Positions 1 through 58,727 of a DNA stretch of 58,727 nucleotides are shown here, piece after piece; position 1 is the stretch's first letter; every line of letters begins with the position of its first letter. A program made the translations under genes and the position numbers. The notes beneath the pieces were generated by a model, which was not told the DNA's origin, did no database searches, and saw only the letters and a program-made list of their open reading frames with translations. The DNA comes from a virus: IMG/VR virus record IMGVR_UViG_3300032287_001165, positions 1 through 58,727 of that record; one strand, written 5' to 3'.

Positions 1-162
1 AGCCCCTGCCAAAGAAGAATCAAGTCTGTAATACTGCTGAGTCGGAACAATGCCTCGCTGTGTGCCGATAGGTGTAGCGGCAAAGATGGGGCTTGTGTAT
101 TCAATTTGGCCAGCAGCCGCTGGGCTTGTCAGCGTGTCAGAAGTTAAAACAAGTATTGACAT
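1..162 (-). CDS. Tail fibre/appendage protein, N-terminal part, cut by the window edge
   Basis: The frame opens at an ATG (162-160) two bases after the stop of the upstream gene and runs off the left edge after 54 codons without a stop. The product starts MSILVLTSDTLTSPAAAGQI, the same kind of opening as its neighbour (MASLVLTGDTSGQV), which is common at the start of phage fibre and appendage proteins. An AAGGG ribosome site precedes it. It is the last visible gene of the receptor-binding cassette. If the genome is circular, the frame continues for 28 codons from 58727 to a TAG at 58643-58641; that tail is rich in Pro and Gln and unlike a normal fibre end, so this junction is uncertain. Confidence 0.7.
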   Translation of the reverse strand, partial: MSILVLTSDTLTSPAAAGQIEYTSPIFAATPIGTQRGIVPTQQYYRLDSSLAGA

Positions 163-164
163 GA

Positions 165-752
165 TTACCCTTCGTACAGAATGTTGACAGTGCCAGCATC
201 AAAAGTGTCTGTTCCGTTGACAGTGGTAAGACGAATCATATTTAATGTTCCAGCAAGTGTTTTACCGCCAGCAATAACGCTACAAGAACCCGCAACATCA
301 TAAATATTTCCAATACCAGACCACATATTAGAACCCATTGCTGTAAAAATAAAACTTCCAAAATAACTAGAAGGCCCTGAAGAACCATTAGTAAAAACAA
401 AACCTGCGGAAGATACTTGCGAACGGGTTGTATTGTTGGTAGTTGTAACAATGCCAGCCATTACTGAATAGCCTGTTGTTTCCGCTGAATTATTTACACC
501 TAATTGAATTTGTAAATTGCTTGTGCTGTTTGTACTCACAGCATTTACCATCAAAGTAATTCGTTTAATCCAACTTGGTAAACTTGTGAAGTCAATTGAA
601 GTGCCTGATGTAGACGCAACCGCTGTAGCCAATGTATTGACAGCATTTGTCGCAGTGGCGGCTTGAAGTGTCAGCGTGTTTGTCCCCGCAACAGCAGGGG
701 CGGCAATCGTTACCTGTCCTGATGTGTCGCCTGTTAATACAAGTGAAGCCAT
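165..752 (-). CDS. Putative tail fibre / receptor-binding protein
   Basis: This 195-residue protein starts MASLVLTGDTSGQVTIAAPA, a short beta-rich N-terminal module found in many phage fibres, followed by a Ser/Thr/Asn/Gly-rich sequence with alternating hydrophobic residues that suggests a beta-sandwich head. There is no signal peptide, membrane segment or catalytic motif. An AAAGGA ribosome site lies five bases upstream. It sits in a run of about 15 short fibre-like genes, so a role in host recognition at the virion surface is the natural reading. The exact fold and receptor cannot be told from the sequence. Confidence 0.7.
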   Translation of the reverse strand: MASLVLTGDTSGQVTIAAPAVAGTNTLTLQAATATNAVNTLATAVASTSGTSIDFTSLPSWIKRITLMVNAVSTNSTSNLQIQLGVNNSAETTGYSVMAGIVTTTNNTTRSQVSSAGFVFTNGSSGPSSYFGSFIFTAMGSNMWSGIGNIYDVAGSCSVIAGGKTLAGTLNMIRLTTVNGTDTFDAGTVNILYEG

Positions 753-761
753 TTCAATCCT

Positions 762-971
762 TTACAGAATAACCCAGCGTGAGCCAGAGGGTAGGGTTAC
801 TGTGACCCCTGTGTTTAGGGTGATTGGCCCGACAGACATGGCGCATGATCCTGATGTGATGGTGTACGAAGCTGTGACTGTCTTGGTGTTTTCGTAGATC
901 GGTACGAGCGGGGCAAACGACTGCCCACTGCCGTCACCAACCATTGAAGAAGCTACTTTAGTCAGTGCCAT
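762..971 (-). CDS. Small virion-associated protein of the fibre cassette
   Basis: A 69-residue protein starting MALTKVASSMVGDGSG and ending in a beta-rich segment (VTVTLPSGSRWVIL). It reads like a short trimeric fibre tip or spacer module. Its start overlaps the stop of the upstream 54-residue gene (ATGA), which implies coupled translation. No enzyme motif is visible. Family not recognised beyond resemblance to small fibre-cassette proteins. Confidence 0.6.
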   Translation of the reverse strand: MALTKVASSMVGDGSGQSFAPLVPIYENTKTVTASYTITSGSCAMSVGPITLNTGVTVTLPSGSRWVIL

Positions 972-1135
972 CAGTTATTCTCCTCTGCGGGCAATGGCGT
1001 GTTGCCAGCTTCAAGCCAGCGCAGGTACTCTTGGTAGTCGGTGTTGGCTGGGTCGAATGGAATGCAAGCGTTGTCTGCAATCCGTTTTACTGTTTTGATT
1101 TCGCCTGTGATTGAGTCTTTTACTAATTTATACAT
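971..1135 (-). CDS. Small fibre-cassette protein, possible assembly accessory
   Basis: A 54-residue protein running from an ATG at 1135-1133 to a TGA at 973-971 that overlaps the next start. It begins MYKLVKDSITGEIKTVKRIA and contains FDPANTDYQEYLRWLEAGNT. Similar short proteins with a (N)TDYQxYLxWLxxGN core accompany fibre genes in many phages and are thought to help fibre assembly. That link rests on family resemblance, not on anything catalytic in the sequence. Confidence 0.65.
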   Translation of the reverse strand: MYKLVKDSITGEIKTVKRIADNACIPFDPANTDYQEYLRWLEAGNTPLPAEENN

Positions 1136-1136
1136 T

Positions 1137-2069
1137 TTATAACTCTATGTTTGCAGTCCAAACTGCTGATTTTGTGCCGTAACTATTGGTGGCTCCATTT
1201 TTATACATACGACTCCTGTAAAAAGTTAAGTTTGTAGCATCAACACCGCCATCTGTCCATGTTCCACTCATAGAAACACTAGATTCCGTTACTGTTGGGG
1301 TAGCTCTTTTTGCAACAACAAATTGAGGGAAACTGTATTGACTTGTACCAGCATCCCAGTTTGCACCACTTAAGTTTGGAGCATTTATAATTGCGCTGCC
1401 ACCGCCAACTTCATAATATCTTTGGCAAAGTTGGAATTCAGTCCCATACGAACGATACTCAAACGGGGAGGCAGTGCTTCCCGCTTCAAGCTGCACATTA
1501 CCAATCACCCAAGTTCCAGATGTTTGTGCGCCAACAGTGAAAACAATTTCAATGCCTGTTGTAGCGGCTGATGGAATACTGATTTGAGTGCTGTAATTTG
1601 TCAGTGTTGAAGTAACAGTGAATGTTCCAGTAGAAATCTGTGTCCTCGTCGGGCTTGCCAATGTGCCAAATGTGTCAGCAGTGTTAGCGTAATAAGCAGT
1701 CCATGTCACAGTGGTCAACAAACTATTTGAAATATTGACAGACAAAGTGGCGGTAGAACCAGCCATGTCGTAGCTATTTAATTGCTCAATTCGTTGACCA
1801 ATGCCCACCGCAGTGACAGATGCCGCACCAGTAATTTGCAAATTGTTTTTGATTGCGCCTGAGCCAGCAACTTGTGCCGCAGTGACATTTGCGCCAGTGC
1901 AATAAACATAAAACCTATCAACAGTTGAATAACCAGCGGCAATAGTAGAACCTGCAGTAATTGTTGCAGACGTTGCCCTTTGCGCAATTTGCATCGCACC
2001 ATTGATGATCCTATTGCGGAAGGTGGTGTTGTTTGAGCCTTGTTGGGCAATGGTCACTGCGTTGGTCAT
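1137..2069 (-). CDS. Tail fibre/tailspike-like protein with carbohydrate-binding-type domain
   Basis: A 310-residue protein. Residues 15-35 (TTFRNRIINGAMQIAQRAT), the following DRFYVY segment and the later segments WVIGNVQLEAGS and SPFEYRSYGTEFQLCQRYY are hallmarks of a widespread phage fibre family with a jelly-roll, carbohydrate-binding-like domain. The C-terminal third probably forms a separate tip domain. It lies directly upstream of a small accessory gene with a one-base gap, and its own start overlaps the stop of the preceding gene by four bases. Role: adsorption to the host surface. Assignment to fibre is firm; the ligand is unknown. Confidence 0.85.
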   Translation of the reverse strand: MTNAVTIAQQGSNNTTFRNRIINGAMQIAQRATSATITAGSTIAAGYSTVDRFYVYCTGANVTAAQVAGSGAIKNNLQITGAASVTAVGIGQRIEQLNSYDMAGSTATLSVNISNSLLTTVTWTAYYANTADTFGTLASPTRTQISTGTFTVTSTLTNYSTQISIPSAATTGIEIVFTVGAQTSGTWVIGNVQLEAGSTASPFEYRSYGTEFQLCQRYYEVGGGSAIINAPNLSGANWDAGTSQYSFPQFVVAKRATPTVTESSVSMSGTWTDGGVDATNLTFYRSRMYKNGATNSYGTKSAVWTANIEL

Positions 2070-2230
2070 GCTAATTGTTCCTCAGTTGGACGCGGTAATG
2101 TTGGGTGATTCCACGCCGCTATATAGTCCCCATGACCGTCAGAATCATTCTGCAAGCGGATGGTGTCTACGAAGTCCGCATCTTGCAGCTCAGGGTAGAG
2201 TGCTTTGATTTTTTCGTAAAGTGTCATCAT
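2066..2230 (-). CDS. XkdW-like tail accessory protein
   Basis: A 54-residue acidic protein (MMTLYEKIKALYPELQDADF, then IRLQNDSDGHGDYIAAWNH and PRPTEEQL). The LYExIKxLYPE start and the DxGDGxYIxxWNxxxxPxPTxEQL end match the pattern of XkdW-type proteins that accompany tail fibre genes. The start is one of two adjacent ATGs that overlap the TGA of the upstream fibre gene; a GAGG ribosome site sits about seven bases before. It is probably an assembly accessory for one of the flanking fibres. Confidence 0.7.
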   Translation of the reverse strand: MMTLYEKIKALYPELQDADFVDTIRLQNDSDGHGDYIAAWNHPTLPRPTEEQLA

Positions 2231-3258
2231 GCCGACCTCACAAGTGCTGCTGAAAATTGACAACGACTTGCGTCAAGTGCTTGCGGGCTTGTTCCGCCAA
2301 CATAAGCATACGCCTCCAAATAATCCGTAGAGCCATTCAAATAAACAACCCCTGAATACACAGCAGAAATATTGCCCCATAAGTTTGTGGTTGGCCTATT
2401 ATCTGTTCCTGTTTTAAAAGACGAACCGTTTTTGTACAAGCTGACAATGGCAATGTTAATATTTGTAGAGGCTGAATAATAATTACAAACAATGTTTACT
2501 TGGTAATAGCCTGCAACATTTGGGGTAAAACGATAATTTGTTGTTGGGTCATAACAAGAAGCAGTATCAAACTCTTCACTGTTGAATGTAATTTTTGTAT
2601 TAACACCAGAACTAAGTGTTTGACTTGATGTTATGGTGGCGCTAAACGCAGGCCCAGTACCGGCAACGCCTGTTGCTAAATATGTTTGTGTGACACCGCC
2701 AGAACCAATGTTTGCAAGCGCAGAGCCACCAGCCAAATAAGTAGACGACACACTGCCTGCGGTCGCAGGAATGGCATTCAACACACTGGAGACATAAAAG
2801 CTCTCAGTCACCACTGTATCGCCTGCGGTGCAGGCGTTGGTCAAGACAACTGTTGTTCCTGTGGTGGCTGTGAAATCTGTTGAGACAAGGCGCACACCGT
2901 TTCTGTACACGTCAATGTAGCCAACGGTATAGCTTGGGGTTGAGAACGATGTCTGTCCTGCGGTCGCAGTGAAATTGGTCACAGTCCTGTAGGCCGTGGT
3001 GGTCACGCCCGATGCTGGGATGCCAAGGTAGCGAACAGAGATGTTGCTTGTCCCGCTCGGCGGGGCAGCAGAGAATGTCAGCGTTGTGCCGGATACTGAA
3101 TATGTCGATGGATCTTGCACCACACCAGTCACAGCCACAAGAATAGACGACGTGTTTGCCGGAGCCACCGTCATGGTGAACGCAGTCTGACTTCCCGTCC
3201 CGCTGAACGTGTCAGTCAGGAAGGCTACTGAGATTGGTGAGTTGCCGATATAGCTCAT
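2227..3258 (-). CDS. Tail fibre protein with C1q/TNF-like head
   Basis: A 343-residue protein, taking the ATG that overlaps the upstream stop (ATGA) and starts MSYIGNSPISVAFLTDTFSG; a longer in-frame start exists but has no support. Residues 12-90 hold a fibre module (TDTFSGTGSQTAF ... GVVQDPSTYSVSGTTLTFS) followed by a second, diverged one. The last 130 residues (FSATITSSQTLSSGVNTKI, YRFTPNVAGYYQVNIVCNYY, IAIVSLYKNG) follow the pattern of the C1q/TNF-like jelly roll used as a receptor-binding head by several phages. The same N-terminal fibre module is present in the 410-residue protein at 4147-5379. Confidence 0.8.
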   Translation of the reverse strand: MSYIGNSPISVAFLTDTFSGTGSQTAFTMTVAPANTSSILVAVTGVVQDPSTYSVSGTTLTFSAAPPSGTSNISVRYLGIPASGVTTTAYRTVTNFTATAGQTSFSTPSYTVGYIDVYRNGVRLVSTDFTATTGTTVVLTNACTAGDTVVTESFYVSSVLNAIPATAGSVSSTYLAGGSALANIGSGGVTQTYLATGVAGTGPAFSATITSSQTLSSGVNTKITFNSEEFDTASCYDPTTNYRFTPNVAGYYQVNIVCNYYSASTNINIAIVSLYKNGSSFKTGTDNRPTTNLWGNISAVYSGVVYLNGSTDYLEAYAYVGGTSPQALDASRCQFSAALVRSA

Positions 3259-3806
3259 ACCGCAATCTCCGTGACAGTCATTGAAGAAATACAAACGCCG
3301 CCAAAAATTTGATTTGATGCACTGGCATTAACTGTTGTTGTTCCAGCGGAATTCTGTCCGTAACGCAATTTGAATGTTGTGGAAGATGTTGTTCCAGAAG
3401 TCATGTAATAAGTCAATGGAATAGTCACGCCACCTGTTGCAGACGCCATATAGGAAGTAGTTGCCGCAATCGCATTTGCTGTTGAATCTTGGAATATGGT
3501 AATTATTAGCCAACCTCCAGCACTTGAACTGAGTTCCACATTGGCAGTTATCAAAAGTTTTGTTGTTGCGCTTGTTGGGGTAATGGAAACTGTGAATAAT
3601 TCTGCGCCCTCAGTATTTTGAGGAATTGTGTTATCAAGCGGGATAGTAGTTGTTGTTGATGCAAGCGCCCCTGATTGCACATTTACAACTTGCAATACTG
3701 CACCGGCGTAGCCTATCTTTGCTCGGGTAACCGAACTAGAAGCAAGTTGAGTTGATCCAACCGAACTGCTTGCCAATCCATCTGATCCAATTGTGCTTAT
3801 TGCCAC
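3255..3806 (-). CDS. Putative tail fibre protein
   Basis: A 183-residue Ser/Thr-rich beta protein starting MAISTIGSDGLASSSVGSTQ, with a short N-terminal repeat (LASSSV twice) and a C-terminal domain with alternating hydrophobic residues (AELFTVSITPTSATTKLLI, TIFQDS). The middle and end resemble the beta-sandwich heads placed at the tips of phage fibres. Its stop overlaps the start of the next fibre gene by four bases and its start overlaps the end of the previous gene by ten. Host recognition is inferred from context. Confidence 0.7.
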   Translation of the reverse strand: MAISTIGSDGLASSSVGSTQLASSSVTRAKIGYAGAVLQVVNVQSGALASTTTTIPLDNTIPQNTEGAELFTVSITPTSATTKLLITANVELSSSAGGWLIITIFQDSTANAIAATTSYMASATGGVTIPLTYYMTSGTTSSTTFKLRYGQNSAGTTTVNASASNQIFGGVCISSMTVTEIAV

Positions 3807-4150
3807 GGTGTCACCTCAACCCAGTTTGTTGTAGCTTCATCCCAGCCATAAATTTTTCCGTCTGTTGGCATGGGAATGGGTGATTCCCACAAACATGTTT
3901 CTTCGTTCAATACCCAGCTTGGGAATGTTTTTGGCGGGATAAAAGCATCTCTTTGTCTGTCATAGGCAAAACCAATACCCGCATAGTTTTTACGAAGAGG
4001 TCTGCCTTCTGGATGTTGACCACCATGCGTGTTGTATGAAGTCTGAATCCATTCGCCGGGGCTTGTATCCACAAACGTGTCAAAGAACTCAGGCTCAGCA
4101 ACGATAACTTGAACAACAACGCCATCACAAACTTTTGCAAAATGACTCAT
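3797..4150 (-). CDS. Conserved phage tail-associated protein (cyanophage-type family)
   Basis: A 117-residue protein starting MSHFAKVCDGVVVQVIVAEP. The core FFDTFVDTSPGEWIQTSYNT, RPLRKNYAGIGFAYDRQRDAF and FPSWVLNEETCLWESPIPMP belongs to a family common in cyanophages and other aquatic phages, usually beside fibre and baseplate genes. The exact function is not established; a structural or assembly role at the tail is usual. It is translated in overlap with both neighbours. Recognition of the family is strong, the role is inferred. Confidence 0.75.
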   Translation of the reverse strand: MSHFAKVCDGVVVQVIVAEPEFFDTFVDTSPGEWIQTSYNTHGGQHPEGRPLRKNYAGIGFAYDRQRDAFIPPKTFPSWVLNEETCLWESPIPMPTDGKIYGWDEATTNWVEVTPWQ

Positions 4151-5379
4151 GCTGTGTAACTCCCAGACGAAGTAAACTTTAAGATGGTGTTTGCGCCTGA
4201 CGTAGTCACAGTTGGTGAGCCTGTAGTTGTTCCTGTGTAGTTGATTGTTGGAACTGCAAGGATGACAACACCAGAACTTCCCGTGCCGCCAGCATTATTG
4301 CCGCCACCACCAGTGCCGCCATTACCAGTGTTTGCGCTAACAGCAGTGCCGCCAGCGGCATAAGTTACTGCGGAGCCTGTGATAGAAACAGACAAGCCAA
4401 CTCCGGCAGTCGACCCAGATGCTGCGCCTCCAGCACCGCCACCAGCACCGGGGTTAAAGTTACCCGGGCCACCAGAGCCAGCATTTCCTTGACCTGACGT
4501 TGCTGTACCACCACTTGTAGCAGATCCAACACCGCCGCCACCGCCACCCGAACCACCATTTCCGCCATTACTGTTACCTGAGCCATAACCGCCACCTATA
4601 GCGGTCAAACTAAGACCAGTTGAATTAGTTCCTTGAGTACCGTTTGTAGGCGAACCGCCTGCACCTCCAGCACCGCCACCGCCAACAACAAACGAATATG
4701 TAGTCCCAGCACTCAATGTTGATGTGCCTTGCAATAAACCCCCAGCGCCAGCTGATCCGCCATTATTTACAGTGCTTTGAGCGCCACCACCACCGCCACC
4801 TCCGGCAACAATAAGATATGAAACTGGATACGAAGTGTACGCATAAATAACTGCCCAGCCTGTAGACTGATAAGCCTCATATTGGGAAATTGTGGTGTTG
4901 TAGCGCATCATTCCAACAAGCGGGCTTGCAGGTCTTTGTGCAGTTGTGCCAGCAGGTAAATCAAAATACCCAGTAGATGTGTTGTCTTGATCTGAAACTG
5001 CGGTTGGCGTTACTGATACTGTTTGCCAAGAATTATCGCCCCGCAAAAATGTAGAAGAACTTGCTGTTCCTGTTGCTGTTAAAGCAGTTAAACCAACCGT
5101 ACCCTGACCCGGCGCAATAACCTGCGTGATCGGGCTTGTGTAATACACATAAATGTTGTTCGTGCCGCTGGACGGGGCAGAGGTAAACGTGATGGTGTTG
5201 CTGCTGACTGTGTAAGCGTCCGATGGCTTTTGAGGCACATTGTTGACAACCACCTGCACCTGCGCCACAGAGGCCACTGGGCGAGACAACGTAAACGCCG
5301 TGGTCGAAGCATTCCCGCTGAAGAAATCTACAGCAGGTGTAAACGCCTGTGTGGTTGGAGTGTTGCCAAGAAAAGCCAT
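4147..5379 (-). CDS. Glycine-rich tail fibre/adhesin
   Basis: A 410-residue fibre. Residues 1-90 are the module TPAVDFFSGNASTTAFTLSR also seen in the 343-residue fibre at 2227-3258. Residues about 120-190 include SDQDNTSTGYFDLPAGTTAQ and SPLVGMMRYNTTISQYEAYQ, a motif found near the tips of many phage fibres. Residues about 190-375 are dominated by runs of Gly with Ser, Asn and Thr (for example AGGGGGGGAQS, GGGGGGVGS), which suggests a polyglycine-II lattice like that of the T-even gp38-type adhesins. A short beta segment closes the protein. It probably binds the host surface. Confidence 0.85.
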   Translation of the reverse strand: MAFLGNTPTTQAFTPAVDFFSGNASTTAFTLSRPVASVAQVQVVVNNVPQKPSDAYTVSSNTITFTSAPSSGTNNIYVYYTSPITQVIAPGQGTVGLTALTATGTASSSTFLRGDNSWQTVSVTPTAVSDQDNTSTGYFDLPAGTTAQRPASPLVGMMRYNTTISQYEAYQSTGWAVIYAYTSYPVSYLIVAGGGGGGGAQSTVNNGGSAGAGGLLQGTSTLSAGTTYSFVVGGGGAGGAGGSPTNGTQGTNSTGLSLTAIGGGYGSGNSNGGNGGSGGGGGGVGSATSGGTATSGQGNAGSGGPGNFNPGAGGGAGGAASGSTAGVGLSVSITGSAVTYAAGGTAVSANTGNGGTGGGGNNAGGTGSSGVVILAVPTINYTGTTTGSPTVTTSGANTILKFTSSGSYTA

Positions 5380-5380
5380 A

Positions 5381-5704
5381 TCAGACCACCGTCAAACCAG
5401 AAACCCAAGCATCAGCGGAGGATGCCGCGCTCACTGCAATTTTTAACGCATCGGATGCTTGCAGAATAATTCTGTTGCCTTGAATTACTTCCAATGAACC
5501 ACCAACCGGCACGGTGGCTGTCTCCACCAAGTAATAATTGACTGCTGAACGTGTTATGTACACGTCGCAAGTGATAGGCGAAGTAACTGTGTTGGACACC
5601 ACAAGGCTGGCTACCGCCAAAGTGCCAGATGAAACCGTGGTCACAGTTGACCCGCTGGTGCTTATGTTCTTGACTGCGTACGATACGTTGGTGTAGGTCG
5701 CCAT
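5381..5704 (-). CDS. Small beta-rich virion protein
   Basis: A 107-residue protein starting MATYTNVSYAVKNISTSGST, with regular beta-strand spacing and a segment YLVETATVPVGGSLEVIQGN that resembles small virion decoration or fibre-connector proteins. There are no catalytic residues and no membrane segments. It follows the gene at 5708-6145 after three bases, in the same operon. Its C terminus (DAWVSGLTVV) is typical of a strand that packs into an oligomer. Function not known beyond a likely virion component. Confidence 0.6.
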   Translation of the reverse strand: MATYTNVSYAVKNISTSGSTVTTVSSGTLAVASLVVSNTVTSPITCDVYITRSAVNYYLVETATVPVGGSLEVIQGNRIILQASDALKIAVSAASSADAWVSGLTVV

Positions 5705-5707
5705 TTC

Positions 5708-6145
5708 TTATCCCATCATAAAAGCAAAATAGTACGCTTGGTCAACACTCGCCCCGGTATTTTCTTGCCAAGACGGGGCTACGCCCGTGCCGTTGGATGT
5801 CAGCAAATACCCGCTTGTACCCGGATTGTTGCTTGAGACTACGGTTGTTTCTGCGGGTTGAGTGACAAACACGTCCTTTGTACCGGCGCTGAAAACGACC
5901 AATGACCCGGCATTGCTGGAAGCCAGCACAGTGTTTCTGGCAAGCGTTGTACCCGAAGATGTGTACGTGCCAATACCAACTTCCCACTCTGTGCCACTCT
6001 GAGCTGAAATTGTGTAATAGGTGGTGTTGGCGTTCCCGATGACAGCAAACGACTGATACCCAGTCGATGCCCCGAGCAGAGTCACTGTTCCCGTACCAGT
6101 CGTCGTGGTTGTCTCTTTTACTCGGTCTGCAAGTACAAAAGCCAT
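5708..6145 (-). CDS. Putative tail fibre connector protein
   Basis: A 145-residue protein starting MAFVLADRVKETTTTTGTGT. This opening, followed by YQSFAVIGNANTTYYTISAQ and EVGIGTYTSSGTTLARNTVL, matches a module found at the N terminus of many long phage fibres, where it links the fibre to the virion. Here it is almost the whole protein, with a short C-terminal segment (GTSGYLLTSNGTGVAPSWQE) of the type that precedes fibre tips. It may be a stand-alone connector on which the other short fibres assemble, which is inference. Confidence 0.7.
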   Translation of the reverse strand: MAFVLADRVKETTTTTGTGTVTLLGASTGYQSFAVIGNANTTYYTISAQSGTEWEVGIGTYTSSGTTLARNTVLASSNAGSLVVFSAGTKDVFVTQPAETTVVSSNNPGTSGYLLTSNGTGVAPSWQENTGASVDQAYYFAFMMG

Positions 6146-6153
6146 GTGTGTCC

Positions 6154-7065
6154 TTATTCCGTCTCAACCAACGTCCAGTCGGATGTCTCTGTGTCATCCA
6201 CCAACGCCCAGTTGGACGTTTCTGAGTTATCGACCAAAGTCCAGTTGGCTGATTCCGCGTTATTCACCAACGCCCAGCCAGCAGATTGGGAATTGTTGAC
6301 ATTTTGCCAGTTTGCGGTCTGGCTGTCATCTACCAACTTCCAGTAGATAGCAATCACATTTCCAACCGCGCCTGCGGCTTGCACCCCAGACAGGGCAACC
6401 GAAACGTTCTTGACTACCGAGCCAACCGATCCAGTTGCACTGTCTCCAGTTATTCCGGCAACCTGCGCAAACTCGACATTACCAGCAGCGCCGTTTGCCT
6501 GAACCCCAGTTAACTCCCTTATCAGGTTGTAAGTGACTGTTCCAACTTCGCCTATAGCTACGTCGCCGGTTGTTGCGTCCGACTCGTTGTAGAGCATTGT
6601 CCCGACAGCGCCGGAAGCCTCTACGCCTGTCAGCGCGACCGTTCTTTCGCCAACCGTTACAGTGCCAACCGCGCCCGAAGCCTCTACGCCCGACAGAGCA
6701 AGCGTCAGCGCTGCTGCGGGCGCACCAACAAAGCAATCGGCGCGAACTTCTTGTATCTCAGGGAAGTTGGTTTCATCTACCCCGCCAGTCTCGGCAAGAA
6801 CAAAAACTCCTGTTAGAGGGATAGAAATATCAACGCTGACTGTTCCAACGCTACCTGTTGCCTGATCCCCTGTTATTGCCTGAGAGCCTTCGGCTACAAC
6901 TGTACCTACATTACCTACGGCTTCGACGCCAGTCAGGGCAAACGCCTTGACAAGCTCAACAGTCCCAACATTTCCAGACGCAGATACACCCGTCAGGGCA
7001 ACGACGACTACATTCTCACCAAGAGCGGCGTACGGTGACTGGGCGTATGCGGATATACCAAACAT
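6154..7065 (-). CDS. Repeat-containing virion protein (two different internal repeat families)
   Basis: A 303-residue protein starting MFGISAYAQSPYAALGENVV. Residues about 20-240 hold ten copies, one degenerate, of a 22-24-residue repeat with the pattern LTGVxAxGxVGTV. The last 62 residues switch to five and a half copies of an 11-residue repeat starting with Trp, of the type WALVDDTETSD. Both suggest elongated, repetitive folds such as a beta-solenoid or stacked shaft. There are no catalytic motifs. Position in the fibre cassette suggests a shaft or appendage protein. Repeats of this type change copy number easily. Confidence 0.75.
   Translation of the reverse strand: MFGISAYAQSPYAALGENVVVVALTGVSASGNVGTVELVKAFALTGVEAVGNVGTVVAEGSQAITGDQATGSVGTVSVDISIPLTGVFVLAETGGVDETNFPEIQEVRADCFVGAPAAALTLALSGVEASGAVGTVTVGERTVALTGVEASGAVGTMLYNESDATTGDVAIGEVGTVTYNLIRELTGVQANGAAGNVEFAQVAGITGDSATGSVGSVVKNVSVALSGVQAAGAVGNVIAIYWKLVDDSQTANWQNVNNSQSAGWALVNNAESANWTLVDNSETSNWALVDDTETSDWTLVETE
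6157..6342 (-). repeat. 33-bp coding tandem repeat (11-residue Trp repeat)
   Basis: The 3' end of the gene encodes five consecutive 11-residue units beginning WKLVDD, WQNVNN, WALVNN, WTLVDN and WALVDD, followed by a 7-residue partial unit, WTLVETE. At DNA level the units share the CCA (Trp) and the ACCAAC/ATCAAC blocks every 33 bases. They are diverged, so this is an old tandem duplication rather than a recent slippage. Confidence 0.85.
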
Positions 7066-7090
7066 GGTCTACGGCCTGCGCCGCCTCCGC

Positions 7091-7567
7091 TTAGGTTGTA
7101 GCCAGACGCAACAGTGCTGTGGAAGTGGTGTTTGCAGGCATGGTCAGCGTAAAAGTGCCTGCTGTAATGGTCTGAGAACCAAATGTGTGGACGCTCACCG
7201 CCTTGTTACTCTGCGATGCGTTGTAGATCAACACGGCATCAAACGCTGTGGTCAACGTCACTGAGGTGTAAGTCAAGCTGGCAGAAGGTGTCCAGTAGGC
7301 TACGCCAGCAGTTGCTGATGCGTTTGTTGCAATTGGAGCGGTTCCGTTTGTTACAACCACACCTCCAGCAGAATACCCCGCACCTGTTACTTCTCCAGTT
7401 GTTGAATACACGGTAGTTGCTGCGTTGATGGTGGCAGAAGCCAAGTACAAAGCGCCCCTGAAAGTGTCAGCGGCTGAAGATGCGCGGGTTGGTGCAGTGC
7501 CAAAGTTGTGTGTTGCAGTCAGCAGCTCGCCCATGAACGAGGTACACATTGATTGGGTATTTGCCAC
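7091..7567 (-). CDS. Small beta-rich virion protein (paralogue of 7773-8198)
   Basis: A 158-residue protein starting MANTQSMCTSFMGELLTATH. The segment SATINAATTVYSTTGEVTGA followed by GYSAGGVVV aligns with SEATLDATTTAYTTTGEV plus GYTAGG in the gene at 7773-8198, and both end in short hydrophobic strands (ALLRLATT, AIIRIV), so the two are paralogues separated by one small gene. The fold is probably a beta-sandwich. A head-decoration or tail-appendage role is likely; no enzyme motif is visible. Confidence 0.7.
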   Translation of the reverse strand: MANTQSMCTSFMGELLTATHNFGTAPTRASSAADTFRGALYLASATINAATTVYSTTGEVTGAGYSAGGVVVTNGTAPIATNASATAGVAYWTPSASLTYTSVTLTTAFDAVLIYNASQSNKAVSVHTFGSQTITAGTFTLTMPANTTSTALLRLATT

Positions 7568-7578
7568 TTGGATTCTCC

Positions 7579-7773
7579 TTAAAACGAAGCTGCTTCACCA
7601 CCGGCGAATACCGGCGGCTTCTTCAAAGTCACATGCGCGGAACGGTGGACAAGCTCGCCATCCAACCAGTATTCAACCCATGTGGTGAGTTCATTGTCAT
7701 TATCGACTGTGCCTTCCTTCTTTACAAGCAAGGAGTCATCCATTTCGCCTTTGGTTGTCGTTACAAGTGCCAT
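7579..7773 (-). CDS. Small conserved virion-operon protein
   Basis: A 64-residue protein starting MALVTTTKGEMDDSLLVKKE, with WVEYWLDGELVHRSAHVTLK near the end. The chosen ATG (7773-7771) overlaps the TAA of the upstream gene; a longer in-frame reading exists but would lie wholly inside that gene in another frame. It lies between two paralogous virion genes. Family not recognised. It could be a small structural or chaperone-like protein. Confidence 0.65.
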   Translation of the reverse strand: MALVTTTKGEMDDSLLVKKEGTVDNDNELTTWVEYWLDGELVHRSAHVTLKKPPVFAGGEAASF

Positions 7774-8198
7774 TACACGATCCTTATGATTGCTGTGGTA
7801 TCTGTGGCAGCAGGGAACTGAACCACAAAAGTTGTTGTCGATGTTTTGTTTGCGCCGAAATCTAAAACACAGACTGCGCCATTGTCGCCTGCTTTGTAGA
7901 TCAACGCGCCACGGGCTGTGATTGCGCCTGTCCAAGAAGCGTTTGCAAAGGAAATGTACGCCGTTGTGTTTGGTGCATTGCCCGTGGTCGGTGTCTGATT
8001 TATTGTAAGAATCTGGCCACCTGCCGTATACCCAGAAGCCACAACCTCGCCCGTAGTCGTATAAGCAGTGGTAGTCGCATCAAGCGTGGCTTCATTGGTA
8101 TAGAGTGCAATGTAGAACGTGCCTGACGTAAAGTTAAACGTGCCGTTCAGCAAACCTGTACGGAACGTGTTGCAAGTGTAGTTGCCAGTAAACGCCAT
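7773..8198 (-). CDS. Small beta-rich virion protein (paralogue of 7091-7567)
   Basis: A 141-residue protein starting MAFTGNYTCNTFRTGLLNGT. The TFRTGLLNGTFNF start and the TTTGEVVASGYTAGGQIL core belong to a family often found among phage tail and head genes, and they match its paralogue at 7091-7567. The start codon overlaps the stop of the upstream tail gene by one base. The likely role is a virion appendage or decoration protein; this rests on context and family resemblance. Confidence 0.7.
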   Translation of the reverse strand: MAFTGNYTCNTFRTGLLNGTFNFTSGTFYIALYTNEATLDATTTAYTTTGEVVASGYTAGGQILTINQTPTTGNAPNTTAYISFANASWTGAITARGALIYKAGDNGAVCVLDFGANKTSTTTFVVQFPAATDTTAIIRIV

Positions 8199-8935
8199 TA
8201 CTTGACTCCATTGTTCTGAGGCAACGGAGCCACTCTGTACTGACCACTGCGATACGCATCGCTGCGCTCCAGACCATCGCCCAGACGGATAGCCAAGGCA
8301 AGTGCTTCCTTGTATTTCATGTCGTATCCGGTGATGATGTCAACCTCACCCTTCATAAAGGTGTATGCCTCCACCAAGGAGCCGTAGAGCAGCACAGAGT
8401 CAAAGTTGTCACCCAGCCATGTGGTCAAAGCTGTGGTGATGGATTCTGGGTAGTAGTAATAGTGCAGCTCGACGTAATACGCGGCATCCGGTGTTGGGCC
8501 AAGAATAAGAGACAGCTCATTTGTGATTGCTGAACTGACAATTGTGGGGCCAAACAGCGCGTAGTATTTTGGCTCGCCTGTATCGTTGGGGCTTGGGTAC
8601 GCCTGACGGATGAAGTTCACATCCTTGTTGAGTAGATACTCAAACGTGCCGGTATCCAAGTTTCCGCCGGTAACACCTGTCACCAACGCCAACGAATAGA
8701 CAGACAAGAAGTCGTTTGGCAAAGATATGTACTTGTTGTTTGCCGTGATTGGGGTGTATTGATTCTTGCGCAAAGACGGGAACTGAACCGAGTTGTAAAT
8801 GCGTTGTTCAGCCTGCTGGATGAACCGATTGATCTGAGTGGTTGAATTCTCAGTCGATCCATCAGCAAGGTATACATCGGGAAACTGGTTCTCCGTGTAA
8901 GACTGAATCGCAGTTACAAGCTGGCTGTAATTCAT
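8198..8935 (-). CDS. Head-tail adaptor / tail tubular-like protein
   Basis: A 245-residue protein starting MNYSQLVTAIQSYTENQFPD. The FIQQAEQRIYNSVQFPSLRK helix, the ISLPNDFLSVYSLAL strand and the SVLLYGSLVEAYTFMKGEVD helix match the phage adaptor/tail-tubular family that forms the ring below the portal in podoviruses (P22 gp4 or T7 gp11 type). A second, related neck protein is encoded at 9764-10702. Its position between head genes and fibre genes agrees with a neck role. Confidence 0.75.
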   Translation of the reverse strand: MNYSQLVTAIQSYTENQFPDVYLADGSTENSTTQINRFIQQAEQRIYNSVQFPSLRKNQYTPITANNKYISLPNDFLSVYSLALVTGVTGGNLDTGTFEYLLNKDVNFIRQAYPSPNDTGEPKYYALFGPTIVSSAITNELSLILGPTPDAAYYVELHYYYYPESITTALTTWLGDNFDSVLLYGSLVEAYTFMKGEVDIITGYDMKYKEALALAIRLGDGLERSDAYRSGQYRVAPLPQNNGVK

Positions 8936-9132
8936 GCCATCGGGCCTCTGGCCAACTTGCCTTTGGTCTGTGCTTTACCACCACGCACCACAATCCCAGA
9001 AGTTTTCATGGGAGGATAGTCTTGGCTACGTGTGTTGGCGACAGACACGTTTGCTTTGCGCATGGTTGTCTTTGCTGGCTCTTCACCAACAACGACATTA
9101 GGTTTTTTGGTGGCTTGTTTGTATGTGGCCAT
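8932..9132 (-). CDS. Small basic virion-operon protein
   Basis: A 66-residue, strongly basic protein (MATYKQATKKPNVVVGEEPA ... GKAQTKGKLARGPMA). It overlaps the start of the neck gene by four bases. It is one of a series of short Lys/Gly-rich proteins between 8932 and 12222. The composition suggests binding to DNA or to acidic virion surfaces, but no family with a known function is recognised. Confidence 0.65.
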   Translation of the reverse strand: MATYKQATKKPNVVVGEEPAKTTMRKANVSVANTRSQDYPPMKTSGIVVRGGKAQTKGKLARGPMA

Positions 9133-9133
9133 C

Positions 9134-9328
9134 TCAGCCTCCGCGACCAGAAGAACGCTGGTTCATTATCTTGGCCATGTTGCGACCATACTTGAGCATG
9201 TCACTGTTGGTTTTACCGCCAGCGCGAAGCTTGGTCATGGGTTTGCCGGGGTGTAGCTTTTTCTCGTGCTTGTGCACGGCCCCAGCAATCATCTTTTTGT
9301 CTTGTGCTAAATCTTTCTTGTCCATCAT
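9134..9328 (-). CDS. Small basic virion-operon protein
   Basis: About 64 residues, starting at one of two adjacent ATGs (9328 or 9325) behind an AAGGAG ribosome site; MMDKKDLAQDKKMIAGAVHK, then KLHPGKPMTKLRAGGKTNSD and MLKYGRNMAKIMNQRSSGRG. The GGKTNxxMxxYGRNxAKxxNQ ending recurs in small proteins of other phage neck regions. It is highly basic. Function unknown; perhaps DNA-binding or a packaged protein. Confidence 0.65.
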   Translation of the reverse strand: MMDKKDLAQDKKMIAGAVHKHEKKLHPGKPMTKLRAGGKTNSDMLKYGRNMAKIMNQRSSGRGG

Positions 9329-9335
9329 CGACTCC

Positions 9336-9764
9336 TTATGTCGTTGCAACTGTAACTGTACCAACTTCTACCGCTAAAACCAAGTTGTTTGGGGTGAGTC
9401 CGTCGTCATTTGCTCTTGACCCACCCACTGGTGCCCAACCCCATTGAAATATCCGACTACCGCCACCCACAATACCCTGCGCGTCCACGTTGGGGCTGTT
9501 GGTCAGGACAATCTGCAAACCTGTGCGCCCAGATAGCTGGTAGCTCAAGTCCGGCCTTGGGTCTCTCACCCCTTGCGGATCGTCCACTGGGTACATACCC
9601 AACTGGAGCTGTGGCTGATCGGGATCCCAGCACTGCGGGCACACCTTCAAGTCGTATGTCTTGGTCTTGACAACGAGCTTTTGGAGCGCCGTGAGCTTGA
9701 ACCTGAATCCACACCGGTCGCACTCGGCAATGGAGTTCTTGCCGGAGGAAAACCGGTTCCCCAT
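9336..9764 (-). CDS. Zinc-ribbon virion protein
   Basis: A 142-residue protein starting MGNRFSSGKNSIAECDRCGF. Two CxxC pairs (CDRC near residue 15 and CPQC near residue 42) form a zinc ribbon, followed by WDPDQPQLQLGMYPVDDPQG, a conserved segment seen in a family of neck-region proteins of podovirus-like phages. The C-terminal half is beta-rich. Its stop and the next start are close, and its start overlaps the stop of the upstream neck gene. Probable structural role at the head-tail junction. Confidence 0.75.
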   Translation of the reverse strand: MGNRFSSGKNSIAECDRCGFRFKLTALQKLVVKTKTYDLKVCPQCWDPDQPQLQLGMYPVDDPQGVRDPRPDLSYQLSGRTGLQIVLTNSPNVDAQGIVGGGSRIFQWGWAPVGGSRANDDGLTPNNLVLAVEVGTVTVATT

Positions 9765-10702
9765 TACGTACTGCTCCCAATGAACATCTGTCTGGGCACG
9801 AGACGCAACGCGGCGCGTTCTTGATCTTCGTCAGCCGCCGTCATCCATGCCTCGTCGTACTGCTGTTTCAAGACCCCAAGGCGATCCATACCCCCCGGCA
9901 CCTTGAGCGCGATGTAATAGGCCAGTCCAGCCACCATACAGGGCACAAAACGGAAGGGCACGTCCATGACATTGACACCACCGCCAGCATCCTGCACGCG
10001 ACGCATGCGCCAATACACGAATTGGTATGTCTGAGAGCCGTCAGGCGTTGGCCACATGGTTACGCGGGGGATGTTGTTGACGTAAATCTTGGCTGTGGCG
10101 CTTGCGGTATGCGATGCGGCTGTCGTTCCGTTCTGACCACGGTAGCAGTCCCCCAATGTGTTGCCTTCAATGTAGTTGTAGAAGATGGTTTCGCTGTCCA
10201 AATTGATGTAACCAATAGCAGGCAAACCCGCAACCGTGGAAAGTTCAATTGTGTTGATGGAAGCGTTGATACTTGTCGCCAAAACCGCCGATGTGGGGCT
10301 TATCTGGCCATCCAAACGCTGATACCAGACCTGAATGGGTCTGGCTTGGGTCAATTTGTTGGGTAATGTGGCGTAGGTGGACACGCTGATACGCGTGATT
10401 GTCAAATCTGACTGTGTTGACTGGACATTTGCCTGTGTTCTGATGACGTGATCGAGCAAATCGACAGTGTCAGCAGGGATGGGGTAGGTGTTCAAGCCTT
10501 GAGTTAGGGTGATCGTGCCCTGCTCGAACGTCCACATGTTGACACCGCGATTTGCCCAATCAGCAAACAATAAATTCAGCGACCGGCGAGCCGTTCTCAG
10601 GTCATACCCAGTGCGCATCTCTGAACCAGCACGCTCAAACGCCTCCTCCACCAGCTCGGTGAGGTCTAAATTAAAGCCTGACTGTCCAGAAGTTGTTGCC
10701 AT
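9764..10702 (-). CDS. Neck / tail tubular-like protein
   Basis: A 312-residue protein. EEAFERAGSEMRTGYDLRTA and RSLNLLFADWANRGVNMWTF form the helical start typical of phage neck adaptor proteins; the middle (STVAGLPAIGYINLDSETIF, GQNGTTAASHTASATAKIYV) is an inserted beta domain of the type found in tail-associated proteins; the C-terminal VPFRFVPCMVAGLAYYIALK and LKQQYDEAWMTAADEDQERA helices complete the adaptor fold. It likely connects portal and tail, together with the 245-residue protein at 8198-8935. Confidence 0.8.
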   Translation of the reverse strand: MATTSGQSGFNLDLTELVEEAFERAGSEMRTGYDLRTARRSLNLLFADWANRGVNMWTFEQGTITLTQGLNTYPIPADTVDLLDHVIRTQANVQSTQSDLTITRISVSTYATLPNKLTQARPIQVWYQRLDGQISPTSAVLATSINASINTIELSTVAGLPAIGYINLDSETIFYNYIEGNTLGDCYRGQNGTTAASHTASATAKIYVNNIPRVTMWPTPDGSQTYQFVYWRMRRVQDAGGGVNVMDVPFRFVPCMVAGLAYYIALKVPGGMDRLGVLKQQYDEAWMTAADEDQERAALRLVPRQMFIGSST

Positions 10703-10935
10703 TATCTAAATCCCGCCGTTTTCTTTGCCACCTTGGGTGGTTGCTTCACGAACTGTTTCCCTTTAGCTTTGCCAGCACGTTTTGCACGCGTTGTCGCAGC
10801 GTACTCAGCAGGGCTGAGAGCTTTGATTGCAGCTTCTGGAAGATACCTTTCGCCTGTGTCAGAAGATTTTTTGCCACTTTTGGTTCTCCACTTTTGGTCA
10901 CCCCAGTTTTTCAAGGACTGTTGCGGCGCTTTCAA
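10702..10935 (-). CDS. Small basic virion-operon protein
   Basis: A 77-residue protein (MKAPQQSLKNWGDQKWRTKS ... ERYLPEAAIKALSPAEYAAT ... QFVKQPPKVAKKTAGFR). SLKNWGxQKWRTKSGKxSxxTGERYLP is a recognisable block in a widespread phage family located near capsid genes. It overlaps both neighbours by one to four bases. Very Lys-rich. The function of the family is not known. Confidence 0.7.
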   Translation of the reverse strand: MKAPQQSLKNWGDQKWRTKSGKKSSDTGERYLPEAAIKALSPAEYAATTRAKRAGKAKGKQFVKQPPKVAKKTAGFR

Positions 10936-11207
10936 TCTTTGTACCCCCCGCCAGCAGCCTTGTACTTCTTGGCCACCAACTGGGCTTTTCTAGCCGACCA
11001 CTGACCTGCGCCAGTGCCGTGAGTTGCCGCCGCCTTGACCTGCGACACAATCCGTTTGCGCAAACTGGGTTTGGTGTAATTTCCAGACGCGTTCACTTTC
11101 CCGCCCTCTTTGTACTGGGTGAAATCGGTATCGTCCCGACGGGCTTTTTTCTTCCCGCCGGGCATTTTGGAGGGGTTGATGTCCCCCATACCACGGCTGG
11201 ACATCAT
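10932..11207 (-). CDS. Small basic virion-operon protein
   Basis: A 91-residue protein starting at one of two adjacent ATGs (MMSSRGMGDINPSKMPGGKK). The segment RRDDTDFTQYKEGGKV and the C-terminal GQWSARKAQLVAKKYKAAGG belong to a common family of short phage proteins encoded near neck and head genes. Highly basic and Gly-rich with little predicted globular structure at the start. Function unknown. Confidence 0.7.
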   Translation of the reverse strand: MMSSRGMGDINPSKMPGGKKKARRDDTDFTQYKEGGKVNASGNYTKPSLRKRIVSQVKAAATHGTGAGQWSARKAQLVAKKYKAAGGGYKD

Positions 11208-11208
11208 C

Positions 11209-11574
11209 TCAGCACATCTTTCCGCCGGACTTCATGGTAACCATCTTGCCTTTGGTTTTGCCTTTGACAGCAACACCGTCTTTACTGGGAGCAGCAGTTT
11301 TCACTGAACCCATCTTGGCGCTGGTCATGCCACCAGAAGCCATCTTCTTCATTGGCATTTCTTTTTTGCCTTTTGCCATTTCTTTTTTCTTGGCAATCAT
11401 TTCCATGAAAGGGTTTGCTTTAGCCATATCACCACCTCTTTTAAAAGTTTTGCCTTTGTCGGCGTTTGAAAAATCCTTGCCCACAGACTGCGGGACTCCT
11501 ACCCTCTTGGCAAACGCTGGACTGTGCGCCACCGCTTCCATGAATTTGTGCTGTTTCTTACTCGTGCTTGGCAT
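11209..11574 (-). CDS. Small basic conserved virion-operon protein
   Basis: A 121-residue protein. The opening PSTSKKQHKFMEAVAHSPAF and AKRVGVPQSVGKDFSNADKG are a clear conserved phage block, often annotated only as hypothetical. The second half is Lys/Met-rich and ends VAVKGKTKGKMV plus a short tail; almost the same 11-12-residue motif closes the protein at 11743-11958, two genes upstream. This shared end suggests a common binding or targeting signal. Role unknown; packaging inside the virion is possible. Confidence 0.75.
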   Translation of the reverse strand: MPSTSKKQHKFMEAVAHSPAFAKRVGVPQSVGKDFSNADKGKTFKRGGDMAKANPFMEMIAKKKEMAKGKKEMPMKKMASGGMTSAKMGSVKTAAPSKDGVAVKGKTKGKMVTMKSGGKMC

Positions 11575-11746
11575 ACTTGGCCACCAAGTTTTTAACAGTT
11601 TCAGTTTCCCAGATGCGGATAATCATCCACACAATGGTCAATATTCCACCAACAAGGGCTACGACGGGAGTCATCCAGCCCATGAAACCACCGAGTCCAA
11701 CAACCACAGCAGCGCCATCAGTCATTGTTTTTACATCGTTGTTCAT
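11558..11746 (-). CDS. Small membrane protein, candidate holin
   Basis: A 62-residue protein. Residues about 11-46 (AAVVVGLGGFMGWMTPVVAL, VGGILTIVWMIIRIW) are hydrophobic enough for one long or two short membrane segments, with a charged C-terminal tail (ETETVKNLVAKYAKHE). Small size, membrane segments and charged tail fit a holin, but no endolysin gene is recognisable nearby and the gene sits among virion genes, so a structural membrane protein remains possible. It overlaps both neighbours by 4-17 bases. Confidence 0.65.
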   Translation of the reverse strand: MNNDVKTMTDGAAVVVGLGGFMGWMTPVVALVGGILTIVWMIIRIWETETVKNLVAKYAKHE

Positions 11747-11958
11747 ACCATCCGACCTTTTGTTTTGCCTTTGACAGCACAGCCGTCTGCACGGGCAGAG
11801 GCTGAACCACCCTTGGCATAATTCTTTGAAGGAATTTTTACTTCCGAATTGGGCTTACTGCGCTGCGCAGGAGGGGGTATACGTGCTTCAGGTTTTTCAC
11901 CCATATAAGGTAGCTGCTGAATTGGTACTTTGAACTGCGGAGTATCTGATTTAGCCAT
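11743..11958 (-). CDS. Small basic protein ending in the VKGKTKG motif
   Basis: A 71-residue protein with a Pro-rich start (QFKVPIQQLPYMGEKPEARI), a central SKPNSEVKIPSKNYAKGGSA and a C terminus CAVKGKTKGRMV that nearly repeats the end of the 121-residue protein at 11209-11574. The DNA of the two ends is also alike, so the motif may have been copied between the genes. Overlaps the next gene by four bases. Function unknown. Confidence 0.65.
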   Translation of the reverse strand: MAKSDTPQFKVPIQQLPYMGEKPEARIPPPAQRSKPNSEVKIPSKNYAKGGSASARADGCAVKGKTKGRMV

Positions 11959-11967
11959 GATGTTTCC

Positions 11968-12222
11968 TCAACATTTCCACGCCCGAAGGCTTTTGTTAAT
12001 CCTCGAATTTGGATCCTTGGCGGTTTTTTCGCTCGTCAATTTCTTTTTCATCCCTTCCATACGGGCGCAAAAAGAGTCGCGGCGACTGCCGCCCTCTGGC
12101 TGGGGAGCTTTCAAACCCGGTTTCCCCGGGTTCGCTTTGTTGTAAGAGGCGCGTCCTTTGGCGTTCAAGCCGCCTTTGGGATTCTTCCCCTCTGCTCGTT
12201 GCCATGCTGGTGATTTAGCCAT
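11968..12222 (-). CDS. DUF6321-like small basic protein
   Basis: An 84-residue protein. The whole length (SPAWQRAEGKNPKGGLNAKG, RASYNKANPGKPGLKAPQPE, SFCARMEGMKKKLTSEKTAK, DPNSRINKSLRAWKC) matches a highly conserved family of short basic proteins found in many phages of aquatic bacteria and known to me as DUF6321. Function is unknown; the conserved Cys pair (SFCARM and WKC) is notable. It starts inside the end of the upstream gene. Confidence 0.75.
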   Translation of the reverse strand: MAKSPAWQRAEGKNPKGGLNAKGRASYNKANPGKPGLKAPQPEGGSRRDSFCARMEGMKKKLTSEKTAKDPNSRINKSLRAWKC

Positions 12223-12505
12223 AGAACACAGTCACGCTGGCAATGTTTGTCAGCGTTGCATAAATGTTGGTATAGCATCTGACACCCTCGCCCGGCACCA
12301 AAACGTAGAACGAGTTGGGGTTTGAGTTGGATGGAATGTCGATCTCAATCACAGTTGTACCGCCGGAACCGCCATCTTTCAACAACAGTGTTCCAGCAGT
12401 ACTCGCTGTTGCGCAGATAGAAAACCCTTTGATACGCGCTGGCTGGGTAAAAACCGAACCAGACGCGTTCAAACGCGTTGACTTGACGTCATACTGCATC
12501 GTCAT
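12215..12505 (-). CDS. Small beta-rich head-associated protein
   Basis: A 96-residue protein starting MTMQYDVKSTRLNASGSVFT. RIKGFSICATASTAGTLLLK and GTTVIEIDIPSN give a small beta-barrel pattern common in decoration-type virion proteins. Its position next to another beta-rich protein and the capsid gene makes a head decoration or stabilising role likely. No catalytic or binding motif is seen. Confidence 0.65.
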   Translation of the reverse strand: MTMQYDVKSTRLNASGSVFTQPARIKGFSICATASTAGTLLLKDGGSGGTTVIEIDIPSNSNPNSFYVLVPGEGVRCYTNIYATLTNIASVTVFYG

Positions 12506-12518
12506 GGGGTGCTCCTAA

Positions 12519-13058
12519 TCAGGAATTGGCAAACGGTGTGGCAACAGTGCCTGTACCCAATGCAACACCATTGACCATGTATTTGAGAGCAGCGATTGCG
12601 TAAATCTGCACCCAAGTACCAGCAACACCACCGGTTGTGCCACCGTTGAAGTTGATGAAGTCGTTTGCGGCTGCGGCAGTGTAGGCAACCAAAGCGTTGG
12701 AGCTGTCTGTGTCCACACCAAAGATGGTGCCAATGTACTTGTCAGTACCGTCAGTACCAATCTTCAAAGAGCTTGTGGCAATGGTTGTGGGAACCCAGAT
12801 GGTGTACACAACGCCTTGGTTGTTCGGTGTGCTGGGGTCTTGGCCGGGGCCAGAAGTGGTTGGGTTGGCATCAGCATTGATGGTAGGCAGAGTCAGTGTG
12901 ATGTCTGCGGCCAAAGTGCCACCAACGGAAAGAATGCGACCGCCGTGGTCAACGGGGTTCAATGTGGTTGAAGCGGTGATTGCGACAACAGAGGCGGGGC
13001 CTTGGTTGTACATGCCAGCCAAAGAACGGACTGGGCCTTGAAATGTGGTGCGTGCCAT
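12519..13058 (-). CDS. Putative head decoration/fibre protein
   Basis: A 179-residue protein starting MARTTFQGPVRSLAGMYNQG. The xTxFQGPVRSxxG opening is common in phage head fibre or decoration proteins encoded beside the major capsid gene; the rest is beta-rich with repeats of Thr and Gly (GTLAADITLTLPTINA, GTDKYIGTIFGVDTDSSNAL). It follows the capsid gene after a terminator hairpin, so it may be expressed at a lower level or from its own promoter. Confidence 0.7.
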   Translation of the reverse strand: MARTTFQGPVRSLAGMYNQGPASVVAITASTTLNPVDHGGRILSVGGTLAADITLTLPTINADANPTTSGPGQDPSTPNNQGVVYTIWVPTTIATSSLKIGTDGTDKYIGTIFGVDTDSSNALVAYTAAAANDFINFNGGTTGGVAGTWVQIYAIAALKYMVNGVALGTGTVATPFANS

Positions 13059-13161
13059 GTTTTTTCCTCACATGCGATTGAGGCGTATCTGTCTGCATGT
13101 CGTCAGCCGGGACTGTCAGATACACCGGAAAACCCCGGAATGGTTTGAATATACCTTAAAT

Positions 13162-13183
13162 AAAAAGGGGGCACAAGGCCCCC
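13162..13183 (-). terminator. Intrinsic terminator after the capsid gene
   Basis: On the minus strand a GGGGGC/GCCCCC stem (13167-13172 with 13178-13183, 5-base loop) is followed by a T run (complement of 13162-13166). It lies 11 bases past the stop of the capsid gene and within a 135-bp gap. It probably reduces readthrough from the highly expressed head genes into the tail genes. Confidence 0.8.
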
Positions 13184-13193
13184 TCCCAGTCGC

Positions 13194-14123
13194 TTACGCG
13201 CCTGCTGAACCCCACATACCGAGAGGATCAGACCAGCCGAAGCTGTAACGCTCACGAGCCTTGTAACGGACGTTGCCGGTATCAAAGTCGCCGTCCATTG
13301 AGTTGGACAGAGGCATACGCTCGAAGTGCTTCATGCCGTTTGGAACGTCCGTAATCAAATACCAGCCGTTAACGTCGGTCAAGAAGTGGTTGACGGTGTA
13401 GCCTTCAGGGATTGCGCCCATCTGCTTCAACGCGTTGATGTCGTTGTCGGCAGTAGAAACACGCAGCTCAGTGTCAAGCAAACGCTTGGCAACGAACATC
13501 AGTGAAGGAGGCACAATCATCTTGCGGGGCTTGGCGGCAATCAACAGGCCACGTTCATCAGTCCACGCTGCGATTTGAATCACGGCGTTTTCCAATGAAG
13601 TTTCGTTCAAGTCCACACCAGTGGTTGGGCTGTTGTAGTTAACAGAGCCGTTTACCAAAGGGTGGCCAACACGAGTGCTGGAGCTGTTGTTACCGAACAA
13701 AGTAACGCCGTCACCACCCAAGTAGGAGCCATTGAAACCGTTGTTGATAACAGCGGCTGCTTTGACTTGCTTGGTGTATGCCATTGCACGGGCCAAAGCT
13801 TTGGTGTAACGAGCAGACAAGCTGTCGTACAAGTTATCTTCAATCGCTTCTTCAGTGATTGAAAAACCCAAGGCGATGGTTTCGTGGTTGTAACGTGCAG
13901 TGAACGCTTCTTGCGCATTGTCATAAGCAATGGCAGAACCTTCGTTCTTGACGGGAGCAGCACCGAAACCAGCAAGCTTGGTCTCTTCTTCAAAGCTACG
14001 CTCAGATTTCTCTGTTTCGTAGATTTCTTTGTGCTCTTCGCCGTAGCGTGCATATTCCATACCGAACAAAGCGTTCAGGCCGGGGAGCAACTCTTTAAGT
14101 AGTTGTGCGCGTGAAATTGCCAT
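13194..14123 (-). CDS. Major capsid protein
   Basis: A 309-residue protein starting MAISRAQLLKELLPGLNALF. The layout (N-terminal helix, YNHETIALGFSITEEAIEDN, LARAMAYTKQVKAAAVINNG, RGLLIAAKPRKMIVPPSLMF, FLTDVNGWYLITDVPNGMKH, VRYKARERYSFGWSDPLGMW) is that of an HK97-fold capsid protein, with the long central helix and the C-terminal P-domain strand. Scaffold and portal lie upstream in the usual order, and a terminator lies right after the stop. An AGGAG ribosome site precedes the start. Length fits the HK97-fold family, which is often 300-400 residues. Confidence 0.88.
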   Translation of the reverse strand: MAISRAQLLKELLPGLNALFGMEYARYGEEHKEIYETEKSERSFEEETKLAGFGAAPVKNEGSAIAYDNAQEAFTARYNHETIALGFSITEEAIEDNLYDSLSARYTKALARAMAYTKQVKAAAVINNGFNGSYLGGDGVTLFGNNSSSTRVGHPLVNGSVNYNSPTTGVDLNETSLENAVIQIAAWTDERGLLIAAKPRKMIVPPSLMFVAKRLLDTELRVSTADNDINALKQMGAIPEGYTVNHFLTDVNGWYLITDVPNGMKHFERMPLSNSMDGDFDTGNVRYKARERYSFGWSDPLGMWGSAGA

Positions 14124-14136
14124 TTTGAGTTACTCC

Positions 14137-14763
14137 TTACAGGCCAACAGCGTTGGTGAATGTGTGATAGCCGGGGTTAATTTTGACAAGGATGTCGGTG
14201 TAAGCGTCGCCTACAGTCGAGAAACCTTGCATATTAACGAACCCAACAACACGGAAAGCTGCGGTGGTAGTCACAGCCGAGGAACCTGCTACAACAGAAG
14301 CTGTAGAGTTACCTGTGGATGTGCTGCCAGTTGCCACAGCGCTGGTTGAGAAAAACACGTTTGCGCCAACCGCAGCTTGTGTCACACTGCCAGCGGACTG
14401 GACTTGGAACACAACACCGGGGTCATCCACAACGTAGGCGTTAATCACACCAGTTGTACCTGTGGGGTAGTACTGAGCGTAAATTACTTGGCCTTGTGTG
14501 TTGATGTAAGAACAACCAACAAACACACCTACGATACCGGTATTAGCGGTGCCAACGGGGAAACCATTGGTGGTCGCGTCAGCGCCGGTTGCGGTTGCCA
14601 CAGCCAGATAGCCAGACGAGTTCACATACACGGGCGAACCGTTGTAAATGTTCGAGGCAGTGCCTGCGGGGTCGATGAGATAAGAACGGGTTGCACCTGC
14701 GTATGGTGTGCCGCCCAACTCATTTACGGGTTTTAGGCCGTAAGGGGATGCTACTGATGCCAT
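14137..14763 (-). CDS. Head decoration-like structural protein
   Basis: A 208-residue protein starting MASVASPYGLKPVNELGGTP. This start (SPYGLKPVNxLGGxPYxGxT) and the SPVYVNSSGYLAVATATG and IVGVFVGCSYINTQGQVIYA segments are typical of a conserved head protein located between scaffold and capsid genes in many podovirus-like phages, generally beta-rich. It is 13 bases upstream of the capsid gene. It is probably a capsid-associated protein; a distinct minor capsid role is possible. Confidence 0.75.
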   Translation of the reverse strand: MASVASPYGLKPVNELGGTPYAGATRSYLIDPAGTASNIYNGSPVYVNSSGYLAVATATGADATTNGFPVGTANTGIVGVFVGCSYINTQGQVIYAQYYPTGTTGVINAYVVDDPGVVFQVQSAGSVTQAAVGANVFFSTSAVATGSTSTGNSTASVVAGSSAVTTTAAFRVVGFVNMQGFSTVGDAYTDILVKINPGYHTFTNAVGL

Positions 14764-14778
14764 TTAAGGACTCCTTGT

Positions 14779-15231
14779 TTATTTAGAACCTGAACCAAAT
14801 CCGGCTCCGCGACTGACTGACGATTTTTTCTCGGCAAACAGAGGCATCATCGGGTTGTTGTTTCGCATGAAGTGGTTGTCCACTGATTCCATCTGGTTCT
14901 GAGCTTGCGCGTCGTAGTACTCATCACGGGCTTTGGCGCGTTCGACGGGCATCTTGCAGAGCATGAGACCGCCAATTTCGACATTACCTGTTTTCTCACT
15001 ACCAACAATCATCAACTCAGGATGGTCTGCTGCTTTCACCGGCTCCCAGCCATCGCGAAACTTACGTGACACGTTGGTTGGTTCATGCTGACCCAAGACA
15101 TGTGTGGCTACCCAACGGTAGACATATCCGGGTTCAGGTGTCGGATCGGGCAGCGCAGTCGGCGGTACGTATACAGCACGAGCCTGCTTTTCGCGTGACA
15201 CATTGTCACGAGGGGTACGGTTTTCAGCCAT
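14779..15231 (-). CDS. Conserved head-region protein
   Basis: A 150-residue charged protein (MAENRTPRDNVSREKQARAV, YRWVATHVLGQHEPTNVSRK, GWEPVKAADHPELM). GNVEIGGLMLCKMPVERAKA and the NHFMRNNNPMMPLFAEKKSS tail are conserved blocks in a family that always lies near the scaffold and capsid genes. The Met/Asn-rich tail and mixed charge suggest an assembly or internal head role. Overlaps the scaffold stop by eight bases. Confidence 0.7.
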   Translation of the reverse strand: MAENRTPRDNVSREKQARAVYVPPTALPDPTPEPGYVYRWVATHVLGQHEPTNVSRKFRDGWEPVKAADHPELMIVGSEKTGNVEIGGLMLCKMPVERAKARDEYYDAQAQNQMESVDNHFMRNNNPMMPLFAEKKSSVSRGAGFGSGSK

Positions 15232-16177
15232 TTTGATTCTCCAATTTTAAAACTTCAGCAACATATTTTTTCGGATCAAGGTTGTACTTTTTAATTAACG
15301 CAGCTTGAGACGGCGTTAACTGTATCTTCCTTGTCCCTGTTGACCGTGATGCCGGAGCAACCACGGATGAAGGCCGCTTTGGAGTCTCAACCGACCTTGG
15401 CTTGTCTTCGTTTCCTCCGAAAACTTCAGGGAACTTCGACTTCACGCGAGCATCAATTTGCTCGAAATATTCATCGGAGCGAGGATCGACTCCGTTGTTG
15501 ACTAGCTTTTGGTGCAGCCCTAGTGCAAAGCTGGTAACTTCCTCGAACCCGTCTGAGCCAAACCACTGGTTTTTTGCTTGCCAGCGCAAGGTTTTTTCGT
15601 CGGCTCGCACCGGTTCGGGTGCTTGTTGACGCGGTTGTACATCAATTTCTTTGGTTTGTAAAGCAGGCGGGCGAAAATTTTGTGCTTGCTGCAACTTTAT
15701 CTTTGCTTCAAACAACTTCTCCTGCGCAGCGATGATGGCATCGGTGTCAAAAGCCTCTTGCGCGGCCTTGTACTCCCGACGCGCATTGTCCAACTCCGCC
15801 TCAGCAGCGGTCTTGGCCATCGTCGTGTACTGCTCTGTACCAGTGCTGACGTACTGTTGAAGCTTCTTGTTTTCTTCAACATAGTGCTGTGCAAGACGCT
15901 CAAGTTCTTGCTTCTCCCTCAAAAGGGCTTCTTTGGCACGGCGTTCGTCGTGACGGGCATGGGTCAACTCCTTGATGCGTTTTTGGGCACCTTGGGTGTA
16001 TGACTCGATCTCGTCGTCGGTTGGGTCTTCTACCTCCCGGTCAAGGGGGCGACGGCCACGATCCTTCTCAGGTGTGTCGTCAACGATCTCAATTTCAACA
16101 TCCTCATTGGTTTCAATTTCAACCTTCTGATTCTTGTCGTCTTCAAGCTCGTCAGGGAACTTGTATTGCTCTGCCAT
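15224..16177 (-). CDS. Scaffolding protein
   Basis: A 317-residue protein: very acidic start (residues 8-60, EDDKNQKVEIETNEDVEIEI), then a long charged coiled-coil region (about 60-170, IKELTHARHDERRAKEALLR, EKQELERLAQHYVEENKKLQ), then a Pro/Gln-rich linker and a C-terminal basic helical segment (SQAALIKKYNLDPKKYVAEV). This composition and its place between portal and capsid genes fit a capsid assembly scaffold, whose C-terminal helices normally bind the capsid shell. Confidence 0.82.
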   Translation of the reverse strand: MAEQYKFPDELEDDKNQKVEIETNEDVEIEIVDDTPEKDRGRRPLDREVEDPTDDEIESYTQGAQKRIKELTHARHDERRAKEALLREKQELERLAQHYVEENKKLQQYVSTGTEQYTTMAKTAAEAELDNARREYKAAQEAFDTDAIIAAQEKLFEAKIKLQQAQNFRPPALQTKEIDVQPRQQAPEPVRADEKTLRWQAKNQWFGSDGFEEVTSFALGLHQKLVNNGVDPRSDEYFEQIDARVKSKFPEVFGGNEDKPRSVETPKRPSSVVAPASRSTGTRKIQLTPSQAALIKKYNLDPKKYVAEVLKLENQNG

Positions 16178-16187
16178 ATCTGCTCCT

Positions 16188-16625
16188 TTAAGCGCGGGTT
16201 AGCCCACGAGGGTCTTGCACAACAGCGTCCACTTGGTCATCATTGATGAGCCGGAACTCTTTTCCGAAAATCTTGAACCGCGTACCGGAATATGTACGCA
16301 CGAGTACGAAGTCACCTTCCTTGCACCACGCGCCTGCGGGAAACTTGGTCTGGTCTTTGTACGCGTCAGGGCCGACCTTGAGCACAAACAGAACCGTTGT
16401 GGCATGTTCTTCTTGGCGCAGGGTGGATGTGGCTTTCACAAGATCAAGCTCGGTGCCGTCAATCTTTTCAGAAATGTCGGGCACGGCACACAGCAACTTC
16501 CAGCCTGTTGGCTCTGGCAGCATGGTGGCTTTCTCTTCGTTTGTTGCGTCGGGTGCTGGCGCATCGACGGGCTGAATTGCTTCAGGCAGGGCATACTGCC
16601 CCGGTTCTAGAACGGTGTCATTCAT
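16188..16625 (-). CDS. GroES-like co-chaperonin
   Basis: A 145-residue protein. After a Pro/Ala-rich start, residues 40-140 follow the GroES pattern: PTGWKLLCAVPDISEKIDGT (first strand and loop), a TELDLVKATSTLRQEE segment where the mobile loop lies, VLFVLKVGPDAYKDQTKFPA, CKEGDFVLVRTYSGTRFKIF and GKEFRLINDDQVDAVVQDP. Phage GroES-like proteins such as T4 gp31 work with host GroEL to fold the capsid protein. The gene sits between portal and scaffold, only a few kilobases from the capsid gene, which supports the same job here. Assignment rests on pattern, not on an alignment. Confidence 0.8.
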   Translation of the reverse strand: MNDTVLEPGQYALPEAIQPVDAPAPDATNEEKATMLPEPTGWKLLCAVPDISEKIDGTELDLVKATSTLRQEEHATTVLFVLKVGPDAYKDQTKFPAGAWCKEGDFVLVRTYSGTRFKIFGKEFRLINDDQVDAVVQDPRGLTRA

Positions 16626-16812
16626 CGGATTTTTCTACTTTCTCTGCAAGGTCAAGAAGATGGCGCTCTGCGATAGCTAGACCCTGAATAACACCGCAAA
16701 GTTTTTGATACTCATCGAAATTGCGACACCCACCACCGGCGCAGTCATCTGCGTAGTTGTTCATGTCGGTACGTATTTTTTCGCGCAATACGCGTGCGAA
16801 GTCTTGAATCAT
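16618..16812 (-). CDS. Small conserved head-operon protein
   Basis: A 64-residue helical protein (MIQDFARVLREKIRTDMNNY, CAGGGCRNFDEYQKLCGVIQ, GLAIAERHLLDLAEKVEKSD). The Cys/Gly-rich knot CAGGGC followed by a helix with an internal Cys is a conserved feature of a small family next to phage portal genes. Overlaps both neighbours by four to eight bases. Function unknown; a small assembly factor is plausible. Confidence 0.7.
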   Translation of the reverse strand: MIQDFARVLREKIRTDMNNYADDCAGGGCRNFDEYQKLCGVIQGLAIAERHLLDLAEKVEKSDE

Positions 16813-19244
16813 TTAGCAGGCTTCTCCTTTTGTTGGTTGAGTCGTTGTTGCATCTGCATTTGTTCGCGCTTGGTTTTGATGTCCCCCGCTTTACTGAATG
16901 CAGATATTTCGGCATTTTGTTTTTGCAACTTGAGCTGGCCAGCCTTGTTCATGGCATCCACTTCCAAACGTTTGTTCTCAAGTGCCAGCTTGCCTTCAAC
17001 CTCTTGCTGGCGCAGTGCCAACTCTTGTTGCTTGATCTGCAACTCTTGCTGCTGCATCTGAATGAGCGGGTCTTGCGCTTGCTGTTGAGCTTGCTGCTGC
17101 GCTGTCACCGCTTGACTTTGCTGGAGCACTTGCTGTGCCGCTTGAGCCATCATGCCCGACAACTGAATCTCCATCTCAGGCGGCAGCTTCTCATCTTCGG
17201 GAGGCAGTGGCATACCCAACTGTTGCTCAATCTTCTGACGGTAGGCGTAGCCAACGTGCTCGGCAACGTGCGCCATCATGGCTGCTTGAATCTGTGGAGC
17301 TTTGGGGTTCTGGCCAACCAACTGCATGACGATGGGGTCTTGCATCGCCATCATGTGCACTTTGATGTGGGACTCATGGTCTTGGTAGAAGAACGCCTTC
17401 AACGGCTCCATGCGCAACGCGGCCATGTTTTCAGACACGGGGTCTTTCGGTTTCTGGTCGTCAGGCAGGGGCACGAGCTTGTCGGCATCCTTGATACCCA
17501 GCACCGCCAACATCTGCCTGTGCAGCTGCGGCAAGTCGTAAATATCGGGAGCCATCTGCGCCATTTGGATCACAGCTTGGTACTGCACCACGCGCTGGCT
17601 CATGGTTGCTGCGTTGGGGTCGCTCACAGGGATGATGTCTACATGGTCGTAGTCAGCAGCCTTGGCTTTACGCGGCGCGTCGATGGGGTCGTAGTCGTAG
17701 ACGGGGTCAGTGAAGTCGCGGATGATCGCGGCCAACAGGCGCAGCTCTTGTTTGAATGTGTAGTGCAGACGGGCTTGAACCGCCGTCATCACCTTGAGTT
17801 GTCTCTCCAACAAAGCCAGTGTCGTGCCCACAGGCGCTTGGGCAGACATGTCCGACACCTTCATGTCGGCAGTCGCAGCAAACCTGCGGCCCTCCTCCAC
17901 AATCTTGTCCATCAGTCCAGACAAGACAATGCTTGGCTCCTTGTACGGCAGGGGCAGGATGCTGTCACGCAGTGCCCCAGACCCAATGTCTACGTCGCGC
18001 CATTCTCCGGGCGCGATTGGGGTGTCGTCACCTTTGATGCGCATGCCTCTGGACTTGAGGCCCCCGGGGAGGTTTGAGAGAGTACCTGCGTCAATAAGCT
18101 GGCGCATGAGACTCGTGGCCGATTTGGCATACCCTCCAATGAGATGGAATAAGCCGAAGCCGTAAGCTCCAAAACCCGGGATGTATTGATAGTGAACAAA
18201 GTGTTGTCGTTTAAGCTCAAGTGGATCGTCCTGTTCCCAGTTTCTACGGATGGCCAGAACATCGTTCGAGCCTTTGATTAGGGTAACTACGTATGGCCTT
18301 GTGATTTCTGTCGGCTCGCCGTCGTCACCTTTTGCTTCGTCGCCTTTGAGCACCAAGTCAACGTGGCACTCATACAGCGTGTAGCGTTCGTCGTTCAAGT
18401 CGGAGAACCCTGTCTCCTTGTCCTTGGCCTTCTTGATGTTGTCTTGTTCTTTGCCGGGGTCAGGCAACTCAATGTCGCGGTAAAAGCCTGCTTGCTGAAG
18501 CTTGACGATCTCGTTCTTTGTCTTGCGCATGACGTGCGTCAAGCGGTAGCAGGTATCCAAGTCGGTTGTGCCGTAAGGCAGGATGATGTCTTCTGCTGGG
18601 ACAAATATGGAAACTTGACGGCCAAGGTTCGGGTCGTAGTACACCTTTTTAAATGCTGAGCCGGTGGCTGGCAGGCTCCACAACATGCGCTCATGCTCAG
18701 GACGGAACTCGCGCATGACCTCCGTCAACTCGTAGTTCATGTCTTCTTGGACACGCACAGCAGCTTCTTGCTTGTCCGGTGTCTCCTTGCCCAGAATTTT
18801 TGTGCGCACCGGCCCTTGCGCGGGGAAGGTCTCAGTGATCGTCTCACTCTGGAAGCGCACCACGGCCTCGGTAATCATCGGGTGGAACACGCCAGAAGCG
18901 CCGTTCCACGGCTCAGTTCTTTCCTCGTACTGCAAGCCCAACAGCTTCAGTCCTTCTGTATACGCCTTCTCCCAGTCCTTGCGGGAGTTCTTGTCGTTCT
19001 CAATGTCTCCGGCCAACTCAGAGGCCATCGCCATGATTTCATCTTCGGGGAGCGTATCTGCCAAGTTCTCGTTGAACTCGTCGTCTTCACCATCTGGGCG
19101 AATGCTCAGTTCCAGATCGCCTACTTCAATATTGACTTCTTCGGGGTCAATGATCTCAATTTCAATCGGCGCTTCCTCTTGGGCAAGTTCCTCCATGCCC
19201 ACGGGGTTTTGGTACAGCGCTTTGTCTATGTTGGTGGCCATCAT
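16809..19244 (-). CDS. Portal protein
   Basis: An 811-residue protein. The acidic N terminus (residues 15-60) is followed by KDWEKAYTEGLKLLGLQYEE, WNGASGVFHPMITEAVVRFQ, LWSLPATGSAFKKVYYDPNL and GFGAYGFGLFHLIGGYAKSA, signatures of the large podovirus-type portal family. The C-terminal 120 residues are a Gln/Ala-rich coiled coil (MAQAAQQVLQQSQAVTAQQQ), as in long portal barrels. It lies just downstream of the large terminase, the usual order. The dodecameric ring would be the packaging channel and tail-attachment site. Start: two adjacent ATGs behind GAGG. Confidence 0.88.
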   Translation of the reverse strand: MMATNIDKALYQNPVGMEELAQEEAPIEIEIIDPEEVNIEVGDLELSIRPDGEDDEFNENLADTLPEDEIMAMASELAGDIENDKNSRKDWEKAYTEGLKLLGLQYEERTEPWNGASGVFHPMITEAVVRFQSETITETFPAQGPVRTKILGKETPDKQEAAVRVQEDMNYELTEVMREFRPEHERMLWSLPATGSAFKKVYYDPNLGRQVSIFVPAEDIILPYGTTDLDTCYRLTHVMRKTKNEIVKLQQAGFYRDIELPDPGKEQDNIKKAKDKETGFSDLNDERYTLYECHVDLVLKGDEAKGDDGEPTEITRPYVVTLIKGSNDVLAIRRNWEQDDPLELKRQHFVHYQYIPGFGAYGFGLFHLIGGYAKSATSLMRQLIDAGTLSNLPGGLKSRGMRIKGDDTPIAPGEWRDVDIGSGALRDSILPLPYKEPSIVLSGLMDKIVEEGRRFAATADMKVSDMSAQAPVGTTLALLERQLKVMTAVQARLHYTFKQELRLLAAIIRDFTDPVYDYDPIDAPRKAKAADYDHVDIIPVSDPNAATMSQRVVQYQAVIQMAQMAPDIYDLPQLHRQMLAVLGIKDADKLVPLPDDQKPKDPVSENMAALRMEPLKAFFYQDHESHIKVHMMAMQDPIVMQLVGQNPKAPQIQAAMMAHVAEHVGYAYRQKIEQQLGMPLPPEDEKLPPEMEIQLSGMMAQAAQQVLQQSQAVTAQQQAQQQAQDPLIQMQQQELQIKQQELALRQQEVEGKLALENKRLEVDAMNKAGQLKLQKQNAEISAFSKAGDIKTKREQMQMQQRLNQQKEKPAK

Positions 19245-19250
19245 TTATCC

Positions 19251-20789
19251 TCAGTAGTACGCCGCAGTCCGGCGCTTAAAAAATCGTGGTTCGTCTGGTT
19301 CATCCGTGTCGATACGGATGAAGCCGCCTTGTCTGACTCGAAGCAGTGCTTGTGTTGTTGTGTCAACGTAGTCGTCATTCTCTCCGACTGGGAAAGCTGC
19401 AACTTCTTCAATCACTTCGCGTGCCCAGCGTGTGTCTGGTGCCCACACCAGTCCAGATGCAAACATGTCGGCCACGGCGTTGACACGTACCATCTTATCG
19501 TTTCCACGGCTCGGTGTAAATTCTTGTACAGGGATGCCCATGTTGCGCAACTCTTGGATCAACGGGCCACCAGCGGCTTTCTTCTCCACGATGAACGCGT
19601 CCGGCTCCCACTCACGCCACTGCTTGAATGCGACTTGTTTCAACTCGGGGAACGCCATCCTGTCCTTGAACGCGTCAAGCAATATGACCTGCGCTTGGCT
19701 GTTCTCCTCTTCGTTGTAGAACACACCCCACGTTGTGCACGCGCTGTAGTCAGATGTGCTCTTTGTCTCGTGCGCCGTGTCCCAGCTCTGGATGATGTAC
19801 TCGCAGTCAGGCGGTGTGTCGCTTGGCCAGATTCTCCAATGCTTTCGGGCAATGATGGCGGCTGTATCCGATGTGGGCTGCTGCATGTACTGCGCGTTCC
19901 AGTACCGAGGATCCATCGACGACTTGGCTGACTTTAAAGCGGAGAGCGGCCACTGCTCCGGCCAGAGCGACTTCTCGTTGTCCGTGCCCTCGTGCAGGAT
20001 GGCTGGCAGCTCCACGATCTCCCATGTGGGGGAGTCAGGGTTCTTGACTTGGTAGTCGATCAGCCGTCCGGTCAAGTCCAACTTCCCCCAGCGCGTCATG
20101 ATGACAATGATCGCCCCGCCCGGCATCAATCGCTGCAACGGGCCGGTCTGAAACCAAGACCACGCCGTGTCAAACGCCAGTCGGCTGTTGGCCTTTACGT
20201 CCTGTTCCGAATGTGGGTCGTCAATGACAAACAGATCAGCACCGCGACCGGCAAGAGCACCACCAACACCAGCCGCATAGTACTGACCGCCAGCCGCAGT
20301 GCTCCATTTGCCAGCAGCTTTTTGGTCGTCTGCCACAAGGGTTTGGGGAAAAAGTTCATGGTATTGCTCGTCGTCCAGTAAGTTTCTGACTCTGCGTCCG
20401 AAGTCCTCAGACAAAGAGGCCGTGTGCGTTCCCATGATGATCTTCTTGTCTGGGAAGTTGCCAAGGAAGAAAGCGGGGAACAGGTAGGAGGAGAACTCCG
20501 ACTTACCCATACGCGGCGCGATGTTGACAATCACCCGCTTCTTTTTCCCCGCAATCACATCTTGGAATATCTTGGCCAGCTTCCTGTGGTGTGGCCCCAC
20601 TTTGAACCCGGGGTAGACATGCTTGGCAAACTCAATCATGTCCGTGCGGCCAGCCACCAGCTTGTACCGCTTCTCGCGCTCCTCCAACATGTCCATCAGC
20701 TCCACCTTTTCCTGCAAAGTCATGGTGGGCAGGGCTTTTTGGATAGCCTGAATTTCAGTCGGGCTGAGCGTCAGGTTGCTGAGTTTCAT
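19251..20789 (-). CDS. terL: Terminase large subunit
   Basis: A 512-residue packaging ATPase-nuclease. Residues 91-98 (APRMGKSE) form the Walker A-type motif, 186-191 (LFVIDD) Walker B and 229-234 (VIMTRW) the coupling motif. The nuclease half has Asp337 in QSWDTA, Glu402 in VEKKAAGG and the Asp-rich GENDDYVDTT near residue 480, the expected RNase H-like metal-binding acids. Length fits the family. It overlaps the upstream small subunit by 35 bases and precedes the portal gene by six. It cuts and pumps DNA into the procapsid. Confidence 0.93.
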   Translation of the reverse strand: MKLSNLTLSPTEIQAIQKALPTMTLQEKVELMDMLEEREKRYKLVAGRTDMIEFAKHVYPGFKVGPHHRKLAKIFQDVIAGKKKRVIVNIAPRMGKSEFSSYLFPAFFLGNFPDKKIIMGTHTASLSEDFGRRVRNLLDDEQYHELFPQTLVADDQKAAGKWSTAAGGQYYAAGVGGALAGRGADLFVIDDPHSEQDVKANSRLAFDTAWSWFQTGPLQRLMPGGAIIVIMTRWGKLDLTGRLIDYQVKNPDSPTWEIVELPAILHEGTDNEKSLWPEQWPLSALKSAKSSMDPRYWNAQYMQQPTSDTAAIIARKHWRIWPSDTPPDCEYIIQSWDTAHETKSTSDYSACTTWGVFYNEEENSQAQVILLDAFKDRMAFPELKQVAFKQWREWEPDAFIVEKKAAGGPLIQELRNMGIPVQEFTPSRGNDKMVRVNAVADMFASGLVWAPDTRWAREVIEEVAAFPVGENDDYVDTTTQALLRVRQGGFIRIDTDEPDEPRFFKRRTAAYY

Positions 20790-21369
20790 CGGTGGTTTCT
20801 GGTGTGTTTATTTCTATGTCCTCAATAGGTTCAGCGTCGGTCACGCCCATGAACTTGGCCAACTTCTCCTTGAGTTTCTTGTCGATTTCCTCGTCGGTGA
20901 GGTCTGTCTTCTTGACCTCGATCTTGTCTGTGAACAGCCCGACTTCCGTGACTTTGCCCAGCAGGCCCAGTGCTTTCAGGCGGATATTGGCGTTGGGGGA
21001 CTGGGTTTCCTCAAACAGTTTGGCCACCGTGTACCCACGGAGTTCCTTGGCCATGGCCACAAACTCCCAGTCATATGCAGTCAGCATGCCCGTGATGTGC
21101 CGCACCGCCGCCGGGGTCTTGAGCTGGAGCAGTTTTGTTTTCTGGTCGTGGGGGTCTTGGTCAGCAATGACCACTTTGAATGCTTCGCGGGCTGCCGCCG
21201 TCTGGGCTTGGGCGCTGACCTCATCATCTGGCGTGGCCCCGAGTTCTTCTAACCACTCGGCTGTGGCAATTTGCGCCGACAGGAGATCCGCTGTATCTAC
21301 AGCATCAATCGTTACGAAATCTTCCAGACCGGCGTCGTCTGGTGAAAATTGCACCAAATGCTCCAACAT
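20755..21369 (-). CDS. Putative terminase small subunit
   Basis: A 204-residue protein. The central part (KTPAAVRHITGMLTAYDWEF, VAMAKELRGYTVAKLFEETQ, SPNANIRLKALGLLGKVTEV) is the helical core common to small terminases of this type, and residues 155-204 are very acidic (DAEPIEDIEINTPETTDETQ). It is the first gene of the minus-strand late operon and overlaps terL, as expected for the DNA-recognition subunit. No good ribosome site precedes the ATG; a small CTGTG/CACAG hairpin with an A-rich loop lies in its leader (21378-21393). Confidence 0.78.
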   Translation of the reverse strand: MLEHLVQFSPDDAGLEDFVTIDAVDTADLLSAQIATAEWLEELGATPDDEVSAQAQTAAAREAFKVVIADQDPHDQKTKLLQLKTPAAVRHITGMLTAYDWEFVAMAKELRGYTVAKLFEETQSPNANIRLKALGLLGKVTEVGLFTDKIEVKKTDLTDEEIDKKLKEKLAKFMGVTDAEPIEDIEINTPETTDETQQPDAQPD

Positions 21370-21424
21370 TTTGATTGCTGTGTTTTTTCACAGGGTTGTT
21401 GCGCGTTGGGGTGCAGTGTACACT

Positions 21425-21515
21425 TATTCCCAGCAGTTGCGCAAGCACTTGCTCTCTCCTCAGTTGTGACCCAACTGTTAACACCCCTCGTCAGCAATGC
21501 CGGGGGGTTTTTTTT
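21425..21515 (+). ncRNA. Possible short plus-strand RNA ending at the 21515 terminator
   Basis: A plus-strand terminator ends at 21515, yet no plus-strand gene precedes it; everything to the left is minus-strand. A weak sigma70-like promoter (TTGTTG at 21396-21401, 17-base spacer, TACACT at 21419-21424) could start a transcript of about 90 bases. No reading frame with a ribosome site lies in it. It would be antisense to the leader of the late operon. The alternative is that the terminator only insulates the early region. Confidence 0.3.
21484..21515 (+). terminator. Intrinsic terminator in the divergent control region
   Basis: A 7-bp stem (21484-21490 with 21501-21507, one G-U pair, 10-base loop) is followed by eight T on the plus strand (21508-21515). 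Read on the minus strand there is no T run, so it acts in the plus direction only. Confidence 0.75.
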
Positions 21516-21534
21516 ACATGAGACTGTCCATCGT

Positions 21535-21564
21535 TTGACACAGGTTATTTTGAATTTTTATAAA
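21535..21564 (+). promoter_or_regulatory. Sigma70-type early promoter P1
   Basis: TTGACA at 21535-21540, an 18-base spacer and TATAAA at 21559-21564, in an AT-rich stretch. A small palindrome AGTATT-ACAGG-AATACT (21585-21601) lies just past the expected start and could be an operator. No gene starts before 21811, so this would give a leader of about 240 bases. Confidence 0.75.
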
Positions 21565-21726
21565 ATTTTGGGGTGTAGGGGATAAGTATTACAGGAATAC
21601 TCGAAGCGGGTGGGGAATAGTGTTCACGACCAAGTGGGTCATCGCTGCCCACAAGGGGTGGTGGGGGTATGGTGGGGTCTAAGGTATTACGATTTTTCAT
21701 GTCAAGGGTATTGTGAAACTCGTTTG

Positions 21727-21735
21727 TGCTATAAT
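21727..21735 (+). promoter_or_regulatory. Extended -10 early promoter P2
   Basis: TGCTATAAT at 21727-21735 is a perfect extended -10 element; no good -35 box lies at the right distance, as is usual for this class. It is 75 bases before the first early gene. Confidence 0.7.
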
Positions 21736-21771
21736 AGATTTATCGATTGGGGGAACTCAGTCGGTCTGTCG

Positions 21772-21798
21772 CCCCGCCAGTTGCGGGGTTTTTCTTTT
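21772..21798 (+). terminator. Terminator-like hairpin (attenuator) in the early leader
   Basis: CCCCGC (21772-21777), a 5-base loop and GCGGGG (21783-21788) are followed by TTTTTCTTTT (21789-21798). This is a textbook intrinsic terminator placed between promoter P2 and the first early gene, whose ribosome site (GGAGA) starts right after the T run. It could limit early transcription unless antiterminated. Confidence 0.75.
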
Positions 21799-21810
21799 GG
21801 AGAGCTAACT

Positions 21811-22203
21811 ATGAAACTCGCAACTTACATCAACCCACGCACATATCGTGCAATCGTGCCTACTCTGAAACTCGCAGACATTGAGTCTGCCAGTTTGCTT
21901 GATGTCCTACTCAACAATGGTGTAGGCACACGCAAGGATGCAGTGCCTTATGTCGTGTTCTATGTGACGCAACTGCCCAATGTCACACGCAAGCCTTACG
22001 AGGGTCAGCGGGGTTGGACATTCGGGCGAGGTACTGCTGAGCAGAAACGCACAGACAGGATTCTTGACAACATCTTTGTGGATGTGAACGCAGACGCAAA
22101 GAAACCAAAGGCAAGCAAGAAGAAAGACAAGGTTGCTCGTCTTGTGTCAGCGTATGAGGCAATGACTGCGGCTGAGAAGCGCCGCTTCTTGGCTTCAATC
22201 TGA
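21811..22203 (+). CDS. First early gene, unknown small protein
   Basis: A 130-residue protein starting MKLATYINPRTYRAIVPTLK; the ATG at 21811 has a GGAGA ribosome site, and a longer in-frame upstream reading would cross the promoter and leader. The second half is basic (KKPKASKKKDKVARLVSAYE) and ends in a helix (MTAAEKRRFLAS). Part of its coding sequence (21868-21896) is a copy of the dispersed inverted repeat, and another copy lies at its stop codon. Being first in the early operon it may act on the host, but nothing in the sequence defines the function. Confidence 0.75.
   Translation: MKLATYINPRTYRAIVPTLKLADIESASLLDVLLNNGVGTRKDAVPYVVFYVTQLPNVTRKPYEGQRGWTFGRGTAEQKRTDRILDNIFVDVNADAKKPKASKKKDKVARLVSAYEAMTAAEKRRFLASI
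21868..21896 (+). repeat. Dispersed inverted repeat, copy 1 (inside a gene)
   Basis: AAACTCGCAGAC, loop ATTGA, GTCTGCCAGTTT. One mismatch in the 12-bp stem. It encodes the residues KLADIESASL of the first early protein. Confidence 0.85.
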
Positions 22204-22235
22204 AACTGGCAGACATCTTGTCTGCGAGTTTTTTC
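22203..22235 (+). repeat. Dispersed inverted repeat, copy 2 (terminator-like)
   Basis: AAACTGGCAGAC, loop ATCTT, GTCTGCGAGTTT plus three more T. It begins at the last base of the first early gene's stop codon and has the T run of an intrinsic terminator. Confidence 0.85.
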
Positions 22236-22303
22236 AAAGCGGTGTGGATGTCTCGTCCCACCGCTGTTCTTTTCTTTGTCAACCAACTTAACTGGAAAGC
22301 ATC

Positions 22304-22438
22304 ATGACACAACACTACCTGCGACTCTTAACCCTTCAAGACTACTGTTTCCGCACGAACAAACGCCGTTGGGCTAAAGCCATTGGCAAAGAACTCAAGG
22401 CGTTCCTGCTCGACAACCCATCCTTCCGCAACTACTAA
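22304..22438 (+). CDS. Small early protein, unknown
   Basis: A 44-residue basic protein (MTQHYLRLLTLQDYCFRTNK, RRWAKAIGKELKAFLLDNPS) with a GGAAAG ribosome site and a TAA at 22436-22438. It is mostly helical with an Arg/Lys cluster in the middle. The gene before and after it use the same ribosome site type. Function unknown. Confidence 0.6.
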   Translation: MTQHYLRLLTLQDYCFRTNKRRWAKAIGKELKAFLLDNPSFRNY

Positions 22439-22455
22439 ACCCAAGGAAAGTCATC

Positions 22456-22563
22456 ATGACCAAGTCTCAACTCAAAGAAATCCGCCAAATCCTCGCGCAT
22501 GAATACCGCACGGCTATCGCCTGCAAGCGCACATTCACACCCATCTGGTATCTGTTCGTCTGA
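22456..22563 (+). CDS. Very small early protein, unknown
   Basis: A 35-residue protein (MTKSQLKEIRQILAHEYRTA, then IACKRTFTPIWYLFV) with an AAGGAAAG ribosome site. A short charged helix is followed by a hydrophobic end. Its good ribosome site and position in a regular row of genes support it, but it is short enough to be doubtful. Confidence 0.5.
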   Translation: MTKSQLKEIRQILAHEYRTAIACKRTFTPIWYLFV

Positions 22564-22573
22564 AAGGAAAGCC

Positions 22574-22741
22574 ATGAAACCCGCAATCAAAGCCAAACTC
22601 AGCGCCCTCAAAGCCCAACTCAAACAAGACGAGGAACTCAGGCGCAAAGACCCACGGCGTGCCGAAGCACTGCGACAAGCGCGGTGGCAAGAGGAATGGA
22701 AAGAGATAAAAGCTCAGTGCACACAGCTCAAACTCCTCTGA
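22574..22741 (+). CDS. Small charged helical early protein
   Basis: A 55-residue protein (MKPAIKAKLSALKAQLKQDE, ELRRKDPRRAEALRQARWQE) that looks like a single charged helix or coiled coil. The ATG at 22574 has an AAAGGAAAG ribosome site. It is followed at once by copy 3 of the inverted repeat. No function can be assigned. Confidence 0.6.
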   Translation: MKPAIKAKLSALKAQLKQDEELRRKDPRRAEALRQARWQEEWKEIKAQCTQLKLL

Positions 22742-22749
22742 AACCCCTC

Positions 22750-22776
22750 AACTCGCAGACATTTTGTCTGCGAGTT
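22750..22776 (+). repeat. Dispersed inverted repeat, copy 3
   Basis: AACTCGCAGAC, loop ATTTT, GTCTGCGAGTT: a perfect 11-bp stem nine bases after the stop of the 55-residue gene. Confidence 0.85.
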
Positions 22777-22821
22777 CTCATACTACTTCCTTCTACTGTG
22801 TTTTTATACAGTAGTGGGTAT

Positions 22822-22861
22822 CATACCCACCATTTTTCGCGTCTGGACACACTACTGGGTG
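22822..22861 (+). repeat. Left arm of a 40-bp inverted repeat
   Basis: Matches the reverse complement of 23075-23114 at 35 of 40 positions, including the blocks CATACCCACCATTTTTCG and GGACACACT. The arms are 213 bp apart. No flanking direct repeats are visible. Confidence 0.85.
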
Positions 22862-23074
22862 CGAAATTTTTCCAGCGCTGGCGGGAGTTCTTGCGTTGTC
22901 CAGCCCACAATACCTATATATATATAAGAGATAAAAAGATAAATATATATATATATGGGTGAGTGGGTATGGTTTTTCTTGAAAAAAAGAAAAAAGGTTT
23001 TGGTTCCTCCAAAATCAGATAGGTATCGAGGGATGGAATGGTAGAATTCTCAGCATTCACGGGCACAAACACCT

Positions 23075-23114
23075 CACCCACCAGTGTGTCCGCACTCGAA
23101 AAATGGTGGGTATG
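23075..23114 (-). repeat. Right arm of a 40-bp inverted repeat
   Basis: Reverse-complement partner of 22822-22861. It ends 47 bp before the next gene and carries a GTGGGTAT copy at 23106-23113. Confidence 0.85.
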
Positions 23115-23161
23115 GTCGAGCAACAAGTGGGTATCTCCCACTAAAATGAAAGGTCTTTCTC

Positions 23162-23800
23162 ATGCAAAAGGACTACAAAAAATGCGCCAAATGCGGGGTC
23201 GAAAAGCCCCTCCCACAATTCAACCGCCGACTGTCTCGTGCACAAATGCACGCACGAGGTATGAAAGGTGCCGTGCTGATGACCATCAGCTCAAAGAACT
23301 GCAAGGACTGCCAACCCAAACGCAAGCCCCCGCGCAAGCAGACACCCCGACAACTGCACAACATGGTGGCAAGTGGTGACATCAGTGAGCTGAAAGCCAA
23401 GCTGATATTGGAGGAACGCGAACGGGTCGCGCGGCTCATGATGAGCAAGGCGAGATATGAGGGGTGGGTTGACCAGTGGCGCAGAGGTTTAATGGCGGTG
23501 CTCAAGCCCATGACATACGAGATTCAGAAGGTGCGGGCGCAGAGACGATACGCGCATGAGGTGGGCAACGATGTCTACGCTGGTCTGCTGGAGAAGTACG
23601 AGTCGGTGCTCAAACGGGAGGTCAACCGCATCATGCTCGACTTCGAGGCAGACCCGCACAAGTACAAAAGCATTAAAGAAAACTGGTGGGACTTGGTGTC
23701 CGACTTCGGACTTGAGTCTCTGCGTGACAGGTGGATAACAACACAGAAGGAGGTGACAGGCAACATGAAAGTGCCCGAGCTGTTGGCTCGGCGTAAGTAA
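23162..23800 (+). CDS. Zinc-ribbon protein beside the origin-like region
   Basis: A 212-residue basic protein. Residues 8-51 hold CAKC (8-11) and CKDC (47-50), a zinc ribbon with a charged insert; the KCGVEKPLPQFNRR pattern is shared with small phage and bacterial zinc-ribbon proteins. The rest is a charged helical region (RQLHNMVASGDISELKAKLI, ERERVARLMMSKARYEGWVD) ending in MKVPELLARRK. It follows the repeat-rich non-coding region after 20 bases with an AAAGG-type site. Binding to that region is an attractive guess; no catalytic motif is seen. Confidence 0.75.
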   Translation: MQKDYKKCAKCGVEKPLPQFNRRLSRAQMHARGMKGAVLMTISSKNCKDCQPKRKPPRKQTPRQLHNMVASGDISELKAKLILEERERVARLMMSKARYEGWVDQWRRGLMAVLKPMTYEIQKVRAQRRYAHEVGNDVYAGLLEKYESVLKREVNRIMLDFEADPHKYKSIKENWWDLVSDFGLESLRDRWITTQKEVTGNMKVPELLARRK

Positions 23801-23825
23801 CTGGCAGACAAGATGTCTGCCAGTT
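23799..23825 (+). repeat. Dispersed inverted repeat, copy 4
   Basis: AACTGGCAGAC, loop AAGAT, GTCTGCCAGTT: perfect 11-bp stem starting at the stop codon of the zinc-ribbon gene. Followed by TTGTAT rather than a long T run. Confidence 0.85.
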
Positions 23826-23851
23826 TGTATAAACAACTTTGGGAGAAGTAA

Positions 23852-24061
23852 ATGAAAAGAGAACCGCACAGCAAATACACATTTGCCATCACCGACTGCA
23901 AACTGCTAGTCATATGGAATGACGGCAAGGTTGAGGACTTGTCCCCCACTTTGCCTGACTACCTGCGTGAGGAGATTGAACGCTATCTTGATGAGATGGA
24001 TGACTTACGCACAGAAAGACCTGAGGAATACTTGATGGTAAACAAGGGAGAAGTGAGATGA
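23852..24061 (+). CDS. Small acidic early protein, unknown
   Basis: A 69-residue protein (MKREPHSKYTFAITDCKLLV, IWNDGKVEDLSPTLPDYLRE) with a GGGAGAAG ribosome site. A beta-rich start is followed by an acidic helix (EIERYLDEMDDLRTERPEEY). It opens a set of six closely packed small genes, each overlapping the next by 4-10 bases. Function unknown. Confidence 0.65.
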   Translation: MKREPHSKYTFAITDCKLLVIWNDGKVEDLSPTLPDYLREEIERYLDEMDDLRTERPEEYLMVNKGEVR

Positions 24062-24255
24062 ATGTGTACAAGATAACTGTTGACATGTGGGTGGTGGGCG
24101 ACGATGAAGCTAACGCCCTCGACAACGCGATAGGTGAGTTGGACTACCTGATGGGGTTTGATGCGGTTGACTTAAAGGTGCTCGGCTATGAGCACCCGCA
24201 ATACGCCGTGTTTGACGCGGAAGCAACTAAAAAGAACAAGGAGGTATGGGAATGA
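24058..24255 (+). CDS. Small early protein, unknown
   Basis: A 65-residue protein (MNVYKITVDMWVVGDDEANA, LDNAIGELDYLMGFDAVDLK). The pattern of a beta strand, a helix rich in Ala/Asp and a second strand resembles small phage proteins of ferredoxin-like shape. The start overlaps the stop of the previous gene (ATGA). A related shape is predicted for the gene at 24700-24870. Function unknown. Confidence 0.65.
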   Translation: MNVYKITVDMWVVGDDEANALDNAIGELDYLMGFDAVDLKVLGYEHPQYAVFDAEATKKNKEVWE

Positions 24256-24431
24256 ATAATGACTTGTTTGCGTTGCCGTTCCATGAGTACATGGCGCGGC
24301 GTACCAAGTTTGCGGTGGACAGGATGCAGAGGGACAACCTGATTGACCCTGTCTACGCAAGCATTGCGTTGCTCCAAGCGATGTGGGCGCGGGAGTATTG
24401 GTTCAAGAAAAACGAGGAGGTAACAGAATGA
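24252..24431 (+). CDS. Small early protein, unknown
   Basis: A 59-residue protein (MNNDLFALPFHEYMARRTKF, AVDRMQRDNLIDPVYASIAL). Two in-frame ATGs lie six bases apart; the second (24252) is chosen because AGGAGG at 24239-24244 is at the best distance and it overlaps the previous stop. Mostly helical. Function unknown. Confidence 0.65.
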   Translation: MNNDLFALPFHEYMARRTKFAVDRMQRDNLIDPVYASIALLQAMWAREYWFKKNEEVTE

Positions 24432-24703
24432 AAGCTAAATGGAGACACGACTGCGACAAGTGTCGCTTCTTGGGCGGTATGTTCATGCCGCATGGGTCGA
24501 TGGACTGGTATGTGTGCGGGACAACCGACCGCACAATTTTGGCTAGGTTCAGCGACGAGGGTGCGGACTACTGGTCAAGGGACATACGCCATCTGGGTGA
24601 CGAGTACCGCACAGCCACAGAGTGGGGCACAGATTACAAGGGCTTCACGGGTATGAACCTACTGGCTGAGTTCATGTTGAAGACAGAGGAGGAAGCAACA
24701 TGA
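24428..24703 (+). CDS. Small Cys-containing early protein
   Basis: A 91-residue protein starting MKAKWRHDCDKCRFLGGMFM, with a CDKC pair near the start and a further Cys in WYVCGTTDRTILARFSDEG. The HDCDKCxFLG start and the YVCG segment resemble short phage zinc-binding proteins of the form CxxCxFLGxxxxxDxYVC. ATGA overlap with the previous gene. Function unknown. Confidence 0.65.
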   Translation: MKAKWRHDCDKCRFLGGMFMPHGSMDWYVCGTTDRTILARFSDEGADYWSRDIRHLGDEYRTATEWGTDYKGFTGMNLLAEFMLKTEEEAT

Positions 24704-24870
24704 AACGATACAAAGGAGTGGTGGTATTTACATACTACAAGGAGGTTGAAGTGGAAGCCGAGGATGAAGACCAAGCGCACAGTCTTATGTATGACGCCTT
24801 TGAGCGTAGCAACGCATACGGAGAGAGTGAGATTCAAGACTTTAAAGAAATAACAGGAGAAACAACATGA
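24700..24870 (+). CDS. Small acidic early protein, unknown
   Basis: A 56-residue protein (MKRYKGVVVFTYYKEVEVEA, EDEDQAHSLMYDAFERSNAY). A strand-helix pattern with many Glu/Asp, alike in shape to the protein at 24058-24255. GAGGAAG ribosome site; ATGA overlaps at both ends. Function unknown. Confidence 0.65.
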   Translation: MKRYKGVVVFTYYKEVEVEAEDEDQAHSLMYDAFERSNAYGESEIQDFKEITGETT

Positions 24871-25094
24871 CACACAAACAAATAACCTTAACAGCGGAAC
24901 AAGCAGAGGCATTGTTCATCGCCATACAGGGGCACATCTACAGAAGGGCGGGGGGAAATGCGCGCGAGTATGTGGACTCACGCTATGAAGAACAGGATGA
25001 GGCGTGGCGCAATGTGAAGATAGGCGAGATACAACGCCGTTTCGATGTACTTAACCAAGTGCGTGAGAAGTTAACAACTGTGTACACCGCATAA
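24867..25094 (+). CDS. Small helical early protein, unknown
   Basis: A 75-residue protein (MTHKQITLTAEQAEALFIAI, RRAGGNAREYVDSRYEEQDE, IGEIQRRFDVLNQVREKLTT). Two helices with Arg/Glu. ACAGGAGAA ribosome site, one of the two main types in this phage. Last gene of the packed six-gene set before inverted repeat copy 5. Function unknown. Confidence 0.65.
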   Translation: MTHKQITLTAEQAEALFIAIQGHIYRRAGGNAREYVDSRYEEQDEAWRNVKIGEIQRRFDVLNQVREKLTTVYTA

Positions 25095-25117
25095 CAACGG
25101 GAACACTCATCGTAGAA

Positions 25118-25145
25118 AAACTGGCAGACATGGTGTCTGCGAGTT
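25118..25145 (+). repeat. Dispersed inverted repeat, copy 5
   Basis: AAACTGGCAGAC, loop ATGGT, GTCTGCGAGTT, one mismatch. It lies between two early genes with no T run after it. Just before it, GGGAACACTCAT (25099-25110) repeats the leader used by other genes but without a following start codon. Confidence 0.8.
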
Positions 25146-25196
25146 GCGTCGTTGGTGCGCTTCACCAACAAATCCGTAAACCAAAGGAAAGCAATC

Positions 25197-25817
25197 ATGA
25201 ATCAAATCACTCAACCAGAAGCACAAGCGTTGGAACAAGCAACCGAAGCACCACGCGAGGTATCACAACCCAAGCAAACACTTATCCACACACTACTCCA
25301 CGCAATCAATGAGCACATCGACACGCAGGTCAACGAGAAAGTCAGCGCCGTCCTGCAAGCTCATGGTACTGTGAAGTACATCGACGAGTCGTTCAGGGAG
25401 TCAATACATGACATCGCAACCTTTGTAGTCAGTACCCACATCGATGACGAAGACCATGTCAACGAGGACAGAGTCAAGGAAATCATGGATGACATGATTA
25501 CCGAGCAAGTACGCAGAGAGATGCGTGACACAGACATCAGTGACCAGATACACGACGCAATCACTGACTATGACTTCGATGACAAGTTTGATGCGTACGA
25601 TGTTGACGACAAGATTGAGATGTACCTAGACAGCAACGACTACCCTGACGCAGACCGCGTGGAGGAAATGATTACTGAAACTGTGGAGGAAATGCTTGAC
25701 AAGAAACTGAAGGAGGCATTGAACAAAGTGATAGACGAGTATGTTGAGAAAGCAATACACAAAGAAATGGAGGAGTGGAATGTACGAGTCGTATGGGACA
25801 GAAATCGTGGAATTTGA
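25197..25817 (+). CDS. Acidic coiled-coil early protein
   Basis: A 206-residue protein starting MNQITQPEAQALEQATEAPR. From residue 60 on it is very acidic with regular heptad-like spacing (DEDHVNEDRVKEIMDDMITE, DYDFDDKFDAYDVDDKIEMY, VEEMITETVEEMLDKKLKEA). It could be a DNA mimic or a scaffold-like coiled coil; the sequence does not decide. The start has the CAAAGGAAAGCAATC leader that recurs before the AAA+ ATPase gene. Its last 38 bases overlap the next gene. Confidence 0.7.
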   Translation: MNQITQPEAQALEQATEAPREVSQPKQTLIHTLLHAINEHIDTQVNEKVSAVLQAHGTVKYIDESFRESIHDIATFVVSTHIDDEDHVNEDRVKEIMDDMITEQVRREMRDTDISDQIHDAITDYDFDDKFDAYDVDDKIEMYLDSNDYPDADRVEEMITETVEEMLDKKLKEALNKVIDEYVEKAIHKEMEEWNVRVVWDRNRGI

Positions 25818-26451
25818 AGACCTCAACCAACGCGCAAAGGACAACGCCATACACCTGTATGGCGAACCACCTGACGATTGGTGGGATTGTGTGTACGACC
25901 GCTTCAAAGAAGAGGGCTGCGTTAAAGGTTTCTACATTGATGAGATTCAATTCAGCGGGTTCTCTTCTCAGGGCGATGGTGCTTCGTGGACAGGGCGTGT
26001 GCATCTCATGCCTTTCATTGAGCACTTCGTCACGCACGAACACCCAGAGTTTTCAAGGTACACAGTACTGGTGGAACTACTGAGAAACGATTGGGTTGAC
26101 CCAACGATGGGCGTGTCACGCAAGTCGTTCTACTACAACCACTCAGGGACGATGAGCTATGACTCAATCAAATGCTTTGCGTCTCTGGGTGAGGACAACG
26201 GCGATGTCTTGGACAAAGGCATCTTGCAAGGTGCGTCAGTGGCTGAGTTAGACCAAGCAATCGACACCGAACGCTTGGTATGCGAGCTTGAAGAGTTTGC
26301 GATTAGTCGGGCAAAAGAATACGCCGATGAAATCTACAAAGCTCTGAGAGAAGAGTATGAGGTCTACACAAGTGAAGAGTACTTCAAAGAACTCATATAC
26401 CTCAATGGCTGGAGATTCAACAACAAAGGGGAGATGCAAGATGGGGTATAG
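25780..26451 (+). CDS. Conserved phage early protein (SGFSSQGDGAS family)
   Basis: A 223-residue protein starting MYESYGTEIVEFEDLNQRAK. FEDLNQRAKDNAIHLY, the WWDCVYDRFKEEG helix and EIQFSGFSSQGDGASW form a signature found in many phages of different hosts, sometimes labelled antitoxin-like without firm proof. The C-terminal half is helical and acidic. The ATG at 25780 has a GGAGGAG site; a longer frame reading would overlap the previous gene further. Function unknown. Confidence 0.75.
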   Translation: MYESYGTEIVEFEDLNQRAKDNAIHLYGEPPDDWWDCVYDRFKEEGCVKGFYIDEIQFSGFSSQGDGASWTGRVHLMPFIEHFVTHEHPEFSRYTVLVELLRNDWVDPTMGVSRKSFYYNHSGTMSYDSIKCFASLGEDNGDVLDKGILQGASVAELDQAIDTERLVCELEEFAISRAKEYADEIYKALREEYEVYTSEEYFKELIYLNGWRFNNKGEMQDGV

Positions 26452-26830
26452 GTCAGATGTAGCGTATGTCATACGCTTTGAAACAGCAGAGCAACGAGAC
26501 ACATTCGTTGAGTTGGTCAAGCATCGCAACGATGCTATGTCAGAGGCAATCAAAGAATGCGAGACAAGGTATGAGCAACCAATCATCACATTCGAGGTAG
26601 AGGATGTGAAGTGGTACTCAGACTTCGACGATGTGAAAGCACACAACGCAATTCTGGATTGGTCAATCGAGCTTTATCCAGAGGCAGCCTATCGCATCGT
26701 TCAAATGGGTGAGGATGGGCAAGAGGAGTCAAACCAAGACGGTGATGCAGACGACATTTGGGACTACATCTACACATCGCACTCACTCAACACCGAGTTC
26801 CCCGCAATCAAATCAACCACAGAGGAGTAA
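26441..26830 (+). CDS. Conserved small phage protein (MGYRSDV family)
   Basis: A 129-residue protein starting MGYRSDVAYVIRFETAEQRD. The MGYRSDVxxxIxF start is a well-known opening of a widespread phage family of unknown function, with an alternating strand-helix layout (TFVELVKHRNDAMSEAIKEC, FEVEDVKWYSDFDDVKAHNA). It overlaps the previous gene by 11 bases. Acidic C terminus. Confidence 0.75.
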   Translation: MGYRSDVAYVIRFETAEQRDTFVELVKHRNDAMSEAIKECETRYEQPIITFEVEDVKWYSDFDDVKAHNAILDWSIELYPEAAYRIVQMGEDGQEESNQDGDADDIWDYIYTSHSLNTEFPAIKSTTEE

Positions 26831-26835
26831 GCAAC

Positions 26836-27792
26836 ATGTTTGGAAACACAACAAGACATATGCCTTATGTACGCACATACGCAGAGGCAGAAGAGCAATT
26901 CAACAAGCGCGGTGCAGTGCGTAGTGCTAAGTGGGCACCGAACGAACGCCCCATCTACAAGACCTACCACCACTATCGTGTGGTAAAGCACGCTGAGTAC
27001 TACGACATCATGCTGTACCGCACAGTGATGGCAAGGTACTTCACACCGCAGACCATTGACGGCAAGCTACATGAACGCTGTCTGTACATGGGCGACCAGT
27101 CCATAACAAGCAGAGACTTTATGTACCATGTGTTGGGTGTGGAGAGAGGGCTTAGAGAAGTCATGCCTGATGGAACAAAGGTGATAGCACCCATCTATCA
27201 CAGGTCGTCGCTACACCACGACGGCGAGTCATTCAGTGCCGACTACCTGTATGTGGATGGCGTGTTGGATACCAGCAAGTCAGTGCACACAAGACACTAC
27301 CGCAAAGTATCAAGCAAAGACGACAAAGCACAGCGTGCTGAGATGGTCAAGCGGTTCGAGCCGTACATCATGCTGGCGCAGATGCGGATGCCTGAGTTTC
27401 ACAACAACACATCCATCGACTACCGCGCAGGGCGACCATTCGGTGGTGGCAACGAAAGCAAGTATCGTGATGCGATAAGCGATATGGCTGGGGGTAGCAC
27501 TGAGCAGACAGACATCAATCACTTCTTTGAGCTGTGCGAAGACGCGTACACCACGCTCGTATCCAAGCGGGCATACAACCAGCGCAGCTTCAACATGGGG
27601 ACTTACAGGAACCCCGACACTGACCCCATCGACAAGCTGGAGAAACAGGTAACCCCATCAGAGTTTCGTACCGCCATCGTCGGGCGCATCAATAGACTGA
27701 CAGGTGCAAACGAACGCACCGAGTTGGTAGAGATTCCACAATTCGTTGTGGAGAGTGATTACCCCCGCACAAACATCGTGCTCAAAGGGTAA
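26836..27792 (+). CDS. Unknown early protein, 318 residues
   Basis: Starts MFGNTTRHMPYVRTYAEAEE at 26836, five bases after the previous stop with a GAGGAG site. Rich in Tyr, His and Arg; the segments IYKTYHHYRVVKHAEYYDIM, LYRTVMARYFTPQTIDGKLH and FHNNTSIDYRAGRPFGGGNE are distinctive, but I do not recognise the family. No P-loop or obvious catalytic triad. It is the last gene before the palindrome that precedes the AAA+/VWA module, so it may belong to a different transcript from that module. Confidence 0.7.
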   Translation: MFGNTTRHMPYVRTYAEAEEQFNKRGAVRSAKWAPNERPIYKTYHHYRVVKHAEYYDIMLYRTVMARYFTPQTIDGKLHERCLYMGDQSITSRDFMYHVLGVERGLREVMPDGTKVIAPIYHRSSLHHDGESFSADYLYVDGVLDTSKSVHTRHYRKVSSKDDKAQRAEMVKRFEPYIMLAQMRMPEFHNNTSIDYRAGRPFGGGNESKYRDAISDMAGGSTEQTDINHFFELCEDAYTTLVSKRAYNQRSFNMGTYRNPDTDPIDKLEKQVTPSEFRTAIVGRINRLTGANERTELVEIPQFVVESDYPRTNIVLKG

Positions 27793-27810
27793 TCCCTAGT
27801 ACTGTCAGAG

Positions 27811-27828
27811 CTGTCAAAGCTTTGACAG
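27811..27828. promoter_or_regulatory. 18-bp perfect palindrome before the AAA+/VWA module
   Basis: CTGTCAAAGCTTTGACAG is a perfect palindrome in the only gap of note (75 bp) on this stretch. A -35-like TTGACA (27822-27827) lies in its right half, and AT-rich DNA with weak -10 matches follows up to 27850. A dimeric repressor or activator site overlapping a promoter is the likely reading. Confidence 0.6.
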
Positions 27829-27867
27829 ATTGTGTTATAGTGTTAAACATTAAACAGGAGAAAACAA

Positions 27868-29064
27868 ATGAGCTTTGAGAAGATGACACTCAACCAGCGC
27901 ATACAAGCGGTCAACATAGACTGCATGCGCCATCCAAAGTTTGCACTGCTAAGCGGTGTGATATGTATGGGCAAGTCTGAGGTATCAGACAGCGTACCTA
28001 CTGCATCAACCAATGGGCGTGACAAGAAGTATGGGTCAACATTCATCGCGCCACTCAACCGCAAGCAACTACGCTACCTTGTACTGCATGAGAACTTCCA
28101 TGTGGCACTCAAGCACTGCGTGTTGTATCGCGCTGAGGTCAAGCGCATGCCTAAGCTATCCAACATAGCACAGGACTATGTGGTCAACGCACTCATCGAA
28201 GAGCTTGACCCTGACTTCACATTCGTCGAACGACCAACGCAGACCCTGTTGATTGACCGCAAGTATTTCGGTTGGTCTTTCCCTCAGGTGATGAACGACC
28301 TCATCAAACAGGGGCGCAAGGAACCTGAGGAAGGTGATGGGGGTAACAATGAAGACCACGGGTATGACGAACCCATCGACGCGCATGAGGATGGTGAGTT
28401 TGCTGACGACGACAAAGAGAAGCTAAGCAAACAGATTGACGATGCCAATCGTCAAGGCGAGATGCTTGCTCGCAAGCTTGCGGGTAAGGGCAGTGCGGGG
28501 CGTGACATCTTTGGCAATGCCAAGGAACGCATGACTAACTGGATACCATCCATGCAAGACTGGATAACCGCTGTGTCCCAAGGCGATGACAACTCACGCT
28601 TTTGTCCTCCCAACAAACGACTGCTTGCATCTGGCTACCTCATGCCGTCGCACTTCACCGAGTCAGTCGGCGAGTTGATACTTGCACCCGACACATCAGG
28701 TTCTATGTATCCGCACTATCGTTTACTCTTTGGTGAAATCTCTCGCATCTGTCAGCTAGTCAAGCCCGAGACTGTTCGCATCTTGTGGTGGGATGACGCT
28801 GTGTGCGGCGAGCAAGTATTCAAACCAAATGAATATGAACTGATTGCATCTCTCTTGCAACCCAAGGGTGGCGGTGGCACAACTCCGCAAGTTGTTGTCG
28901 ACTACATCCGCGAGAACAAGATAGATGCCAAAGCAATCGTATGGCTGACCGATGGATACCTCGGTTGCGATACGCCTAGCACCCCGATGCCGTCACTGTG
29001 GGGTGTGGTGGACAACGACTCGTTCGTTCCCACTCACGGCAAGGTCTTGCATATCACTCTTTAA
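27868..29064 (+). CDS. VWA-domain protein with N-terminal metallopeptidase-like (DUF2201-type) domain
   Basis: A 398-residue protein. Residues 74-78 are HENFH, an HExxH motif in a helix as in zinc peptidases. Residues 150-200 are a very acidic linker. Residues 268-398 form a VWA domain with complete metal-ion-dependent adhesion site: DTSGS (275-279), Thr339 in GGGGTTP and Asp362 in WLTDG. This domain pair occurs in bacteria beside MoxR ATPases, as here. Alternative: a CobT-like subunit, since CobT also ends in VWA, but CobT lacks the HExxH part. Ribosome site ACAGGAGAA. The gene heads the module behind the 18-bp palindrome. Confidence 0.82.
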   Translation: MSFEKMTLNQRIQAVNIDCMRHPKFALLSGVICMGKSEVSDSVPTASTNGRDKKYGSTFIAPLNRKQLRYLVLHENFHVALKHCVLYRAEVKRMPKLSNIAQDYVVNALIEELDPDFTFVERPTQTLLIDRKYFGWSFPQVMNDLIKQGRKEPEEGDGGNNEDHGYDEPIDAHEDGEFADDDKEKLSKQIDDANRQGEMLARKLAGKGSAGRDIFGNAKERMTNWIPSMQDWITAVSQGDDNSRFCPPNKRLLASGYLMPSHFTESVGELILAPDTSGSMYPHYRLLFGEISRICQLVKPETVRILWWDDAVCGEQVFKPNEYELIASLLQPKGGGGTTPQVVVDYIRENKIDAKAIVWLTDGYLGCDTPSTPMPSLWGVVDNDSFVPTHGKVLHITL

Positions 29065-29085
29065 TCAACACAAAGGAAAGCAATC

Positions 29086-30210
29086 ATGAATCAATATCTC
29101 TCTTCTTCACAAGTCATTGACCTCATCTCTGCTGTGGGTCACAAGCGCACCATCATCGTCGAGGGTGAGAACGGCATCGGCAAGACCGCGCTGTTCCATC
29201 AGCTCAAGCGTCTGCCCAAGTTTGCCAATCACATTGCCGTTGACCCCATCGACTGCACTCAGTTGTCCGATGGCTCGGTGTGGATGCCTGACCTTGACCG
29301 CGAGAACGGCATATCGCGTGAGCTTCCCAATGAACGCTTCGGTGTATCGAAGAACAATCAACGCGGTGTCAATGGTGGCAAGCCTGTGCTTATCGCACTC
29401 GACGAGATTGCCAAAGCACCGCAGTTCATCAAGAATGTTCTTGCACCTATCGTGTACGAACGCCGTATCGGCAACTACCACATGGTTGAGGGTAGCAGTG
29501 TCGTGTGCTTTACCAACCTATCTATCGAGGGTCTAGGGGACTCCATTCAAGCTCACTTGCGTAATCGTCTTGTGTTCGTCAAGATGCGTAAGCCGACTGC
29601 GGTCGAGTGGGTGCGTTGGGCTACCGATGCGGGTATCAATCCTATGGTCATTGCATTCGTTGACAACAACCCGATGGTGATGGACTCGTTCCTCGACTAC
29701 GAGAAGGGTGGCAAGTATGAGGGCAAGACACTTTCCAAGGACAACGGACACATCTACAACCCCAAGTCCACACAGCTCGCATACGCAACGCCTCGTTCGT
29801 TGACTGCCGCTGGTGACATCTTGGATGAAGGCATGCACGTACTCGACGACGACACACTTGAGCAAGCACTCATCGGTACTGTCGGTGTCGTTACTGCTGA
29901 GGCGATGGCATCGTTCGTTCGTTTCGGTCGTGACATCTGTGACTATGCACGCGTCATCGCTGACCCTGCTAAAGCACCGCTGTCCGACAACCCCACTGCA
30001 CAGTTGATTCAAGTCTTTCAGTTTGTGTCTCGCGCACAGACAAGAGAAGAAGCAGCAGCAGTCACTGAGTATGTATGGCGCATGCGTGCAGAGATGCAAT
30101 CAATCTTCTGCAACACAGTGTCCACATCTCAGCGTGTAGGCGTGTTCGTTACCAACACTAACTTCGGCAAGATGTTGGCTGAGCACAAAATCTTTTTCGG
30201 CACTAAGTAA
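29086..30210 (+). CDS. MoxR-family AAA+ ATPase (CobS-like)
   Basis: A 374-residue protein. Walker A GENGIGKT (27-34), Walker B VLIALDE (101-107), sensor-1 Asn in CFTNL (about 144) and Arg residues in AHLRNRL (157-162) that could serve as the arginine finger. MoxR-family ATPases work with VWA proteins to remodel targets or insert metals; the partner is the gene just upstream, 21 bases away. CobS of cobalt chelatase is a member, and cobS-like genes are known in cyanophages. The leader CAAAGGAAAGCAATCATGAA is nearly identical to that of the gene at 25197. Confidence 0.85.
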   Translation: MNQYLSSSQVIDLISAVGHKRTIIVEGENGIGKTALFHQLKRLPKFANHIAVDPIDCTQLSDGSVWMPDLDRENGISRELPNERFGVSKNNQRGVNGGKPVLIALDEIAKAPQFIKNVLAPIVYERRIGNYHMVEGSSVVCFTNLSIEGLGDSIQAHLRNRLVFVKMRKPTAVEWVRWATDAGINPMVIAFVDNNPMVMDSFLDYEKGGKYEGKTLSKDNGHIYNPKSTQLAYATPRSLTAAGDILDEGMHVLDDDTLEQALIGTVGVVTAEAMASFVRFGRDICDYARVIADPAKAPLSDNPTAQLIQVFQFVSRAQTREEAAAVTEYVWRMRAEMQSIFCNTVSTSQRVGVFVTNTNFGKMLAEHKIFFGTK

Positions 30211-30230
30211 TCAACCAAAGGAAACCAACC

Positions 30231-31118
30231 ATGAATACAAACACATCTTCCCGTTACAACATCGACACATGCGCGATGCTTGTTGAATTCAACGCATCAG
30301 TGTGGACAGCTCGCAAGCTGGACAAGACAACAACCGATGAGGTTGTAGCAACCAAGCATGCCGCCGCGAAAGATGCGGCTCGCGTCAACAAGCACCTGCT
30401 TGCAGGTCGCACAGAGCTGGAGGTTATTCAGCAAGCTGTTGGTCGTGCGCGTCAATATGTTTACGACAAGACATCGCCTTGGTCTGACTCAGGCTTGCGC
30501 TTGTTGCCCAACATATCGTTCATGTCTTTCACAGAGAAGCTTGATGACTTCGAGCATGAGTTCACTGCGTTGGTCAAGTCGTTCGTGACAATCTATCCAT
30601 CGTTGATTACCGCACAGGCGATGGCGTTGGGTGACATGTTCAAGAGAGATGACTACCCAAGCGCGAATGAAATCATGACCAAGTTCTCGTTCCGCGTGAA
30701 CTACATGCCCGTGCCCACATCGGGTGACTTCCGCGTAGATGTAGGCAATGCCGCACAAGCTGAGTTGAAAGCACGACTGGACAAGCTGACACAGGAACGC
30801 ATTGACAACGCGATGGCAGATGTACGCGAACGCCTCAGTGCCCACCTCAAACGCATGTCAGACAGGCTGACCACTGACTATGTGCAAGGTGAAGCTAAGC
30901 CCCGCCGTTTCCACGACACGTTGGTGGAAGGTGCGCTTGAGTTGTGTGACCTGACCAAGGCACTCAACATTGTGAACGACCCCGCGTTGGAGACAGCGCG
31001 TCGTGACCTCGAACAAGTACTGGTTGGTGTCACGCCAACTGAGTTGCGTAAGAACGAGGCGGTGCGTCAAGATGTCAAGAAGAATGTTGACGCAATCTTA
31101 AGTAAGTTCAGTTTCTAA
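30231..31118 (+). CDS. DUF3150-like protein of the MoxR/VWA module
   Basis: A 295-residue, mostly helical protein (SVWTARKLDKTTTDEVVATK, AARVNKHLLAGRTELEVIQQ, PWSDSGLRLLPNISFMSFTE). The W-A-x-K-LDK start, the P(W)SDxGxRLLP block and the RERLSAHLKRMSDRL helix recall DUF3150, a family of unknown function that goes with AAA+ ATPases of this kind in phages. It directly follows the ATPase (20 bases). It may be the third subunit or the target of the complex. Family call is from memory and moderate. Confidence 0.65.
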   Translation: MNTNTSSRYNIDTCAMLVEFNASVWTARKLDKTTTDEVVATKHAAAKDAARVNKHLLAGRTELEVIQQAVGRARQYVYDKTSPWSDSGLRLLPNISFMSFTEKLDDFEHEFTALVKSFVTIYPSLITAQAMALGDMFKRDDYPSANEIMTKFSFRVNYMPVPTSGDFRVDVGNAAQAELKARLDKLTQERIDNAMADVRERLSAHLKRMSDRLTTDYVQGEAKPRRFHDTLVEGALELCDLTKALNIVNDPALETARRDLEQVLVGVTPTELRKNEAVRQDVKKNVDAILSKFSF

Positions 31119-31133
31119 GAGGAGGGAACACTC

Positions 31134-31655
31134 ATGCCTGATTTAAAGACCGCGCTTACCACAGCGCTTTCATCGTGGGAACAAGACGACCAGAAAATTC
31201 AACAGGAGAAGAAATTGCCAAAACATATATTCACACCAACCAACAATGTGACGCAAGAGACATTCAACTATGTCAAAAACAACCCAAACAAGAACAGTGG
31301 TGAGATACGCGCCGCGCTTGTTGCGCGGGGGTTCAATGATGGGTCAGTAGGTTCTCTCATCACACAGTTCACAAAGCAAGGGCAGTTTGTGAAAGACCAC
31401 AATGGCAAGTACAAAACCATCGCGTCAACATACACCCCACTGAAATCATCCAAGCACTTTAGGGTAGAGGGTAAGACCAAAGTCAAAACAAAGGTGCCAT
31501 CAGTTAAGACAAAGCCACGCAGTGAAGGCATTGCCGCGCTGGCACCTCAAGTTACAGCAACAACTCAGTGGGATGCAGACACCATCATCAACAATATTGG
31601 CTTGAAACAGGCGCGAGCTTTGTATGATGAGCTGAAGAAGCTGTTCGGAGGTTGA
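31134..31655 (+). CDS. Putative winged-helix DNA-binding protein
   Basis: A 173-residue basic protein. Residues about 40-95 (VTQETFNYVKNNPNKNSGEI, RAALVARGFNDGSVGSLITQ, FTKQGQFVKDHNGKYK) have the helix-helix-helix-wing pattern of a winged-helix domain. A Lys/Thr/Pro-rich linker follows, then a short C-terminal helix (WDADTIINNIGLKQARALYD). GGAGGGAACACTC leader. It ends the AAA+/VWA group and could regulate it, or act as a replication accessory. Confidence 0.65.
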   Translation: MPDLKTALTTALSSWEQDDQKIQQEKKLPKHIFTPTNNVTQETFNYVKNNPNKNSGEIRAALVARGFNDGSVGSLITQFTKQGQFVKDHNGKYKTIASTYTPLKSSKHFRVEGKTKVKTKVPSVKTKPRSEGIAALAPQVTATTQWDADTIINNIGLKQARALYDELKKLFGG

Positions 31656-31657
31656 CC

Positions 31658-31777
31658 ATGTGGGATGTACTGGTGACGGTAATTTTGATGGGCTTCGGTG
31701 CGCTGATGGTTGTCGTCATCGGTGCATTTTTCATTGCGGCAATTTTTTATGTACAGAACGGGGGCAAGGATGATTGA
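31658..31777 (+). CDS. Single-span membrane microprotein
   Basis: A 39-residue protein. Residues 4-31 (VLVTVILMGFGALMVVVIGA, FFIAAIFY) are hydrophobic, with a short charged tail (VQNGGKDD). GGAGG ribosome site. Its size and single span fit a membrane effector or small early membrane protein; a lysis role is possible but its early location argues against it. Confidence 0.6.
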   Translation: MWDVLVTVILMGFGALMVVVIGAFFIAAIFYVQNGGKDD

Positions 31778-31985
31778 GCCAACAACACCTGACGAAGACG
31801 AAGCGTTTAACGAGTTGGAACGCATCAGCAAAGTCAGACAAGAAATCATCAGAAGACAGATGGAGCCACCACAAGCACGCAATCAAGTCATCGAAGAAGT
31901 GGCACAACATATTGAGAAGCTGACAGGTTTCGGTAACGACACCATCAGTTCGTTTGCAATCTATATCAGGGGGATGAAGCGATGA
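31770..31985 (+). CDS. Small early protein, unknown
   Basis: A 71-residue protein starting MIEPTTPDEDEAFNELERIS, overlapping the previous gene by eight bases. Helical and charged (KVRQEIIRRQMEPPQARNQV), ending GMKR. The GGGGGCAAGG before its start can serve as ribosome site. Function unknown. Confidence 0.6.
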   Translation: MIEPTTPDEDEAFNELERISKVRQEIIRRQMEPPQARNQVIEEVAQHIEKLTGFGNDTISSFAIYIRGMKR

Positions 31986-32203
31986 GCTTCAGAGAATCAA
32001 CAATCAAATACATCAAAGATGTAATGCGAGCAAGAACCATACATGAGGTCATTGCCAAAGAGTTGCACGAAGCACACCTACGCAAGTTGGAAGCTGAGAC
32101 TGCGGCTGAGTATGCGTATGCGGCTATCCAATACAACGAGCAACGCATTGCTCGGTTGACTGCACGACTGACTGAGCATACGGAGGAGGGGGACTACGCA
32201 TGA
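31982..32203 (+). CDS. Small coiled-coil early protein
   Basis: A 73-residue helical protein (MSFRESTIKYIKDVMRARTI, KELHEAHLRKLEAETAAEYA) with heptad-like spacing suggesting a dimeric coiled coil. ATGA overlaps at both ends. Function unknown. Confidence 0.6.
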   Translation: MSFRESTIKYIKDVMRARTIHEVIAKELHEAHLRKLEAETAAEYAYAAIQYNEQRIARLTARLTEHTEEGDYA

Positions 32204-32412
32204 TTGACCGACTCATTCTCAGCGCAGTGTTGACCACAGTGGGGTTCAATGGTTTATTCCCTGACCCACCACCGCCACCCGCACCGCTGACGCTGAAACA
32301 AAAAGCAAAGATGAAGTCAATCAGTGGCGTATGCGAACGCAAGCGCGGGCAGAAACAAAGTGAAAACGTGAAACGTATGTGCAAACGATGGAAGGAACAA
32401 CAAAATGCTTGA
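32200..32412 (+). CDS. Small protein with hydrophobic start and Pro-rich linker
   Basis: A 70-residue protein: hydrophobic N terminus (MIDRLILSAVLTTVGFNGLF), a Pro-rich stretch (PDPPPPPAPL), then a strongly basic C-terminal half with two Cys (GVCERKRGQK, RMCKRWKEQQ). It may be membrane-anchored or a short exported peptide. ATGA overlap with the previous gene. Confidence 0.6.
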   Translation: MIDRLILSAVLTTVGFNGLFPDPPPPPAPLTLKQKAKMKSISGVCERKRGQKQSENVKRMCKRWKEQQNA

Positions 32413-32572
32413 AGCAATCAGAACATTCTTTGGTAAAGTGCGCGGCTCACATGGTGAGCGCAAGACAATCGTTGAGCAGGGGTTGGTGTACAGATGCACT
32501 AGCTGCAATTTAATTTTCTTAACAAGAACCGCAGGGGAACAACATCAATGCCAAGACCCAAGACTGAACTGA
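32405..32572 (+). CDS. Small putative zinc-finger protein
   Basis: A 55-residue basic protein (MLEAIRTFFGKVRGSHGERK) with CTSC (31-34) and a later H-x-C (47-49) that could bind one zinc ion. It overlaps the previous gene by eight bases and the next by 25. Function unknown. Confidence 0.55.
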   Translation: MLEAIRTFFGKVRGSHGERKTIVEQGLVYRCTSCNLIFLTRTAGEQHQCQDPRLN

Positions 32573-32709
32573 CGACCAACCCAAAGATTGTTGGGGCGCG
32601 GTTAACACAAGAGCTGTTCAAAGAATGGCGCAAGCTTGGCGGGGCAGTGTGGTTACGCAAGTATCTGGAAGAACACAAACAACGACGGGAAAAAACAAAC
32701 AAAGGCTAA
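32548..32709 (+). CDS. Putative ribbon-helix-helix DNA-binding protein
   Basis: A 53-residue protein (MPRPKTELTTNPKIVGARLT, QELFKEWRKLGGAVWLRKYL). A short strand (KIVGARLT) followed by two helices is the ribbon-helix-helix layout of Arc/MetJ-type repressors, and the length fits. It could regulate early genes by binding one of the palindromes. Its stop codon lies in the first helix of the structured RNA that follows, which may couple its translation to that RNA's folding. GGGGAA ribosome site. Confidence 0.65.
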   Translation: MPRPKTELTTNPKIVGARLTQELFKEWRKLGGAVWLRKYLEEHKQRREKTNKG

Positions 32710-32854
32710 GCGCGTATTTCAATTGTGGCGGGTGTAAGCCTAGTAGATGTGACCACATCGCCACGGACAACAGCAACGCTTAGCCTTGGGAAGAAGCTGT
32801 TGTTCGGCTTTCCGACCGTGAACCGAGGGGGCGCGGAATCTACTTGACCCCCTC
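32704..32854 (+). ncRNA. Candidate structured RNA before the VRR-NUC gene
   Basis: Perfect nested stems are visible: P1 GGCTAAGCG (32704-32712) with CGCTTAGCC (32777-32785), P2 GTGGCG (32725-32730) with CGCCAC (32759-32764), P3 GATGT (32746-32750) with ACATC (32755-32759, sharing one base with P2). A looser stem GGAAgAAGC/GGCTTTCC follows at about 32789-32812, then P5 GAGGGGG (32825-32831) with CCCCCTC (32848-32854). P1's left strand overlaps the stop of the RHH gene, and the next gene's AAAGGAAA site starts about nine bases after P5. No coding frame fits. A riboswitch-like leader or a stable RNA is possible; I do not recognise a known class. Confidence 0.55.
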
Positions 32855-32874
32855 ACCAATTCAAAGGAAACTGT

Positions 32875-33159
32875 ATGGCATCGACACCGGAAGTAAAAGT
32901 AAAAAAGCAAATCCGAAAACTGTTGGATGAGCTGGGCGTGTACTACGCCATGCCCATCGGCACGGGCTACGGCAACTCAGGGGTGCCAGACTTTCTGGTA
33001 TGCGCCAATGGTAGGTTTATTGGCGTGGAAGCAAAGGCGGGGAAGAACAAACCGACCTTGTTACAAGAAGAACATATGCGCCGCATAAGAAGCGCAGGGG
33101 GAGTGGCAATGGTGGTGAACGAAGACAACATAAACGAATTGAGAAAGGTACTGACATGA
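32875..33159 (+). CDS. VRR-NUC domain nuclease
   Basis: A 94-residue stand-alone nuclease. GNSGVPDFLV (residues 33-42) and VEAKAGKNKPTLLQEEHMRR (about 51-70) carry the catalytic PD...ExK pattern of the VRR-NUC family, with the conserved Gln in the following helix. Such single-domain nucleases lie in replication modules next to family A polymerases and SNF2 helicases, as here, and probably process branched or flap DNA. AAAGGAAA ribosome site. Confidence 0.88.
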   Translation: MASTPEVKVKKQIRKLLDELGVYYAMPIGTGYGNSGVPDFLVCANGRFIGVEAKAGKNKPTLLQEEHMRRIRSAGGVAMVVNEDNINELRKVLT

Positions 33160-33425
33160 AAGACGAAGATACTTTAGAAGCGCGGTTGGCGCTGATGGAT
33201 GACGATGAGAAGACGCACTTCAAGATGGCAGTCCTTGCCCTTGTCACGTGCTACGGCCCTGACCCAAACCAAGCGGTGCTGATGATTAAAAACAAAGGCG
33301 AGCTGTCACGACTTACCACAATGAACTGTGATGAGATGGAGGCAGCAGAGATATTGTTGGAAGTCAACAGTTTTTTCGGATTCTTAAACACTATCGACGC
33401 ACCCCCTAAAGAGGCATTCAATTGA
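33156..33425 (+). CDS. Small acidic replication-module protein, unknown
   Basis: An 89-residue acidic helical protein (MKDEDTLEARLALMDDDEKT, HFKMAVLALVTCYGPDPNQA). It overlaps the VRR-NUC stop by four bases and the next start by four. Position suggests a role in replication; the sequence gives no more. Confidence 0.65.
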   Translation: MKDEDTLEARLALMDDDEKTHFKMAVLALVTCYGPDPNQAVLMIKNKGELSRLTTMNCDEMEAAEILLEVNSFFGFLNTIDAPPKEAFN

Positions 33426-33613
33426 GCACACAAATCAGCAGAAAAAGAATCGTGGAACTTATGCACGAATCAACAGAAGAACCCTACCAGTTTGATGACG
33501 GTTGGATTGCCCGATTCATGGGGCGGCTACAACAAGAAGACCCAAAGCTCGCTGCCGCTGTGGTGCGGGAAGCAGATAAAAAACTGAAGGAACTCGATGA
33601 CAAAACCATTTGA
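33422..33613 (+). CDS. Small replication-module protein with probable TTG start
   Basis: A 63-residue helical protein (MSTQISRKRIVELMHESTEE, WIARFMGRLQQEDPKLAAAV). TTG at 33422 overlaps the previous TGA (TTGA), as expected for coupled translation; the first ATG inside the frame is 14 codons later. Its last 17 bases overlap the polymerase gene. Function unknown. Confidence 0.6.
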   Translation: MSTQISRKRIVELMHESTEEPYQFDDGWIARFMGRLQQEDPKLAAAVVREADKKLKELDDKTI

Positions 33614-35564
33614 CCGCATCATCACCACCGACTTTGAAACGCGTTGGGACAAGAAAGAGTACACGCTCTCAAAGATGACAACAGAGGAGTACATCCGTGA
33701 TAAGAGATTCAAAGCGTTTGGAGCATGCGTACACGAATTTGGAACTGACAACCCAATTGAATGGGTTGGAGGAGATGGATTACGTGAATACTTTTCTGGA
33801 ATCGACTGGGGACGAACCGCAGTGCTTGCGCACAACGCACAGTTCGATGTATCCATTATGGAGTGGATATACAACGCCAGACCAGCATTCATCTTCGACA
33901 CACTATCAATGGCGAGAGCTTTACGCGGTGTGGAAGTTGGAAATTCCTTGGGAAAGTTGGCGACTGACTTCTCTTTGCCGGAGAAGGGACAAGCCGTTCA
34001 TTCGACTGATGGACTCGTTGAACTTCCCGAAGACATCGAGCGGGCACTCGCTGCATACTGTGCGCATGATGTGTTTCTGTGTGAGGAAATATTCAAGAGA
34101 TTGGGGGAGGGTTATCCCAAATCCGAACTGCGTTTGATTGACATGACGCTCAAGATGTATACACGCCCAACACTTGAGCTTGATAGCAAGATGTTGATAC
34201 AAGCATTAACAGAAGAAGGAGAGCTGCGTGAAGGACTACTACAAAGACTCGGCATACAGGAGGCTGAGCTTGCGTCGAACCCGAAGTTTGCAAACGTACT
34301 TGAAAGCCTCGGGGTTACTCCCCCGACTAAGGTCAGTAAAACTACCGGCAAAACGACGTACGCTTTTGCCAAGAATGATGCCCTCTTCCAAGCGATGCTC
34401 AATGGTGAACGTGAAGATGTTGCCCTCCTTTGTGAAGCACGCCTTAAAGTTAAATCCACGACCGAGCGCACACGTGCACAACGCTTCCTTGACATTAGCC
34501 AGCGCGGCAAACTACCGGTTCCGCTCTCGTATTACGGTGCTCTCTCGGGTAGGTGGACAGCGGCGAAAGGTTCAGCAATCAACATGCAAAACCTCAAGCG
34601 CGGAAGTTTCCTACGCAAAGCGATTATGGCTCCCGAAGGCTATCAACTTGTCGTCGGGGATTTATCGCAGATTGAACCGCGAGTACTCGCGTGGTTGGCG
34701 GACTACCAAGATATGCTCGACATCTTCAGGGCAGGCGGTGACCCTTACGCCGCTTTCGGTGCGCAGATGTTTAACATATCCGGACTCACTAAAGACAGCC
34801 ATCCCGATCTGCGGCAGTCTGCAAAGAGCGCGTTGCTTGGTTGCGGGTATGGCCTTGGCTGGGCATCGTTCGCGTCCCAACTTCTTACTGGGTTCCTTGG
34901 TGCTCCGCCTGTACGGTACTCGAAGGACTTCGCCAAGGCGTTAGGGGTTAACTCTGAGTACGCACAGGAGTTTGCCAGTTGGGACGGCAACGACTCCAAG
35001 CTGTTCGACATCCCACACACTTGTTCTGATAAAGAACTCCTGACCCACGCCCTTGCCGCCAAGGCAATCATTGACACGTACCGCCGTACTGCTTGGCCGA
35101 TTGTTTCTATGTGGGGATTGTTCAGCGAGCTTATACACAGATGTTTGTACAGCGGCAAAGAGTACACGCACAAGTGTTTGACATTCCGCAAGGGTGAGAT
35201 AGAATTACCAAACGGAATGAAACTTCTGTACCCCAATCTTCGCCTTGAACAGGGTGATAACGGCAAACCGCAGTGGGTGTACGGAGAGCGTGCAACGAAG
35301 TTGTATGCTGGTAAAGTAACGAACAATGTGACGCAAGCGCTTGCCAGAATCGTGATGACGGATGGCATGTTGAGGGTATCGAAGAAGTACCACATCGCTG
35401 GCACGGTGCACGACGAGTTGATCGCTGTTGTGCCGGACGAAGAAGTTGTTGACGCTAAGACTTGGGTCTTGGCGCAGATGACTATGGAGCCGAGTTACAT
35501 GCCGGGGATACCTCTGGCCGCTGACGGTGGCGCTCACCGTAGGTACGGGTTAGCAAAATCATGA
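33597..35564 (+). CDS. Family A DNA polymerase with 3'-5' exonuclease domain
   Basis: A 655-residue replicative polymerase. Exonuclease acids: Asp12 and Glu14 in TTDFETRW, Asp84 in HNAQFD, Asp158 in YCAHDVFL. Polymerase motifs: A in VVGDLSQIEPR (Asp355), B in RQSAKSALLGCGYG (406-419), C in TVHDELIA (His605-Asp606). All catalytic residues are present, so proofreading and synthesis should both work. There is no 5' nuclease domain. It overlaps the previous gene by 17 bases. The protein is compact, like other phage polymerases found with VRR-NUC and SNF2 genes. Confidence 0.95.
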   Translation: MTKPFDRIITTDFETRWDKKEYTLSKMTTEEYIRDKRFKAFGACVHEFGTDNPIEWVGGDGLREYFSGIDWGRTAVLAHNAQFDVSIMEWIYNARPAFIFDTLSMARALRGVEVGNSLGKLATDFSLPEKGQAVHSTDGLVELPEDIERALAAYCAHDVFLCEEIFKRLGEGYPKSELRLIDMTLKMYTRPTLELDSKMLIQALTEEGELREGLLQRLGIQEAELASNPKFANVLESLGVTPPTKVSKTTGKTTYAFAKNDALFQAMLNGEREDVALLCEARLKVKSTTERTRAQRFLDISQRGKLPVPLSYYGALSGRWTAAKGSAINMQNLKRGSFLRKAIMAPEGYQLVVGDLSQIEPRVLAWLADYQDMLDIFRAGGDPYAAFGAQMFNISGLTKDSHPDLRQSAKSALLGCGYGLGWASFASQLLTGFLGAPPVRYSKDFAKALGVNSEYAQEFASWDGNDSKLFDIPHTCSDKELLTHALAAKAIIDTYRRTAWPIVSMWGLFSELIHRCLYSGKEYTHKCLTFRKGEIELPNGMKLLYPNLRLEQGDNGKPQWVYGERATKLYAGKVTNNVTQALARIVMTDGMLRVSKKYHIAGTVHDELIAVVPDEEVVDAKTWVLAQMTMEPSYMPGIPLAADGGAHRRYGLAKS

Positions 35565-35574
35565 GGAGAGAATC

Positions 35575-35871
35575 ATGCAGATACCCAAGAAAATCAAAGT
35601 AGGCACCAAGACCTACGCAATCATCCAAGTCAAGAAAGCAAGGACAAAGAACACCCTTGCCGCCATTGACTACACGCACGGCATCATCTGGATGGCGACA
35701 CACGACGAGCAAGGCAACAAGCTCAGCAACGAGGAAATGTCCGACACGTTCTGGCATGAATTGACGCACGCTGTACTGCACGACATGAACCACGTCATGT
35801 GTTACGACGAGAAGTTTGTGACAGCCTTTGCCAACCGTTTATCCTCTGCCGTGGACTCAGCTCAACTATGA
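35575..35871 (+). CDS. Small HExxH metallopeptidase-like protein
   Basis: A 98-residue protein. Residues about 59-70 (DTFWHELTHAVLHD) hold the HExxH zinc motif in a helix, with later His residues (HDMNHV) and acids that could complete the site. The N-terminal strands (KKIKVGTKTYAII, HGIIWMATHD) fit a minimal metzincin/SprT-like fold. Such small proteins recur in phage replication modules; the target is unknown. GAGGAGAG ribosome site. Confidence 0.75.
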   Translation: MQIPKKIKVGTKTYAIIQVKKARTKNTLAAIDYTHGIIWMATHDEQGNKLSNEEMSDTFWHELTHAVLHDMNHVMCYDEKFVTAFANRLSSAVDSAQL

Positions 35872-36533
35872 AAAAACCAGCGTGGTCACACTCCTCCCTC
35901 AAAGACTTTGAGGGTTGTCAGCGCCGCTACCAAGAAGTCAAGGTACTCAAGAACTACCCGTTCACAGAGACTGAGGCAACGCGGTACGGCAATCAAGTTC
36001 ATGAAGCCTTAGAGCTGTATGTCAAGGACGGCACACCCATCCCGCCTGAGTACGCGCAGTTCCAGCCTGTCGTGGATGCGTTGCTGAATAAGTCTGGCCG
36101 CAAGCTGGCTGAGTATGAAATGGCTTTGACCGCAGACCTCTTGCCAACAAGCTGGAAAGCGGATAACGTGTGGGTGCGAGGCATCGCTGACCTGTTAATT
36201 GTTGATGACGAGAACCTGACCGCGTGGGTGGCAGACTACAAGACCGGCAACAACAAGTACCCAGATCGCGATCAACTTGTGCTCATGTCAATCATGGTGT
36301 TTGCGCACTTCCCCCACATACGCAAGGTTAACTCCGCGCTGTTGTTTCTTGTAAAGAATGACATTGTGAAAATGTCAATGACATCAGACGAAGTTAAGAA
36401 GCACTGGTGGAATTACCGTGAACGCTATGCGCGTCTGGAAGCATCATTCGCAAACGATGTGTGGAACCCAAACCAAACGCCTCTGTGCGGTTGGTGTCCG
36501 GTGAAAACATGCGAGTTCAATCCAAAACATTAG
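35868..36533 (+). CDS. PD-(D/E)XK nuclease, Cas4/AddB-like with four cysteines
   Basis: A 221-residue nuclease. GNQVHEALE supplies the conserved His, GIADLLIV the first Asp, and VADYKTGNNK the D-x-K motif. A Cys near residue 17 (EGCQRRY) and three near the C terminus (CGWCPVKTC) match the iron-sulfur cluster arrangement of Cas4 and AddB nucleases. It starts in an ATGA overlap with the metallopeptidase gene; a longer in-frame reading into that gene is not supported. Role: end processing for recombination or replication. It is not linked to CRISPR here. Confidence 0.88.
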   Translation: MKKPAWSHSSLKDFEGCQRRYQEVKVLKNYPFTETEATRYGNQVHEALELYVKDGTPIPPEYAQFQPVVDALLNKSGRKLAEYEMALTADLLPTSWKADNVWVRGIADLLIVDDENLTAWVADYKTGNNKYPDRDQLVLMSIMVFAHFPHIRKVNSALLFLVKNDIVKMSMTSDEVKKHWWNYRERYARLEASFANDVWNPNQTPLCGWCPVKTCEFNPKH

Positions 36534-36542
36534 GGAACACTC

Positions 36543-36803
36543 ATGCCTTACAAGAATCCAGAAGACCGTCCGTCGTATGCCAAGTACGAACAAAAACCAG
36601 AGATCATTAAAAAACGAGCCGCTCGAAACAAAGCACGCGCAATGCTTATGAAAGAAGGACTCGTACACAAAGGAGATGGAAAAGATGTCGACCACAAACA
36701 GCCTTTATCAAAAGGTGGTGCTACAACCCGGAGCAATCTTAGGGTCAAGTCTGCCTCAAATAACCGCAGCTTCGCACGGAAGTCTGACCACAGCATTAAG
36801 TAA
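36543..36803 (+). CDS. HNH-type endonuclease
   Basis: An 86-residue basic protein. VDHKQPLSKGGATTRSNLRV and the following NNRSF carry the Asp-His, Asn and Asn/Arg positions of a small phage HNH nuclease; the Cys pairs of zinc-binding HNH proteins are absent. The GGGAACACTC leader is shared with other genes. Its 3' 119 bases overlap the next gene in another frame. It could be a mobile nuclease or part of DNA processing. Confidence 0.75.
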   Translation: MPYKNPEDRPSYAKYEQKPEIIKKRAARNKARAMLMKEGLVHKGDGKDVDHKQPLSKGGATTRSNLRVKSASNNRSFARKSDHSIK

Positions 36804-37074
36804 TGGTGCAACCATTAACAGGCTTCGGCTGAAGCATGAGCTTGACAGTGAAATCACAACTGCAATGATGGACTCCGAAGCGTTCAACGTACCTGTTAGT
36901 AGGTTGATTGATATATGGGTAACACGTTTCGGAAACAAATGGATTGATCTAGAAACGATAGAGAGCGATGCGTTCTTTAGCAATGCGTTTAAGAGACTTA
37001 AACAACTCGGAGAAGTTGAAGTCCATTTCTTAACAGACAGGGCGCGTTACGTGTGCCGCATGCCCGAGCAATAA
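36685..37074 (+). CDS. Conserved replication-module protein, paralogue A
   Basis: A 129-residue protein. AFNVPVSRLIDIWVTRFGNKWIDL matches the neighbour's AYAIPLSRLVDMWRIKFEDKW (split here for length: AFNVPVSRLIDIW and RFGNKWIDL). Total lengths are 129 and 130, which supports the start at 36685 (AAAGGAG nine bases before), although it lies inside the HNH gene. The two genes are tandem duplicates that have diverged strongly in their N-terminal halves. Function unknown; perhaps a small DNA-binding or assembly factor. Confidence 0.65.
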   Translation: MSTTNSLYQKVVLQPGAILGSSLPQITAASHGSLTTALSNGATINRLRLKHELDSEITTAMMDSEAFNVPVSRLIDIWVTRFGNKWIDLETIESDAFFSNAFKRLKQLGEVEVHFLTDRARYVCRMPEQ

Positions 37075-37086
37075 CAGGAGAAGCAA

Positions 37087-37479
37087 ATGGGAAAAATGAA
37101 AGCGCTAGGTCAGCAACTGACAGAAAAATTAGAGGCGTACGCTAACGCACAAGGATCACAAAATGCAGGTATGCAGAACATGGGCATGCAAGCAGCACAG
37201 AATGTGTATGGGGGAAGAATAGTAAAACAAAGATCACAAATAGTAAGCAACATGCGCGGCGTAGACGACCCCAACAAACGTGAAGCGTATGCCATCCCCC
37301 TATCAAGACTGGTAGATATGTGGCGTATAAAGTTTGAGGATAAGTGGGTTGATGTATCTGAGCTAGACGAAGAGTTCTGGTCGGACGCATCGGGAAGACT
37401 GCACAGAAACAGACTCATGGAAGAAGTCGAGTTCAATGGTAGCAACACGCCGTGGGCGCGGTTGAAGGAAAATGCTTAA
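37087..37479 (+). CDS. Conserved replication-module protein, paralogue B
   Basis: A 130-residue protein starting MGKMKALGQQLTEKLEAYAN, with a Gln/Met/Asn-rich middle and the conserved AYAIPLSRLVDMW ... FEDKWVDVSELDEEFW block shared with paralogue A. ACAGGAGAAGC leader. Its TAA overlaps the ATG of the helicase gene (TAATG). Function unknown. Confidence 0.7.
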   Translation: MGKMKALGQQLTEKLEAYANAQGSQNAGMQNMGMQAAQNVYGGRIVKQRSQIVSNMRGVDDPNKREAYAIPLSRLVDMWRIKFEDKWVDVSELDEEFWSDASGRLHRNRLMEEVEFNGSNTPWARLKENA

Positions 37480-39041
37480 TGGAGATCGTTGACAACAAAG
37501 CGCTGATACTGCGCACACGCGACCCAAACAAATACAGCATCATTCCAAAACACAAAGTACTTGGCCATGAAGATGGCATCTATCAAGTTGCTGTGTACTG
37601 GGGACTTGATGAGAGCAGAGTGCTGAAGAACCTTGGTGTCAAAGATGTACCGTCTCCAATCAAAGGACGCTATGGTTGGCCGGGCAAGTACAAGCCAATG
37701 GATCACCAAATTGAGACAGCGGCATTCTTGACGCTACATCGTAGAGCGTTCTGTTTCAACGACCCCGGCACTGGTAAGACGCTCTCTGCATTGTGGGCGG
37801 CTGACTACTTGATGGAACGTGGTGAAGTGCGTAGGGTGTTGGTGTTGTGTCCCCTGTCAATCATGCACAGCGCGTGGATGGGCGACATCATGAACAGCAC
37901 CATGCACAGAAGCGCCATCGTCGCTCACCATCAACAAGCCGCACGTCGAATTGAAATGATTCAGCGTGACTACGAAATCGTGATTGCCAACTACGATGGT
38001 CTGAACTTGATTGCTGATGAGATACGCAACGATGGTCGCTTTGACCTTGTGATTGTTGATGAGGCCAACGCATACAAGAACCCATCAACGCGGCGTTGGA
38101 AGGCGCTGGCATCCATTATCAAACCTGAGACATATCTGTGGATGATGACGGGTACTCCTGCGTCGCAGTCGCCTGTGGATGCGTATGGCCTTGCACGACT
38201 GGTTAACCCAAGCGGTGTGCCCAAGTTTCAAACTGCGTGGCGCGACAGGGTGATGAACAAGATCAGCATGTTCAAGTGGGTGCCAAAAGAAAACTCAAGG
38301 GCGATGGTGTATGACGCACTGCAACCCGCCATCCGTTTCACAAAAGGTCAGTGCCTTGACTTGCCGCCAGTCATCACAGTCACACGCGAAGTACCGATGA
38401 CACCACAACAGAACAAGTACTACCGGATGCTGAAAGAGCAGATGATGGTGCGTGCGGCGGGAGAAGTTATCAGCGCAGTCAACGCAGGTGTGGCAGTCAA
38501 CAAGCTGTTGCAAATATCCTGTGGAGCCGCGTACACAGACGACAAGGAAGTGGTGGAGTTCGATGCGTCTCCTCGACTGAATGTGCTGGACGAAGTGTTG
38601 GAGGAGACTGAACGCAAGGTCATCATCTTCGCGTTGTTCAGGTCAAGCATTGACACCATCGTCACGCACCTTACCAAGCAGGGCTACGCCGTGGGACAAA
38701 TTCATGGCGACGTGACTGCAACAAAGCGCGGGCAGATCATTGGCGACTTTCAGACCACTGACAAGATACGCGTGCTGGTGATGCAGCCACAAGCGACTGC
38801 ACACGGGATTACCCTAACTGCCGCAGACACTGTGGTGTTCTTTGGGCCACTGATGAGCGTGGAGATGTACACACAATGTATTGCACGCGCAGACAGGAAA
38901 GGTCAAAACTCTGACAAAGTTACTGTGGTACACATTGAGTCAAGCCCGATTGAGAAAAAACTATTCAAAGCAATGGACGGTAAAGTTACTGACCACAAGT
39001 TGCTGGTAGACATGTTCGACAGCGAAGTGAAAAATATTTAA
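37479..39041 (+). CDS. SNF2-family helicase/ATPase
   Basis: A 520-residue superfamily 2 motor. Walker A NDPGTGKT (94-101), motif II VDEAN (193-197), motif III MTGTPAS (223-229), motif V QATAHGITLTAAD (438-450) and motif VI QCIARADRKGQ (466-476). The Gln/Arg-rich motif VI with RxGQ is typical of SNF2-type translocases. Length is that of the compact phage SNF2 proteins found with family A polymerases. It probably moves on double-stranded DNA to help replication or recombination. Motif II is DEAN, a slight departure from the usual DEAH/DEAQ. Confidence 0.9.
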   Translation: MEIVDNKALILRTRDPNKYSIIPKHKVLGHEDGIYQVAVYWGLDESRVLKNLGVKDVPSPIKGRYGWPGKYKPMDHQIETAAFLTLHRRAFCFNDPGTGKTLSALWAADYLMERGEVRRVLVLCPLSIMHSAWMGDIMNSTMHRSAIVAHHQQAARRIEMIQRDYEIVIANYDGLNLIADEIRNDGRFDLVIVDEANAYKNPSTRRWKALASIIKPETYLWMMTGTPASQSPVDAYGLARLVNPSGVPKFQTAWRDRVMNKISMFKWVPKENSRAMVYDALQPAIRFTKGQCLDLPPVITVTREVPMTPQQNKYYRMLKEQMMVRAAGEVISAVNAGVAVNKLLQISCGAAYTDDKEVVEFDASPRLNVLDEVLEETERKVIIFALFRSSIDTIVTHLTKQGYAVGQIHGDVTATKRGQIIGDFQTTDKIRVLVMQPQATAHGITLTAADTVVFFGPLMSVEMYTQCIARADRKGQNSDKVTVVHIESSPIEKKLFKAMDGKVTDHKLLVDMFDSEVKNI

Positions 39042-39050
39042 AGAAAGGAG

Positions 39051-39078
39051 TTGCGTTTGGATTTGTTCCGTGTATGAT
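39051..39078 (+). promoter_or_regulatory. Sigma70-like promoter before the SSB operon
   Basis: TTGCGT (39051-39056), 16-base spacer, TATGAT (39073-39078), in the 70-bp gap after the helicase gene. The first base after it in use would be about 39085, 27 bases before the next start. Confidence 0.5.
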
Positions 39079-39111
39079 GTAAAAGGTTAGACAAAATAAC
39101 AGGAGAAGCAA

Positions 39112-39561
39112 ATGACTGCAATAGTCGATGATGACGCTCCCCAACAGGAGGAGCAGAGTGAGCTGTCAACTGTCCCTATGGACAAGTTGGCCAAGGTGTA
39201 CCGCAGGATGGCGGCTCGAATCCAAGAGCTGACGCAAGCGTACGAAAACGAAGTTGAGGAAATCAAACGGCAACAAGACATCGTGAAGATTGCCCTCAAA
39301 GATCAGATGCTCGCACTGGGTGTATCCTCTGTGCGCACTGACCAAGGCACTGTGGTGTTGTCAACAAAGACACGCTACAACACACAAGACTGGGATTCAT
39401 TCAAGACATTCGTGCTTCAACACGAAGCCGTTGACTTGTTGGAGAAGCGTATTGCGCAGACCAACATGGCGACATTTCTTGAAGACAACCCCGGCCTCGT
39501 ACCACCCGGATTGAACTCATTGACTGAGTACGCAATCTCTGTTCGCAAACCAACCAAGTAA
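39112..39561 (+). CDS. Conserved phage protein next to SSB (Gam-like in outline)
   Basis: A 149-residue protein: an acidic start (VDDDAPQQEEQSELSTVPMD), a coiled coil (KVYRRMAARIQELTQAYENE, VEEIKRQQDIVKIALKDQML) and a C-terminal beta/alpha part with VRTDQGTVVLSTKTRY and PGLVPPGLNSLTEYAISVRK. The layout and the place beside a single-stranded DNA-binding gene resemble host-nuclease inhibitors of the Gam type, but key sequence evidence is lacking. ACAGGAGAAGC leader. Confidence 0.65.
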   Translation: MTAIVDDDAPQQEEQSELSTVPMDKLAKVYRRMAARIQELTQAYENEVEEIKRQQDIVKIALKDQMLALGVSSVRTDQGTVVLSTKTRYNTQDWDSFKTFVLQHEAVDLLEKRIAQTNMATFLEDNPGLVPPGLNSLTEYAISVRKPTK

Positions 39562-39577
39562 TCAGGAGAAATATCAC

Positions 39578-40528
39578 ATGACCAATGTGACGCTTTTTAA
39601 CAAAGCAAACGTACCAGCGTTTGCAAAGAATCGTGAGGGCTTGTCCTCAGTAGCCAAAGCTTTGGCGGGTAACAATTTGGATACCACCAAGCGTATCTCA
39701 ATCAAAGGCGGCGTGTTCCGCTTGTATAGCGGCGGTAAAGAAATCGCCTCAATCGAAGAACGCTATCTGGACGTTGTGTTCGTTGCCGCTGCGCCAGACA
39801 TTGGCCGCGTGTTCTACGCCAAGTCCTACGATGGTGAGGTGTCTGCGCCTGACTGCTGGTCGGCTGATGGTAAGACACCCTCTATTGATGCTGGCAACAG
39901 ACAGCATTCAAACTGCAAAGACTGCCCACAGAACATTGCAGGGTCTGGTCAGAACAACAGCCGCGCATGCCGCTTCCAGCAACGTGTTGCCGTGGTGTTG
40001 GCCAACGACATGGAAGGCGACATCCTCCAGTTGACACTGCCAGCCAAGTCCATCTTTGGTGATGGCGAAGGCGAGAACCGCCCATTACAGGCGTACATCA
40101 AGTGGTTGATGGCACAGCAAGAACCCATCGACCCCAGCTTGGTTGTGACCCGTTTGAAGTTCGATACCAAGTCTGAAAGCCCCAAGCTGTTCTTCAAAGA
40201 GATGCGCTGGTTGAACGAAGACGAGTACGAAATCATTTCTGCCAAGGCTGAGTCAGCAGAAGCCAAACGCGCTGTTGCGATGACCATGCCGAAGCCCGCC
40301 ACTGTGGCGGCTCCTCTGGCTATTGCTGGTACACGTCCTGCCAAGGTTGAAGAAGCTGAGGAAGAAGAACCCCCAGCACCCCCACCCAAGGCAAAGAAAG
40401 CCAAGCCTGCGCCTGTTGAGGATGAGGGCGAAGAGCCGACTGTGCGTAAGGAAGAGAAGAAGCCGAGTGCCGTGCCTGCCAAGAAATCCAACTTGGCGGC
40501 AATGGTTGATGATTGGGACGAGTCTTAA
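39578..40528 (+). CDS. Single-stranded DNA-binding protein-like
   Basis: A 316-residue protein. An N-terminal beta region (RISIKGGVFRLYSGGKEIAS) is followed by a Cys cluster (DCWSADGKTP, NCKDCPQNIA, ACRFQQRVAV) that suggests a zinc site inside an OB-like fold, as in several phage SSBs. From residue 245 on it is Pro/Ala/Lys/Glu-rich and disordered, ending MVDDWDES, the acidic tail by which SSBs bind partners. CAGGAGAA leader. It lies between the Gam-like gene and a Cro-like regulator, in the replication module. Confidence 0.75.
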   Translation: MTNVTLFNKANVPAFAKNREGLSSVAKALAGNNLDTTKRISIKGGVFRLYSGGKEIASIEERYLDVVFVAAAPDIGRVFYAKSYDGEVSAPDCWSADGKTPSIDAGNRQHSNCKDCPQNIAGSGQNNSRACRFQQRVAVVLANDMEGDILQLTLPAKSIFGDGEGENRPLQAYIKWLMAQQEPIDPSLVVTRLKFDTKSESPKLFFKEMRWLNEDEYEIISAKAESAEAKRAVAMTMPKPATVAAPLAIAGTRPAKVEEAEEEEPPAPPPKAKKAKPAPVEDEGEEPTVRKEEKKPSAVPAKKSNLAAMVDDWDES

Positions 40529-40535
40529 GAAGGGC

Positions 40536-40549
40536 GGGGCTTCGGCCCC
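40536..40549 (+). promoter_or_regulatory. Stable UUCG hairpin over the ribosome site of the next gene
   Basis: GGGGC-TTCG-GCCCC: a 5-bp stem with the extra-stable C(UUCG)G loop. It ends seven bases before the ATG at 40557, and the only Shine-Dalgarno-like G run is in its stem. No T run follows, so it is not an intrinsic terminator. Confidence 0.6.
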
Positions 40550-40556
40550 TTACAAC

Positions 40557-40835
40557 ATGGCTTACTCAACTCAAACAATCAACATGGTCATGAAAGCGCC
40601 AAAGACGTTGGGCAATCAACTCGGGCGCTGGGCTGTTCACCACAACTTCTCTGTCGTAAGAATCTCTCAAGCACTTGGTGTGTCACGCCAATCTGTTTAC
40701 AACTGGTTCGGCGGTGGAGAAGTTTTTGTGGCGTACCGACCAACGGTAACGTCGCTTCTCAAAATCCTACAAACATCAAGCACAGCCGACGAGGCTTGGA
40801 GAAAAACATGCAAGGCGTTCAACCTAAGCAATTGA
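40557..40835 (+). CDS. Cro/XRE-like helix-turn-helix regulator
   Basis: A 92-residue protein. NFSVVRISQALGVSRQSVYN plus WFGGGE is a clear helix-turn-helix (residues about 32-55), preceded by a short basic helix and followed by a helical dimer region. Likely a DNA-binding regulator of phage genes. Its translation may be held down by the UUCG hairpin just upstream. It overlaps the next gene by 28 bases. Confidence 0.75.
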   Translation: MAYSTQTINMVMKAPKTLGNQLGRWAVHHNFSVVRISQALGVSRQSVYNWFGGGEVFVAYRPTVTSLLKILQTSSTADEAWRKTCKAFNLSN

Positions 40836-41017
40836 CAGACAACGAGCTTCTGCGCTACGTTTACATCATGGGTTTTGACCGAGTTCCTCCTGACTGGGTT
40901 GAAGTTCTTGTAGAACGCATGGCTGATTTGATCGACAAGAAACACAGTGTTTACCACGAAGGTTTTGAAGACGGTTTTCAGCAAGGCATAGAACACGCAA
41001 CAGACGACTTTAAATAA
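40808..41017 (+). CDS. Small acidic helical protein, unknown
   Basis: A 69-residue protein (MQGVQPKQLTDNELLRYVYI, MGFDRVPPDWVEVLVERMAD). The ATG at 40808 is preferred over an upstream TTG because GGAGA lies at the right distance. Two helices, acidic C terminus (GFEDGFQQGIEHATDDFK). Function unknown. Confidence 0.65.
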   Translation: MQGVQPKQLTDNELLRYVYIMGFDRVPPDWVEVLVERMADLIDKKHSVYHEGFEDGFQQGIEHATDDFK

Positions 41018-41031
41018 ACCAAAGGATAGAC

Positions 41032-43941
41032 ATGACTCCGCTTGAGTTCCTAGCGGTGGTTCTTCCGTCCCCGGGTTTAGGCTCGTACTGTGCGGTAGAA
41101 CTCACAAAAAGAAAACAACATGTGTTCACGGACACAATTGAGGAACTGCAACCCCACATAGACGACTGGAACACCAACCACTGCGACATCTTCTATGCCG
41201 TATCTTGCTTCAGCGGTAAGAAACGCGACGCTGAGAAGGCCACACACATAAAGTCATTCTTTGTTGACTTGGATGGGTACGCTTCCAAAAAGGAAGCAGT
41301 GTTGGCGTTGGACGCATTTATGGCCAAGGTCGGACTGGATAAGCTTGGCAAGCCGTGGATTGTTGGTTCTGGTGGTGGGCTTCACTGCTACTGGCCGATT
41401 ACACGCGATATGACTATTGCTGAATGGCGACCTGTTGCGCAGAGCATAAAACTCCTGTGTAAACAAGAAGGCATGGTCATTGACATGAATGTCACCGCAG
41501 ATGCAGCGCGGTTGATGCGCATACCCGGCACGATGAACCACAAGAAGAAGTACACAGTACCGCTTCCTGTAAAGCTGTTGATGGAAGGTGACCTGTTTGA
41601 CTTCGATGCGTTTGCTGAAGTCATCAACTCCAACCTCAAAGAAAAAGCAGTGCCGCAACCTGACCCCATCATGTTGCCGGGGGCACGGCCAAAGAACGCC
41701 AAGACTGCCGCGCAAGTCAAGATGATGCAAAACAGTCGCACAGTCTTTGCCGAGTTTGAACCTCACTGCGCACAGATTGCCGACTACGTTGCCACCGCCC
41801 AAGACGACGGCAAAGAACCTGTGTGGAGGGCGTTGCTGTCATGGGCCAAGGTCTGTGATGACGGCGCGGAGAAAGCTGTATGGCTGTCAGAGCTACACCC
41901 ATACACGCCAGACAGGATGAACCAGAAGCTGGCAGAGATCAAGGGGCCGTACTCCTGCGTGGCGATGGACTCACTGAACCCCGGCATATGCACAGGTTGT
42001 CCACACTGGGGCAAGATCACAAACCCACTGATACTTGGGCGGGAGATCAAAGCTGACAACACCGAGAAGGTCATACCCATGACCACGGTCAGCGAAGACT
42101 TTGTTGAAGAAGACTTCTTTGCGCTGGAGGATGCACCAGACAGCGACGAGCCAGAACATATTGATGCAGTCAAGCGCCCACTGCCCCCACGCGGGTACAG
42201 CTACGGCGAGAACGGCGGCGTGTATTTTGTGAAGGTGGAGGAGGATGAGGACGGCAAGAAGTCCAAGAAGACTGTCCAGCTTGTTCCGTACGACTTGTTT
42301 GTGGTTGACCTGCTCAAGATGGAGAACGACCACTTGGTTCACATGGCCGCTGTGCGTCCCGAAGGCGTGCTGACACTGAACTTCCCACAGAAATCAATCG
42401 TGAGCAAGGACGAGACGCTCAAGTGGCTGGCCAGTCAGAACATCGTGTCCACATTTGCTGGTTACGACAAACAGCTTTACGAATACGTGCGAGCCTGTGT
42501 AGGTGAGGCGTCGCAAGCCAAGAAGCCCATCGTCATTCCATACCAATGTGGCTGGCAAGAGAACAACAGCTTTGTGTACAACAACCGCGTGTTCACCAAG
42601 GAGGGTACAGAGACCCGCATCCCGATGCCCGGCCTTGAGAACATCAACCGCAACACGTCAGGTGCTGGCAGTCTGGAGAACTGGCGCAAGCTGTGGCAGA
42701 CCATATTCGTGGACAAGCCCGGCATGGAGACGGCGTTGGCTGTGTGTCTGGACTCGTTTGGTGCGCCGCTGATGCGTTTCACAGAGTATGAAGGCTTCGT
42801 GTGGCACATCGGGTCACGCTGGTCTGGTACTGGTAAATCACTGGTGCTGAGCGCCAAGGCTGGTGTATGGGGCAACCCTCTGCGTTACAGAACAGGTAAG
42901 GGTACATCGCCCGTAGCCATGCAACAACGCGCTGGTCTGCTCAACAGCATGCCGCTTCTGATTGATGAGATCACGAATACCCAGCGTGCTGACATGGAGT
43001 GGGCACCAACGTTCATCTTTGACTTTGCTGAAGCGCAGGGCAAAGAGCGTATGGAGTCTGGCGCGAACAAAGAACGCATCAACAACACCACATGGAAGAC
43101 AACATGCACGATGACTTCCAACGAAAGCTTGACCGACTACATGGCGGGGGCAAGAAAGTTCAGCTCAAACGGTGAGCTGCTACGTATGCTGGAGTGGAAT
43201 CCCAACGTCAAGCTGGAGTGGACACCCAAGGAACGCGAAGTGCTGTTGATGATGAAGCACAACTACGGCGTGGCTGGCGAAGCTTGGATTAAGTGGCTGA
43301 CAAGAAACCAGCACATTGCAGAAGAAGTTGTGGCCAAGACGCACAAGCACCTGAAGAAAGTCATGGAGTTTGATGATGACGAGCGGTACTGGCATGCTGG
43401 CTGCACAGTGGTCGTTGCGGCGGCTGTCTTATTGCGCAGGGACTACGCCAACATTCTGGACGTTGAGGTGCAGAAAGTCATTGACGCTTTGAAAGTGCTT
43501 GTAGAGAAAGCCCGTGGGATTGTGCGTGGCAGTGTGCGCACCGCTGAGGATGTGTTGAACGCCTACACCGGAGACAACTACGGCAACTTCATCATCATCA
43601 AGAAAGCCGAAGGCCGCCTCATGGCCGCATGGGGGGATGGTGAGACGGTTGACAAGTCGATCACAAGGTCAAAAGTACTGGGGCGTGTTGAGCACGGCAC
43701 GCTTGCCGACGGGTTCAGGGAGTATTACATTGAGGAACAACTGCTCAGGAAGCACTGCGTCAGCATGAGTTTCAGCTACGACGATTTTAAGAAGCAGATG
43801 GAGAAGATGTTCCGCGTCAAATACTCCAAGAAAGATATGCTGGGCAAGACCAACGGCCCGTCAATGCGCGTCAATGCAATGCACATAACTTTTGAGGAAG
43901 AGCATTTCAATGGAAATAATCTATCCGTGGGCGACACTTAA
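41032..43941 (+). CDS. Primase-helicase (AEP-like primase plus DUF927-type ATPase)
   Basis: A 969-residue fusion. Primase: FFVDLDG (77-82, metal-binding DxD), SGGGLHCYW (113-121) and the D..ARLMRIPGTMNHK segment (157-171), the three motifs of archaeo-eukaryotic-type primases. Middle: Cys/acidic linker (about 310-410). ATPase: GSRWSGTGKS (about 595-604, Walker A) and LLIDEITN (about 641-648, Walker B) with WQENNSFVYNNRVF upstream, typical of DUF927 helicase domains. It should prime and unwind at the fork for the family A polymerase. CAAAGGATAG leader. A distinct DnaB helicase was not seen. Confidence 0.9.
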   Translation: MTPLEFLAVVLPSPGLGSYCAVELTKRKQHVFTDTIEELQPHIDDWNTNHCDIFYAVSCFSGKKRDAEKATHIKSFFVDLDGYASKKEAVLALDAFMAKVGLDKLGKPWIVGSGGGLHCYWPITRDMTIAEWRPVAQSIKLLCKQEGMVIDMNVTADAARLMRIPGTMNHKKKYTVPLPVKLLMEGDLFDFDAFAEVINSNLKEKAVPQPDPIMLPGARPKNAKTAAQVKMMQNSRTVFAEFEPHCAQIADYVATAQDDGKEPVWRALLSWAKVCDDGAEKAVWLSELHPYTPDRMNQKLAEIKGPYSCVAMDSLNPGICTGCPHWGKITNPLILGREIKADNTEKVIPMTTVSEDFVEEDFFALEDAPDSDEPEHIDAVKRPLPPRGYSYGENGGVYFVKVEEDEDGKKSKKTVQLVPYDLFVVDLLKMENDHLVHMAAVRPEGVLTLNFPQKSIVSKDETLKWLASQNIVSTFAGYDKQLYEYVRACVGEASQAKKPIVIPYQCGWQENNSFVYNNRVFTKEGTETRIPMPGLENINRNTSGAGSLENWRKLWQTIFVDKPGMETALAVCLDSFGAPLMRFTEYEGFVWHIGSRWSGTGKSLVLSAKAGVWGNPLRYRTGKGTSPVAMQQRAGLLNSMPLLIDEITNTQRADMEWAPTFIFDFAEAQGKERMESGANKERINNTTWKTTCTMTSNESLTDYMAGARKFSSNGELLRMLEWNPNVKLEWTPKEREVLLMMKHNYGVAGEAWIKWLTRNQHIAEEVVAKTHKHLKKVMEFDDDERYWHAGCTVVVAAAVLLRRDYANILDVEVQKVIDALKVLVEKARGIVRGSVRTAEDVLNAYTGDNYGNFIIIKKAEGRLMAAWGDGETVDKSITRSKVLGRVEHGTLADGFREYYIEEQLLRKHCVSMSFSYDDFKKQMEKMFRVKYSKKDMLGKTNGPSMRVNAMHITFEEEHFNGNNLSVGDT

Positions 43942-44128
43942 ACCGGGCGAGGGGTTTTTTGTTCCCGGACTGGACGTAGAAAAGGTAAGGGAGTTGGGGC
44001 TACGCGCCTCAATTCCCTACAAGTACCGCACTCAAGCGTTTGTTGGCATCAGAAAGGGATTGATAGGTGTATGGTTTTATCGGAAACCTCTCTCACCGTT
44101 TGAGCTACGGCGATCTTTATCTTCCTGA
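43910..44128 (+). CDS. Small conserved phage protein at the end of the early strand
   Basis: A 72-residue protein (MEIIYPWATLKPGEGFFVPG, LDVEKVRELGLRASIPYKYR, AFVGIRKGLIGVWFYRKP). The GxxFFVPGLDxxKVRExGLRA...GVWFYR pattern is a known small family that follows phage primase genes. GAGGAAGA ribosome site; it starts 32 bases inside the primase gene. Its last 80 bases overlap, on the opposite strand, the end of the giant late gene. Confidence 0.75.
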   Translation: MEIIYPWATLKPGEGFFVPGLDVEKVRELGLRASIPYKYRTQAFVGIRKGLIGVWFYRKPLSPFELRRSLSS

Positions 44129-47100
44129 TCTGGTCAAGTTGCTCACGCTTGGCTTCTGGTGTCATGCTTGATGCGGTGATTGCACGTTCGGCCTGAGTCA
44201 ACTTGTTCATGTTTGCTTTGAACTTGTTGGCCAAGTCTGCTTGCATGTATTCGTTGCCACGACGTTGGAGCAAGTCTTTGGCTTCCGACATACGCCCTTC
44301 CGCAACCATCCTGTCGAACGACTGTTTGACTTTGAGGTTCTCGTTCATGCGCTCATACACACTGTTGATGATGCCGCCAGCGTCGTTGGGTTGGAATGCC
44401 CCGCCAATGATTGGGTAGTCCGACAGCCGCTTGACCGCTTGCTCAGGAGTCTCACCTGTTGGTACGCCAACACTGAGTGCGTGCATGAACGCCAAGCCCA
44501 TCGTGCCTGTGTAGCCGCTGATGAGTTGCTCAAACACGATTGGGGAGATACCGAAAGCCTTACCGACCGACTTGGCCAGCTCAGATGTATTGGCGCGGAA
44601 CTGTTCTTCTGGTAACAGTTCTTTCTCCCGCGCAGACAGGATGTCCCTGCCTGTGTAGAACGACTTGCCAAGACCTGCCTCAATGGCGGGTTTCAAAGCC
44701 TGAGGTATGCCATAGGACGAACCGCCGGGGACTGTCTGCAACAAAATTTGTTTGAACGCCTTGACTGCTTCTTCGCCGCCATGCTCGTTGACCATGCTGT
44801 TGTACAGCGCCTCCGGCAATGCTTTGAAGATGTATCCAATCTCAAATGGGACGGGGATGCGCACAGGTTCATCCAGTCCGGGCACTCTCACAAACCAGTT
44901 GCCGTATTTCTGGTCAGGGGTAGCGTTCTTGTACGCGTCGTCGTCCTGCATCAAGGCGGCGTAGGCGAGGCTGGCAACAGCCATCATGGCTCCACGTTGC
45001 AACAACTTCTCACGGATACGCACCTGATCGTTGAACGGCATCTTGCCCATCGACGCTTTGTACAGCACGTTCAGACCTTGAATCTGGGCGTTGAAGAACG
45101 GGATCAGCGAATTGGCCACATGAACTGATGGGGATGCGCCACGCTTGTTAAAGTTCATGGACTCCAACGCCAGCAGTGTTGCCTCCATCTCAGACAGACC
45201 CTGCTCAATGTAGCTGTTGTACTGTGCACGACGTGTTGTGGCATCTGCCTCCATGCTCATGGCTTCAAGCTTACCCAGCGCAGTCATCCAACCCGGTTTG
45301 CCCTCAGCTACGTCACGCAGAATCTTGGTCAGGTCTGCGGCTCCACCAGTAAATTGCTGCCCACCAGTAACACCACGGCGCTCAAGTGTCTTTTTGGTTG
45401 TGGAGTTCAGTTCTTTCAATGCACCAATGACCGGCATAAAGTCTGCGCCAGAAAGAATAGGCGCGGCCAAGGAGTCACGGAACAATTGTTTTGCTGTGTA
45501 CAGCGGGCTGATGGTAATTGCTTTACGCAACAACTGAGATGGCATCGCCATTACACGCAGCATTGTGGGCATTTGTGTGGGAATACCCTTCATGCCTTTG
45601 ACCAGTATGTCGGCGGGCACACCAGTATCAAACTCTTTGTTGCCGATCTTGACTTTCTCGGTAGCAATCACAGCATAGCGATCTTTGCCGTCATCACGAA
45701 ACTTAACTACGTCAGGGCCGTCCGCAATTTTCACAAACTTAGCAGCTTTGAGATCAACCAATTCAAACACAGCGTTCTTGGTAGCCAAATTACGCATACC
45801 CATGTCCATCAACATGTTGGTGTTCTGCACCGAGCTTGTCATGAAATCAAGGATGGGTTTGTCGCCACCTATCAACTCATGTAAGTACGGTTGTTCAGCA
45901 ATACTGCCAATGCGGATGGGGGACTCGCCACCAATTAAAAGCTCGGCCACGCCGTTGCGTTCACGATAAAACGGGATGTAATCGTTCTCACTTAACAAAC
46001 GCTTGGCCACATCTTTAGACAAAGCACCAGTGCTAACAACAAACTCAACCAAGTTGCGGTTGTACGCGTTGTACTCATCTCGCGCAAGTTTAAGCACATC
46101 CTCTAGGCCGGGTGTAGCCTTGATGGCGGCCATAGTGTCATCCAGCAGTTCTTGAGTCACATCTTCACCAAAATTCAACGTGCTCAGCCCTTTGTTCTTT
46201 GCGCGAAGTGCGGCCATATACAAAGTAAAAACACTGTTCACAGCTTCTGCGTTGCCCACCATAGGTTGTGCGTCTTTCAGAATCTGCACCACGTTGTGAA
46301 TGTTGGCGCTTTCCTTGCTCTCTATCACACGCTCAACACGCCCATCTGGGCGAGTCTTCTCCACGATTGCAGGTGCGCCGTTGGAGATTGCTTGCGACAC
46401 AAAGTTCATGCGCTGGTCGTACATGCGCAAGTAGTACAGCATCTGCGTGCCTTTGAGTGGCTCCATGTATTTGGCCAAACGCTCGAAGCCTGCAAACCTG
46501 TCCACAAGCTGTGTCTCAAAAGCCAGACCGGTCAAGTTGGCTTTAATTTTCTGCCACAAACTTCTGTCCTTGGCCACAATCTTTTTGATAAAACCGCCAC
46601 GCTTGGCAATCTCAGGGTTTGTGAAATCTGCGGCACGCGAGAACAGTATCTCGCCTTTTTGCATTGGTTGTGTTTGATTGATTGGGTTGATGTCAGTAGC
46701 GATGATCTGCGCACCTTCATCTTTATCACCAAAGTCAACATAGTTGTATGTACCGGGTACTCCTGAGCTTGTAGCAGAATATCTTGATACACCATCAAAA
46801 AACTTAATACCCGCAACACCTTCAGCGTGCAACATCTCAGATGCAAACATGTCGCACAACTCACTTGGCATACCGTTTTGTTCAAGCACGGCACCTAAAG
46901 CGTTATACAAATCACGCCCATTTTGTCGGTCTGCCCGCACATGGCCTATTGAACGGTTAAACACTGCTTGTTGTTTTTTGTCCAATGAATCGTAAATGCG
47001 TTTGAACGCGTCTTTAACAACTTCTGGTTGTTTGTCTGCGTGGCTATCATAAAGAATGTACTCGTTTTCTGGACGCGTATGCAATGTGCGCATCATGTAG

Positions 47101-50100
47101 CCTGCTGGCTCAGGTACAGGTGGTGCCGACGCAGGGTTATATTGGAAATCGTTTACATCAAACGCATCAATAGCGTTTACAGTTTCTTTTGCTTCGTCGT
47201 ACACTTGTTTTGTGTAGGGGTCTTTTCCATAAGTAAAACGCTTAAAGAAATCTTCAAATTCTTTTAATGTTTTGGTTTCTTCGGTTTTCACACGGGCAAT
47301 AGCTTCTTTCCAAGACGGCGGTACACCGTCGTTGGCATCCATCATTTTTTCAAATGCGTGTATAACTTTTGCGGCAGCTATGTTTGTTTTATACGTGTCA
47401 ATGTAATCTTTGCCTCTGTAAACAGGCGCGTAATAAACAGCTGCCAAATCTGCATCTGCCGTTTCTGCAAACTTTTTAAGTTCTTGAATTTTTTTATCTA
47501 CTTCTTCAAGTGATAATCCGCGCATCCATTCAACACGCCAGCTTGTAGGTTTTGCTACTGTTTTTACGGCAACAGGCCCGTACCCGTAGTTTCTAATTGG
47601 GGTAGCAGTTACGCGTGTAGGCGTACCCATTGCCCTAACTTGTGCTGCGGTTATAGGTATAGCAGTTCGCGTTGGTTTTGCAGATGCGGGTAAATTTGCT
47701 AAAGGATATTTTGGTTTCTCCGCCTCAATGTTTTCTATTTCGCCTTGAATCGCTTCTTTAAAAACTTTATGTGGGTTTTCAATGCCGTTTGCGTTACCCG
47801 CTTCGCGCAAAGGCATATTTAAAAACTGTTCTGGAATACCTGCTGGCAGTTTACCTACAAATCTGGGTTTTTGGCTTTCAAACCATGCTTGTATATCCGG
47901 GCGATCAATCCATTGGTCATAAAGGCCGCCTATTTTTGTAACTGCTTCTACACGGTAAGATTCAGCAGTGCCGTATTTTTGTGCGCGATATGTTCCCCAA
48001 CCATATGATTGGGCTTTTGAACCCGTGTTCATATACGTATGGTCAAACATATCAAACTTGACGCCTGTACCGTGCCAAGTTCCTTTGAGTTCAAGGTGTG
48101 CCGCGCCGTAGGCAAAGTTCACCAAGTCTCCAGCAGTCAAGTTTTTGGCGCTGATACCAAACTTCTCAAGCGCTTTTCTAAACCCATCCACCACCATCTT
48201 CAACCAGTTCTTGACTGCGTTGCCGCCTTTAACACCGACAGGCTCAACACCCATCTGCATAGCTTCTTCAACAGCGTATGCCAACAACTCATCGTCAATC
48301 TGGTGTGGGGGAGTGTTAGCAGCCTCAACCCTGCGCACGGCGGCTTTACCAACACGCGCCTCCATTGAGTCTTCAGTTTTGTTTGCCCAGTTCTTGACTG
48401 TTTTGACCAACGCGTTGTACTGGCCTTCGTTAAAGAAGTTGCGGAACCCCATGTGCACGCCAACTTCGTGGAGCAGCACGCCAAGTCCGTGGCCTTTACC
48501 GATGTTGTTGGCAAACAGTACCGCTTTGCCGTTTTGTACAAAGCCTTTGGCATCTGCTGGAATTAAACCCTCGTATTCAGATTTGCCTGTACTTTTTAAT
48601 TTTGGTTGCTTATCAAGAAAATCTTGAACACTCTCATACACCGCCAATTTATTGGACACCAGCGCTTCAACCTTACGCCCAGTCACAGGCTCGCCCATAC
48701 CGGCGGTGAGTTCTGCTTCAAGCTCAGCCTTGGTCAGACCTTTTACGGGGGTGCCGCGAGAGAACTCAAAGTCATCAAACAACCCCATGTTGGGGTCAAG
48801 CATTTTTCCTTGCTTGCGTTTGCTTGGTTCTTTTAACTGTGGTGCTTTGGTACCAAAAATCTTTTTGGACAAGTCATTGGCATCGCGTATCTCAGCGCGA
48901 TTCATCTCATCCAGTTCTTCTGGCGTAAGTGCTTTAGTTACGCCTGACCCAGTGCGAAATGGCTTAGCCGCCGCCAACGCGGCGGTGCTCGGCACAGTAG
49001 CAGCCTTTGGTTCGGGAGCAGGTTTGCCTGCAAGGAACACTTCTTTCTGCGCTTCCAACGAAGCCAGCTTTTGCATAGCGCCCAACTTGAGCGTAGCTTG
49101 TACACGTTTGACGTTGGTTGTCTTGGGGTCGGCCATGATGTCGGCCAACTGATCCATGTTCTCAGGCCCCATGAACGACTGCACTTCACCACGTGCGTCA
49201 AAGATCTCGTCATCAAATATTTGAGTTTGTTTGTCTTTGACGCGTTGAAGCACTTCGGCTTCATCAACTTCTTTGGCTGCTTGCATGCCTTTGTCACGCA
49301 GATCATCAAGGCGCTTCTGCTCAGGCGTGCTGATCTCAGCAACTTTGCGGCCTTTTTCAAACACTGCGCCGGGCAAGTCTTTAACGCTGATGCCGTCTTT
49401 CTTGAACGCAGCAGTGACTTTGGGCCACCAGACCTGCACATCTTTCTGGAACTCTTCTGCACGTTTTTGCGCTTCGTCTACAGCAGCCTGCTGTGCTTTT
49501 ACTTGCGATTCCAAACGCTGTGCGGCAAACGGGTATTTGAGTTTACCTAGCGCACCCACTCTACCAGTCTCAACAGCCGTCAGTGGCTCCTTGCGCATAG
49601 TTGCAAGTTGACGCTCAAGCAACTCCAAGTACTCCCGTTCTGCCTTGAGGTCTTTGTCCAGCATTGCTTCAGTGACGACAACATCGTTTTCAATTTCACC
49701 AAAGCGTGCTTCTTGCAGGTCGGCCAGTTCTGTTTCAGCCGCCTCAATGTTCTCAACAAGCCCTTGAACTTTTTGCAAGTTGTTAATCAGGTTTGGCGCT
49801 TGGCCAGTACCCTCAGTCATTTCTTTCTTAGCCGCTTCAATCTGCGACTCAACTGTGGCCAGACGTGTCTTAGCAGCTTTCAAAGCACGACGTGCGCGTT
49901 CAATTTCAGGGTCAAGCAACTCACCCAACGTATTAGACAGGCGTTGACGGGCTTTGCCCATCGCCTTGGCCATGGCATCTTTGTAAGCGCCGCGTTGTGA
50001 TTGCAACGCAATTTCGGAGTCAAGCATTGCGCGTTGACCGTCAGTCAAAAAAACAGAGTTACGCAAACTGTCTTTGATGAGCTTTAACTTTTCCAGTAGT

Positions 50101-53100
50101 GGTTCAACAGTTTTGCGAGCTGCTTCTGATTGTTTACGCACAGCCGCATTACTGTCTTGCATCAGTTCAACTAAACGGTTGTTTGTGCTTTCAAGACGTT
50201 GCCCCAATGAAAGTGCTTGCAGAGCCTGCTTAACGTTCTTTTCGTACTCAGGAATTTTGTTTGTGTTGAAGTCTTGAATTAACTTGTTTACTTTTTGTTT
50301 TTGTTCTTCAGTAAACACAGACATTGCTTTTTCTTGTTGCGCAGCCGTCTTACCAATATTTTGTCTGGATACTTGCAAGTAACGATCCATCAGCAGCTTG
50401 TCTTCTTTTGTAACGCCTGCTTCTGGATATGACGCAAACATTTTTGCAATGTCTGCGTTCGAGTACTTGCCAATATTGAAGTCTCCCGGCTTAAGCAGGA
50501 AAAACTGCATTTGATTTTTAATGGCTTCAAGTTGTTCTTCTATTGCTTCAACTTGCGCAAAGCCTTGTTTGTCTCTGGCAGAACGTGCTTTTTGTTTGGC
50601 TTCTGTTTTTGCTTTGACTTTGCGTGCTTGCGCTAACGCTTCCCACACAGGTTTGATTTGTGGGGACTTGGCAAAGTTGGCGGCAGTGGCGCGGATGTAC
50701 CCCAGCTCTTTACGTGTTTCAGGGAACAACTGGCCTTGACCTTTTTCGCCTTCTCCAACCGCTTCACCTTCCTGAGCTGTACGTTCATACAGCTTAATGG
50801 CATCTTGAAGCTCACGCAATGAGCTACCTTCGGGTGCCAGTTCGGCTTCGTAACTTACCGTTTTGTATTTGCGCCCACGTTCTCCAAAGCGTGTTTCTGC
50901 TTCTCTGCCGGGGACATTCTCTACAACGCGTTTGCCGGAAACTGCTTCGCGTTTTGTGTATACCTGTTTGCCAAGGTCTTCGCCGCGCAAAATGCGGGCG
51001 GCTTGATTCTGGGCTGCGTCCAACAATGTTTTGCTGGCTTTGCCGTCGTCAATGATTTCTTTGGCACGTTCCAGTGAGTTTTGAATTTCTTCCGGCGGGT
51101 TGCGTGTCAGCGCTTTGTCTATCATGTTGCCCACGTATTCACGTAGGCGGCGCATTTCTCCACCAGTCGTCTTGGCTGTTTCACCACGGGCTTCGGCAAC
51201 CTTTTGCGCTTCAGTGGCGGCAAACTGTTGTTTCAGTACAGGAACTTCGCGGGTAGCTGTGGATGGCAGTTGGGATAAGTTGTCAACAACTTTGGCAATC
51301 TGGGCTTTGAAATGCTTGACTTCCTTGTCGCTCAGACGGGCAATCTCATTCAACGGCGTGGTGGCCAGATCACGGGTCTTCAAAACACGTTTGGTAACAG
51401 CGCCACGGATAAGTTTGTTTGCCCGCATCTGCGCTGGCTGCACCACTACTTCTTCAAGCTCAGGTTTCACAGGCGCTGCCTGTGCACGGCTCAACCATTC
51501 ACCCACCACATCATGAATGCGCGACGCGGCCTTGATAGCTTCGTCGTAAGTCAGTTCGGGTTTACCCGAAACACGGCGGTGGATGGCAGCTTCTTCCAAC
51601 ACGGCAGATATGTACTTGCCACGGGCTTCTTCAGCTTGCTTGGCCAACATTTCGGGGGTGGCAGCAGCCACACCTTTGCCGGGTTCTACACCTTCTCTGC
51701 CCAAAGCATCACCACGGCGCAGGCGGTCAATCTTGTCTTCAATCGTGTTTAAAGCCGTGTTTTGTTCATTTCGTACACGCAGTACTTCCCGGGCATAAAC
51801 GCTGGCTTGTGGGCTTGTTTTGGCGCTGGGGAAACGCCCTTTTGTCAGTTCTCCAGCAGGTGTGGGTTCTGCAAAAGCGTTGATTTGCTCAAGTGCCTGA
51901 TTGCCTCTTTCAAATGCTGCGGTTGCAGCGTCACGGTTGTTTGAACGCAGTGCGGCATCTCTGTCCGTATTAGCTTGGTCTATTTCATCCAGCAACGTGT
52001 TTATCTTTTCCCGCGAACGTTCTGCCATTTTGGGCTGCGTGAACGGTTTCAGCTCAGGGTTTACCGCTATGACTGGGGGTTTACCTTCAGCAATCTTCTC
52101 CAGCTTCGGCTCGACCATGTACTTAAAGAACATGTCATCACCAACGTCATCACGCTGGCTCTTGAGGTCGTCCATGTAAGACGTAAACGCCTGTACTTGC
52201 GGAGATTCTTCTGTCGGTTGAGGCACACCAAACGCGGTCTTGCGTGCGCCCATTTCTTGTTCAAAGGCGGTTTTTTCAGCGGTGGCTTTCTCTTTACGCG
52301 CAGGCGCAAGTTGCAATTTCAGCGCGTCCAACACCGCAGAATTACGCACACCGGTGGGCAATCCGGGCAGTTGCATTCTGTTGCGTTCAATGTCTTCAGC
52401 CAAGTTGGGGTTACGCATCAGGTATGCGACGTAGTCGGCCACCGCTGCGTTGGGGGCTTTCTCACTGGCAAGTTGCTGGTTGTTGGCCAACTGAATACTC
52501 TCAGCGGCATACCGCGTCGCAGCATCTTCCGCCTTCGGTGCCGTGGGCGGCACGATTTCTTGGTCGTAATACATCCGTGGTTCGGATGGCGCTTGTGCGG
52601 CTTCTTCTGGCTTCAAACCCAACGCATACTCGTACGGGGTCAGCTTGGCAACCTTCTCTTCTTCAGCAGCACGTTTCAGAATAGGCTTGACACGTACATA
52701 CTCATCCGCCAACGGTTTGAGTTCTTTGTTTATGGCTTCAATCTGGCGATTGATTTCGCGGTTGTTTGCATAGTCCGTTTCTGGGGATATGCCTTTCTTT
52801 ATGGGGATCAGCTGCGACTTGAGCGCCTTACGCTGGGCTTCCAAGTCCTGCGTCTTCTGGAACACTTCTTGGGCGTACTCAGGGCTGTTCAGCCGTATCT
52901 TTTCTTCTTCCTGCTGTTTCTCAGCTTCAGCACGGGCTTGCTTCACCTCATCTGTAAGCGGAGTTGTGGGCGCACGGCGACCGATAGCTAAGTCCAACAA
53001 CCCTTGTGCCAACGCACCGACTGCACCGCCGTAGGCAGCAGACTCACCAACCTGCTCAATGATTTCTTGCTCAGGTTTATATATACCTTTGGTAATAATG

Positions 53101-53774
53101 TTCTGCGCTGCTTGAGACGCGGCTTCTTGTGCGGCCTCCTCGCCGCCAGCCATCAGGGCACGCTTGACATACGACGTGGCACCCTCAAGCACAGGCTCCC
53201 CAAGACGTTTCAGAATACGTGTGGGGGCAAACATCTCTGTCGCACCGACCACGGCACCCAGTGCAGTGGAAGCAGTTTGTTGTCCTTCTGTCGCGCCTTC
53301 AGCGGCAGATTTCTCTACCTGTGTGCCAGCACCAGCGCCAATACCAAGGCCATATCCGGCTACACGCCCAGCCAGACCAAACGGCCCAGTGGCAAGGAAC
53401 GGTGCAATAGAGCCTGCGGCTTCACCAAACTTGCGCCCCACCGTGTCTTCATACCCCGGCGCAGCAGCAAACGGAGCCTTGGCTGCGGCAGCAGTCTCTT
53501 TGATGTATTTTTGTGTGGCTTTTTCTTGTTCTTCTGGGAGCAGTGCGGATATACCGGTACCAGCTTGCTCAACAAGACCAATAGCGCCGGGGACAAGACC
53601 TTTAAAGAATTCTTTGGTCTGCCCACCAAACGTGGTTTCTTTTGGTGCTGCCGGAGCTGCAAGTCTAAACGCCTCAGGATACATCTGCTGCGCTCGGGCA
53701 TATGCCTGCTGCGGGGTTTCCCCCTCTCTGATTGCTACGTAACTACCATCTGGTAACGGGACAGCTTGAGGCAT
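44049..53774 (-). CDS. Giant polyvalent internal virion protein (metallopeptidase-like, ADP-ribosyltransferase-like, LPD38-like)
   Basis: A 3241-residue protein. The start LPDGSYVAIREGETPQQAYA is a common opening of injected virion proteins. Residues about 80-270 are Gly/Ala-rich and amphipathic; 270-1650 are largely coiled coil. HEVGVH at 1769-1774 is an HExxH peptidase-like site. An ADP-ribosyltransferase-like domain of the polyvalent type starts at about 1895 (GTWHGTGVKFDMFDHTYMNT, AQSYGWGTYRAQKYGTAESY) and ends at about 2360 (LHAEGVAGIKFFDGVSRY, GTYNYVDFGDKDEGAQIIAT); a long AT-rich insertion lies between. Residues about 2900-3060 (PFFNAQIQGLNVLYKASMGK, RVPGLDEPVRIPVPFEIGYI) match LPD38. 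It is probably ejected into the cell to act on the host. Confidence 0.88.
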   Translation of the reverse strand: MPQAVPLPDGSYVAIREGETPQQAYARAQQMYPEAFRLAAPAAPKETTFGGQTKEFFKGLVPGAIGLVEQAGTGISALLPEEQEKATQKYIKETAAAAKAPFAAAPGYEDTVGRKFGEAAGSIAPFLATGPFGLAGRVAGYGLGIGAGAGTQVEKSAAEGATEGQQTASTALGAVVGATEMFAPTRILKRLGEPVLEGATSYVKRALMAGGEEAAQEAASQAAQNIITKGIYKPEQEIIEQVGESAAYGGAVGALAQGLLDLAIGRRAPTTPLTDEVKQARAEAEKQQEEEKIRLNSPEYAQEVFQKTQDLEAQRKALKSQLIPIKKGISPETDYANNREINRQIEAINKELKPLADEYVRVKPILKRAAEEEKVAKLTPYEYALGLKPEEAAQAPSEPRMYYDQEIVPPTAPKAEDAATRYAAESIQLANNQQLASEKAPNAAVADYVAYLMRNPNLAEDIERNRMQLPGLPTGVRNSAVLDALKLQLAPARKEKATAEKTAFEQEMGARKTAFGVPQPTEESPQVQAFTSYMDDLKSQRDDVGDDMFFKYMVEPKLEKIAEGKPPVIAVNPELKPFTQPKMAERSREKINTLLDEIDQANTDRDAALRSNNRDAATAAFERGNQALEQINAFAEPTPAGELTKGRFPSAKTSPQASVYAREVLRVRNEQNTALNTIEDKIDRLRRGDALGREGVEPGKGVAAATPEMLAKQAEEARGKYISAVLEEAAIHRRVSGKPELTYDEAIKAASRIHDVVGEWLSRAQAAPVKPELEEVVVQPAQMRANKLIRGAVTKRVLKTRDLATTPLNEIARLSDKEVKHFKAQIAKVVDNLSQLPSTATREVPVLKQQFAATEAQKVAEARGETAKTTGGEMRRLREYVGNMIDKALTRNPPEEIQNSLERAKEIIDDGKASKTLLDAAQNQAARILRGEDLGKQVYTKREAVSGKRVVENVPGREAETRFGERGRKYKTVSYEAELAPEGSSLRELQDAIKLYERTAQEGEAVGEGEKGQGQLFPETRKELGYIRATAANFAKSPQIKPVWEALAQARKVKAKTEAKQKARSARDKQGFAQVEAIEEQLEAIKNQMQFFLLKPGDFNIGKYSNADIAKMFASYPEAGVTKEDKLLMDRYLQVSRQNIGKTAAQQEKAMSVFTEEQKQKVNKLIQDFNTNKIPEYEKNVKQALQALSLGQRLESTNNRLVELMQDSNAAVRKQSEAARKTVEPLLEKLKLIKDSLRNSVFLTDGQRAMLDSEIALQSQRGAYKDAMAKAMGKARQRLSNTLGELLDPEIERARRALKAAKTRLATVESQIEAAKKEMTEGTGQAPNLINNLQKVQGLVENIEAAETELADLQEARFGEIENDVVVTEAMLDKDLKAEREYLELLERQLATMRKEPLTAVETGRVGALGKLKYPFAAQRLESQVKAQQAAVDEAQKRAEEFQKDVQVWWPKVTAAFKKDGISVKDLPGAVFEKGRKVAEISTPEQKRLDDLRDKGMQAAKEVDEAEVLQRVKDKQTQIFDDEIFDARGEVQSFMGPENMDQLADIMADPKTTNVKRVQATLKLGAMQKLASLEAQKEVFLAGKPAPEPKAATVPSTAALAAAKPFRTGSGVTKALTPEELDEMNRAEIRDANDLSKKIFGTKAPQLKEPSKRKQGKMLDPNMGLFDDFEFSRGTPVKGLTKAELEAELTAGMGEPVTGRKVEALVSNKLAVYESVQDFLDKQPKLKSTGKSEYEGLIPADAKGFVQNGKAVLFANNIGKGHGLGVLLHEVGVHMGFRNFFNEGQYNALVKTVKNWANKTEDSMEARVGKAAVRRVEAANTPPHQIDDELLAYAVEEAMQMGVEPVGVKGGNAVKNWLKMVVDGFRKALEKFGISAKNLTAGDLVNFAYGAAHLELKGTWHGTGVKFDMFDHTYMNTGSKAQSYGWGTYRAQKYGTAESYRVEAVTKIGGLYDQWIDRPDIQAWFESQKPRFVGKLPAGIPEQFLNMPLREAGNANGIENPHKVFKEAIQGEIENIEAEKPKYPLANLPASAKPTRTAIPITAAQVRAMGTPTRVTATPIRNYGYGPVAVKTVAKPTSWRVEWMRGLSLEEVDKKIQELKKFAETADADLAAVYYAPVYRGKDYIDTYKTNIAAAKVIHAFEKMMDANDGVPPSWKEAIARVKTEETKTLKEFEDFFKRFTYGKDPYTKQVYDEAKETVNAIDAFDVNDFQYNPASAPPVPEPAGYMMRTLHTRPENEYILYDSHADKQPEVVKDAFKRIYDSLDKKQQAVFNRSIGHVRADRQNGRDLYNALGAVLEQNGMPSELCDMFASEMLHAEGVAGIKFFDGVSRYSATSSGVPGTYNYVDFGDKDEGAQIIATDINPINQTQPMQKGEILFSRAADFTNPEIAKRGGFIKKIVAKDRSLWQKIKANLTGLAFETQLVDRFAGFERLAKYMEPLKGTQMLYYLRMYDQRMNFVSQAISNGAPAIVEKTRPDGRVERVIESKESANIHNVVQILKDAQPMVGNAEAVNSVFTLYMAALRAKNKGLSTLNFGEDVTQELLDDTMAAIKATPGLEDVLKLARDEYNAYNRNLVEFVVSTGALSKDVAKRLLSENDYIPFYRERNGVAELLIGGESPIRIGSIAEQPYLHELIGGDKPILDFMTSSVQNTNMLMDMGMRNLATKNAVFELVDLKAAKFVKIADGPDVVKFRDDGKDRYAVIATEKVKIGNKEFDTGVPADILVKGMKGIPTQMPTMLRVMAMPSQLLRKAITISPLYTAKQLFRDSLAAPILSGADFMPVIGALKELNSTTKKTLERRGVTGGQQFTGGAADLTKILRDVAEGKPGWMTALGKLEAMSMEADATTRRAQYNSYIEQGLSEMEATLLALESMNFNKRGASPSVHVANSLIPFFNAQIQGLNVLYKASMGKMPFNDQVRIREKLLQRGAMMAVASLAYAALMQDDDAYKNATPDQKYGNWFVRVPGLDEPVRIPVPFEIGYIFKALPEALYNSMVNEHGGEEAVKAFKQILLQTVPGGSSYGIPQALKPAIEAGLGKSFYTGRDILSAREKELLPEEQFRANTSELAKSVGKAFGISPIVFEQLISGYTGTMGLAFMHALSVGVPTGETPEQAVKRLSDYPIIGGAFQPNDAGGIINSVYERMNENLKVKQSFDRMVAEGRMSEAKDLLQRRGNEYMQADLANKFKANMNKLTQAERAITASSMTPEAKREQLDQIRKIKIAVAQTVREVSDKTIHLSIPF

Positions 53775-53804
53775 ATTATTTTCCGAATTGTGCGGCTTGG
53801 TCTT

Positions 53805-53836
53805 ACAACCGCAGCAGGCCGAACTACTGCGGTTGT
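53805..53836. other. Strong 10-bp hairpin in the leader of the giant gene
   Basis: ACAACCGCAG (53805-53814) and CTGCGGTTGT (53827-53836) are perfectly complementary with a 12-base loop. It lies in the 75-bp gap between the 565-residue and 3241-residue genes. No T run follows on the minus strand, so it may stabilise or process the mRNA rather than end it. Confidence 0.75.
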
Positions 53837-53849
53837 GGGAGTTTAACGC

Positions 53850-55547
53850 TTATGGGCGAAGATTTGTAGCACCCCCCGGCACGTTAACCGGATTAATCAT
53901 CATCCCTTGCATGTGCTGCTTGATAGACGCTGCCAACTGACGATCTTGTGCTGAACCAGCTTCAAGGCGCGGCAACAATGATGGGTCTTTAAGCGCTTCC
54001 AAAGCAAATGCGTTGATGCCTTTAGATTCTGTACCTGCTGTTGCATAGTCTTTGTATGCGGCAAGCAGTTTGGGGTTTGAAAGAATACGTTCGATGCCGG
54101 TAGGCGCATTGGCTTGTATTTGAGTACGTTGCAGTGCAGCAGCATTGTTTGCTGCGTCCCGTTGTGCTTGTGCGCTTTGCTCAAACACTGATTTGTTTGC
54201 TTGCATTTGCACGTCATTTGCTGAACGTGCGTTTGCAGAAGCCAACGTGGTGCTGGTATTCCAGATATTGGATGCGGCATCTTTGTTGGTTTTGAACAGT
54301 GTGGCGGTAATGTCAATACCTTTTTCATTGACCCGAGCCAGTCGATCAGTTGCTTTTTCTTGCAACCCCACAGACGTTTTAAAGTCGTCTCGTGCAGCAG
54401 CGTTGCGTGCGGCTTCAATTTCAGCGTAGGCTTTGTCGCGCTCAATGGCCAGTTTGCGGAAATCTTTGATAGACGCTGAGTAGTCTTCCAAACCTGCCAT
54501 TGCGCCTTTGCCAATATTCTCAAACGCGTTTTGGGACGTTCCAGCCATCATGCCCAGACCGGCTTTAAAGATTGCCATTGCCTTGGCATCTGCTTTGCTT
54601 ACAACATCTTCAGCCTCACGTTGTTTCAAACGCGCTTCTGCTTGTTCTCCGGGTTTTGCTAACCCAGCAAGACCTTTTTCGTAGGCTTTGGAAAGGTCTT
54701 CGTTTGACTTGATCGTGTCTGAGCGAAGTTGGTTAATACCCGTAGTGAGTTCTGATCCAGTGCCAAACTTGTTGCTTGCAGCCACAGCTTCTTCAGCAGT
54801 CATCGGTTCTGTTTTCAACGCTTTTACACCCGACATCAAATCAACAGGCGCAGCAGTTACGGCAGGCGCAACAGGTTTAGCCGCAACAGGAGCAGCGGCA
54901 GGAGTAGCAGGAGCAGCGGCAGGTGCAGCAGGTTTAGCCGCAACAGGAACAGGGGGCGCAACCTTGGCACCAACGGGGTAGTCAAACGGCCCAGATGGGC
55001 GGCTTGCTGCCGGAGCGGCAGCTGCTGGGCTTGAAAGCGCTTTGATTGCTGCAATTGCTTCTTCTTTGGAAGCAAACTTTTGTCCTTTTAACGGTGTCAA
55101 AGGGCTTGGATTACGTGGGTTGTAAGGGGCGCTAACGTAGTACGGCTGACCAATACCGCCGGTGTAAATGTAGTCTTCAGGGTTGCCCGTAAACACGCCG
55201 CCAGCATACCCCGGCACTTTGCCACCATCTTCAAACGCAACAATGCCGCCCTCAGCCATGCGCTGCATGTTCTGGGCAGGAAGCTGGCCAATGCCTGTAT
55301 CTTCGGGAAGCATTTGTTGTTGCGGTGCAGGAGCCACCATCTGGGCAATCTGTTGGTCAGCCACTTTGGGTTGCGGCATCATGCCTGCTTGGCCAGCTTG
55401 ACCCGCTTTCATCTGTTTCTTCTGGTTTGCAATAGACAGCGCCAGCGTCACGATGTAAGGATCGTTTTTGTGCAACGCAGCATATTGCTGCAACTGCGGC
55501 AGCTCCATGCGGGACATCGTATCGGTGAGAGTCTTTACGTTAAGCAT
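53850..55547 (-). CDS. Internal virion protein, 565 residues
   Basis: Residues 1-80 are helical and start MLNVKTLTDTMSRMELPQLQ; 90-200 are low-complexity with MAEGGIVAFEDGGKVPGYAG, a short motif common in internal virion proteins of podovirus-like phages; 200-300 are Pro/Ala-rich (PVPVAAKPAAPAAAPATPAA); 300-565 are a long helical region (YEKGLAGLAKPGEQAEARLK). GGAACACTC leader, as in several early genes. Its place between two other internal proteins suggests that it forms part of the core ejected with the DNA. Confidence 0.75.
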   Translation of the reverse strand: MLNVKTLTDTMSRMELPQLQQYAALHKNDPYIVTLALSIANQKKQMKAGQAGQAGMMPQPKVADQQIAQMVAPAPQQQMLPEDTGIGQLPAQNMQRMAEGGIVAFEDGGKVPGYAGGVFTGNPEDYIYTGGIGQPYYVSAPYNPRNPSPLTPLKGQKFASKEEAIAAIKALSSPAAAAPAASRPSGPFDYPVGAKVAPPVPVAAKPAAPAAAPATPAAAPVAAKPVAPAVTAAPVDLMSGVKALKTEPMTAEEAVAASNKFGTGSELTTGINQLRSDTIKSNEDLSKAYEKGLAGLAKPGEQAEARLKQREAEDVVSKADAKAMAIFKAGLGMMAGTSQNAFENIGKGAMAGLEDYSASIKDFRKLAIERDKAYAEIEAARNAAARDDFKTSVGLQEKATDRLARVNEKGIDITATLFKTNKDAASNIWNTSTTLASANARSANDVQMQANKSVFEQSAQAQRDAANNAAALQRTQIQANAPTGIERILSNPKLLAAYKDYATAGTESKGINAFALEALKDPSLLPRLEAGSAQDRQLAASIKQHMQGMMINPVNVPGGATNLRP

Positions 55548-55556
55548 GAGTGTTCC

Positions 55557-56723
55557 TTACTGCATTTTCATCAGTGCCAACTCAGCCAAACCGGCTGGTT
55601 GTTTTTTTGCTTTGATCGAACCGCCCTTGGCTTTGCCCGCGACTGAGCCGGTGCTACCCAGACCGCCAAGTTGAGACAGTCCGTATGCGGCTGTGCCTAA
55701 ACCAGCCAATTGAGAAGCCATGCTTGGCGCGGCTTGATACACCTGCGTGGTGGCTGACTGCATGGGCAGACCGCGAGTCAACGCGTTCATATTGGCCAAC
55801 TGCAACATGGGGTACTGCTGCGCGGTTGCGTAGTCCTGAATCTGTTGATTGATCTTGGCTTGCTCCAACGCTTGTTGTTGTGCGCCGTACTGGTTCTGCA
55901 ACTGGTTGATGCCCATTTGCTGGCCGTAGATATTTTGGCCGAGTTGCCCCAACTGGCCTGCGGCTTGTAGCCCGGTCTGAAGACCTTGCATACCGAGGGT
56001 GGCACCAAACTGTTGTTGGCCGATGTTGGCTTGTTGCGCCTGCATCCGTGCGGCTTGATCGGCGTTGAACTGCTGCTGCGCTTGGCTGAATGCGGTATTG
56101 AGTCCCTGCGCTTGGATAGCGCCTTGCTGGTCAGCTAACGCACGGTTTGCTTCGGCATCAGTAATGGCTTGACGTGAACCACCGAAAGCGCCAGCTTGCA
56201 CAGCTTGTGCATTGCGCCCTGTTCTGGCTATGTCGGCTTGGCGTTGGGCTGCGGCTTGCTGAACATTTACCACGCTTTGCATATACGGGTTCATGTACTG
56301 TTCAGCTTGACGTTGGCCAAACTGTTGAGACCGCGCCATCATCGGGTCATACTGCATACCCATAGCACCCATACCGGCAGCGCCGGTCATGCCCGCAGCA
56401 ATACCAGTTTCAGGCGTTACGCCCATATTTGCCGCTTGCCGTTGTGCTTGTTGTTGTAATGGAGAGAACCCCGCAAAGTAATCGTTGGGGTCAGTGCTGA
56501 ATGGTTTGTACGGCTTTATATTTGTGGGGTTGCCCGCAGCATCGTAGTTAAAAATTTCTTTTTGCGCGGAGCCAAGCATTTGCTCAACATATGGCTGAGC
56601 ATATTCAGGAATGTTTGATGTCTGTGAATACGTTGTGTTTGGTTGACTGCTTCCGCCACCGCCCATGTACAAGATGAACTGCTGACCAGTCAGCCAGTTA
56701 AAAAAACGTTTGACAATATTCAT
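55557..56723 (-). CDS. Internal virion protein, Gln/Ala-rich
   Basis: A 388-residue protein. IPEYAQPYVEQMLGSAQKEI near the start and AGFSPLQQQAQRQAANM are conserved in a common virion protein family; 120-340 are Gln/Ala-rich helices (QQAAAQRQADIARTGRNAQA, AQQQFNADQAARMQAQQANI). The C terminus is basic with AKGGSIKAKKQP. The start chosen overlaps the upstream stop (ATGA); a second ATG before GGGGSSQPNT is possible. Probably a core or ejection protein. Confidence 0.75.
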   Translation of the reverse strand: MNIVKRFFNWLTGQQFILYMGGGGSSQPNTTYSQTSNIPEYAQPYVEQMLGSAQKEIFNYDAAGNPTNIKPYKPFSTDPNDYFAGFSPLQQQAQRQAANMGVTPETGIAAGMTGAAGMGAMGMQYDPMMARSQQFGQRQAEQYMNPYMQSVVNVQQAAAQRQADIARTGRNAQAVQAGAFGGSRQAITDAEANRALADQQGAIQAQGLNTAFSQAQQQFNADQAARMQAQQANIGQQQFGATLGMQGLQTGLQAAGQLGQLGQNIYGQQMGINQLQNQYGAQQQALEQAKINQQIQDYATAQQYPMLQLANMNALTRGLPMQSATTQVYQAAPSMASQLAGLGTAAYGLSQLGGLGSTGSVAGKAKGGSIKAKKQPAGLAELALMKMQ

Positions 56724-57127
56724 AATTCAATCCTCATCACTTGGTGGGTGTTTTCCAGCCCCATCTTTTCGTACATCTGAACCAACGTGCCTCGCGCCCA
56801 ACACTGTGCTTTAGTTGCCCCAAAGGTTTTCATCCATTGTTTGGCTTCTTCAAACACGTGCTGTCGGACTATCCCTTTGCCGCCCATCAAATTGACGTGC
56901 GCGACGCGCTCACGCGGGTAGTCCATGAATTCCACAGTTACAGCACCTGTAATGCCTTCATTTGGTTCTTCCCACACCAAAAGAAACACTCTGCCGGTTC
57001 GCACCGAGTACTCCACTTGCTCAATGGTAATCATCTCAGGTTCAAGGTCAATGGCTTTTTGCAACAACGGCGCAGCAATAGGCCACACTTGCGGCAACTC
57101 ATTTGGGCGTATTTGGTACAGCGGCAT
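56720..57127 (-). CDS. GNAT-fold N-acetyltransferase-like virion-operon protein
   Basis: A 135-residue protein. WPIAAPLLQKAIDLEPEMIT, GRVFLLVWEEPNEGITGAVT and the HVNLMGGKGIVRQHVFEEAK segment, then YEKMGLENTHQVMRIEL follow the strand-helix order of a small GNAT enzyme, like those often placed before internal virion genes in podoviruses (the position of T7 gene 13). The acetyl-CoA loop is not clearly canonical, so catalytic activity is uncertain. Confidence 0.7.
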   Translation of the reverse strand: MPLYQIRPNELPQVWPIAAPLLQKAIDLEPEMITIEQVEYSVRTGRVFLLVWEEPNEGITGAVTVEFMDYPRERVAHVNLMGGKGIVRQHVFEEAKQWMKTFGATKAQCWARGTLVQMYEKMGLENTHQVMRIEL

Positions 57128-57129
57128 GT

Positions 57130-58299
57130 TTAAGCTAAGTACTTCTCAGGGTTAATTTGTTTGCCTTGTTTCTTTGTGCCTGTACGGGCTTTACGAACCC
57201 TGTCCATCATCTTGTACAGCTGTTTGGCACCAGCTTCAGAGGAGCCATTACCGAGGTGGGAAACCACATCGGCAGGAACTACAAACTCTTCGTTGGCCAA
57301 GCGTGCGGGCTGTTTGTTGGCAATTGTTGCAGGGATGTCGTCAGACATGCCGTCTCCGGGGCCTTTGAGCATGCGCCCACCACGAGCATAGTCAGAGTAA
57401 CCACCCAAATCAGCCAGACCGCCATGTGCATATTGCGCACGATAGTAGTTTGGCGTTGGTGGTTCGTAGCCTGAGTATGCGCCAGCGTTAAACGTGGATT
57501 TGTATTTTGGTTTTTCGTAGGGTTTGGGTTTATTCAAGTAGTTGTACGCAGACATTGCCCCCAACCCCGTACTCAGTGGGTTTTTCTTTGCGTACTCAAC
57601 TCCTTGGTTAAGCAGACTTTCCAACCCGCCTGAACCCGGCGCAGCATTTGGCGCGGTTGTTTGCGGAGTCCACTCAAGAGGTTTTTCTACTTGGTTCATT
57701 GCCGAAGGCGCAGCTTCTGGCTGTCCTGCGAACTGCGTAGGAAACCTTGTATCAACAGGTGGTTGTGCAGCGGCGGGGGCTTCTACAACAGGTGCAGCAG
57801 GTAATTCCATGGTAGGCGCAACGGTAGGAGCCACAGTGTTAACGGGAGCTTGAGGAATCGGGGGTAGTGGGTTACCTACAGACCCCGGATAGTTCGCTGC
57901 ATTTACAAGAGGTTCAGCAGGGCCAGCAAACGAGTTGTTTAAAAACTCTGCCTGTGACATAGGGATATTGTTTGCTTGCGCTTGTTGAAATACTTGCTCA
58001 ATCCCTGTGGGATTTGCGTTTGCACCCACCTCTTGCGCCAAAGTCTGAATGCCGCTGGTTGATGCCTGTTGTGCGGCTTGTTGTGCAGCCTGTTGTGCAG
58101 CAGCTTCGGATGCAGCTTGTGTGGCGGCTTGCTGTGCGGCTTGTTCTGCGGCGGCTTGGGCTGCGGCTTGTGTGGCGGCTTCGGCAGCGGCGGCTTCGGC
58201 AGCGGCTTGGGCTGCGGCTTCGGCAGCGGCAATTTCTGCGGCAGTTGCGGTTGTTGCAACAGCGGCTTCTGCGGCTACAGGCAAAGCTAATTGGGGCAT
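57130..58299 (-). CDS. Ala-rich virion protein
   Basis: A 389-residue protein. Residues about 5-85 are almost only Ala with Glu, Gln and Thr (AAAEAAAAEAATQAAAQAAA), coded by GCN repeats. Residues 140-260 are Pro/Ala-rich; the C-terminal 110 residues have YAHGGLADLGGYSDYARGGR, PGDGMSDDIPATIANKQPAR and ANEEFVVPADVVSHLGNGSS, a conserved block in virion proteins with such Gly-rich tails. Likely part of the internal core. Ends INPEKYLA. Confidence 0.75.
   Translation of the reverse strand: MPQLALPVAAEAAVATTATAAEIAAAEAAAQAAAEAAAAEAATQAAAQAAAEQAAQQAATQAASEAAAQQAAQQAAQQASTSGIQTLAQEVGANANPTGIEQVFQQAQANNIPMSQAEFLNNSFAGPAEPLVNAANYPGSVGNPLPPIPQAPVNTVAPTVAPTMELPAAPVVEAPAAAQPPVDTRFPTQFAGQPEAAPSAMNQVEKPLEWTPQTTAPNAAPGSGGLESLLNQGVEYAKKNPLSTGLGAMSAYNYLNKPKPYEKPKYKSTFNAGAYSGYEPPTPNYYRAQYAHGGLADLGGYSDYARGGRMLKGPGDGMSDDIPATIANKQPARLANEEFVVPADVVSHLGNGSSEAGAKQLYKMMDRVRKARTGTKKQGKQINPEKYLA
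58045..58290 (-). repeat. Ala-codon-rich imperfect repeat tract
   Basis: The coding strand is a long string of GCN triplets with some GAA/CAA, giving 3- and 6-base periodicity. The Ala codons vary, so pure slippage did not maintain it. It lies at the 5' end of the Ala-rich virion gene. Confidence 0.75.
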
Positions 58300-58300
58300 A

Positions 58301-58609
58301 TCAAACTCCTCGTTTCATCAAAACAAACCCGCCGTTACGAGCGAATTCTTTGAAACCAAACATGGTTATCAGCTTCTGGGCTTTTACATCATTTTCAAAG
58401 GGTGTAGCATACACTTCTGTGTACTTTTTGTCTTTAAAATTTTCAAGGATGCCTTTGAAAATTTGCTGATACCTTTTGAACTTGGATGGTGTCCAAGCAC
58501 CTTCTTTAAATGTCAAATGCAACGCCACCTTTGTGCGATTGAGCATGTAGTCACACAGCACTTCAATGTCGGTGTCTTCATAAAGCTTTTCTCTTACTGG
58601 TGGCATCAT
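58301..58609 (-). CDS. Small GNAT-like protein
   Basis: About 102 residues starting at two adjacent ATGs (MMPPVREKLYEDTDIEVLCD). LHLTFKEGAWTPSKFKRYQQ, YTEVYATPFENDVKAQKLIT and MFGFKEFARNGGFVLMKRGV match the end of GNAT folds, with the MFGFKE-type motif of acetyltransferases. The N-terminal half is short for a complete GNAT enzyme. No good ribosome site precedes the start. A longer frame reaching the window edge looks non-coding in its first 39 codons. Confidence 0.6.
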   Translation of the reverse strand: MMPPVREKLYEDTDIEVLCDYMLNRTKVALHLTFKEGAWTPSKFKRYQQIFKGILENFKDKKYTEVYATPFENDVKAQKLITMFGFKEFARNGGFVLMKRGV

Positions 58610-58727
58610 GTTGAGAGCGCAGACACAAATGAAAGTGTGGCTACGACGGACTGGGTGCTGGGGCGCACGGGGCCGGTTGAAGTGGGGTAGTGTTGAATTG
58701 ACACTGAGGCAAGGGTTGCTGACCACC
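58610..58727. other. Window edge without a convincing gene
   Basis: On the minus strand one frame reads from the edge for 28 codons to a TAG at 58643-58641 (Pro/Gln-rich). It could be the end of a gene starting outside the window or at 162 if the genome is circular. No start or ribosome site is visible here. Confidence 0.4.

Follow-up and report, generated by a model that had tools for sequence, protein, structure and literature searches.

A MoxR-clade AAA+ ATPase, a protein combining an HExxH domain with a VWA domain, and a DUF3150-like helical protein are encoded side by side in the phage record analysed here, and this gene trio is inherited jointly in phages, in conjugative plasmids and in chromosomal islands. 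The trio is probably one energy-driven protein-remodelling machine that acts early after entry of the element into the cell, and not a tool for virion assembly. Our main reading, to which we assign a probability of about 0.6, is that the three proteins are one unit in which a ring ATPase, guided by the MIDAS of its partner, would remodel a DNA-handling complex early. That the three proteins work together is very likely, and we put a DNA-handling complex as their target at just under even odds.

Layout of the locus and a conserved operator-like site

The window, that is, the whole stretch of DNA that was analysed, comes from IMG/VR as a virus record 58,727 bases long. Genes for a portal protein, a terminase and a head protein are located on the − strand, and genes for a family A polymerase, a helicase, a primase-like protein and a PD-(D/E)XK nuclease on the + strand. 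The trio lies on the + strand inside this non-structural module, with spacing of 20–21 bp between the ORFs (Table 1); its description and coordinates in an earlier note on this DNA were correct on ORF check. The length of the upstream neighbour was counted from the first ATG, and a start at the TTG at 26758 would give 344 aa. The winged-helix-like downstream neighbour showed a weak match to a MarR-like PHROG. On the strand of the structural genes, a 3241-aa protein (44049–53774, −) carries an LPD38 large polyvalent protein domain near its C-terminus (2.5e-30) and is a candidate virion-injected polyvalent protein. A 98-aa protein at 35575–35871 carries HELTH, a small zincin-like motif, and generated no hit in a Pfam search.

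Table 1. Features of the trio locus and its putative regulatory sites (positions in the window)
Feature	Position	Strand	Occurrence in relatives
Second TGTC-N8-GACA site, overlapping the predicted early rightward promoter TTGACA-N18-TATAAA	21525-21540	.	
Upstream neighbour, 318-aa protein without assigned function	26836-27792	+	67/80 complete loci
Operator-like palindrome CTGTCAAAGCTTTGACAG, core TGTC-N8-GACA	27811-27828	.	
-10-like hexamer TATAGT, 3′ of the palindrome	27836-27841	+	
HExxH metallopeptidase-like domain + VWA (MIDAS) protein, DUF2201 type, 398 aa; N4 gp25 relative	27868-29064	+	
MoxR-clade AAA+ ATPase, 374 aa; N4 gp24 relative	29086-30210	+	
DUF3150-like helical protein, 295 aa; third partner	30231-31118	+	
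Downstream neighbour, winged-helix-like protein	31134-31655	+	69/80 complete loci

The palindrome in front of the trio, which the earlier note had picked out, is perfect over 18 bp and is kept in relatives well beyond chance. TGTC-N8-GACA was found upstream of the first trio gene in 65 of 69 distinct regions, against a background of 0.0135 per 160 bp, and a -10-like hexamer was present 3′ of it in all 65 site-bearing regions. The site and the -10 box accompany the trio whichever gene leads. As the three TGTC-N8-GACA sites in the window are by count alone within chance, the argument for an operator rests on position and conservation, by which the palindrome is regarded as a conserved operator-like site. 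The trio promoter was missed by a simple promoter scan and was found by comparing relatives. The site at 21525 stands where the rightward genes begin, and several relatives carry the same site together with a TATAAA-type box. The two promoters bearing TGTC-N8-GACA suggest a two-promoter phage regulon, in which the trio would have a promoter of its own, active early and controlled by an operator that the main early promoter also carries.

Conserved sites in the three proteins

The VWA protein passes both DUF2201 cut-offs in Pfam (DUF2201_N, 7e-14, 52.5 vs 23.2 bits; DUF2201, 4e-10, 40.4 vs 26.4 bits) and belongs to PHROG 1314. The label ‘HNH endonuclease’ attached to this PHROG was rejected for the VWA family, in which Pfam sees DUF2201 only; the label is spread across many phage records. 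The motifs HENFH (residues 74–78), DTSGS (275–279) and TDG (361–363) are present. The MIDAS ligands D275, S277, S279, T338 and D362, and the HExxH-domain residues H74, E75, H78, H83, N99, A101, D103 and N107, are invariant in 16 of 16 diverse members, N4 gp25 included. The HExxH motif was thus where the earlier note had placed it, as were the DTSGS and TDG parts of the metal site; the threonine that it gave as Thr339 has to be replaced by T338, T339 not being conserved. In the predicted structure, the best fold matches were VWA/MIDAS domains, with the MIDAS domain of midasin first, and no zincin fold was found among the best 50 PDB fold matches listed.

Three Paraburkholderia plasmids are the one clade that departs from this conservation. 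Their VWA proteins have lost the HExxH site and D103, the residues at 74, 75, 78, 99, 101, 103 and 107 being L, K, Q, S, S, Q and T/S, and retain all MIDAS residues, and the plasmids retain both partner genes. Because this clade lost the HExxH site and kept the MIDAS, the two sites are separable, and the role of the VWA domain is independent of the HExxH site. The joint disappearance of the HExxH-domain residues indicates that they act as one site, with D103 as the likely third metal ligand. The N-terminal domain would accordingly present a zincin-like site (H74, E75, H78 and probably D103) that may clip the target or just hold it. Peptidase activity of this domain is possible, but, given the plasmid clade in which the site is lost, it cannot be a universal requirement.

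The ATPase carries Walker A (GENGIGKT), Walker B (LDEI), sensor 1, an arginine finger and a sensor 2 arginine. G30, G32, K33, D106, N144, R161 and R237 are invariant in 15 diverse members, R161 being assigned as the arginine finger and R237 as sensor 2 from their position. The protein alone generated weak AAA matches in Pfam (AAA_5, 15.2 bits vs a cut-off of 22), 9 of 15 family members match AAA_5, and its PHROG match was ATPase family 1297 (6e-35). Searched against solved structures, the family profile matched midasin (1e-30), ClpC1 (7e-7), NorQ (6e-6) and CbbQ (2e-4). By motif and profile, the ATPase is classed as a MoxR AAA+ protein of the midasin/NorQ type; the types that the earlier note gave for the ATPase and the VWA protein, and the Walker motifs, proved right.

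The third protein fell slightly under the cut-off of Pfam DUF3150 (PF11348; 4.6e-5, 23.3 vs 24.9 bits), and 7 of 16 members of its family match this model at E < 0.01. Profile–profile comparison with canonical DUF3150 aligned 231 columns (hhalign E 2e-9). We regard it on this basis as a distant DUF3150 homologue rather than a Pfam member, so that the DUF3150-like call made earlier stands as a statement of homology and not of Pfam membership for the window protein. Its structure model was poor (pLDDT 68.5), too weak to interpret, and a PDB fold search with it gave no match. As Pfam DUF3150 misses a Dechloromonas family member that the genome does carry, the count of 4 in 299 genomes obtained with Pfam is too low; a narrower alignment was used for the genome scan described below, the pan-family DUF3150 alignment being too diverse. 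No mention of DUF3150 was found in the literature searched, which held no subscription papers.

The AAA and VWA pairing is also that of CobS/CobT, and relatives of another VWA subfamily match CobT_C, which would fit a chelatase inserting cobalt or another metal, or a cofactor. The VWA subfamily here is DUF2201, however, not CobT, and no role in chelatases is known for either the conserved HExxH site or the DUF3150 partner. A search for CobN (PF02514), which the earlier note had reported missing, gave no match in the window record, which may be a fragment. A chelatase role is therefore highly improbable.

Joint inheritance in phages, plasmids and chromosomal islands

IMG/VR was searched with each of the three proteins, yielding 171 loci before duplicate removal. 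The complete trio was found in 80 of 80 distinct phage loci with room for all three genes, in the order VWA-MoxR-DUF3150 (45 loci) or MoxR-VWA-DUF3150 (35 loci); each of the remaining 17 loci is truncated by a contig end at the flank that should hold the missing gene. Single-sequence queries retrieved the phage loci, most of which are closely related to one another. Cyanophage MinM2 carries the trio within 4.5 kb. The gene trees of the three proteins from 18 diverse loci are congruent (r = 0.82–0.94, Mantel p ≤ 0.0005). The survey of phage genomes that the earlier note had proposed therefore found the triplet together in every testable locus, and its proposed comparison of homologues found the HExxH and MIDAS sites invariant in the diverse set, the Paraburkholderia plasmid clade apart.

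Direct protein searches of plasmids gave matches to the third protein of up to 3e-28, and the plasmid matches to the VWA protein fell mostly in the same genera, often in the same records. These direct searches are independent, whereas E-values from iterated-search profiles are inflated for members used in building the profile. Among conjugative or mobilizable plasmids, 9 of 10 loci examined contain the trio, in the order MoxR-DUF3150-VWA. The plasmid trios are often located immediately 5′ of T4SS genes, two sit after a PRTRC cassette, and in a Simplicispira plasmid the ATPase gene lies 3.6 kb from the rest of the trio. The exception is a Nitrospirota plasmid, in which the DUF3150 protein is present and a DUF2201-type VWA protein is absent. 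When bacterial and archaeal genomes were scanned with the third protein, 17 loci emerged, and 12 of 12 uncut loci were complete; as the third protein served as the query for the cellular loci, information comes only from the co-presence of its two partners. The genome contigs show two further gene orders besides the phage one, and the trio occurs in chromosomal islands from at least three phyla; one or two of the short genome contigs probably represent phage DNA that ended up in metagenome bins. Neighbours of the trio in cellular loci include Toprim/primase, RadC, RecT, SSB, PD-(D/E)XK family and Rad52 genes.

This distribution bears on virion assembly or processing, in which the ATPase and the HExxH-VWA protein would mature structural proteins. 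Such a role was proposed for the MoxR/metallopeptidase-vWA pair of group 2.2 jumbo phages (PMC7824862), and in Acidianus two-tailed virus p618, which is present in virions, binds the VWA protein p892, the two acting in tail development (PMC4124505). However, conjugative plasmids and chromosomal islands retain this trio as well, and because they produce no virions, a shared function must be sought outside virions. Moreover, the trio in the window shares strand and module with replication genes and has its own putative promoter, and the N4 counterparts gp24 and gp25 are middle, not late, genes (PMC4193335). We consider virion assembly unlikely, and a virion target, one of the two suggested in the earlier note, is disfavoured on the same grounds. 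Early establishment or DNA handling fits better, since conjugative elements make no virions and ssb, recT, primase, radC and T4SS genes are found nearby; DNA-metabolism genes abound on mobile elements in any case, which makes the neighbourhood weak evidence for the target itself.

Related systems and the proposed role

The closest relatives of the pair are found in N4-like phages (Schitoviridae), which carry homologous, adjacent ATPase and HExxH-VWA genes as in the window; the window proteins match phrog_1297 and phrog_1314, whose linked homologues are N4 gp24 and gp25. These are core genes of N4-like phages with no assigned function (PMC4193335, PMC7650795), and no published knock-down data for them were found in the literature searched. 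No DUF3150 homologue was detected anywhere in the N4, Presley and VBP47 genomes. The ‘complete three-part machine’ of the earlier note is therefore a conserved unit of the window lineage and does not extend to N4-like phages. The jumbo phage pair has the same architecture, a MoxR ATPase and a vWA protein with an N-terminal metallopeptidase domain, but no third partner is described for it (PMC7824862), and the proposed virion processing leaves plasmids and islands unexplained.

MOBH plasmids such as pCAR1 and a Providencia plasmid carry a parallel trio, in which an AAA ATPase and canonical DUF3150 are joined by a VWA protein that is NorD/CobT-like, in contrast to the DUF2201 type of the window, and has invariant HExxH and EDxRIE motifs of its own. 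In the conjugative plasmid pCAR1, which also carries ssb and recT, the three genes are in one transcribed operon; the pCAR1 paper (PMC2642839) noted the AAA and VWA genes, described the ORF101–103 region as conserved in R478, Rts1, SXT and R391, and suggested a link to transfer. The genes ssb, recT and exo adjoin the parallel trio in the Providencia plasmid and are about 10 kb distant in pCAR1. Loci L205, L209 and L210 combine canonical DUF3150 with a NorQ/CobS-like AAA protein and a NorD/CobT-like HExxH-VWA protein, with ssb, recT and exo adjacent in L210. At the canonical DUF3150 loci L204 and L207, the ATPase and VWA profiles, which would miss the other VWA subfamily, gave no match within 16 kb.

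Midasin/Rea1, NorQ-NorD, CbbQ-CbbO and RavA-ViaA likewise join an AAA ring to a MIDAS partner and act on cellular targets; midasin ranks first among sequence matches of the window ATPase and among fold matches of the window VWA domain. To our knowledge, none of the four has a comparable HExxH peptidase-like domain or a DUF3150 partner. The vWA-MoxR ternary conflict systems (VMAP, FtsH and beta-propeller types; PMC7159879) also build three parts on a MoxR-vWA core, but their third components appear unrelated, and they are cellular and defence-like whereas the trio resides on mobile elements. The MoxR/metallopeptidase-VWA pair is thus already known from N4 and jumbo phages; what appears to be new is the constant third partner, the distribution over phages, plasmids and islands, the operator, and a peptidase site that is separable.

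The main rival to a DNA-handling remodeller is counter-defence or host takeover, in which, shortly after entry, the trio would unfold or cleave a protein of host defence or regulation. Phages and conjugative elements, which both carry the trio, meet host defence on entry; the putative early promoter would suit such timing, and some trio neighbourhoods hold Fic, toxin-like and restriction-modification genes. The ATPase/VWA lineage is old, however, and its sites are invariant, unlike those of fast-changing anti-defence genes, and no PADLOC match rose above noise. NCBIfam likewise returned only noise. We regard counter-defence as possible but doubtful.

For the DNA-handling remodeller, we infer the following course. 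The MoxR-clade ATPase would assemble as a ring, and the VWA protein would join it in a complex as the substrate-presenting partner, its MIDAS metal site gripping the target as in midasin, NorD/CbbO and ViaA. The DUF3150 protein would serve the unit as its own third component, with adaptor or client as the most likely role. The trio would then remodel an annealing recombinase, SSB or a replication complex during establishment, and this complex may belong to the incoming element or to the host. We only tentatively extend this to a three-subunit ‘establishment’ machine general to mobile DNA, with parallel DUF2201 and CobT/NorD versions, in which an AAA ring, an HExxH-VWA protein and DUF3150 would remodel or clip an annealing-recombination or replication protein on incoming DNA.

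The presence of the trio in plasmids and islands with a constant third partner shifts the likely target away from virion machinery, and the plasmid clade that has naturally lost the peptidase site tells which of the two sites is the core. The function of the unexplained core pair of N4-like phages may thus be testable through pCAR1-type plasmids and through phage N4 in E. coli K-12.
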